From: Solirubrobacter ginsenosidimutans
GTDB lineage: Bacteria; Actinomycetota; Thermoleophilia; Solirubrobacterales; Solirubrobacteraceae
NCBI RefSeq assembly: GCF_027587205.1
Contig: NZ_JAPDOD010000073.1
Span: 1 to 34,863 of the forward strand
Direction of reading: 5' to 3'
Length of the DNA: 34,863 nucleotides
How positions within the stretch are numbered: the stretch's first letter is position 1; each line of letters starts with the position of its first letter. Shown here piece after piece: positions 1-34,863 of this stretch. The notes below the pieces were generated by a model. It did no database searches. It saw only the letters and a list, made by a program, of their open reading frames with translations, and was not told the origin of the DNA. The position numbers and the translations under genes are program-made.

Positions 1-615
1 GCGGGCGGCAGCGCGCGCCGCGAGGGTGTGGACGGCGAGGTCGCGACAGGCGACGCGGCGGCTGGCGACGGCGGCTGGGCCGGCGCCGCCGGCGGCGCGC
101 TGCGGCCCGCGCTGGTGCGGATCGTCGAGGCGGTCGAGCCGCTGCCCGCGTACGTGCTCGATGCGACCCTCGACCTGCTGGCGTGGAATTCCGCCGCGGC
201 GCGACTGTTCGGCGGGCTCGACGGGAAGCCGAACATCGCGCGGCTCGTCTTCACCGACGCCGGCTACCGGGCGCGACTCGTCGCGCCCGGGGAAGTCGAA
301 GCGGAGGCCGCGGGAGCGCTCCGGCTCGGTCTCACCCGCGACCCCGCCAACGACCGCCTGCGCGCGCTGGTCGAGGAACTGCTCGACGCCTCGCCCGTCT
401 TCGCTGCGCTTTGGGCCGCGCAGGACGTGCGCGACAAGACCCACGGGCGCAAGGCGTTCACCGATCCCGAGGTGGGTGCGTTCGAGCTCGAGTGGGAGCG
501 GCTGACCGTGCCCGGGGAGGCCGGGCTGGCGCTGCTGGTCTACAGCGCGCAGCCCGGTACGACCGCGGCAACCGCCCTCTCGCGGTTGGGGATGCTCAGC
601 AGCGCGTCGGTTTAG
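1..615 (+). CDS. MmyB-like transcriptional regulator, C-terminal ligand-binding part (5' end outside window)
   Basis: The reading frame is open to the left edge, so the gene almost certainly starts upstream. The visible part matches the MmyB-like ligand-binding domain that follows an XRE-type helix-turn-helix in actinobacterial regulators. Recognisable blocks are a helix with [16 protein letters not shown], then NIARLVFTD, and a final strand [14 protein letters not shown]. That domain has a PAS-like fold thought to bind a small hydrophobic ligand. The DNA-binding half is not in the window. A GTG at 28 could serve as a start, but it lies in an Ala/Gly-rich linker and would give a protein with no DNA-binding domain, so I read it as internal. 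The last 20 bases overlap the 3' end of the convergent secreted-protein gene. The family is clear from the motifs; ligand and targets are unknown. Confidence 0.75.
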
Positions 616-1552
616 GCGCGCCCGGGGCGCGGCAGAGCGTCTGGGTGCGTGGGTCGCCCTTGCGGCGGATCGTGTAGCGCTTGACGCGGGCGACGGTGTT
701 GGGGGAGGAGACCTCCACGGTGATGGTCGCGCCCGCCTTCACCCGCGTGCGGAACATCTTGGTCATCGAGACGCCGCCCTTGGCGCTGGCGGCGAACGTC
801 TTCGGCCTCGGGCAGCCCTTACGCTTGCCGGAGCACGTGACGGTGACCGTCGCGGCCGGCGGGGCCTCGCTGACGCGCAGCGTCTTGACCTTGATCGACG
901 ACCCGTGCTTGGTCCAGCTGAATCCGATGACCGCGCTGAGGCGGCCGGCGGCGTCGGCGCCGCTGCAGTCCTGGTCGACGCCGTCGTTGGGCACCTCGGG
1001 CGCGCCTGGGTGGACGTGCCGGTCCAGGTCGTCGCAGTCGACGTCCGCGGTGTAGCCGTCCTTGTCGACGTCGACCTTGGGCGCGGGCGCCGGGGTCGGG
1101 GCCGAGCCAGGCGGCGCGGGATCGGGGCCGACGCCCCACACGCCCGTCCAGCTCGGGGGCGAGCCGTGGGCGCCGTTGCAGTTGGGCGCCCCGCCGCCGA
1201 AGTTGCCGTAGTCGTCGCCGCCGACCGCGTCCAACGGGCTCGCCCAGCCCAGCTTGCCGTTCTCGGCCTCGGTCCAGCCGTACCAGTTGTTGCGATTGCC
1301 TTCCGCGTTGCGCATATCCCCGCCGGCCTGCTGGCAGATGATCCAGTTCTTGCCCTGGGGGAGATAGCCGACGGTGGTGGTGCCCACGACGACGAGCGAG
1401 CCGCCGGAATAGCCGTCACCCGGCCGGTACCAACTGCACTCGTAGTGGCCGTTGCCGATGTCCGTGCACGGAACCTGCGCGGGAGCTGCATCGGCGACGG
1501 CGGGAAACACAGCGGCGAGCACGAATGCGGCCGCGAACGATCCTGCCTTCAT
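596..1552 (-). CDS. Secreted protein with MopE-type metal-binding motif
   Basis: A 318-residue exported protein. Residues 1-22 form a signal peptide (basic MKAG start, hydrophobic core, cleavage near ADA-AP). The N-terminal half is rich in Gly, Trp, Asn and Cys and resembles no enzyme family I can name. Around residues 160-200 lies an Asp-rich segment with DVDKDGY, DCDDLD, HPGAPE and DGVDQDCSG: the putative metal-binding (MopE/PF11617-type) motif of secreted bacterial proteins, in which paired Cys and Asp residues probably bind calcium or another metal. The C-terminal 110 residues are beta-rich with paired Cys and a basic end, like the small Ig-like tails of actinobacterial exoproteins. It is divergent from the FHA gene (54-bp gap) and converges with the MmyB-like gene. 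Specific function unknown. Confidence 0.75.
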
Positions 1553-1606
1553 CCGGGCCCAGTCTGCCGGGATCGGGTTGGCTCAACCTTGGGGTAAGTT
1601 CGGGCG

Positions 1607-2251
1607 ATGACCTCGCCCGCCGACGTCAAGGCCCGACTGGACGCCGAGCGCCGCGGCGTGCCGTTCCTGCTCTACCGCGACGGCGGCGGAACGCAGGTCA
1701 TCCTCGCCCTGGCCGGGCCCGTGACGGTCGGCCGGCGCTCCGAGCGCGACGTCGCCCTCCCGTGGGACACCGAGGTCTCACGCCTGCACGCGCAAGTGGA
1801 ACCGGTCGGCAGCGACTGGATCGTGGTCGACGACGGGCTCTCGCGCAACGGCACGTTCGTCAACGGAGAGCGCGTCAACGGCCGCCGGCGCCTGAAGGAC
1901 GGCGACCGGATCGTGTTCGGCGAGACGCCGGTCGTGTTCCGCGCGCCTACGGACGCCGAGGCCGAGTCCACGGCGGCGATCAAGCTCGGCACGTCGACCG
2001 TCCCGCTCAGCGAGAACCAGCGGAAGGTCCTGGTCGCGCTCTGTCGCCCGCTCAAGGACTCGGCCTACGCCGCGCCCGCCACCAACAAGGCCATCGCGGA
2101 CGAGATCCACCTCTCGGTCGATGCGGTAAAGGCCCATTTGCGGGTGCTTTTCGAGCGCTTCGGACTCGATGACCTTCCGCAGAACCAGAAACGCGCTCGC
2201 CTGGCGGCCGTCGCATTGGTGAATGGTGTGGTGCGCCAGCACGAATTCTGA
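1607..2251 (+). CDS. FHA domain protein with C-terminal winged-helix DNA-binding domain
   Basis: A 214-residue soluble protein. Residues 38-113 are a forkhead-associated domain with all the usual phosphothreonine-binding signatures: GRRS (42-45), SRLHA (58-62) and SRNGTFVNG (79-87). Residues about 130-205 look like a DNA-binding winged helix/LuxR-type HTH (LSENQRKVLVALCRP, then NKAIADEIHLSVDAVKAHL as recognition region). The architecture suggests a regulator whose partner or DNA binding depends on Ser/Thr kinase phosphorylation; no kinase is visible nearby. There is no Shine-Dalgarno sequence, but TAAGTT lies six bases before the ATG, which suggests a leaderless transcript. Domain identity is strong; regulated genes are not known, though the secreted M14 peptidase downstream in the same orientation is an obvious candidate. 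Confidence 0.85.
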   Translation: MTSPADVKARLDAERRGVPFLLYRDGGGTQVILALAGPVTVGRRSERDVALPWDTEVSRLHAQVEPVGSDWIVVDDGLSRNGTFVNGERVNGRRRLKDGDRIVFGETPVVFRAPTDAEAESTAAIKLGTSTVPLSENQRKVLVALCRPLKDSAYAAPATNKAIADEIHLSVDAVKAHLRVLFERFGLDDLPQNQKRARLAAVALVNGVVRQHEF

Positions 2252-2348
2252 GTGCCGGGTGTCCTGAACGTTAGACCGGGCTGTGGAGGGACATCCACGG
2301 GCAGATCTGGCGCGGCCCTTAAGGATCTGTTCATATATGCCGCGAGGA

Positions 2349-2372
2349 GGGCTGTCACCTGGGTGACGGCCC
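2349..2372 (+). promoter_or_regulatory. 5' leader hairpin of the M14 peptidase gene
   Basis: GGGC-T-GTCACC and GGTGAC-G-GCCC form an 11-pair stem (one T-G wobble) with a very small loop. It lies ten bases after a TATATG -10-like hexamer (2334-2339) and ends 16 bases before the GGAGG ribosome-binding site (2389-2393). It is therefore probably at or near the 5' end of the mRNA, where such hairpins commonly stabilise transcripts. No U-tract follows, so it is not a typical terminator. Confidence 0.45.
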
Positions 2373-2401
2373 GAGGGTCTACACAGACGGAGGACTTGCC
2401 C

Positions 2402-5400
2402 ATGGTCGGGAAGAAGTCGCTGACCGCGCTTTGCTGTGCGTCAGCGTTGTTGTTGTCGGGTGGAGGAATCGCGTACGCGGCAGCCGGCGACGGGAACCCG
2501 TACGAGTCGCTGGTCGAGGTCACGGTCCCGAACCAAGACGCCGTCGACTCCGTCGTCGAGCACTACGACGCCGCGGAGTACAAGCGCGTCGAGGCCGACG
2601 GCAGCATCATGCTCAATGTCTTCGCCACGGCTGAGGATCTGGGCCAGCTCAAGGCCGCCGGCTACACGATCGGCGCCACGATCGAGGACTCCAACACGGG
2701 CTCGATCCGCATGGAGCAGCGTCAGGCCGTGCTGGACGAGGAGGCCCTCGCGGCCGACCTCGCCGAGAACGGCATGCCCAAGGGCGGCACCAAGTTCCAG
2801 GGCAAGTCCGTCGTCCCGACCCCGGGCGACACCGTCATCCAGCGCGCGGTGACATTCACCGACGTGGTCGGCCCCTCGGGTGGCACGACGACGGCGCGCT
2901 TCCTCTACGTCGAGGCGTTCAACAAGTCGACCAAGGTCACCGGCACCACCACGGTGACGGGCCCGACCCTGGCGCTCACCTACGCGGGCGCTGACGGCGT
3001 CTACAACGCGACGGCGACCAACATGGGCCGCTTCGTGGACACCGATCCGACGCCGGATTACTACATGTACCACCGGCAGCTGATCCGCCTCCCCGCGGGC
3101 GTCACCGACCTCAAGACGATCCGCATCGCCACCGCGGCGACCACCGGCGGCGCGTCCGCCAGCGTCGAGACCTTCCCGGTCACCGAGTGGCTCGGCAAGG
3201 ACCTGCCGCCGCACGTCGCCGGCTTCAAGAACACCCCGTTCTTCACGCACTACATGGACCCGACCGAGAACCGGGCGGACCTCGACGCGCTCGCCGCGGC
3301 GAACCCGAACCTGATGTCGGTCGTGAACATGCCGGAGAAGACGTCGGGCTACCAGCGCAAGTCGCAGGCGATCATGTCCGGCTCCAACGGCATCGGCACG
3401 GCTCCGGCCGCCCTCGTCGGCGACCCGCTGTTGGACACCACCGGTGAGATCACGGCCGCGCAGCCGGTCGCGAACATCCCGTTCACCGCTACCGCGGGGC
3501 AGGCCATCCTCGCCACCGTCGACGGCGTCCCGTCCGGCTCGACCGACCTCATCCTGGCGATCAAGGATCCCTCCGGCGCCACCCTGCAGACGGTCGATAC
3601 GGGCACGAGCCCGGAGGTCATCAACCGCACGCTGACCACTGCCGGCACGTACACCTTCGTGGTCTCGGGCTTCCAGGGCGACCTGGGCGACTTCACGTTC
3701 AAGGTCCAGCCGGTGCTCGGCAGCGCCGCGGCGGCGCAGGCCTCCGCGGTCGTGCTCACCTCCAAGGACTGGGGTCAGGACGGCGGCGATCAGGTCATGT
3801 CCGAGTTCCGCAGCCAGACCGGCGCCAACCGGCCGCTCAGCGTCGCGGTCAACGGCAAGCTCGTCGAGGTCTTCCTCGGCACCGACGCCGCGGGCGCCCT
3901 GAACTCGACGGCCGCTCAGGTCGTCGCCGCGATCAACGCCAAGCCTGAGGCCGCCGCGCTCCTGACGGCGATGACGTACCGCGGCAACGCGGGCGCCGGC
4001 ATCGTCCCGGTGCGTGCACGGGTCAACCTGGACGACTTCCTGATCGCTCCCGCAAGCGTCGCGCGCGGTCCGTTCCAGCAGCACCTGTACCGCATCGGCT
4101 CGCACCGTGACGGCACCAAGCCGGGCGTCTTCCTGTTCTGCCAGCAGCACGCTCGCGAGTGGGCCACCGGCCTCACCTGCCTGCAGACGGCACACGAGCT
4201 GGTCGAGAACTACGCGACCGACCCGTACACCAAGGAACTCCTGGACAACGTCGAGGTCTTCATCTCGCCGAACTCCAACCCGGACGGCGCGCACTACTCG
4301 ATGTACGACTCGAGCGTGCAGCGCAAGACGATGCCCAACTACTGCCCCGCCACGGGCAACTCCGACCCGGCCGCTCGTACCACGTGGGGCACGGACATGA
4401 ACCGCAACAGCGGTTCGTACTCGCTCTTCGATGGCTACTTCGGCGCTTCGACGAGCTGCACCAGCGAGACCTACGCCGGCCCGTCCGAGTACTCCGAGCC
4501 GGAGACCCGCAACGAGGGCTGGGTCCTCGACACGTTCCCGAACATCAAGTTCGCCAACAACATCCACTCCTACGGCGGCTACTTCATGTGGGCGCCGGGC
4601 GCGTACAAGAACGACGGCTTCCGCACGACGTCGCCGGCGCCGAACATCGGCATCGAGAAGTACTTCTTCGATGCGGGCGAGAACATCCTCAAGCGCATCA
4701 AGGATTCGCGCGGCACGGTGATCCTGCCGGAGCGCACGGGCCCGATCGCCGACGTGCTCTACAGCGCGGCCGGTAACTCGGCCGATGACGCGTGGTACCG
4801 CAAGGGCGTCATCAGCTACTCGTTCGAGACCGGCGCGGACCGCATCCTCAGCACGAGCACGGGCACCGCGGCCACCATCGTCGGCTTCCAGCCGTGCTTC
4901 GCGGGTGTCGGCACCGGTGGCGGTCAGGGCTCCTGCCCGACCAACGGTTCCCTCTCCAACGAGGGTCGCGACGAGGCGCTCGAGTTCGCCGCGGGCAACT
5001 TCGGCCTCGTCGAGTCCGCGTACGCCTACGGCAAGGACGTCACGCCGCCCACCACGACGCTCGACGCCGACGGCGTCACGCAGTCCAAGAGCCCGATCAA
5101 CTTCCGGTTCTCGATGGACAGCGAGCCGTCGGTCATCCACTACACGACGGACGGCTCCACGCCGACCCTGTCGTCACCGACGTATGAGGCACAGCGTGCC
5201 CGCAGCGTCGGCCAGGTGCTGACGCTCTCGACTCCGGGCGTCAACACGGTCAAGTGGCTGGCGGTCGACATCAAGGGCAACACGGCCGCGGTGCAGACGA
5301 AGTCGTTCCTGCTCGACACGGTCGCTCCGACGATCACCACCAACATCGCCGACGGCGCGGTGTACACGCAGGGCCAGCCCGTCCCGCTCACGTTCTCGTG

Positions 5401-6019
5401 CGCGGATGAGGCCGGCGGCTCCGGCATCGCGACCACCAACGGTTGCGTCGGCTCCACCGCCTCGGGCTCCAACCTGCCCACCGGCACCGCCGGCATGCAG
5501 GTCCTGACCATCACGGCCACCGACGCCGTCGGCAACGTGACGGTCAAGACGGTCAACTACCGCGTCCTGGACGCCGTCAACACCGGCGGCACGGTCGGTG
5601 GCTCCGTCGGCGCCACGCTCGGTCTGACCCTCGGTACCGCGCCGTCGTTCGGCGCGTTCACCCCGGGCGTCGACAAGGACTACACCGCGGCGACGACGGC
5701 CACGGTCGTCACCACCGCCGGCGACGCCGCCCTCTCGGTGGCCGACCCGAGCGCCATCAACACGGGCAAGCTCATGAACGGCACGTTCACGCTCGCCCAG
5801 CCGCTGCAGGCCATGGCCACCAGTGCCGGTGGCACCGGCTCGGCCTTCAAGCCGGTCGGCGGCTCCGCCGCTCCCACGACGCTGCTGACCTACTCGGCGC
5901 CGAAGTCGAACGACGCGGTGACGATGACGTTCAAGCAGACCATCGGGCGCACTGAGGCGCTCCGTACGGGTCCGTACTCCAAGACCCTGACGTTCACGCT
6001 GTCCACGACCACTCCGTAG
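2402..6019 (+). CDS. Large secreted M14-family zinc carboxypeptidase with PPC-like, chitobiase-like, Ig-like and C-terminal surface modules
   Basis: An exported 1205-residue metallopeptidase. I choose the ATG at 2402 because GGAGG lies 8 bases upstream and a signal peptide (MVGKKSLTALCC, then a hydrophobic core, AYAAA) follows; the frame is open back to 2252 but that stretch looks non-coding. The M14 catalytic core is split: an N-terminal piece near residues 278-333, a PPC-like beta domain (about 341-438) and a further small domain (about 447-530), then the active-site region from 560. Zinc ligands H583 and E586 (QQHAREWA) and H722 (NNIHSYGG), the substrate-site motifs NPDG and MNRN, and catalytic E809 (YSFETG) are all present, so it should be active. 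A chitobiase-type domain (about 880-970), an Ig-like domain (973-1058) and a C-terminal module (1062-1205) follow; the last two recur in the M6 protease at 22247. It probably digests extracellular peptides at the cell surface. Confidence 0.9.
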   Translation: MVGKKSLTALCCASALLLSGGGIAYAAAGDGNPYESLVEVTVPNQDAVDSVVEHYDAAEYKRVEADGSIMLNVFATAEDLGQLKAAGYTIGATIEDSNTGSIRMEQRQAVLDEEALAADLAENGMPKGGTKFQGKSVVPTPGDTVIQRAVTFTDVVGPSGGTTTARFLYVEAFNKSTKVTGTTTVTGPTLALTYAGADGVYNATATNMGRFVDTDPTPDYYMYHRQLIRLPAGVTDLKTIRIATAATTGGASASVETFPVTEWLGKDLPPHVAGFKNTPFFTHYMDPTENRADLDALAAANPNLMSVVNMPEKTSGYQRKSQAIMSGSNGIGTAPAALVGDPLLDTTGEITAAQPVANIPFTATAGQAILATVDGVPSGSTDLILAIKDPSGATLQTVDTGTSPEVINRTLTTAGTYTFVVSGFQGDLGDFTFKVQPVLGSAAAAQASAVVLTSKDWGQDGGDQVMSEFRSQTGANRPLSVAVNGKLVEVFLGTDAAGALNSTAAQVVAAINAKPEAAALLTAMTYRGNAGAGIVPVRARVNLDDFLIAPASVARGPFQQHLYRIGSHRDGTKPGVFLFCQQHAREWATGLTCLQTAHELVENYATDPYTKELLDNVEVFISPNSNPDGAHYSMYDSSVQRKTMPNYCPATGNSDPAARTTWGTDMNRNSGSYSLFDGYFGASTSCTSETYAGPSEYSEPETRNEGWVLDTFPNIKFANNIHSYGGYFMWAPGAYKNDGFRTTSPAPNIGIEKYFFDAGENILKRIKDSRGTVILPERTGPIADVLYSAAGNSADDAWYRKGVISYSFETGADRILSTSTGTAATIVGFQPCFAGVGTGGGQGSCPTNGSLSNEGRDEALEFAAGNFGLVESAYAYGKDVTPPTTTLDADGVTQSKSPINFRFSMDSEPSVIHYTTDGSTPTLSSPTYEAQRARSVGQVLTLSTPGVNTVKWLAVDIKGNTAAVQTKSFLLDTVAPTITTNIADGAVYTQGQPVPLTFSCADEAGGSGIATTNGCVGSTASGSNLPTGTAGMQVLTITATDAVGNVTVKTVNYRVLDAVNTGGTVGGSVGATLGLTLGTAPSFGAFTPGVDKDYTAATTATVVTTAGDAALSVADPSAINTGKLMNGTFTLAQPLQAMATSAGGTGSAFKPVGGSAAPTTLLTYSAPKSNDAVTMTFKQTIGRTEALRTGPYSKTLTFTLSTTTP

Positions 6020-6034
6020 ACAGCAGCACTGCAC

Positions 6035-6067
6035 GCGGGCCCGGCTCGAGCGATCAGCCGGGCCCGC
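6035..6067. terminator. Bidirectional hairpin terminator between convergent genes
   Basis: A perfect 12-bp inverted repeat (GCGGGCCCGGCT and its complement) with a nine-base loop starts 15 bases after the M14 gene stop and overlaps the end of the convergent lipoprotein gene. No strong U-tract is present on either strand, as is common for terminators in high-GC actinobacteria. Position between two converging genes supports the call. Confidence 0.65.
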
Positions 6068-6476
6068 TGCCGTACTTGGTGATGAGCCGTTCCAGCTCAC
6101 CCGACAGCTTGGTCAGCGGCTTCGGGAAGTGCGCGTCGCTCCAGCGCAGCGTGCGCCCGCGGTAGCTCAGCGAGTACTCGAACTGATCGCAGCACTCGGA
6201 CTTGCCGTCGGCCTTGACGTGGGCGAGGTCGGCCGCCCGGATGAGGCGGGTGAGGCGGTCGCGCTCGGCCTTCGTCAACCTGGCCTTACGCTGTCCGTTG
6301 CGCCGGTCGTCGAAGGTCGCGTTGCCGTCGGCCTTGATCGTCGTGCCGACGCTGACGCCGGCGATCCCGCCTGAGCGGGTGTACTTCAGCGTGCCGGTCA
6401 GCGCCGAGGCGGGCGTCGCGTCGTTGCCACAGGCGACGACCAGCAGGGCGAGCGCGGTGGCGAGCAGGACTCTCAT
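6054..6476 (-). CDS. Small putative lipoprotein
   Basis: A 140-residue protein starting MRVLLATALALLVVAC, a lipoprotein signal peptide with lipobox LVVAC and Cys16 as the lipidated residue. The mature part is mostly beta-strand with a charged helical segment (RLTKAERDRLTRLIRAADL) and a CC pair in SECCDQFEYSLSYRGRTLRWSD. This arrangement resembles small secreted or membrane-anchored proteins of unknown function that show an 'emfourin'-like pattern, but I do not claim that family firmly. The start codon overlaps the stop of the upstream HAD gene (TGATG), so the two are translationally coupled. A longer in-frame extension back to 6623 exists but runs through the HAD gene and lacks a signal peptide. 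Confidence 0.7.
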   Translation of the reverse strand: MRVLLATALALLVVACGNDATPASALTGTLKYTRSGGIAGVSVGTTIKADGNATFDDRRNGQRKARLTKAERDRLTRLIRAADLAHVKADGKSECCDQFEYSLSYRGRTLRWSDAHFPKPLTKLSGELERLITKYGSGPG

Positions 6477-6955
6477 CAGTCCAGTGTCTCGAGCCATTCG
6501 TGCACGCGCGCGAGCTGCGCCGGGATGAGACCGAGGTCCGGTTCGGTGGTGACCAGCAGCGTCTGGCCCGGGCGAGCGGCGGCCCACGCGCGGCAGGCCG
6601 CGTCGTGGTGGTCGTCGATCCACGCCAGCGGGCGATCAGGGCCGGCGAACGCGTCGATCCCGCCGAGCTTCCAGTGCCCCCCGTAGCCGGGGCGATCGGC
6701 GAAGCGCACGTGCGGCCAGCCGGCGGGGAGGCCCAGGAGGTGCGGCAGGTGGGTGTCGGCGCGATCCTTCCAGCCCGTGCACCACACGCACTCGAAGGTG
6801 GGGGCGAGATCTCGCAAGACGGACGCCGCGCTGGTCGACAGCAGGTGCGGGACGCCGTCGACCAGGGTCGGCAACACAGAACCAGGCTCCGCGCGCGCCG
6901 CGCCGAAGAGCGAGAGGACGCCGTCCACGTCGATCAACAGCAACGGTCGTGTCAC
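6476..6955 (-). CDS. HAD-like hydrolase (Swiss-Army-Knife RNA-repair-associated HAD type)
   Basis: A 159-residue compact haloacid dehalogenase-fold protein starting at GTG. The catalytic motifs are visible: motif I LLIDVDGVL (nucleophile D9, acid/base D11), motif II Thr in WCTGW (T60), a motif III lysine near HWKL (K96), and motif IV WIDDH (D114, D115) for magnesium. The short cap and the WCTGW/WIDDH pattern match the HAD domain described in Swiss Army Knife RNA-repair proteins, which also occurs alone in actinobacteria. It probably removes phosphate from an unidentified substrate in the cytoplasm. It is the first gene of a two-gene unit with the lipoprotein, linked by a one-base stop/start overlap. 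Confidence 0.75.
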   Translation of the reverse strand: MTRPLLLIDVDGVLSLFGAARAEPGSVLPTLVDGVPHLLSTSAASVLRDLAPTFECVWCTGWKDRADTHLPHLLGLPAGWPHVRFADRPGYGGHWKLGGIDAFAGPDRPLAWIDDHHDAACRAWAAARPGQTLLVTTEPDLGLIPAQLARVHEWLETLD

Positions 6956-7195
6956 GCGTCAGGACCCAGACCTCTCGCAAAACTCTTATTGAGCGCCTCG
7001 AATCGCACAGGCCCACCCCAATGGGGGAGGTTACGCGCCGAGTCTTGAGGGAATCTTCATACGGGACGTTAGGCTGGCGCGATCCGCACTCAAGGGTCGC
7101 GGGCCGTGGACCGATGTAGAGAAGGAATCGCTGGGGAGGTCACTTTTCAGAGTGGCTGGCGAGGAATCTCTACTCATTCGACGTACGAGGACACG
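6956..7195. other. Intergenic region, 240 bp
   Basis: Between the divergent HAD and DMT genes. It holds a CCCC-AAT-GGGG hairpin (about 7017-7028), a possible rightward promoter (TTGAGG 7045-7050, TTAGGC 7069-7074) and the alternative GTG start at 7106 of the membrane-protein gene. I see no RNA gene, and no conserved riboswitch I can name. Confidence 0.4.
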
Positions 7196-8065
7196 TTGTC
7201 GCTGAATCTGGGCATTTTGCTGGCGTTCACCTGCGCGATCGCCACGCAGCTGGGCTTTCTTTATAAGCACAAGGGCGCGAACGAGGCCCCGACGGTCGAC
7301 GTCCGTCATCCCTTCCGCACGGCGAAGCAGCTCTACAGCTGCAAGTGGTTCGCGATCGGCATGGCCGTCGCGACCGGCGCGTGGATCTTCCACGTGGCCG
7401 CCCTCGCCTACGCCCCGCTGTCGGTCGTCCAGGCCGTGCTCTCCACCGGCGTCGTGATCCTCGCCGTCATGGCCGAGCGGATCTTCGGCTTCCAGGTGGC
7501 CCGTCGCCAGTGGGTCGGCGTCGCCATGACCGCGCTGGGTCTGATGCTCCTCGTGATCACGCTCCCGGCCGTCCACGGCGCTCACTCCGGCTATTCGCTG
7601 GTCGGCATGATCCTCTTCGAAGGCGCGATGCTCGTCATCGGCGCGCTGCTGATCGGCGGCAAGCACCTCGGCATGCCCGATCACCACCACGGCGTGATGC
7701 TCGGCGCCGCCGCGGGCGTGCTCTTCGGCGTCTCCGACATCGCCATCAAGGGCCTGACCGGCGCCGACGGGATCGCCGGGGTCGTCACCTCGCCCTGGCT
7801 CGCGGTCACGGTCGGCGCCTCGGTCATCGCCTTCTACGCCTCGGCCCGCGGCCTGCAGGACGGTGAGGCCGTCCCGGTCATCGCCGCCACCTCGACCGCG
7901 GCGAACGTCTCCTGCATCCTCGGCGGCATCGTCGTCTTCGGCGACCCGATGCCCTCCGACACCGTCGGCATCTGCGTCCAGGCCTTCGCGTTCGTGCTGG
8001 TCGTCGCCGCCGCGCTGGTCACGCCGCCGCCGGTTCGCGCGGCCGCGGTCAACGCAGCTCACTGA
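7196..8065 (+). CDS. DMT-superfamily (EamA/NIPA-like) multi-spanning membrane protein
   Basis: An integral membrane protein of about 289 residues with nine or ten hydrophobic helices arranged as two related halves, as in the drug/metabolite transporter superfamily. The first helix is LGILLAFTCAIATQLGFLYKHKG and the last covers the final 30 residues. Pattern and length resemble the EamA/NIPA-like magnesium-transporter branch, but substrate cannot be assigned. A His-rich loop (MPDHHHG) lies near the middle. I prefer the TTG at 7196, preceded by GAGG five bases upstream; the frame also has a GTG at 7106, which would add 30 polar residues not expected before the first helix. A weak promoter (TTGAGG at 7045, TTAGGC at 7069) lies upstream. 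Its 3' end overlaps the convergent MarR gene by 7 bp. Confidence 0.75.
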   Translation: MSLNLGILLAFTCAIATQLGFLYKHKGANEAPTVDVRHPFRTAKQLYSCKWFAIGMAVATGAWIFHVAALAYAPLSVVQAVLSTGVVILAVMAERIFGFQVARRQWVGVAMTALGLMLLVITLPAVHGAHSGYSLVGMILFEGAMLVIGALLIGGKHLGMPDHHHGVMLGAAAGVLFGVSDIAIKGLTGADGIAGVVTSPWLAVTVGASVIAFYASARGLQDGEAVPVIAATSTAANVSCILGGIVVFGDPMPSDTVGICVQAFAFVLVVAAALVTPPPVRAAAVNAAH

Positions 8066-8901
8066 TAACCCAGGAGTTTTCGCAGTAGCGACCGCAGCTC
8101 GCGGTCACCCGCTTCGCCGATCGGCCGCGTCAAGTCCTCGTTCGCGGCCAGCAGCACGGCGGTAGCGCGCCCCAGCACGTCGCGGCCTTCCCCCGTGACG
8201 TGCACTGCGTTAAGGCGCCGGTCGGCCGGATCGCGCCGGCGCTCGACCAGCCCCGCCGCCTCGAGCGCGTCGACCAGCTCGACCACGACCGGCGTGCTCA
8301 CCTGCAGCCGGTCGGCGAGCTCGCGCTGGGAGTTGGTGCCGTCGGCCAGGCGGGTGAGCACACCGAACTGGCGGACCTGGATGCCGAACGGCTCCAGCAC
8401 CGCGTCCGCACGGTCGTGGAAGCGGTGATGGGCTTTGGAGAGCAGGAAGCCCGTGCGGTCGGCGAGCGGCGGCGCCGGCGGGGCGATCAGCGGCCGCAGC
8501 AGGGCGTTGAGCCGCTGGTGCTCGCCCGGTGAGAGGTTCGCGGTCAGCTCCGCCTCGGCGCGCACCATCCGCGGCAGCATCGCGCCCATGTATTCCAACC
8601 CGGTGGGTGTCGCGTGCAGCGCGTACGCGCGCCGGTCCTGCGGGTTGCGAACGCGCTCGACGAAGCCGCGCGCCTCGAGGCCGTCGATGAGCTTGACCAT
8701 GACGGTGCGATTGACGCTCAGGCGCTCGGAGAGGTCCTGCTGGGAGAGCGGGCCGAGCGCCTGCAACGTGGCCAGGACGCCGACGTCGCGCGGGTGGCCC
8801 TCCTCGCCGAACTCGCGCGCGGAGATCGCCGCGGCGCGCATGAAGGCGGTGCGCAGCAGGTAGCCCGTGTAATCCAGAAGGCGGTCCACGCCGTACACCA
8901 C
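8059..8901 (-). CDS. Tandem (two-domain) MarR-family transcriptional regulator
   Basis: A 280-residue protein holding two complete MarR winged-helix domains in one chain; typical MarR proteins are 140-160 residues with one domain and act as dimers. Domain 1 (about 10-140) has the HTH LSQQDLSERLSVNRTVMVKL and wing RNPQDRR (85-91). Domain 2 (about 150-280) has SQRELADRLQVSTPVVVELVD and wing RRDPADRR (222-229). The chain may fold as a pseudo-dimer that contacts both half-sites of one operator. It is divergent from the DHA2 exporter at 8968, so it is the likely repressor of that pump and of itself. There is no Shine-Dalgarno sequence; TATAGT at 8905-8900 suggests the real start may be the GTG at 8889 on a leaderless or nearly leaderless mRNA. 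Confidence 0.9.
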   Translation of the reverse strand: MVYGVDRLLDYTGYLLRTAFMRAAAISAREFGEEGHPRDVGVLATLQALGPLSQQDLSERLSVNRTVMVKLIDGLEARGFVERVRNPQDRRAYALHATPTGLEYMGAMLPRMVRAEAELTANLSPGEHQRLNALLRPLIAPPAPPLADRTGFLLSKAHHRFHDRADAVLEPFGIQVRQFGVLTRLADGTNSQRELADRLQVSTPVVVELVDALEAAGLVERRRDPADRRLNAVHVTGEGRDVLGRATAVLLAANEDLTRPIGEAGDRELRSLLRKLLGYQ

Positions 8902-8931
8902 TATACGTCGTGAGCCACATGATTAGGCAAA

Positions 8932-8960
8932 TTGACGATAAGTCGATCTGAAGATAGGGT
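8932..8960 (+). promoter_or_regulatory. Promoter of the DHA2 exporter, with overlapping dyad
   Basis: TTGACG (8932-8937) and TAGGGT (8955-8960) with 17-bp spacing make a good sigma-70-type promoter 8 bases before the exporter start codon region. An imperfect inverted repeat ATTGAC-GATAA-GTCGAT (8931-8947; one mismatch) covers the -35 box and is the best candidate operator for the neighbouring tandem MarR protein. Binding there would block polymerase. Confidence 0.55.
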
Positions 8961-8967
8961 GGAAGGC

Positions 8968-10359
8968 ATGGACCGCAAGTGGTTGCCCCTCGTCGCCGTC
9001 GCCGCCGGCGTCTTCATGCTGCTGCTCGACGTCACGATCGTGAACGTCGCCCTGCCGGACATCCAGATCGCGCTGCACGCATCCCTGTCCGACCTGCAGT
9101 GGGTGATCGACGCCTACGCGCTGACGCTCGCGGCGCTCCAGCTCACCGCGGGCTCGCTGGCCGATCGCTTCGGCCGCCGGCTGCTGTTCGCGATCGGCAT
9201 CGTCGTCTTCACGCTCGGGTCGCTGCTGTGCGGCCTGTCCGGCAACTCGACCTTCCTCAGCCTCAGCCGCGCGTTCCAGGGCATCGGCGGCGCGATCATG
9301 TTCGCCACCGGCCTGGCGATCATCGCCAACGCGTTCCACGGGCGCGACCGCGGCGTGGCCTTCGGCGTCTTCGGTGCGGTCACGGGCGTGGCGGTCGCGG
9401 TCGGCCCGGTGATCGGCGGGGCGCTGACCAGCGGCCTGTCCTGGCGCTGGATCTTCCTGGTCAACATCCCGGTCGGGGTCGGGGCCCTGTACGTGACGCT
9501 GAGCGCCGTCGAGGAATCGCGTGACCCCAACCCGCGCCCGGTCGACTATCTCGGCCTCGTCACCTTCAGCCTCGGACTCGCCGCGCTCGTCTACGGCCTG
9601 ATCCGCTCCAGCGAGGACGGCTGGTCGGACACGGGCGTCTGGGTGTCACTGATCGCCTCCGTGGTCCTGCTGCTCGCCTTCGTCGCCGCCGAGCTGCTGC
9701 AGAAGCGGCCGATGTTCGACCTCTCGCTGTTCCGCAAGCCGACGTTCGTGGGCGGGTTGATCGCGGCGTTCGCGATCTCCGCGTCGCTGTTCGCCGCGTT
9801 CCCCTATCTCGTGCTCTACATGCAGACGGGGCTCCACCTGTCGGCGATCGAGGTCGGCGTGCGCTTCCTCGTGCTCTCCGGGCCGATCTTCGTCACCGCC
9901 GCGATCGCCGGCCGCGCCACCGAGAACGTGCCCATCCGCTTCCTGATCGGGCCCGGGTTCGCGCTCGTGGGCATCGCCCTGCTGTTGATGCGCGGCCTGG
10001 AGCCAGGCGGGAGCTGGACGCACTTCATCCCCGGGTTCATCGTCGCCGGCGTGGGCGCGGGCCTGATCAACGTCCCGCTGGCGTCCACCGCGGTCGGCGT
10101 GGTCGAGCCGGCGCGGGCGGGCATGGCCTCCGGGATCAACTCCACGCTGCGGCAGGTGGGCATCGCCACGGGCGTGGCCGCGCTCGGGACGATCTTCTCC
10201 CACCACGTCTCGCAGGCTCGCGGGCAGAACCCGCTGGTCGGGCTCGTGGACGGCCTCAACGCGATCCTGCTGGTCGGCGCGATCCTCGCCCTGTTCGCGG
10301 CGTTCACGTCGCTCATCCTCATCCGGAGCAAGGATTTCGTCAGCTCGTCGCCCTCTTGA
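8968..10359 (+). CDS. DHA2-family MFS multidrug exporter (14-TM type)
   Basis: A 463-residue proton-driven drug exporter of the major facilitator superfamily, DHA2 (EmrB/QacA-like) branch. Motif LDVTIVNVALP in helix 1 (20-30), motif A GSLADRFGRR (62-71) after helix 2 and the antiporter motif C region GPVIGGAL near residue 150 are all present, followed by hydrophobic segments to the end. The ATG at 8968 is preceded by GGTGGAAGG and gives the normal N-terminus (MDRKWLPLVAVAAG); an upstream in-frame TTG at 8932 is part of the promoter. It is divergent from the tandem MarR gene, a standard arrangement for ligand-inducible drug efflux. Substrates cannot be read from sequence. Confidence 0.9.
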   Translation: MDRKWLPLVAVAAGVFMLLLDVTIVNVALPDIQIALHASLSDLQWVIDAYALTLAALQLTAGSLADRFGRRLLFAIGIVVFTLGSLLCGLSGNSTFLSLSRAFQGIGGAIMFATGLAIIANAFHGRDRGVAFGVFGAVTGVAVAVGPVIGGALTSGLSWRWIFLVNIPVGVGALYVTLSAVEESRDPNPRPVDYLGLVTFSLGLAALVYGLIRSSEDGWSDTGVWVSLIASVVLLLAFVAAELLQKRPMFDLSLFRKPTFVGGLIAAFAISASLFAAFPYLVLYMQTGLHLSAIEVGVRFLVLSGPIFVTAAIAGRATENVPIRFLIGPGFALVGIALLLMRGLEPGGSWTHFIPGFIVAGVGAGLINVPLASTAVGVVEPARAGMASGINSTLRQVGIATGVAALGTIFSHHVSQARGQNPLVGLVDGLNAILLVGAILALFAAFTSLILIRSKDFVSSSPS

Positions 10360-10385
10360 GCGCGCGGCGATAGGCTCGTCGCGGC

Positions 10386-11963
10386 ATGTTGCCGCTGCGG
10401 GCCCTGCTGCGCGAATTGGAGCTGGAGATCGCCGCCGGAGAGGCGGGGCTCGATCGCGCGGTGCGCTGGGTGCACATCTCGGAGCTCTCGGATCCGACGC
10501 CGTGGCTGTCGGGAGGCGAGCTGCTGCTCACCACGGGGTTGGCGATCGGCGACGACGCCGAGGCCTACGTCTCCCGGCTCGCCGCGCACGGGCTGACCGG
10601 CCTGGGCTTCGGCGTCGGCTTCGGGCATGAGCGCCTGCCGGAGCCCTTGCTGGCCGCCGCGGCCGCGCACGGGTTCCCGCTCTTCGCGGTTCCCTACGAG
10701 CTCCCGTTCATCGCGATCACCGAGAAGGCCTTCTCGCACCTGGTCAACGAGCAGTACGCGGTCCTGCGCCGCGCGCTGGCCGCCCACGAGCGGCTCGAGC
10801 GGGTCGTCCTCTCCGAGCGCGGGCTGGACGGCGTCGCGGCGGAACTGGCGTCGCTGATCGGCGGCCCGGCGCTGATCTACGACGGCCGCGGCGAGCTGCT
10901 GGCACGGCGCGGAGAGGCCCCGGTGGCGGAGCTCTCGGCGGAGATGCGCGAGCGGGTGCACGCGGGGGCGCGGCGCGGGTTCGTCCCGGGCGCGCTGGCG
11001 CCGGGCGCGCTCGCCCTGCCGGTGGCGCGGGCCGCGCAGCCCGCGCCGCGGGGGGACGGACCGCCGCCGGAGGCGTGGTTGGTCGCGGCCAAGGACGCGG
11101 GCGCGCTGACCGAGCTCGACCGCCTCACGCTGCACCAGGCGGTCACGATCGTCGCGCTCGAGCTGCTGCGCCGGCGCGTCGTCGACGACACCGAGCGCCG
11201 CCTGGCGGGCGACGTCATCAGCGCGCTCGTCACGGGCGATCTGGCGGGTCCGGAGCTGGCACGGCGGTTGGAGCCGTTCGGGCTGCGCGATCGCGTAGGC
11301 GTGCTCGTCCTGGCGCCGTCGCGGGCGGCGCGTGGGCCGGCGGAGGAGGAGCTCGTGCGCGCCGTGCGCGAGGAGGCGGGCGGCGGCTTGGTCGCCCCGA
11401 CCGGCAAGTTCCTGTGCGCGCTGCTGCCGGCCTCGGGCGACGAGGAGCTGTTCGCGCTCGCCGAGCGCCTGCACGCGCGGGTCGCGCGGGTGGCGGGCGA
11501 GCCGCTCGGCGGCGGTGCCGGGCGCACCGTCTCGCCCGGTGAGCTGCGCCGTGGCTTCCACGAGGCGCGCTGCGCCCTGGAGGCCCGCGAGCTCTCCGCC
11601 AACGGGGTGGCCAACGGCATGGTCAAGCTCGCCACCTACCGCGACCTCGGCTCCTTCCAGCTGCTGCTGTCACTGCAGGACGACGACGCGCTGCGGCTCT
11701 TCTGCGATTCGATCCTGGCCCCGATCGAGGAGTCCGAGGGCGCGTACGGCGGCGAGTTGATGCGCTCGCTGGAGGCGTTCATCGAGAGCAACGGGCAATG
11801 GGAGCGCGCAGCGAAGGCGCTGTTCTGCCACCGTCACACGCTGCGCTACCGGATTCGGCGCGTGGAAGAGCTGACGGGCCGCTCGCTGGACAGCGCGCGG
11901 GATCGCATTGACTTCTGGCTCGCGCTCCGCGGCCGGGAACTGGTTCATACCGAAAGGACCTAG
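10386..11963 (+). CDS. PucR-family transcriptional regulator, probable regulator of ald
   Basis: A 525-residue regulator. The N-terminal PucR domain (about 1-125) contains RWVHISELSDPTPWLSGGELLLTTG, typical of the family; a central GGDEF-like/ligand region spans about 140-430; the C-terminal PucR-type HTH (about 450-520) holds NGQWERAAKALFCHRHTLRYRIRRVEELTG. The stop codon directly abuts the alanine dehydrogenase ATG, and the ald ribosome-binding site (AAAGGA) lies inside this gene. In Bacillus subtilis the PucR-like protein AdeR activates ald, so the neighbourhood supports the same role here; that is inference. TAGGCT (10371-10376) lies nine bases before the ATG with no Shine-Dalgarno sequence. 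Confidence 0.88.
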   Translation: MLPLRALLRELELEIAAGEAGLDRAVRWVHISELSDPTPWLSGGELLLTTGLAIGDDAEAYVSRLAAHGLTGLGFGVGFGHERLPEPLLAAAAAHGFPLFAVPYELPFIAITEKAFSHLVNEQYAVLRRALAAHERLERVVLSERGLDGVAAELASLIGGPALIYDGRGELLARRGEAPVAELSAEMRERVHAGARRGFVPGALAPGALALPVARAAQPAPRGDGPPPEAWLVAAKDAGALTELDRLTLHQAVTIVALELLRRRVVDDTERRLAGDVISALVTGDLAGPELARRLEPFGLRDRVGVLVLAPSRAARGPAEEELVRAVREEAGGGLVAPTGKFLCALLPASGDEELFALAERLHARVARVAGEPLGGGAGRTVSPGELRRGFHEARCALEARELSANGVANGMVKLATYRDLGSFQLLLSLQDDDALRLFCDSILAPIEESEGAYGGELMRSLEAFIESNGQWERAAKALFCHRHTLRYRIRRVEELTGRSLDSARDRIDFWLALRGRELVHTERT

Positions 11964-13082
11964 ATGAAGGTCGGCGTCCCCACCGAGATCAAGACGGACG
12001 AGTACCGCGTCGCGCTGACGCCGGCCGGCGTGCGCGAGCTGGTCGAGCACGGCCACGAAGTCGGGATCCAGGCGGGAGCGGGGGAGGGCTCGGCGATCGC
12101 CGACGACGAGTACACCTCGCAGGGCGCGCGGATCCTGGCCGACGCGCCGGCGGTCTTCGCGTGGTCGGACATGATCGTCAAGGTCAAGGAGCCGCAGCCG
12201 TCAGAGGTCGCGCTGCTGGAGCCTCGCCACACGCTCTTCACCTACCTCCATCTGGCGCCGGACCCCGACCTGACGCGCGGGCTGGTCGAGTCGGGCGCCA
12301 CGTGCGTCGCGTACGAGACCGTCGAGGACGCCCGCGGACGGCTCCCGCTGCTGGCGCCGATGAGCGAGGTCGCGGGCAAGATCGCCACGCAGGCGGGCGC
12401 CTTCATGCTCGAGAAGCCGCTCGGCGGCCGCGGGATCCTGCTCGGCGGCGTGCCCGGCGTGGCGGCGGCGAAGGTGATGATCATCGGCGGCGGCGTGGTC
12501 GGCATGAACGCCGCGTTCATCGCGCTCGGGATGGAGGCGACGGTCTACGTCTACGACCGCAACATCGACCGGCTGCGCGAGCTCGACATCGCCTTCAACG
12601 GGCGCGCGGACACGTGTTACGCGTCGACGCTGGACATCGAGCAGCGGCTGCCGGAGGTCGACCTGGTGATCGGCGCGGTGCTCGTCCACGGCGCCAAGGC
12701 GCCGTATGTGATCCGGCGCGAACAGCTCTCGCTGATGAAGCGCCAGGCCGTGCTCGTGGACGTCTCGATCGACCAGGGCGGGTGCTTTGAGACCTCGCGC
12801 CCGACGACGCACTCCGACCCGGTCTACGAGGTCGACGGCGTCCTGCACTACTGCGTGGCCAACATGCCCGGCGCGGTGCCGGTCACCTCGACGCGCGCGC
12901 TGACCAACGCGACGCTCCCGTACGTCCTGCACGTCGCTGACGCCGGGGTCGAGCAGTCCTCGCGCGAGAACCCGGGCCTGGCCAAGGGCGTCAACGTCGT
13001 GGGCGGCAAGGTCACCTACCAGCCGGTGGCCGAGGCGACGGGCCAGCCGTACACCGAGCTCTTCGCGGCGCTGGCGGGCTGA
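11964..13082 (+). CDS. ald: Alanine dehydrogenase
   Basis: A 372-residue NAD-dependent L-alanine dehydrogenase, which interconverts L-alanine with pyruvate and ammonia in the cytoplasm. The active-site residues known in the family are all at the expected positions: R15, K75 (KVKEP), H96 (TYLHL), D270 (SIDQGG) and N300 (NMPGAVP). The NAD-binding Rossmann motif IGGGVVG is at 174-180. Length matches the family. It starts at the base after the PucR stop codon, using an AGGA ribosome-binding site within that gene, and is followed after five bases by an FAD oxidoreductase. The cluster probably lets the cell use alanine as a carbon and nitrogen source or balance NADH under low oxygen. Confidence 0.96.
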   Translation: MKVGVPTEIKTDEYRVALTPAGVRELVEHGHEVGIQAGAGEGSAIADDEYTSQGARILADAPAVFAWSDMIVKVKEPQPSEVALLEPRHTLFTYLHLAPDPDLTRGLVESGATCVAYETVEDARGRLPLLAPMSEVAGKIATQAGAFMLEKPLGGRGILLGGVPGVAAAKVMIIGGGVVGMNAAFIALGMEATVYVYDRNIDRLRELDIAFNGRADTCYASTLDIEQRLPEVDLVIGAVLVHGAKAPYVIRREQLSLMKRQAVLVDVSIDQGGCFETSRPTTHSDPVYEVDGVLHYCVANMPGAVPVTSTRALTNATLPYVLHVADAGVEQSSRENPGLAKGVNVVGGKVTYQPVAEATGQPYTELFAALAG

Positions 13083-13087
13083 CCGCG

Positions 13088-14569
13088 TTGTACGACGCGG
13101 TGATCATCGGCGCGGGCCACAACGGCCTGGTGGCGGCCGCGTACCTCGCCCGGGAGGGGCGGTCGGTGCTCGTGCTCGAGCGCTCAGACCACGTCGGCGG
13201 CGCGGCCGTGTCGGAGCGGCCGTGGGCGGGCGTCGACGCGCGGCTCTCGCGCTACTCGTACCTCGTCTCGCTCTTCCCGCGGGCGATCGCGGCGGAGCTC
13301 GGGCTGGCGATCGAGCTGCGCCGGCGCTCGGTGTCCTCCTATACGCCGCGCCCGGACGGCACCGGGCTGCTGGTCCGGACCACCCGGCCTCCGAACCGCC
13401 ACTGGGCGGACTTCCAGGCGATGACCGAGCACGTCGCGCGCGTGGTCTTCCCGACCTTGACGGAGCCGCTGGTCTCGCGCGACGCCCTGCGGGCGCGCGT
13501 GGGTGACGACGCGATCTGGGATGCGCTGGTGGAGCGGCCGCTCGGCGAGGTCCTCGCGCGCTACTTCGAGGACGATTTCGAGCGCGGGATCGTCGCCACC
13601 GACGCCTTGATCGGGACGTTCGCGGGCCTCGACGACGAGTCGCTGCGCCAGAACCGCTGCTTCCTGTATCACGTGATCGGCAACGGGACCGGCGACTGGG
13701 ATGTGCCGGTGGGCGGGATGGGCGCGCTGACGGGCGCGCTGGCGGGGATCGCGTACGGTGCGGGCGCGGAGATCAAGCTCGGCGTCGAGGTCACCTCGAT
13801 CGAGACCGACGGGGTCGCGGCCGAAATCCTTTACGAGGGTGGATCGGTGCAGGCGCGTTACGTGCTCTGCAACGCCGCGCCCGCCGTCCTGGCGTCGCTG
13901 TTGGGCGAGCCGGCCCCGGACCCGCGACCCGAAGGCGCGCAGCTGAAGCTCAACATGCTGCTCAAGCGGCTGCCGCGGCTGCGCGACCCTTCGGTGGACC
14001 CGTTCGAGGCGTTCGCGGGGACGTTCCACGTCAACGAGGCCGCCACCCAGCTCGCGCTCGCGTACGGGCAGGCCCAGAGCGGGCTGGTCCCCGAGCTGGC
14101 GCCCTGCGAGGTCTACTGCCACTCGCTCACCGATCCCTCGATCCTCGGCCCCGAGCTGCGCGAGGCGGGAGCGCAGACCTTGACCTGCTTCGGGTTGCAC
14201 ATGCCCGCACGGCTGTTCGAGCGCGAGCCGTCGGTCGCCAAGGCGCAGGCGATCGCGTCGACGCTCGCGTCGCTGAACAGCGTGCTGGCCGAGCCGATCG
14301 AGGACTGCCTGTGGATCGCGCCCTCGGGCGAGCCGTGCCTGGAGGCGCGGACGCCCGTCGAGCTCGAGGCCGAGCTCGGCCTCCCGGGCGGGAACATCTT
14401 CCACCGCGACCTGCTGTGGCCGTTCGCGGAGACCGAGGCCGAGGTGGGGACGTGGGGCGTGGAGACGCCGCACGCCAACGTGTTCGTGTGCGGGGCGGGT
14501 GCGCGGCGGGGCGGCGGCGTGTCCGGGATCCCCGGCCACAACGCGGCGATGGCGGTCCTCGACGGATGA
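13088..14569 (+). CDS. FAD-dependent oxidoreductase (phytoene dehydrogenase-like)
   Basis: A 493-residue flavoprotein of the phytoene desaturase/amine oxidase superfamily. The N-terminal dinucleotide-binding motif is VIIGAGHNGLVAAAYLAREG (5-24), followed by the second FAD loop HVGGAA; the C-terminal FAD region is NVFVCGAGARRGGGVSGIPGHNAA. The substrate region is like the broadly distributed 'phytoene dehydrogenase-like' bacterial enzymes whose substrates are mostly unknown, and no carotenoid genes are nearby, so a carotenoid role is unsupported. The start is a TTG at 13088, five bases after the ald stop; no better start keeps the Rossmann motif at its usual position. It is the last gene of the pucR-ald unit. 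Confidence 0.82.
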   Translation: MYDAVIIGAGHNGLVAAAYLAREGRSVLVLERSDHVGGAAVSERPWAGVDARLSRYSYLVSLFPRAIAAELGLAIELRRRSVSSYTPRPDGTGLLVRTTRPPNRHWADFQAMTEHVARVVFPTLTEPLVSRDALRARVGDDAIWDALVERPLGEVLARYFEDDFERGIVATDALIGTFAGLDDESLRQNRCFLYHVIGNGTGDWDVPVGGMGALTGALAGIAYGAGAEIKLGVEVTSIETDGVAAEILYEGGSVQARYVLCNAAPAVLASLLGEPAPDPRPEGAQLKLNMLLKRLPRLRDPSVDPFEAFAGTFHVNEAATQLALAYGQAQSGLVPELAPCEVYCHSLTDPSILGPELREAGAQTLTCFGLHMPARLFEREPSVAKAQAIASTLASLNSVLAEPIEDCLWIAPSGEPCLEARTPVELEAELGLPGGNIFHRDLLWPFAETEAEVGTWGVETPHANVFVCGAGARRGGGVSGIPGHNAAMAVLDG

Positions 14570-14585
14570 GGAGACGCTCACGAAG

Positions 14586-14613
14586 AACCTGACGTTGACG
14601 TTAACATCTGGTT
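14586..14613. promoter_or_regulatory. 28-bp imperfect palindrome, candidate MerR operator
   Basis: AACC at 14586 and GGTT at 14613 are the ends of a dyad in which 11 of 14 base pairs match (inner blocks GTT, ACGT and AAC). It ends two bases before the exporter ATG and contains TAACAT (14602-14607), a plausible -10 box that would start transcription at or next to that ATG. A MerR gene is the next gene of the operon, so this is a probable autoregulatory site. Confidence 0.6.
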
Positions 14614-14615
14614 CT

Positions 14616-16079
14616 ATGGCGATCGAAACAGCAGCAACGGCTCGCCGGCGCAGGATCGGGGTCCACGCCGAGCACGAGCACTACAAGTGGTGGGCCCTGT
14701 CGTGCACAAGCCTCGGGATGCTCCTGGCGACGATCAACTCGGGCACGCTGATCATCGCCCTTCCCGACCTCGAGCGGGCGCTGGGGACGAGCATCCTCTC
14801 GCTCGTCTGGGTGATCCTCGCCTACATGATCTCCTCGACGGTGCTGGTGCTCTTTGCCGGCCGCCTGTCGGATCTCTTCGGCCGCAAGCAGGCCTACGTG
14901 GCGGGGTTCGTGCTCTTCGCGCTGGCGTCGCTGGGCGCCGGGTTCGCGGGCGGCGGGACGGAGCTGATCGTCTGGCGGGTGCTGCAGGGGATCGGCGGCG
15001 CGTTCCTGTTCGCCAACTCCGCCGCGCTGGTCACCGACGCCTTCCCGAAGGAGCAGCTGGGCCTGGCGATGGGCACCAACACGATGGTCGCCGCCGTCGG
15101 CCTCGTGATCGGCCCGGTCCTGGGCGGCGCGCTGGTCGCTATCTCCTGGCACTGGGTCTTCTGGTTCAACGTCCCGTTCGCGCTGCTGGGCTCCCTGTGG
15201 GCGGCGCTGATCCTGCGCGAGCTGGCCAAGCCCGACAAGGTGCGCGGCTACGACGTGCCGGGCGTGGTGGTCTTCGTGCTCGGGCTGACCGGGCTCGTGT
15301 TCGGCCTCTCGCGCGGCGGCCTGAACGGCTGGAGCGATCCGATGACGATCGGCGGCATCGTCGCCGGCGTCGTGCTGCTGCCGATCTTCGTGCTGATCGA
15401 GCGCCACCATCGCGCGCCGATGCTCGACCTGACGATCTTCCAGAACCGCCTGTTCGCCGCCGCCACGGGCGCCGCGTTCATCAACGGGCTCTCGCGGTTC
15501 GCGCTGATGTTCCTGTTCGTCTTCTACTTCCAGGGCGTCAAGGGCCAGGACCCGATCACGGCGGGGATCGAGCTGGCGCCGATGGCGATCGGGATGCTGA
15601 TCGCATCGCCGCTCGCGGGCGTGTGGGCCGACAAGCGCGGGTCGCGGATGCTCTCGGCCGCCGGGATGGTCGTGAGCGCGATCGCGCTGGCGGGGATGAC
15701 GATGCTCGGCGTGCACACCGCGTACTTCTGGTCGGCGCTGTGGCTATTCGTGGTGGGTGTGGGCTCGGGCATGTTCAACAGCCCCAACACCGCGGCGATG
15801 ATGGGCACGGTGCCGACCTACCGGCGCGGGATCGCGGCGGGCGCGCGGACCGTCCTGCAGAACACGGGCGCGGTGATCTCGATCGCGTTCGTGCTGGCGG
15901 TCGTGACCTCCTCGGTGCCCAAGGACACCCTGTTCAAGATCTTCTCGGGCGTCACCACGGGCCTGTCCGACGCGACTTTGGAGCCCTTCGTGGCGAACAT
16001 GCACACGGCGCTGTGGGTGCTGGCGCTGACGTCGCTCGTCGGCGGCGGGATCTGCCTGATGCGGCCGAAGGGGGACTGA
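14616..16079 (+). CDS. DHA2-family MFS multidrug exporter
   Basis: A 487-residue MFS drug exporter. Helix 1 region INSGTLIIALPDL, motif A GRLSDLFGRK (82-91), and motif C region IGPVLGGAL are clear; about 14 membrane segments follow. The N-terminus has a basic cytoplasmic stretch (RRRRIG) and a His/Glu-rich HAEHEHY before helix 1. I use the ATG at 14616; the frame is open back to 14499, but that part lies in the preceding gene. There is no Shine-Dalgarno sequence and a palindrome ends at 14613, so translation is probably leaderless. Its stop overlaps the MerR start (TGATG), giving a tightly coupled efflux operon with the downstream ABC pump. Confidence 0.9.
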   Translation: MAIETAATARRRRIGVHAEHEHYKWWALSCTSLGMLLATINSGTLIIALPDLERALGTSILSLVWVILAYMISSTVLVLFAGRLSDLFGRKQAYVAGFVLFALASLGAGFAGGGTELIVWRVLQGIGGAFLFANSAALVTDAFPKEQLGLAMGTNTMVAAVGLVIGPVLGGALVAISWHWVFWFNVPFALLGSLWAALILRELAKPDKVRGYDVPGVVVFVLGLTGLVFGLSRGGLNGWSDPMTIGGIVAGVVLLPIFVLIERHHRAPMLDLTIFQNRLFAAATGAAFINGLSRFALMFLFVFYFQGVKGQDPITAGIELAPMAIGMLIASPLAGVWADKRGSRMLSAAGMVVSAIALAGMTMLGVHTAYFWSALWLFVVGVGSGMFNSPNTAAMMGTVPTYRRGIAAGARTVLQNTGAVISIAFVLAVVTSSVPKDTLFKIFSGVTTGLSDATLEPFVANMHTALWVLALTSLVGGGICLMRPKGD

Positions 16080-16498
16080 TGCGGATCGGCGAGCTGGCGC
16101 GCGCGGCGGGGACGACCCCGCGGACCGTGCGCTACTACGAGGAGATCGGGCTGCTGCCGGGGTCCGACGAGCGCGCCGCGGGGTCGCATCGCGAATACGG
16201 CTCCGACGATGTCGCGCGCGTGCGCGAGCTGCTGCGCCTGAAGCAGATGCTCGGTCTGACGCTCGACGAGCTGAAGGTCGTAATGCACGGCGAGGACGAG
16301 CGGGCCAGGCGGCGGCGCGAGTACCACGAGACCTCGGACCCGGCCGAGCGGCACCGGCTGCTTGAGGCGGCGCAGGCCCACACCGACTCGCTGCTCGCGA
16401 TCGTGGGGCGGCGCAAGGACGAGCTCGAGACCTTCGAGGCCGAGCTCAACGAGCGCCGCCAGCGCCTGGCGCACCTGCTGCGCGAGCGCGTCGTATGA
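16079..16498 (+). CDS. MerR-family transcriptional regulator
   Basis: A 139-residue MerR protein. The N-terminal winged helix is classic (MRIGELARAAGTTPRTVRYY, then EEIGLLPG and HREYGSDDV), followed by the dimerisation coiled coil from about residue 75 (RARRRREYHE to the end). It contains no cysteine, so it is not a metal or redox sensor of the MerR/SoxR type and more likely responds to an organic drug-like ligand. It lies between two different drug pumps and overlaps both neighbours by one (TGATG) and four (ATGA) bases, so all four genes should be one transcript. The palindrome upstream of the first pump gene is its likely site. Confidence 0.92.
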   Translation: MRIGELARAAGTTPRTVRYYEEIGLLPGSDERAAGSHREYGSDDVARVRELLRLKQMLGLTLDELKVVMHGEDERARRRREYHETSDPAERHRLLEAAQAHTDSLLAIVGRRKDELETFEAELNERRQRLAHLLRERVV

Positions 16499-17286
16499 GC
16501 GCGGTGGTGGCCGATTCGCTCGTGGTTCGCTTCGACGCGCTGACCGCGGTCGACGACGTCTCGCTGGAGATCGAGTGCGGCGAGGTCTTCGGGCTGCTCG
16601 GGCCTAACGGGGCGGGCAAGACGACGACGCTGCGGGTCCTGACCACGCTCCTCAAGCCGGCGTCGGGGTCCGCCTTGGTCGCGGGCTTCGACGTTGGTTC
16701 CGACGCACTGTCCGTCCGCGCCTCGATCGGCTACGTGCCGCAGGCGCTCTCGGCTGATGGCGGTCTGACCGCGGCGGAGAACCTCGACTTCTACGCGCGC
16801 GTCACCGGGGTGCCGCGGGCCGAGCGCACGGCGCGGATCGCCGCGGCCGTCGAGGCGATGGAGCTCGAGCCGATGCTCGATCGCCTGGCCCGCACGTTCT
16901 CGGGCGGCATGCTGCGGCGGCTCGAGATCGCGACGGCGCTGCTCAACCGTCCCGAGGTGCTCTTCCTCGACGAGCCGACCGTCGGCCTCGATCCCACCGC
17001 GCGCGAGCTCGTGTGGGAGCGGGTGCACGCGCTGCGCGCCGAGGCGGGGACGACGGTCGTCGTCACCACGCACCTGATGGAGGAGGCCGAGCGCCACTGC
17101 GACCGGCTCGCGATCATGGACGCGGGGCGGATCGTCGACCTCGGCACGCCCTCAGAGCTGCTGTCGCGCCACGGCGAGCGGTCATTGGAAGCCGTCTTCC
17201 GCGCGGTCACCGGCCGCGTGATCTCCGACGAAGGGAGGATCAGCGATGTCCGCTCCCAGCGCCGCGTCGCCCGCCGCCTCGGCTGA
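16495..17286 (+). CDS. ABC transporter ATP-binding protein (DrrA-like drug exporter)
   Basis: A 263-residue ATPase subunit. Walker A is GPNGAGKTT (36-44), the Q-loop VPQA is near 81, the signature FSGGM at 135-139, Walker B VLFLDEP at 155-161 and the switch His in TTHLMEE at H193. The sequence belongs to the daunorubicin-resistance (DrrA) branch, which drives ABC-2 permeases exporting hydrophobic drugs or lipids. The ATG overlaps the MerR stop (ATGA). Its last 41 bases overlap the permease gene, and the C-terminal segment after about residue 245 is basic. Confidence 0.93.
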   Translation: MSAVVADSLVVRFDALTAVDDVSLEIECGEVFGLLGPNGAGKTTTLRVLTTLLKPASGSALVAGFDVGSDALSVRASIGYVPQALSADGGLTAAENLDFYARVTGVPRAERTARIAAAVEAMELEPMLDRLARTFSGGMLRRLEIATALLNRPEVLFLDEPTVGLDPTARELVWERVHALRAEAGTTVVVTTHLMEEAERHCDRLAIMDAGRIVDLGTPSELLSRHGERSLEAVFRAVTGRVISDEGRISDVRSQRRVARRLG

Positions 17287-18079
17287 ACGCGCCCGTCCCG
17301 TCGCGCTGGCGGGCGGTCCGCTGCGCCGGCTCGCCGACGGCACGTTCGCGATGGCCCTGACCGAGTGGCGCAAGCTGCGCCACAACCAGCTCGACCTGCT
17401 GACGCGGTCCGTCCAGCCGCTGCTGTGGCTGTTCGTGTTCGGCGGGGCGATGAGCCGGCTGCGCTCGATCCCGACCGGCGGGATCGACTACCAGGCCTAC
17501 CTGGCGCCCGGGGTGATGGCGCAGGCGGCGATGTTCGTCGCGATCTTCTTCGGACTGGCCGTGATCTGGGAGCGTGACGTCGGCCAGCTCCAGCGCCTGC
17601 TGGCGACCCCGCTGCCGCGCTCGGCGATCGTGCTCGGCAAATCCGCGGGCGCCGCGACCCGTGCGCTGGTCCAGGCCACGCTGCTGCTGGTCGTGGTGGC
17701 GATCGCCGGGATCGGGCTCCGCTGGAGCGTCCACGGCGTGATCGGCGCGCTCGTCCTGCTGGCGATCGGCACGGCGGCGTTCGCCTGTCTGTCGATGCTG
17801 ATCGCGTCGATGGTCAAGGAGCGCGAGCGCTTCATGGGCATCGGACAGCTTGTGATGATGCCGCTGTTCTTCGCCTCCTCCGCGCTGTATCCGCTGGCGA
17901 TCATGCCCGGGTGGCTGAAGGTCGTCGCGCACGTGAATCCGCTCACCTATGAGGTCGAAGGTCTGCGAGGCTTCCTGCTCGGCGGCGGGCATCCGTACCT
18001 CGACATTCTGGTCTGTCTGGGCTGGCTGATAGTGCTCGCGACGGCGGCGACCGGCGCGTACCCCCGGGCACTGCTGTAA
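17246..18079 (+). CDS. ABC-2 type permease (DrrB-like)
   Basis: A 277-residue membrane subunit of the drug exporter formed with the upstream ATPase. It has a cytoplasmic N-terminus, the segment [33 protein letters not shown], and six membrane helices, with the ABC-2 hallmark [12 protein letters not shown] followed by [27 protein letters not shown]. The ATG at 17246 has a strong GGGAGGA ribosome-binding site and overlaps the ATPase gene by 41 bp, implying coupled translation. It ends only 23 bases before rpsL and I see no terminator between them, so readthrough into the ribosomal genes is possible. Confidence 0.92.
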
Positions 18080-18083
18080 GCGC

Positions 18084-18092
18084 TGCTACCAT
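18084..18092 (+). promoter_or_regulatory. Extended -10 promoter of rpsL
   Basis: TGC followed by TACCAT forms an extended -10 element ten bases before the rpsL ATG. No recognisable -35 box lies 17 bases upstream and no Shine-Dalgarno sequence precedes rpsL, so the mRNA from here would have almost no leader. It would let rpsL-rpsG be expressed independently of the efflux operon. Confidence 0.45.
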
Positions 18093-18102
18093 CCGGCCCC
18101 GT

Positions 18103-18498
18103 ATGCCGACGACGTCCCAGCTGGTCCGAAAGGGCCGCAACCCGAAGACGAAGAAGCTCGCCACCCCCGGCTTGAAGTCCGGCAAGGGCCGCAAGAAGAA
18201 GGTGGCCGCGCCTCAGCGTCGCGGCGTCTGCACCCGTGTCTACACCACCACGCCCAAGAAGCCGAACTCGGCTCTGCGCAAGGTGGCCCGTGTGCGACTG
18301 ACGAACTCGATGGAAGTCACGGTGTACATCCCCGGCGAGGGCCACAACCTGCAGGAGCACTCCGTCGTGCTCGTGCGTGGTGGCCGCGTCAAGGACCTTC
18401 CGGGCGTGCGTTACAAGGTCGTCCGCGGCACGCTCGATGCCGCCGGCGTCTCGGATCGCAAGAAGGCCCGTTCCCAATACGGAGTCAAGGCCAAGTAA
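18103..18498 (+). CDS. rpsL: 30S ribosomal protein S12
   Basis: A 131-residue S12, part of the decoding centre of the small subunit. The conserved [19 protein letters not shown] and [13 protein letters not shown] blocks are intact, with the wild-type lysines (K52 and the Lys of GGRVKDLPG) whose changes cause streptomycin resistance elsewhere. Compared with the usual 124 residues, there is an extra basic segment of about nine residues near 18-36 ([11 protein letters not shown]) before QRRGVCTRV. It overlaps rpsG by one base (TAATG). Unusually, rpsL-rpsG is followed by a terminator rather than by fusA. Confidence 0.98.
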
Positions 18499-18968
18499 TG
18501 CCCCGTCGCGCAGCCGCAGGTCGCCGGACGATCGATCCGGACCCCGTCCACCGCTCCAAGCTCGTTCAGCAGGTCATCAACAAGGTGATGCTGGACGGCA
18601 AGAAGTCGACCGCCGAGCGCATCGTGTATGACGCGCTGGCGATCCTCTCGGAGCGCACGGGCAAGGAGCCCGTCGAGGCGCTGGAGATCTCGATCAAGTC
18701 TTTGACGCCGGTCCTCGAGGTCCGCTCCCGCCGCGTCGGCGGCGCGACCTACCAGGTCCCGGTCGAGGTGCCCGCTCCTCGCGCCCGCACGCTTGCCGTC
18801 CGCTGGCTCGTCGAGTTCTCGCGCAACCGCCGCGAGAAGTCGATGGCGCAGCGCCTCGCCAACGAGCTGATGGACGCGCAGTCCCAGCAGGGCGGCGCCT
18901 ACAAGCGCAAGGACGACATCTTCCGCATGGCGCAGGCCAACAAGGCCTTCGCCCATTACCGCTGGTAG
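18498..18968 (+). CDS. rpsG: 30S ribosomal protein S7
   Basis: A 156-residue S7, the primary 16S rRNA 3'-domain binder that organises the 30S head near the exit site. Conserved blocks include [75 protein letters not shown] and the C-terminal [13 protein letters not shown]. Length is normal. The start codon overlaps the rpsL stop, and translation is likely coupled. It is the last gene of this transcript: a hairpin terminator follows at 18994. Confidence 0.98.
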
Positions 18969-18993
18969 ATCTCGGCTCCGAGGTTGCTGTTCG

Positions 18994-19021
18994 CGCGCCG
19001 GCTTGCCGGCGCGTTGTCGTT
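18994..19021 (+). terminator. Intrinsic terminator after rpsG
   Basis: A nine-bp GC stem (CGCGCCGGC, TT, GCCGGCGCG) is followed by the T-rich run TTGTCGTT, 25 bases after the rpsG stop. This is a good rho-independent terminator and indicates that rpsL-rpsG forms a separate transcript from fusA-tuf. Confidence 0.7.
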
Positions 19022-19043
19022 AACGGGCGTGGTTGCAGCGCGC

Positions 19044-19086
19044 GAGCGTCGAGTTTCTCGCGTGGTACTCGACAAAGTCGACGCTC
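19044..19086. repeat. Palindromic intergenic repeat, copy A
   Basis: Left arm GAGCGTCGAGTTTCTCG pairs with the right arm ending GACGCTC at 15 of 17 positions, around a loop containing GTGGTAC. A second copy with the same arms and the same GTGGTAC loop in the same orientation lies at 25286-25328. It is a REP-like dispersed element, outside any gene, between the rpsG terminator and the oxidoreductase gene. Confidence 0.75.
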
Positions 19087-19136
19087 GGCGGCCGCCGACA
19101 GGCGTGCGAGCTGCCCGCTGGGGAATACTGCACCTC

Positions 19137-20075
19137 ATGCGGGCGATCGGGGTGAACCAATGGGGGGAGCGCGACGCGCTCGAGCTGCTCGACGTGGAGC
19201 CGCCGCCTGTCGCGCCGGACGGCGTGCTGGTGCGGATCCGCGCGGCGGCGCTGAACCCGGTCGACTACAAGGTTCGCCAGGGCAAGCTCGCGGGGCTCTT
19301 CCCGTACCACTTCCCGGTCATCCTCGGGTGGGACGCGGCGGGTGTGGTCGAGAAGGTGGGGCCCGCGGTGACGTGGTTCAAGCCCGGCGACCCGGTCTAC
19401 GGGTACTGCCGCCGGCAGGACCTGCAGTACGGCACCTACGCGGAGTTCACGACGGTGCCCGAGGGACACCTCGCGCACATGCCGCCGGAGCTGACGTTCG
19501 AGGAGGCGGCGGCGCTGCCGCTGGTCGCGCTGACCGCGCACCAGTCGCTCGAGCTGGTCGGGCTGCGCGGCGGTGAGACGCTGTTCATCACCGGCGGGGC
19601 GGGTGGCGTGGGCCACGTCGCGATCCAGCTCGCGCTCGCCCGCGGCGCGCGGGTGATCGCCTCGGGGTCGGAGTCGAGCTTCGACTTCATCCGCGAGCTC
19701 GGCGCCGAGCCCGTCGACTACCACGACGAGGCGCTTCCGGAGCGCGTGAAGGAGCTCACCCACGGCGGCGGCGCCGATGCCGTCTTCGATCTCTTCGGCG
19801 GTGACGGCCAGGAGCAGGCGTTCAGCGCGCTGCGCCAGGGCGGCCGGCTGGTCTCGATCGCTTCGCCGCCCGCGAAGCGCGAGCACTACGAGACCGGCTA
19901 CGTCTTCGTCCGCCCCTCGGGGTACGACCTCGGCGAGCACATCGCGCCGCTGGTGGCGGCGGGGAACCTGCGCCCGCACATCGCCGCGACCTTCCCGCTG
20001 GAGGAGACGGCCGCGGCCCACGAGCAGCTCGAGGCGGGGCACGTGCGCGGCAAGCTCGTGCTCACGATCGGCTGA
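19137..20075 (+). CDS. NADP-dependent quinone oxidoreductase-like (zinc-independent MDR family)
   Basis: A 312-residue medium-chain dehydrogenase/reductase of the quinone oxidoreductase type. The GroES-like N-terminal domain has RIRAAALNPVDYKVRQGK and LGWDAAGVVEKVGPAV; the nucleotide-binding domain has ITGGAGGVGHVAIQLA; the C-terminus has AAAHEQLEAGHVRGKLVLTIG. The Cys/His ligands of the catalytic and structural zincs of alcohol dehydrogenases are absent, as expected for this subgroup. It probably reduces quinones or enones with NADPH. The ATG at 19137 is chosen because upstream in-frame sequence is intergenic repeat and terminator. Its 3' end overlaps the convergent PEP-mutase-like gene by 14 bp. 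Confidence 0.9.
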   Translation: MRAIGVNQWGERDALELLDVEPPPVAPDGVLVRIRAAALNPVDYKVRQGKLAGLFPYHFPVILGWDAAGVVEKVGPAVTWFKPGDPVYGYCRRQDLQYGTYAEFTTVPEGHLAHMPPELTFEEAAALPLVALTAHQSLELVGLRGGETLFITGGAGGVGHVAIQLALARGARVIASGSESSFDFIRELGAEPVDYHDEALPERVKELTHGGGADAVFDLFGGDGQEQAFSALRQGGRLVSIASPPAKREHYETGYVFVRPSGYDLGEHIAPLVAAGNLRPHIAATFPLEETAAAHEQLEAGHVRGKLVLTIG

Positions 20076-20805
20076 GCGCGTCGACGGCCGCGTAGGGCGG
20101 GGCCGCGAAGCTGCGGCCCCCGTCGCGGACGCCGAGCGCGGCGTCGATCGCGGCGCCGTGGGCGACGCGGTACAGGAGCGAGCCGGTGCTGATGCGGGCG
20201 ACGCCGAGCTCGGCGAGCTGGGGCACGGTCAGCGTGCCCGGCAGGAAGAGGACGTTGAGCGGGACGTCGAGCGCCTCGGCGAGCCGGGCGATCTCCTGCG
20301 GCTCCTTGACGCCCGGGACGAAGATGCCGTCCGCGCCCGCGGCGACGTAGGCCTTCGCGCGCTCGAGCGTGGCGTCGACGCCACCATCGCCCAGCCAGTA
20401 GGTGTCGATGCGCGCGTTGATGAAGACGTCGTGCGCGGTGACGGCGACGAGCACCTGGGCGAAGTGATGCGGGTCGGCGAGCTGGTCCTCGAGGTTGACG
20501 CCCGCGACCGGCCCGAGACGGTCGAGGTACGCGGCGACCTCGGCGGGATCGGTCGAGAAGCCGTTCTCGATGTCCATCGTGATCGGGACGGGGAGGTGGG
20601 TGAGCCGGTGGGCGAGGTCGATCGTCGCCTGCGCGGTCTCCGCCGCGCCGTCGTGCAGACCGAGCGCGGCGGCGACGCCGAGGCTGGTCGTGCCGATCGC
20701 GGGGAAGCCGGCCTCGGCGAGCGCGGCGGCCGACGCGTGATCCCAGGCATTGGGGAGGACGAGCGGGTCACCGGGGCGATGCAGGGCTCTGAATGCGCTG
20801 ATCAC
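20062..20805 (-). CDS. Isocitrate lyase/PEP mutase superfamily protein
   Basis: A 247-residue (beta/alpha)8-barrel enzyme of the isocitrate lyase/phosphoenolpyruvate mutase superfamily. Characteristic blocks are LPNAWDHASAAALAEAGFPAIGTTS, the metal-site strand ITMDIENGF, GVNLEDQ, INARIDTYW and ADGIFVPGV. The catalytic Cys loop (KKCGH) of isocitrate lyase is missing, so it is not an ICL; it is nearer the PEP-mutase, oxaloacetate-decarboxylase or carboxyvinyl-phosphonate group and substrate is unknown. The GTG start overlaps the stop of the P450-like gene by four bases (GTGA), so the two are a coupled operon under the divergent palindromic promoter region. Confidence 0.88.
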   Translation of the reverse strand: MISAFRALHRPGDPLVLPNAWDHASAAALAEAGFPAIGTTSLGVAAALGLHDGAAETAQATIDLAHRLTHLPVPITMDIENGFSTDPAEVAAYLDRLGPVAGVNLEDQLADPHHFAQVLVAVTAHDVFINARIDTYWLGDGGVDATLERAKAYVAAGADGIFVPGVKEPQEIARLAEALDVPLNVLFLPGTLTVPQLAELGVARISTGSLLYRVAHGAAIDAALGVRDGGRSFAAPPYAAVDALSRS

Positions 20806-21422
20806 CCCGTGACCCCCTCGACCAGTGCGCGGGCGTGAGCTTCGCCGGGACAGCGGCGCGAGCCGGCGCCGAAGGGCCGGCCGGTGAGATCGACGAGCAC
20901 GGTCTCGCCGTCCTCATTGACGCGACGGGTGACAGGCACCGGCAGATCATCCCCCCGGACGAGCCCAGCCGTCGCCTCGCACGCCTGCACGAGGAGCTGG
21001 ACGCGCGCGGCGACGGCTTCGGGTTCTTCGTCGGGGAGGAGATCGAGGAGGGTTCTGAGCGCCGCGTCGGCACCGTCCGCGCGGGTGTGCGGGTGGTAGG
21101 CGGCGGCGACGAGGCGGGTGGCGGCGACCGCGTCGGGGACGTCTTCGGCCGCGATCCCGAGCGCCTGCGCGAGCACGGTGACGGGGATATACGCGCGACG
21201 AAAGCAAGGTTCGTCGGGCAGAGCCCGATCAACCTTGCTCTCGCGCCGTGCCGACTCGCGCAGCTCGGCCGGGTCGAGGTCGGCGAGCAGCGCTTCGACG
21301 AGCGCGCGGCGGCGGGCGTGGGTCTCGCCGTTGGCGAAGCGGGAGACGGTCGCGCGCAGCCACGCGATCGTTCCGTACGGGCCGGGTGGGCCGGGGTCCG
21401 GCACGGGGGCGTCGAGCAGCAT
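20802..21422 (-). CDS. Short cytochrome P450-like protein
   Basis: A 206-residue protein with the heme-ligand loop of cytochromes P450, PFGAGSRRCPG (183-193, Cys191 as the expected thiolate ligand). Upstream parts resemble shortened P450 elements: a C-helix-like RFANGETHARRRALV (28-42) and an I-helix-like QACEATAGL (147-155). The ExxR motif of the K-helix and about half of the usual 400 residues are missing. It is not an obvious fragment: it has a proper start, an inferred promoter (TAGCGT at 21436-21431, eight bases before the ATG) and good coding character throughout. It may be a minimal heme protein or a non-catalytic relative. It is the first gene of a unit with the PEP-mutase-like gene and is divergent from an ArsR gene. 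Confidence 0.65.
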   Translation of the reverse strand: MLLDAPVPDPGPPGPYGTIAWLRATVSRFANGETHARRRALVEALLADLDPAELRESARRESKVDRALPDEPCFRRAYIPVTVLAQALGIAAEDVPDAVAATRLVAAAYHPHTRADGADAALRTLLDLLPDEEPEAVAARVQLLVQACEATAGLVRGDDLPVPVTRRVNEDGETVLVDLTGRPFGAGSRRCPGEAHARALVEGVTG

Positions 21423-21432
21423 GGACGCAAAC

Positions 21433-21480
21433 GCTATGCCCGCGACGCTTCGGCGCCGGCCGAAACGTCGCGGGCGTAGC
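21433..21480. promoter_or_regulatory. 48-bp palindrome in divergent promoter region
   Basis: Two 22-bp arms (beginning GCTA, containing GCCCGCGACG and TTCGGC) match at 20 of 22 positions around a four-base centre. The outer ends supply TAGC, the first part of symmetric -10-like boxes for both genes (TAGCGT leftward, TAGCCT at 21477-21482 rightward), each 7-8 bases from an ATG. It is a strong candidate operator for the adjacent ArsR regulator. Confidence 0.65.
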
Positions 21481-21489
21481 CTGGGACGC

Positions 21490-22164
21490 ATGCCCGACCT
21501 CGCCGACGTCGCCGCCGCGCTCGCCGACCGGACCCGCGCGCGGATGCTCGAGGAGCTGCTGGGCGGGCCGCCGCTGTCGGCCGGTGCGCTCGCGGTGCGG
21601 GTCGGCGTGGCGCCTTCGACGGTCTCCGGCCACCTGCGCAAGCTCGAAGCCGCCGGACTCGTCACGATCGCGAGCGTCGGCCGCACGCGGGAAGCCCGGC
21701 TCGCCGGCCCGCATGTCGCCGAAGCCCTCGAGGCGCTGGCGAACATCGCCGGCGACACGGCGCGGCCGATCGGCCTCAAAGCGGTCAACGCGCGTGAGGC
21801 GATGCGCGAGGCGCGCTCGTGTTATGACCACCTCGCGGGCCGCGCGGGGGTCGCGCTCGCCGACCAGCTGGAGGATCACGGCGCGCTGGAGTCGCGTGAC
21901 GGCGTGTTCGTCGTCCCGCCGCAGGCCGCGCGCTACTACCGCGAGCGCTTCGACTTCGACCCCACCCGCTTGCACACCCGCCGCCCGCTCGTCCGCGCCT
22001 GCACCGACTGGACCGAGCGCCGTCCACACGTCGCCGGCGCGCTCGGGAAGGCGCTGCTGGACGCCCTGCTCGCCGACGGCTCGCTCAAGCGCCGCAACGA
22101 CGGCCGCGCGCTCAACGTCACCCGCGACTTCCTGTCCGACGACCGTCGCAGCGCAGCCGCGTAG
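21490..22164 (+). CDS. ArsR-family transcriptional regulator
   Basis: A 224-residue regulator. The N-terminal winged helix (about 1-75) is of ArsR/SmtB type: LADRTRARMLEELLGG, LSAGALAVRVGVAPSTVSGHLRKLEAAGLV and the wing VGRTREARL. The C-terminal 130 residues (SCYDHLAGRAGVALADQL to the end) match the longer ArsR proteins of actinobacteria and proteobacteria that are not simple metal sensors; one Cys only is present, so a CxC metal site is unlikely. It faces the P450-like/PEP-mutase-like unit across a 48-bp palindrome and probably controls that unit and itself. TAGCCT seven bases before the ATG and no Shine-Dalgarno sequence suggest a leaderless mRNA. Confidence 0.9.
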   Translation: MPDLADVAAALADRTRARMLEELLGGPPLSAGALAVRVGVAPSTVSGHLRKLEAAGLVTIASVGRTREARLAGPHVAEALEALANIAGDTARPIGLKAVNAREAMREARSCYDHLAGRAGVALADQLEDHGALESRDGVFVVPPQAARYYRERFDFDPTRLHTRRPLVRACTDWTERRPHVAGALGKALLDALLADGSLKRRNDGRALNVTRDFLSDDRRSAAA

Positions 22165-22246
22165 ATCCCGCCATCTGCGGAAGGTCTCATCAACCGCCCA
22201 TACGTAGCGTTCGCCGCAGAGAGGGCGATCGACGAGAGGGGTCGGG

Positions 22247-25200
22247 ATGCACCGCTGGATCATGTTGCTCATCGCCGCGGTGGCGGCGGCGGTGGTCGCC
22301 GCCCCGGCCGCGACGGCGGCTCCGCCCGACGCACCGGCGCAATGCCGCGTGAACCAGCCTCCGGGGCTGTGGCCCGGCGACTACATCGACCTCGGCAGCG
22401 GCGAGTGGGACACGAACCTCCATTCCGGCCTCAACAGCGACTTCACCAAGCAGGTGCAGCCGATCGGCCACGTGAAGGCGCTGATGATCTTCGTCGACTT
22501 CCCCGACGCGCCCGCGTCCGCCGCCAACCCGAACCAGGGCGGCCGCGACTGGCGTGACCAGCAGTCCTACTGGGAGTTCCTCAAGCAGTCCGTCGACTTC
22601 TTCAACGCGAGCTCCAACGGGCGCTTCCAGCTCGACGTGACGCTGAAGGCCGACAAGTGGTTCCGCATGCCCAAGCCGACCACGGCCTACGGCATGACGC
22701 GCGCGACGTTCAGCATCGCCAACCAGAAGGCGTACGCGCGCGAGGCCGTCCTCACCGCGGATCCGGAGACCGACTTCTCGCCCTACCAGCTCGTCTACAT
22801 CATGCCCCCGCGCAACGCGACCCAGATCGCGTTCTCGCCGGAGCTGAACCTCTACACGGACAAGATCGAGGTCGACAACCACATCGTCAAGAACGGCGCC
22901 ACGTTCGGCCAGGACATGTTCAGCTGGGGCCCGAAGATCATCAACCACGAGACCGGCCACGCGATCTCGCTGCCGGAGTCCTACAACGGCAGCGGCACCG
23001 GTGCCACCCACCTCTGGGTCGGCGGCTGGGACCTGATGGGCAACATCGCCGGCGCCTCGCCCGAGTACATGGCGTGGAACAAGTGGAAGCTCGGCTGGCT
23101 CGACGACTCCGACTTCGGCTGCCTCGCGAGCGACGGCAGCGCCGAGTACACGCTCAGCCCGGTGGAGACGCCACCGGACGGCGGTCTCACCAAGAAGGGG
23201 GTGGTGATCCGGACCAGTGCGACGTCCGCCGTCGTGGCGGAGCTGCGGGCGCCGCTCGGCAACGACGCGACCGAGACCGTCTCGCCGGGCGCGCACCGGA
23301 TGTGCGACTGGGGCGTCCTGCTGTACAAGATCGACGTCACGATCCTGAACTCCTACGGCACCGTGAAGGTGCTCGATGCGATGCCGGGCTCGACCGCCGC
23401 GGGCTGCAGCGACGAGAACGACATCGCCACGCTCGGCAAGGGGCAGGGCGACGGACCGGCGCACTACGAGGACCCGGCCTCCGGCACGCAGTTCGACGTC
23501 GTCTCGATCACGGACGGCGAGAGCGCCCGCCTGAGGGTCACGCGCGCGATCACCCGCATCGCCGCGACCACCGACGGCCTCAGCGCGACGCTCACCGGCA
23601 CCCACTTCGCCGCGCCCGCGACCGCCACCTACGAGTGGGCCTTCGGCGACGGCGCGACCGGGACCGGCGCGACGGCCACGCACGCCTACGCCGCCCCGGG
23701 CCGCTACCCGGTCACGCTGACCGTCAAGGACGGCTCGACCGTCCTCGGCACCGCAGCCCAGAACGTCTCCACGAGCGGCGGCACGGTCACCGTCACCGGC
23801 CCCGCGACCACGCCCGGCGCCGGCGAGAACGTCACCGTCACCGCCGCGCTGACCCCCGCGCAGAGCCGCGACCTGACCTTCGAGGTCTATCGCCGCAGTG
23901 GCGCGAGCACCTACACCCGCGTGCTGCAGCAGGTGACCGACGGCACCCTGAGCTACTCCTCACCGGTCGCGGCGTCCGACGTCGTCGTCGCGTGCGCCGA
24001 GAAGACCTGCGGCGACCCGGCCAACCTGCGCCCCGGCGCGGGCTCCACGACGATCGACTGGGCCTTCAAGCCCGGCGCCGACGGCTACGCCGAGCTCTGG
24101 GACGGCCAATCGCCCGCCGGCTGGACCGCGCTCGGCACCGGCACGGTCGCGCGGAACTTCCTGACGAGCCTGGCGACCGCCGGCGGGGCGACGAGCGCCA
24201 ACCCGGGCGCCCTCTACTACGCGTCGCGCCAGTTCAAGGACTTCGAGCTCTCCGTGGACTACCGCACGGCCGCGACCAGCAACAACGGCGGCGTCTTCCT
24301 GCGGTTCCCGCAGCCGGCCACGGTCGCCGACATCGATCGTGGCGGCTACCAGGTCGCGATCCTCGACAACGGCTCCAACGCGGCGCCCGCCACGCAGCGC
24401 ACCGGCGCGCTCACCCAGGAGCGGGTGACGCCGACGACCTTCGCGCCCACCGCCCTTGCGACCACGGCCTACAAGCCCACGCGCGAGTGGAACACGCTCA
24501 CGATCAGGGCCGTGCGCTCGCACGTCCAGACATACGTCAACGGCGTGCTCGCGAGCACCCACGACAGCGCCACCCGCAACCACCGCGCCGGCTATATCGG
24601 CCTGGAGAACGCGGGCAACAACCTGATGTACCGCAGCGTCCGCATCAAGGAGCTCGCGCCGGACACGGTTGCGCCGACCGTCACGGTCGACGTCCCCGCG
24701 CGCCTCTCGCTCGGCGCCGCGGTCGGGCTGAGCTTCAGCTGCGCCGACGAGTCCGAGCTGGCCACCTGTGTGGCGACGCTCGACGGCAAGCCGGTCTCAG
24801 GCGGCGAGGTGCTCAACGCGAGCCCCGGCCCGCACACGTTGATCGTCACCGCGACCGATGCGGAGGGCCACACGACCACCCGCACGATCCCGTACGACGT
24901 CGTCGCGGCGGCCGGCGGCACCGTCGGCGGAGCGGTACCGGCCACGCTCGCCCTGACGCTTGGCGCCCCGGCGACCTTCGGCGCGTTCACCCCGGGCCTC
25001 GCGAAGACCTACACCGCCCAGACCACCGCCACGATCACGTCGACGGCCGGCGACGCGACGCTGACGGTCGCGGATCCGGCCGGCACGATGCGGCTCGTCA
25101 ACGGCGCGTTCACGCTCGCCCAGCCGCTCACCTCGAGCCTGCCGAAGAGCTGGAGCGCCCCGACCTCCAACGAGGCGCTGCCGATCACGTTCTCCCAGGC

Positions 25201-25279
25201 GATCGGCGCGACGGAGGCGCTGCGAACGGGCGCCTACGCCAAGACGCTGACGTTCACGCTGTCCACCACCACGCCGTGA
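22247..25279 (+). CDS. Secreted M6-type metalloprotease fused to PKD, DUF1080, Ig-like and C-terminal surface modules
   Basis: A 1010-residue exported protein beginning with a signal peptide (MHRWIMLLIAAVAAAVVAAP, cleavage near ATA-AP). The protease domain has the zinc motif HETGH (234-238) in NHETGHAISLPESY and a Met-turn-like GGWDLMGN (259-266), the pattern of M6/InhA-type metalloproteases. A PKD domain (about 460-510, WAFGDGATGTG and HAYAAPGRYPVTLTV) follows. Residues about 612-803 form a DUF1080/3-keto-disaccharide-hydrolase-like jelly roll (GYAELWDGQSPAGW, SNNGGVFLRF, REWNTLTIRA, GYIGLEN), a sugar-polymer-associated fold. The Ig-like domain (about 805-888) and C-terminal module (890-1010, ending TLTFTLSTTTP) are shared with the M14 peptidase at 2402. 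The start has GAGAGGGG upstream. It probably acts on extracellular polymers at the cell surface. Confidence 0.88.
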   Translation: MHRWIMLLIAAVAAAVVAAPAATAAPPDAPAQCRVNQPPGLWPGDYIDLGSGEWDTNLHSGLNSDFTKQVQPIGHVKALMIFVDFPDAPASAANPNQGGRDWRDQQSYWEFLKQSVDFFNASSNGRFQLDVTLKADKWFRMPKPTTAYGMTRATFSIANQKAYAREAVLTADPETDFSPYQLVYIMPPRNATQIAFSPELNLYTDKIEVDNHIVKNGATFGQDMFSWGPKIINHETGHAISLPESYNGSGTGATHLWVGGWDLMGNIAGASPEYMAWNKWKLGWLDDSDFGCLASDGSAEYTLSPVETPPDGGLTKKGVVIRTSATSAVVAELRAPLGNDATETVSPGAHRMCDWGVLLYKIDVTILNSYGTVKVLDAMPGSTAAGCSDENDIATLGKGQGDGPAHYEDPASGTQFDVVSITDGESARLRVTRAITRIAATTDGLSATLTGTHFAAPATATYEWAFGDGATGTGATATHAYAAPGRYPVTLTVKDGSTVLGTAAQNVSTSGGTVTVTGPATTPGAGENVTVTAALTPAQSRDLTFEVYRRSGASTYTRVLQQVTDGTLSYSSPVAASDVVVACAEKTCGDPANLRPGAGSTTIDWAFKPGADGYAELWDGQSPAGWTALGTGTVARNFLTSLATAGGATSANPGALYYASRQFKDFELSVDYRTAATSNNGGVFLRFPQPATVADIDRGGYQVAILDNGSNAAPATQRTGALTQERVTPTTFAPTALATTAYKPTREWNTLTIRAVRSHVQTYVNGVLASTHDSATRNHRAGYIGLENAGNNLMYRSVRIKELAPDTVAPTVTVDVPARLSLGAAVGLSFSCADESELATCVATLDGKPVSGGEVLNASPGPHTLIVTATDAEGHTTTRTIPYDVVAAAGGTVGGAVPATLALTLGAPATFGAFTPGLAKTYTAQTTATITSTAGDATLTVADPAGTMRLVNGAFTLAQPLTSSLPKSWSAPTSNEALPITFSQAIGATEALRTGAYAKTLTFTLSTTTP

Positions 25280-25285
25280 TCGCGC

Positions 25286-25328
25286 GAGCGTCGAGTTTCT
25301 CGAGTGGTACGCGAGAAACTCGACGCTC
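25286..25328. repeat. Palindromic intergenic repeat, copy B
   Basis: A perfect 17-bp inverted repeat (GAGCGTCGAGTTTCTCG and its complement) with the loop AGTGGTACG fills the 47-bp space between two convergent genes. Its left arm is identical to that of copy A at 19044, and the loop shares GTGGTAC in the same orientation. Here it could also serve as a bidirectional terminator. Confidence 0.8.
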
Positions 25329-26550
25329 AGTCGCCGGAGACGGCCCGCGAGCGGCCATCGGGGTCCGTCACGCGGACGCTGATCTTCGCTCCGCGCCCGC
25401 GAAGCCGCAGGATCCGGGTCCGTCCCGCCGGGATCCGGGCTGTCGCGCGCGCGGACCCGAGGCGCGTCGCGACGCGGCAGGTGTCGCCGGGGGCGCTCAG
25501 ACACGCGACATCGACGCGCGCGTAGGCGCCCGCGCGGGCGAGCGAGGCGACCGTCGCCGCGGTCCGCACACACGCCCCCGCGGGCACCACGGAGGTCGAC
25601 GAGGCAGCGGTGACGTCCGAGACCAGCGTGCACGCCTCCGTCCGGTAGGCGATGTGGGCGCCGTCGAAGCTGAGGCCGCCGGCCTCGGCCGTGATCGGGC
25701 CGCGGAAGAGCCCCGTCCCGGTCGCGCCGTCGAGGACCGCGACGCGCACGCCACCGTCGAGGCGGTTCGAACCCACGAACGCCACCCGCCCACCCGCGGT
25801 CGCGACCTCCTCCGCACGCGCCGGCGTCGCGAGCACGCGCACCTGCCGCGCGCCCGCGGGCGCCCACAGCACGACGTCCGAGCCATCGCCGGTGGCGGTG
25901 GTCGCGGCGACGCCGCCCTCGGGGGAGACCGCGAGGCTGGTGACCTGGGCGTCGAAGCTGCCGAGCGAGATCTGGTGCAGCTCGGTGCCCGAGCGCAGGT
26001 CGAAGACGATCAGCACCCCGTCGGTCGACGCCACGCCGACGCCGCCCGCGGCCGCGACGAACCCCGGATCGCCCTCAGGCGGGAGCACGACCTCGGTCTT
26101 CGCACCCGCCACCGAGCGCAGCGTCGGCGTCGCCTCCTGCGTGAACACGCCCTCGGTGGTCACCGAGAGCGGCGGCCAGAGCGGGTCGAACGGCTCCTCG
26201 CCCACATCACCGGCGAGCTCCCGGAAGACGCCGTCGGCACCCGCGGCGTACAGGCGCCCGGGCGCGCTCGGGGAGTCGAGGCTGCGCAGTTGCACTGCGA
26301 CCTGCGCCGGCGAGGCGGCCAGCCACAGCGCGTCGCGATTGCGGATCGGCACGTCGCCGAAGGGGACGGCGGGCCCGCCCGAAAGTGGCGCGGAGGCGAA
26401 CTGCATGACCCCGTCGGACTGCGTTCCCCAGAGCACCCGATCCCCGAACAGGACCGGCGTGGGGCCGTCGGCGACCGCGCGCAGCTGCGCCTTCGCGGGG
26501 GCCGCCACCATGAACACCAGCGCCGTGACGACGCACCCGAGACGAAACAT
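25327..26550 (-). CDS. Secreted beta-propeller-like protein of unknown function
   Basis: A 407-residue exported protein. Residues 1-21 are a signal peptide ([21 protein letters not shown]). The mature protein consists of many short beta repeats of the type [22 protein letters not shown] and [20 protein letters not shown], like the blades of a WD40- or YVTN-type propeller; no catalytic motif is visible. The C-terminal 70 residues ([12 protein letters not shown] onward) have paired Cys and a basic, beta-rich end. It ends at the palindromic repeat, convergent with the M6 protease, and its start faces the fusA leader region. TACAAC lies eight bases before the ATG. A role in binding proteins or polymers outside the cell is likely but unproven. 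Confidence 0.7.
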
Positions 26551-26603
26551 CTGGTGCGGTTGTAGCGGACGCGATGAACGCGACGCCCTCCGCGTCTATC
26601 CCC

Positions 26604-26612
26604 TGCTATATT
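26604..26612 (+). promoter_or_regulatory. Extended -10 promoter upstream of fusA
   Basis: TGC followed by TATATT is a very good extended -10 element, the most A/T-rich spot in the region. No -35 is recognisable, as is allowed for extended -10 promoters. Transcription would start near 26619, giving a leader of about 185 nt before the fusA ATG. Confidence 0.55.
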
Positions 26613-26618
26613 CGCTTG

Positions 26619-26748
26619 CCGTTGCGGAGCGAGAAATCTCGCTGCTGCGACCCCGGTCCTTCACATGGAGTCACGCGAGACATAGCCCCCCGCGAACAGG
26701 GCCTCGTAGCATGTGAAACGACTCGGGCCCGGAAGGGCCCGTTTCTTT
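26619..26748 (+). ncRNA. Structured fusA leader RNA (candidate attenuator or small RNA)
   Basis: A 130-nt non-coding stretch with nested complementary segments. First, a hairpin AGCGAG-AAAT-CTCGCT, extended by GTTGC/GCGAC. Second, a long-range stem TTCACATG (26660-26667) with CATGTGAA (26710-26717), perfect over eight pairs, enclosing further pairs CGAG/CTCG and GCCC/GGGC. Third, an intrinsic terminator at 26724-26748. GGGCC at 26699-26703 can pair either inside the second structure or with the left arm of the terminator, which would allow an antiterminator. Exact 5' end is inferred from the promoter. No tRNA, 6S or 6C features fit. Function unknown; control of EF-G expression is the simplest idea. 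Confidence 0.45.
26724..26748 (+). terminator. Intrinsic terminator in the fusA leader
   Basis: CGGGCCC, a GGAA tetraloop, GGGCCCG and then TTTCTTT: a textbook rho-independent terminator. It lies 57 bases before the fusA start codon and no gene on this strand ends just upstream, so it must act on the leader or on a small RNA. Confidence 0.8.
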
Positions 26749-26804
26749 GCCCGCAGTCAGGGCACCCTACGCAGGAAGACCGCACACAGAGAAGAGACAT
26801 CTCC

Positions 26805-28904
26805 ATGCCGCGCAAGTTCACGCTCGAAAAGACCCGAAACATCGGCATCATGGCCCACATTGATGCGGGTAAGACGACGACGACCGAGCGCATCCTCTAC
26901 TACACCGGCCGGTCCCACAAGATGGGCGAGGTGCATGAAGGCGCCGCGACCATGGACTGGATGGAGCAGGAGCAGGAGCGTGGAATCACGATCACGTCGG
27001 CTGCGACCACGTGTGAGTGGGCTGACCACCGCATCAACATCATCGACACGCCCGGCCACGTCGACTTCACGGTCGAAGTGGAGCGCTCGCTGCGCGTGCT
27101 CGACGGTGCAGTCGCCCTGTTCGACTCTGTTGCAGGTGTAGAGCCACAGTCCGAGACCGTCTGGCGGCAGGCCGACAAGTACTCGGTCCCCCGAATCGCG
27201 TACATCAACAAGATGGACCGGATCGGCGCGGACTTCGAGCGCGGCGTGCAGACGATGATCGACCGCCTCGGCGCCCATCCGGTGCCGATCCAGCTGCCGA
27301 TCGGCGCTGAGGGTGACTTCAAGGGCATCATCGACCTCGTTGCCATGAAGGCCGTCGTCTACAACGACGACCTCGGCAAGGACGTCTCGGTGACCGATAT
27401 CCCGGGCGAGCTGGCCGACGAAGCCGCACAGGCGCGCGAGCACCTGCTCGAAGAGGTTTCGCACTACGACGACGAGCTCGTGGAGCTGATCCTGGAAGAG
27501 CAGGAGGTCCCGACCCCGCTGCTGGTCGCGGCCATCCGCAAGGCCACGCTCTCGAGCCAGATCACCCCGGTGCTGTGCGGCTCGTCGTTCAAGAACAAGG
27601 GTGTGCAGCCGCTGCTGGACGCCGTCATCGCGTACCTGCCTTCCCCGCTGGACGTCAAGCCCGTCGTCGGGCTCGAGCCGGTCCGCGGCGGCGAGGACCG
27701 CGAGGCGACGCGCCAGGCTGACGACTCCGCCCCGTTCGCGGCGCTGGCGTTCAAGATCATGGCCGACCCATACGTCGGCAAGCTCACCTACTTCCGCGTC
27801 TACTCGGGCAAGCTCGAGGCGGGCTCGCGCGTGCTCAACGTGTCGAGCGGGCGCACCGAGCGCATCGGCCGCATCCTGATGATGCACGCCAACGATCGCG
27901 AGGACGTCACCGAGGTCTACTCGGGCGACATCGCGGCGGCGGTCGGCATCAAGCAGGTCGTCACGGGCGACACGCTCGCGGCGCCGGACAAGCCGATCAA
28001 GCTCGAAGCGATCACGTTCGACGACCCGGTCATCTCCGTGGCGATCGAGCCCAAGACGAAGTCCGACCAGGAGAAGATGTCGGTCGCGCTCGGCCGCCTG
28101 GCCGAGGAGGACCCGACGTTCCAGGTCCGGACGAACGAGGAATCAGGCCAGACCGAGATCTCGGGCATGGGCGAGCTGCACCTCGAGGTGCTGGTCGACC
28201 GCATGATGCGCGAGTACAAGGTGGACGCCAACGTCGGCCGCCCGCAGGTCTCCTACCGCGAGACCGTGCGCGGGACCGCCACCAAGGTCGAGGGTCGCCA
28301 CGTGCGCCAGACCGGTGGCTCGGGCCAGTACGGCATCGTCTACATCGACCTCGAGCCGGCTCCCGGCGAGGGCTTCGACTTCGTGAACAAGATCAAGGGC
28401 GGCTCGATTCCGGTCGAGTTCATCCCGGCCGTCGAGAAGGGCGTCGAAGAGGCGCTCGGTACCGGCGTCCGCGCCGGCTACCCGGTGGTCGACGTGCGTG
28501 TCACGCTCGTGGACGGCAAGTTCCACGACACGGACTCTTCTGAGATCGCGTTCAAGATCGCCGGCTCGCTGGCGTTCAAGGAAGCCGCCCGGCGGGCCAA
28601 GCCGGTCCTGCTGGAGCCGGTGTTCTCGGTCGAGGTCGTCACGCCCGAGGAGTACATGGGCGACGTCATCGGCGATCTCAACCGTCGCCGCGGCCGTGTG
28701 AACAACATGGAAGAGCGCGGCAACGCGAAGGTCATCAGCGCCCACGTCCCGCTGAGCGAGATGTTCGGCTACGCGACCGACGTGCGGACGATGTCCCAGG
28801 GCCGCGCGACGTACACGATGCAATTCGACAAGTACGAGGAGGTGCCGCCCAACATCGCCGAGAAGGTGGTCGAGGGCCGCACCGGAGTGCCGGTTCCCGC
28901 GTAG
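26805..28904 (+). CDS. fusA: Elongation factor G
   Basis: A 699-residue translational GTPase that moves tRNA and mRNA after peptide transfer and helps recycle ribosomes. G1 is [15 protein letters not shown] (about residues 17-31), G2/switch I includes [12 protein letters not shown]3 is DTPGHVDF, G4 NKMDR, and domains II-V follow to the C-terminal [15 protein letters not shown]. Length is normal. The ATG at 26805 has GAAGAG upstream; the frame remains open back to 26574 but that stretch is the leader RNA. The gene is separated from rpsL-rpsG by 7.8 kb and has its own promoter and terminator-containing leader, which is unusual for the str operon. Confidence 0.98.
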
Positions 28905-28964
28905 ACGCGGTAGTCTGCACGGGTTCGCCTCAGAACAAGATTTCCAGATAGGAGCGAATAGAAA

Positions 28965-30152
<1,188 letters not shown>

Positions 30153-30165
30153 GTAGCTAGTTCCC

Positions 30166-30193
30166 CGCGGCGGGCGACCATTCGCCCGCCGCG
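30166..30193 (+). terminator. Hairpin after tuf (probable terminator or processing site)
   Basis: A perfect 11-bp inverted repeat (CGCGGCGGGCG and its complement) with a six-base loop starts 13 bases after the tuf stop. There is no U-tract, so it could terminate some tuf transcripts or stabilise their 3' end rather than stop transcription fully. Confidence 0.5.
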
Positions 30194-30223
30194 AGCGCAA
30201 GAGGTCTGCAGATACGACTATTA

Positions 30224-30256
30224 GAGGGCGGGCCCCGGAGCCCGGGGGCCGCCCTC
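30224..30256 (+). promoter_or_regulatory. Leader hairpin upstream of rpsJ
   Basis: GAGGGCGG-G-CCCCGG and CCGGGG-G-CCGCCCTC form a 14-pair stem with one G-G mismatch and a three-base loop, 50 bases before the S10 operon. It may be a second terminator, or part of an S10 leader; the S10 leader of E. coli is bound by L4, but no sequence similarity to that leader is claimed. Confidence 0.4.
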
Positions 30257-30306
30257 ATTGCGCGCAAGTACCCAGCACAGATTTCACTCCAAGTACCGGA
30301 CAGAAC

Positions 30307-30633
30307 GTGGCCATAGCCCAGAACAAGATCCGCATTCGTCTCAAGGCGTACGACTCGTCGGCCATCGAGACCGCGGCCAAGGAGATCGTCGAGACCGCGA
30401 CGCGGACTGGCGCCACTGTCTCCGGCCCGGTGCCGCTGCCGACGGAAAAGAACGTGTACGCCGTGGTGAAGTCCCCCTTTAAGGACAAGGACTCCCAGGA
30501 GCACTTCGAGATCCGGACGCATAAGCGCCTGATCGACATCCATCAGCCCACCCCCAAGACGGTCGACTCGCTTCAGCGGCTCGATCATCTGCCGGCCGGT
30601 GTGGACATCGAGATCCGACTCGCCTTCAACTGA
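30307..30633 (+). CDS. rpsJ: 30S ribosomal protein S10
   Basis: A 108-residue S10 starting at GTG, first gene of the S10 operon. Conserved blocks are [73 protein letters not shown]10 sits in the 30S head and also joins the NusB antitermination complex. Length is a few residues above the usual 102-105 owing to a short N-terminal segment. The stop overlaps the rplC start by one base (TGATG). Confidence 0.97.
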
Positions 30634-31250
30634 TGCCCGCCATCCTCGCCAAGAAGCTGGGAATGACCCAGCGTTTCCTCGACGACGGTCGTGTCGAGCG
30701 CGTGACGGTGCTCGAGGCCGGGCCCTGCCCGGTGACGGCCATCCGCACGCACGAGGCCGACGGCTATGAAGCTGTTCAGCTCGGGTTCGGCGCGGTGCGC
30801 GAGAAAGCCCTGAACAAGCCGCTGCTCGGCCACCTCAAGAAGGTGGACGCGCCGCCGGTGAAGACGCTCGTCGAGTTCCGCGACGAAGCCGGTGAGCTCG
30901 TCGTCGGTGACACCGTCACCGTCGAGACGTTCGAGGTCGGCCAGACCGTCAAGGTCTCCGGCGTCGGCAAGGGCAAGGGCTTCCAGGGAACGATCAAGCG
31001 TCACAACTACGCTTCCGGCCCCAAGTCGCACGGCTCGCACAACAAGCGCGCCCCCGGCTCGATCGGTGCCTCGGCCACGCCCTCGCGCGTGTTCAAGGGC
31101 ATCCGCGGCCCCGGCCGCATGGGTGGCAAGCGCGTCACCCAGAAGGGCCTGACGATCGTCGAGCTGATGCCCGACCGCAATCTGATGATGGTCCGCGGCT
31201 CCGTCCCCGGTTCCAAGGGAGACACCGTGGAGGTGCGTACCGATGCCTAA
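30633..31250 (+). CDS. rplC: 50S ribosomal protein L3
   Basis: A 205-residue L3, an early-assembly 23S rRNA binder near the peptidyl-transferase centre. The start PAILAKKLGMTQRF, the central VSGVGKGKGFQGTIKRHNYASGPKSHGSHNKRAPGSIGA loop region and MGGKRVTQKGLTIVEL are diagnostic. The start codon overlaps the rpsJ stop and the 3' end overlaps rplD by eight bases, so the operon is translationally coupled. Confidence 0.97.
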   Translation: MPAILAKKLGMTQRFLDDGRVERVTVLEAGPCPVTAIRTHEADGYEAVQLGFGAVREKALNKPLLGHLKKVDAPPVKTLVEFRDEAGELVVGDTVTVETFEVGQTVKVSGVGKGKGFQGTIKRHNYASGPKSHGSHNKRAPGSIGASATPSRVFKGIRGPGRMGGKRVTQKGLTIVELMPDRNLMMVRGSVPGSKGDTVEVRTDA

Positions 31251-31869
31251 GGCCCCCGCACTGGGTGGCGGCAGCGCCGTCGATCTGGACGCCGACGTCT
31301 TCGAGCAGCCGTTCAACGGCCCGCTCGTGCACGAGGTCGTCGTGGCCGAGTTGGCCGCTCGCCGTCAGGGCACGCACTCCACCAAGACCCGCGGCATGGT
31401 CTCGGGCGGCGGCGCCAAGCCGTGGCGCCAGAAGGGCACCGGTCGCGCACGCGCCGGCACCAGCCGCTCGCCGATCTGGACGGGCGGCGGCACGGTCTTC
31501 GGCCCGAGCCCGCGTCACTACATCCTCAAGGTCAACCGCAAGGCCCGTCGTGCCGCGCTGCGCTCCGCGCTGTCGGTGCACGCCGAGCGCGCGACGATCC
31601 ACGTGGTCGACGCGCCCGGCTTCGGCGATACGCCGAGCACGTCCAAGGCGGCCGAGCTGCTGAACGCCCATCGCGGCGGTTCGGTGCTGGTCGCGCTGGG
31701 TGACGACGAGCTGACCGCGGCCAAGTCCTTCCGCAACCTCGCGCGTGTGATCGTCCTGCACGTCGACGACATCGGCGTGGCCGATCTCGTGCGCGCGGCG
31801 ACGCTCGTCATCTCGCAGAGCGCGCTGGACAACCTCACGGCGCGGGCCCGCAAGGAGGCCAAGGCCTGA
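31243..31869 (+). CDS. rplD: 50S ribosomal protein L4
   Basis: A 208-residue L4, which lines the peptide exit tunnel. The tunnel loop region [40 protein letters not shown] is conserved, followed by the globular domain with [19 protein letters not shown] and [17 protein letters not shown]. In E. coli L4 also represses its own operon through the leader; whether this applies here is unknown. It overlaps rplC by eight bases and rplW by one. Confidence 0.97.
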
Positions 31870-32165
31870 TGGACCACTCACAGGTGATCATCCGCCCGGT
31901 CGTCTCCGAGAAGAGCTACGTCCTGGCGACCGCCGACAAGTACACGTTCCGCGTGCACGACAAGGCGCACAAGACGCAGATCAAGCAGGCCGTCGAGGCG
32001 CTGTTCGACGTGCACGTCGTCGAGGTCCGCACTTCCAAGGTCCCCTCCAAGCCCAAGCGCCGCGGCGTCACCGCCGGCCGCACCCGGGCATGGAAGAAGG
32101 CCGTGGTCCAGGTGCGCCCCGGCGAGACCATCCCGATCTTCCAAGGCCTGGAAGCAGACCTCTAA
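31869..32165 (+). CDS. rplW: 50S ribosomal protein L23
   Basis: A 98-residue L23 at the tunnel exit, docking site for trigger factor and the signal recognition particle. The pattern SQVIIRPVVSEKSYVL, KYTFRVHDKAHKTQIKQAVEALFDVHVVEVRTSKVP and RRGVTAGRTRAWKKAVVQV is typical. Normal length. The start codon overlaps the rplD stop by one base. Confidence 0.97.
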   Translation: MDHSQVIIRPVVSEKSYVLATADKYTFRVHDKAHKTQIKQAVEALFDVHVVEVRTSKVPSKPKRRGVTAGRTRAWKKAVVQVRPGETIPIFQGLEADL

Positions 32166-32168
32166 GCC

Positions 32169-33014
32169 ATGCCGATTCGTAAGCCAAAGCCCACATCCGC
32201 CGGACGGCGCTTCATCACCTTCGCGGACTTCGCGGAGATCACGAAGACCGAGCCCGAGAAGAGCCTTGTCGAGGGTCTCAAGAAGTCCGGTGGACGCAAC
32301 GCGCTCGGCCGCAAGACGGCACGGCATCGCGGCGGCGGCGCCAAGCGCCTGTACCGCAAGATCGACTTCAAGCGCACGAAGGACGCGGTGCCCGCGAAGG
32401 TCGCCGCGATCGAGTACGACCCGAACCGCACCGCGTACATCGCGCTGCTGCACTACGTGGACGGCACGAAGTCCTACATCATCGCCCCGAACCGCCTGCG
32501 GGTCGGCATGACGGTGATCTCGGGCGCCGGCGCCGACATCCAGGTCGGCAACGCGATGCCGCTCGCGTCGATGCCGGTCGGCACGCTCGTCCACAACGTC
32601 GAGCTCCAGCCGGGGCGTGGCGCGCAGATGGCCCGCTCCGCGGGTGTCGGCGTGCAGCTGATGGCCAAGGAAGGCGATTACGCGACCCTGCGCCTGCCCT
32701 CGGGCGAGATGCGCCAGGTCCGGATCGACTGCCGGGCGACCGTCGGCGTGGTCGGCAACTCCGACCACCAGAACGTCACCATCGGCAAGGCCGGGCGCAA
32801 GCGCCACCTCGGCGTGCGCCCGCAGACGCGCGGCAAGGCCATGAACCCCGTCGACCACCCGCACGGTGGTGGCGAGGGCGGTGGCTCGCTGGGCAACCAT
32901 CCGCAGACGCCCTGGGGTGTGCCGACGATCGGCTACCGCACCCGCAAGAAGGGCAAGCAGTCCGACCGTTACATCGTCCGCGGCCGTCGCCGTGGCAAGA
33001 AGGGTGGCCGCTGA
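32169..33014 (+). CDS. rplB: 50S ribosomal protein L2
   Basis: A 281-residue L2 needed for subunit joining and peptidyl-transferase activity. Diagnostic blocks are [44 protein letters not shown], the conserved [13 protein letters not shown] loop with the essential His, and the basic C-terminus. The start has a three-base gap from rplW, and the stop overlaps the rpsS start by one base. Confidence 0.98.
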
Positions 33015-33286
33015 TGAGCCGTTCCTCAAAGAAGGGGCCCTGGGTCGAGGATCGGCTCTTCGAGCGCATCGAGAAGATGAACGACGCGAACCAGCGCACC
33101 ATGGTCCGTACGTGGTCGCGCGCGTCGACGATCTTCCCGGAGTTCGTGGGTCACACGATCGCCGTGCACGACGGGCGCAAGCACGTCCCGGTCTTCGTCT
33201 CGGAGTCGATGGTGGGTCACAAGCTCGGCGAGTTCGCGCCGACGCGTACCTACCGCGGCCATGACTCGAAGGGCAAGGTGCGATGA
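33014..33286 (+). CDS. rpsS: 30S ribosomal protein S19
   Basis: A 90-residue S19, which forms a 30S-head complex with S13. Conserved blocks are [48 protein letters not shown] and [18 protein letters not shown]. Normal length. Its stop overlaps the long rplV start in an ATGA junction. Confidence 0.98.
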
Positions 33287-34011
33287 CCGAGTCCGAAGAC
33301 AAGCGCGACGACGTCGAGGAGACCCCGGTGGAGGAGACTCCCTCGGAGCCCGTCGACCAGCAGGAGCGCGCCGACGAGGAAGCCGCTCGCGCCGCTGCCG
33401 CGGCCGAGGAGGCTGCTGAGGCGGCCGACGAGGCTCCGACTCCGGTCGCCGAGGCGGCTGCCGCCGAGGCCGAGGAGCTTGCCGAGGAAGCCGAAGAGGC
33501 TGCCGAGGCCGTCGCTGAGGCGCCCAAGCCCAAGCGCGCCCGCAAGGCTCGCGAGGCTGAGAAGGCTGCCGATCAGGCTGAAGAGGCCGCCGACGAGGCC
33601 AAGGACTCGGCGCGGCGTTCGCGCGCCCGCCGCGGTCGCAAGGCCGAGGAGCCCAAGGCCGTGCCGGTCGGGCTGAAGGTCTCCGCGCAGGCCAAGTACG
33701 TGCGCACGTCCGCCCGCAAGGCGCGGCTCGTGTGCGACCACATCCGCGGCAAGGACGTCACCGAGGCGCGCGCGATCCTCGCGTTCACCACCCGTGGCGC
33801 CGCCGAGGCGTGGACGAAGCTGCTCGAGTCGGCGGTCGCCAACGCCGAGCACAATCACGAACTCGTGGGCGAGGATCTCCGGATCCTCAGCGTCCACGCG
33901 GACGAGGGGCCGACGCTCAAGCGCTACCGGCCCCGCGCCATGGGGCGCGCCACGCGGATTCGCAAGCGCACCTCGCACCTTTCCATCACGCTCACCCCGA
34001 AGGAGCTCTAA
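33283..34011 (+). CDS. rplV: 50S ribosomal protein L22 with long N-terminal extension
   Basis: A 242-residue protein whose last 116 residues are ordinary L22 ([28 protein letters not shown] to the tunnel-lining hairpin region [19 protein letters not shown]). The first 126 residues are an extension unlike any part of bacterial L22: residues 1-80 are acidic and Ala/Glu/Pro-rich, predicted coil or helix, and 81-126 alternate Lys/Arg and Glu ([25 protein letters not shown]). The ATG overlaps the rpsS stop (ATGA), so the extension should be translated by coupling. A GTG at 33661 with GAGGAG upstream could start the bare core, but GAG codons are so common here that this is weak evidence. Confidence 0.95.
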
Positions 34012-34017
34012 CCCGCT

Positions 34018-34863
<846 letters not shown>

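Follow-up and report, generated by a model that had tools for sequence, protein, structure and literature searches.

Transcription attenuation by leader peptides is best known for amino-acid and antibiotic-response genes. Ahead of ribosomal genes, the E. coli S10 leader is controlled by L4 and shares transcription attenuation ahead of the S10 operon with the leader described here, but it differs in being a protein-binding RNA without a known leader peptide. The E. coli S10 leader is mentioned in the paper describing the rpsL motif of Pelagibacter (PMC2704228). The rpsL motif is likewise a leader RNA in the str/S10 cluster and is occasionally found before fusA; it differs from the present leader in being a three-stem junction RNA, and no terminator or uORF is described in the passages on it (PMC2704228). 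Predictions published in 2010 include attenuators ahead of rpsL and, in streptococci, a single fusA candidate (PMC2965389). As at the present locus, a terminator and an antiterminator were predicted upstream of rpsL or fusA, whereas the sections on these leaders describe no leader peptide and discuss a protein partner such as S7 (PMC2965389).

Leader ORFs have been described for several other operons. Two examples, the Corynebacterium ilvB-II motif (PMC10272879) and the mycobacterial ilvB1 leader (PMC13236596), share with the present leader a short ORF before a choice between terminator and antiterminator, and the ORF lengths are divisible by three, as here. The ilvB-II motif also occurs in one copy per genome, as the leader does here (PMC10272879). 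These attenuators of actinobacterial amino-acid operons usually have 15-17 codons enriched for the regulated amino acids and precede biosynthesis genes, unlike the leader here, which has 6 codons without a fixed amino acid and precedes elongation factors. The bmrB leader of Bacillus subtilis bmrCD shares ribosome-mediated attenuation, dependence on translation rate and rare codons that favour read-through, and removal of rare codons lowered read-through; it differs in its longer ORF, which contains the terminator, in its drug-transporter genes and in its response to antibiotics (PMC4191407). No uORF before fusA is described in the relevant sections of four further sources (PMC2704228, PMC7247131, PMC11109978, PMC11550727), and a literature search, mostly outside subscription journals, gave no uORF-bearing fusA attenuator among the titles and abstract openings listed.

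The window analysed here is the whole stretch of 34,863 nucleotides from Solirubrobacter ginsenosidimutans. Judged from sequence comparison, its fusA-tuf(-S10) operon is probably headed by a transcription attenuator of the leader-peptide (uORF) kind, with the following parts:

26604-26612, + strand: extended -10 element (TGC TATATT), TGCTATATT, seen in the sequence
26621-26651, + strand: 5' hairpin, 5' of the mini-ORF, a predicted fold
26660-26667, + strand: left arm of a long-range stem, TTCACATG, covering the mini-ORF start; seen in the sequence, lineage-specific
26665-26685, + strand: putative leader mini-ORF of 6 codons, ATG GAG TCA CGC GAG ACA TAG (MESRET*), based on conserved start, length and stop and on a codon test
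26680-26682, + strand: rare codon ACA directly 5' of the stop, based on codon counts
26699-26703, + strand: proposed 5' strand of the antiterminator, GGGCC, which can pair with GGCCC at 26726-26730
26710-26717, + strand: right arm of the long-range stem, CATGTGAA; seen in the sequence, lineage-specific
26724-26741, + strand: intrinsic terminator, CGGGCCC-GGAA-GGGCCCG (7-bp GC stem, GGAA loop), seen in the sequence and kept in relatives
26742-26748, + strand: terminator T-tract, TTTCTTT, seen in the sequence
26805-28904, + strand: fusA (EF-G), predicted first gene of the controlled operon
28965-30152, + strand: tuf (EF-Tu)
30307-33014, + strand: start of the S10 operon (rpsJ, rplC, rplD, rplB region), named from translations by eye

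Transcription is expected to start near 26619, and the S10 genes possibly share one transcript with fusA-tuf. The T-tract ends 56 nt before the fusA ATG at 26805. The closest gene on the 5' side (25327-26550) seems to run divergently, on the minus strand, so no plus-strand gene with an obvious need for the terminator precedes it. The extended -10, the terminator, the complementary arms and the pairing potential of GGGCC had all been named in the original prediction for this locus and are all present in the sequence; TTCACATG and CATGTGAA are perfect complements over 8 bp, and the leader folds better than its dinucleotide shuffles (z=-3.1; 1/200 shuffles equally good). The 6-codon ORF at 26665-26685 was absent from the elements of that prediction. 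A terminator scan of the region is by itself within chance (1 found, 1.1 expected), and the significance of the terminator comes instead from its conservation in relatives.

A search with EF-G found two close contigs with 79-80% identity. On one of them, the Solirubrobacterales MAG locus L001, TGCTATATT is followed by a leader, a GGGCCC terminator and fusA, as in the window. The EF-G N terminus was searched in 199 genomes of the same class as L001, of which 177 matched at E<=1e-35, and the regions 5' of fusA from 110 of these matches were compared together with those of the window, L001 and L115. Four short leaders (L086, L095, L100, L112) and, earlier still, L092, L098, L158, L159 and L193 were set aside; among the 36 leaders then counted with TGCTANNNT and a terminator, the mini-ORF is present by rule in 35. 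The exception, L128, has the promoter, ACATAG and the terminator and lacks the mini-ORF start. A covariance model, R1, was built from the alignment of those 35 leaders. When applied to 399 genomes of the class it gave 108 matches at E<1e-3 and 123 at E<=0.1, counts that favour sequences resembling the training set. Sixty further places were retrieved after this search, and an alignment of 100 leaders was made from which ten near-duplicates were omitted by eye (L119, L200, L214, L231, L245, L264, L266, L270, L271, L272). The weak matches L282-L285 (E 0.004-0.0125) were omitted as their downstream stretches hold no fusA or tuf, and matches weaker than these, up to E 0.1, were left out of the loci compared. 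A more thorough search of ten genomes gave a single strong copy of the leader in each.

Outside the class nothing convincing was found, either in a phylum-wide sample of 396 genomes or in 78 non-class fusA loci. In the phylum sample 12 genomes match at E<=0.01, and 11 of these had already matched in the class sample; the twelfth match (L291, E=0.0013) was rejected because the stretch viewed resembles a normal terminator at the end of a gene. The 78 non-class loci gave a single match at E=0.54 and none at E<=0.5. No sequence shared between the streptococcal fusA attenuator and the leader here was found with R1, which has no match at E<=0.5 in five streptococcal fusA loci (L043, L050, L059, L067, L068). 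Attenuation of fusA had been put forward as new for the present locus, a claim that needs narrowing, as the streptococcal candidate was predicted earlier, albeit without a leader peptide in the section on it (PMC2965389).

The presence of the leader is associated with gene context. It is found in 0/65 loci in which fusA lies within 260 nt of rpsG, and in 35/45 loci in which fusA is not close behind rpsG, three of the 35 being assigned by eye. The ten loci without it include L128. L086, L092, L095, L100 and L112 have shortened leaders, with promoter and terminator before fusA and without the mini-ORF. Long fusA leaders with the same promoter, without the mini-ORF and with no terminator by the rule used, are found in L133, L151 and L170, which share other conserved stretches. 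L181 has neither promoter nor terminator. Of the 100 aligned leaders, 94 are followed by fusA and 4 by tuf, the gene after the other 2 being unreadable, so that fusA or tuf follows in 98/98 readable cases, at approximately 21-308 nt from the T-tract (median 41; 98 loci). A terminated leader that acts in cis on fusA, as originally proposed, is supported. The promoter-to-terminator unit in the window is complete at about 130 nt and could instead represent an independent terminated small RNA, with fusA transcribed from another promoter; this is highly improbable given the 98/98 association with fusA or tuf and the absence of the leader from the 65 close rpsG-fusA loci.

Four of the leaders (L223, L236, L252, L278) precede tuf in genomes whose best EF-G is 63-65% identical and located elsewhere. 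The tuf gene was matched in three of these four genomes, and in the fourth (G281) the contig ends inside tuf. In one of the four, G358 (L308), a single stretch holds tuf and rpsJ with rpsL and rpsG upstream of them, and the fusA gene that would be expected between leader and tuf therefore seems to have been lost. The distant EF-G match of G358 (G358:C1:2771282-2773384) holds one in-frame TGA, which may be a frameshift, an assembly error or real. With the leader directly ahead of tuf in these 4 genomes, which lack fusA at this place, it is not tied to EF-G alone and is not a feedback device purely for EF-G.

A match to TGNTANNNT lies at most 130 nt upstream in 100/100 aligned leaders, a count uncorrected for chance matches. 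A TGCTATACT-like extended -10 is also present upstream of rpsL in many rpsG-coupled relatives (e.g. L111, L121, L187, L188), which suggests a class-wide promoter style for translation operons. A terminator-like element ahead of rpsL was found in only 4/48 rpsG-coupled loci. Promoter and attenuator are therefore separate features, because the -10 elements of rpsL generally come without a terminator.

Conservation of the mini-ORF has the pattern of a coding sequence. At the model position, the start is ATG in 95, GTG in 2, TTG in 2 and another codon in 1 of the 100 leaders (NTG in 99/100); the exception is L281, whose ATG lies upstream. The in-frame length is 21 nt in 92 leaders, 24 nt in 3, 18 nt in 3, 30 nt in 1 (L263, in which the TAG position reads CAG) and 9 nt in 1 (L281, counted from the model position). 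In L263 fusA is approximately 308 nt away, and this copy is possibly decaying. The stop is TAG in 74, TAA in 20 and TGA in 6 leaders, and the other two reading frames show no comparable length peak in the same 100. Among 84 distinct 21-nt ORFs, the mean BLOSUM score is 1.31 against 0.58 (sd 0.26) in 2000 column permutations (p=0.0015), with p=0.0045 for identity and p=0.033 for the absence of internal stops, values that leave relatedness among the leaders uncorrected. The peptide consensus is near M-E-T-S-x-T/R and is rich in Thr and Ser (METSST). L098, L110 and L117 have, by eye, a related ORF ending in TCG ACC ACA TAA. The mini-ORF start pairs less with its upstream sequence than with shuffled upstream sequence (0.13 vs 0.25 for the AUG). 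An SD-like motif, which would account for initiation, is present in only 18/99 mini-ORFs, and this counts against the attenuator reading. We infer from this pattern that the mini-ORF is translated. The suggestion that the leader senses translation state was a good guess, as the leader holds a conserved, translated-looking mini-ORF. A ligand-binding RNA, the other option then considered, is not needed.

The same data bear on a leader bound by a ribosomal protein or a ligand (r-leader or riboswitch), in which the ORF would be a mere conserved motif. The S10 genes follow, and protein-binding leaders are frequent in ribosomal operons (PMC7247131). This alternative is nonetheless very doubtful in view of the NTG starts, the use of three stop codons, the lengths divisible by three and the codon test. 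Rfam gave no family at gathering threshold in the window and none at E<=1 in 26550-26850. In the MAFFT alignment of the 35 leaders, RNAalifold recovered three terminator pairs and no other conserved structure, a weak test of structure with shifted registers, and the low number is attributable to terminator registers that differ. The 8-bp long-range stem did not hold as the core structure. It is found in only 3/100 leaders (window, L085, L260), and the TTCACATG/CATGTGAA stem was rejected as a conserved core, with the AUG pairing to the post-stop region at 0.16 against 0.20 in shuffles (52 representatives).

The last sense codon of the mini-ORF is usually rare. Codon 6 ends in A in 74/92 of the 21-nt ORFs (18/92 do not), and it is ACA, AGA, GCA, GGA or CGA in 68/92, codons that make up 0-5% of their families in the ORFs of the window. 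When codon 6 encodes Thr it is ACA in 45/47 and ACC in 2/47, when Arg it is AGA in 14/18, and when Ala it is GCA in 5/6. By comparison, ACA accounts for 3/341 Thr codons and AGA for 0/435 Arg codons in 11 window ORFs taken as genes, and for 32/1831 Thr codons (1.7%) and 17/1591 Arg codons, respectively, in the fusA genes of 72 leader-bearing loci. Where codons 3 and 5 of these mini-ORFs encode Thr, they are mostly ACC or ACG. ACA again precedes the stop in 2/3 of the 24-nt ORFs. Codon 6 may also be AAC (9) or TAC (3), and AAC is not rare (623/639), so rareness of codon 6 is a rule, yet not universal. The rare codon could alternatively be an RNA-level constraint (ACAUAG).

The Thr/Ser-rich consensus raises amino-acid-specific attenuation that senses threonine or serine supply. 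Other residues, among them Arg, Asn, Ala and Tyr, are also found at position 6, Thr at positions 3 and 5 mostly has common codons, and the operon is not one for amino-acid synthesis, which together make this reading scarcely credible. A strict threonine or serine sensor was rejected, as codons 4-6 have no fixed amino acid. Codons for a regulated amino acid, the mark of trp/his/ilv-type attenuators, were likewise not found at codons 4-6, and the operon encodes translation proteins.

A translated mini-ORF might also report on termination or recycling at its stop, through RF1 or through EF-G with RRF. EF-G takes part in recycling. The stop is TAG or TAA in 94 of the 100 leaders, while 7/11 window ORFs end in TGA, and a ribosome on a 6-codon ORF would spend much of its time at start and stop. 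RF1 is not required, however, as 6/100 leaders use UGA, and the rare codon before the stop would need a separate explanation; we regard this reading as unlikely. Elongation speed, set by EF-Tu and EF-G supply, is probably the signal, because codon 6 keeps its codons and not one amino acid, and because the leader also occurs without fusA.

Elongation speed could be read out by an antiterminator formed beyond the stop. Stop-to-loop folds of the first 35 leaders, inspected by eye, mostly join an element beyond the stop to the terminator's left arm. Minimum-energy folds of 99 loci do not place this pairing above shuffles (5.23 vs 5.71 paired arm bases): at least 5 arm bases are paired in 54/99 loci, 2/99 are at or below the 5% mark for pairing, 19/99 have an energy in the best 5% of shuffles, and the mean energy z is -0.73. 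Among 52 representatives, pairing to the terminator arm and loop is highest at nt 8-13 after the stop (0.59), against shuffle maxima with a mean of 0.33, sd of 0.04 and a top of 0.41 in 60 shuffles; this position-resolved test was chosen after the negative minimum-energy test and is supportive, not decisive. Structure groups were made by eye, and two of three were counted. In one hand-made group (n=24), 91.7% of cells preserve the CCGGGC:GCCCGG complement, a share that falls to 66% or 52% when the pairing is slid by one column, and the complement extends into the terminator loop, to bases dispensable for the terminator stem. Covariation of this complement is not above shuffles (126/500 reach it) because it hardly varies. 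The predicted pairing of GGGCC with the terminator left arm is supported less firmly than a terminated leader acting in cis: the folds inspected by eye, position-resolved pairing and the group complement speak for it, the minimum-energy test against it.

In the second hand-made group (n=23), a post-stop hairpin covaries at 0.313 vs 0.196 (sd 0.026; 0/500 shuffles), with slid versions at 0.09-0.20, a score obtained on the same 23 sequences from which the structure was drawn. Two-sided pair changes in this hairpin are not unusual (129/500). The hairpin lies beside the terminator and is not obviously an antiterminator.

When codon 6 occupies the A site, the ribosome should extend approximately 7 nt beyond the stop codon; once it has moved on to the stop itself, approximately 10 nt. 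With these reaches, the element at +8 to +13 sits where a single ribosome step could matter. In the window the element is at +14 to +18 after the stop, slightly further downstream. A ribosome at the stop of a leader masks about 26 nt and blocks the antiterminator in a described case (PMC13236596, relevant section).

Comparison among relatives supports the promoter, the mini-ORF, the rare last codon and the terminator, as well as the position of the post-stop complement and the identity of the next gene as fusA or tuf; together these parts suggest the following mechanism. Transcription would start at the extended -10 and pass the 5' hairpin. A ribosome would translate the 6-codon mini-ORF, meeting a last sense codon that is usually very rare and then the stop, mostly UAG. 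The sequence a few nt past the stop could engage the left terminator arm (GGGCCC) by pairing and act as an antiterminator. If elongation is slow, the ribosome would wait at the rare codon, the post-stop element would be free, the antiterminator would form, and fusA, tuf and perhaps the ribosomal genes would be transcribed. Under fast elongation, a ribosome that has reached the stop would shield about 10 nt downstream of it, the antiterminator would be blocked, and transcription would end before fusA.

The direction of this switch, from slow elongation to read-through, may also be questioned. A finished mini-ORF could open the post-stop hairpin and permit read-through, so that fast translation would raise the operon. 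The covarying hairpin (group n=23) has a 5' arm that a ribosome at the stop would cover, and this sign would fit growth-rate control of translation genes. Elsewhere, though, the post-stop element complements the terminator arm and a ribosome at the stop would hinder the pairing, and the bmrB precedent runs the other way in the passages describing it (PMC4191407). This opposite sign is distinctly unlikely.

With slow elongation favouring read-through, the leader can tentatively be described as a translational speedometer, in which the decoding of one ultra-rare codon ending a 6-codon ORF would homeostatically control how strongly the genes for EF-G and EF-Tu and the S10 operon are transcribed. 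If this is true, slow elongation would lead to more elongation machinery, and the loop would survive on tuf once fusA is lost. It would amount to direct feedback from elongation speed to elongation-factor supply with a conserved rare codon as sensor. The leader heads the elongation factors' own operon in 108/399 genomes sampled from one class. Elsewhere in the window, 22247-25279 encodes a large, secreted-looking protein with an HETGH motif that appears metalloprotease-like by eye.
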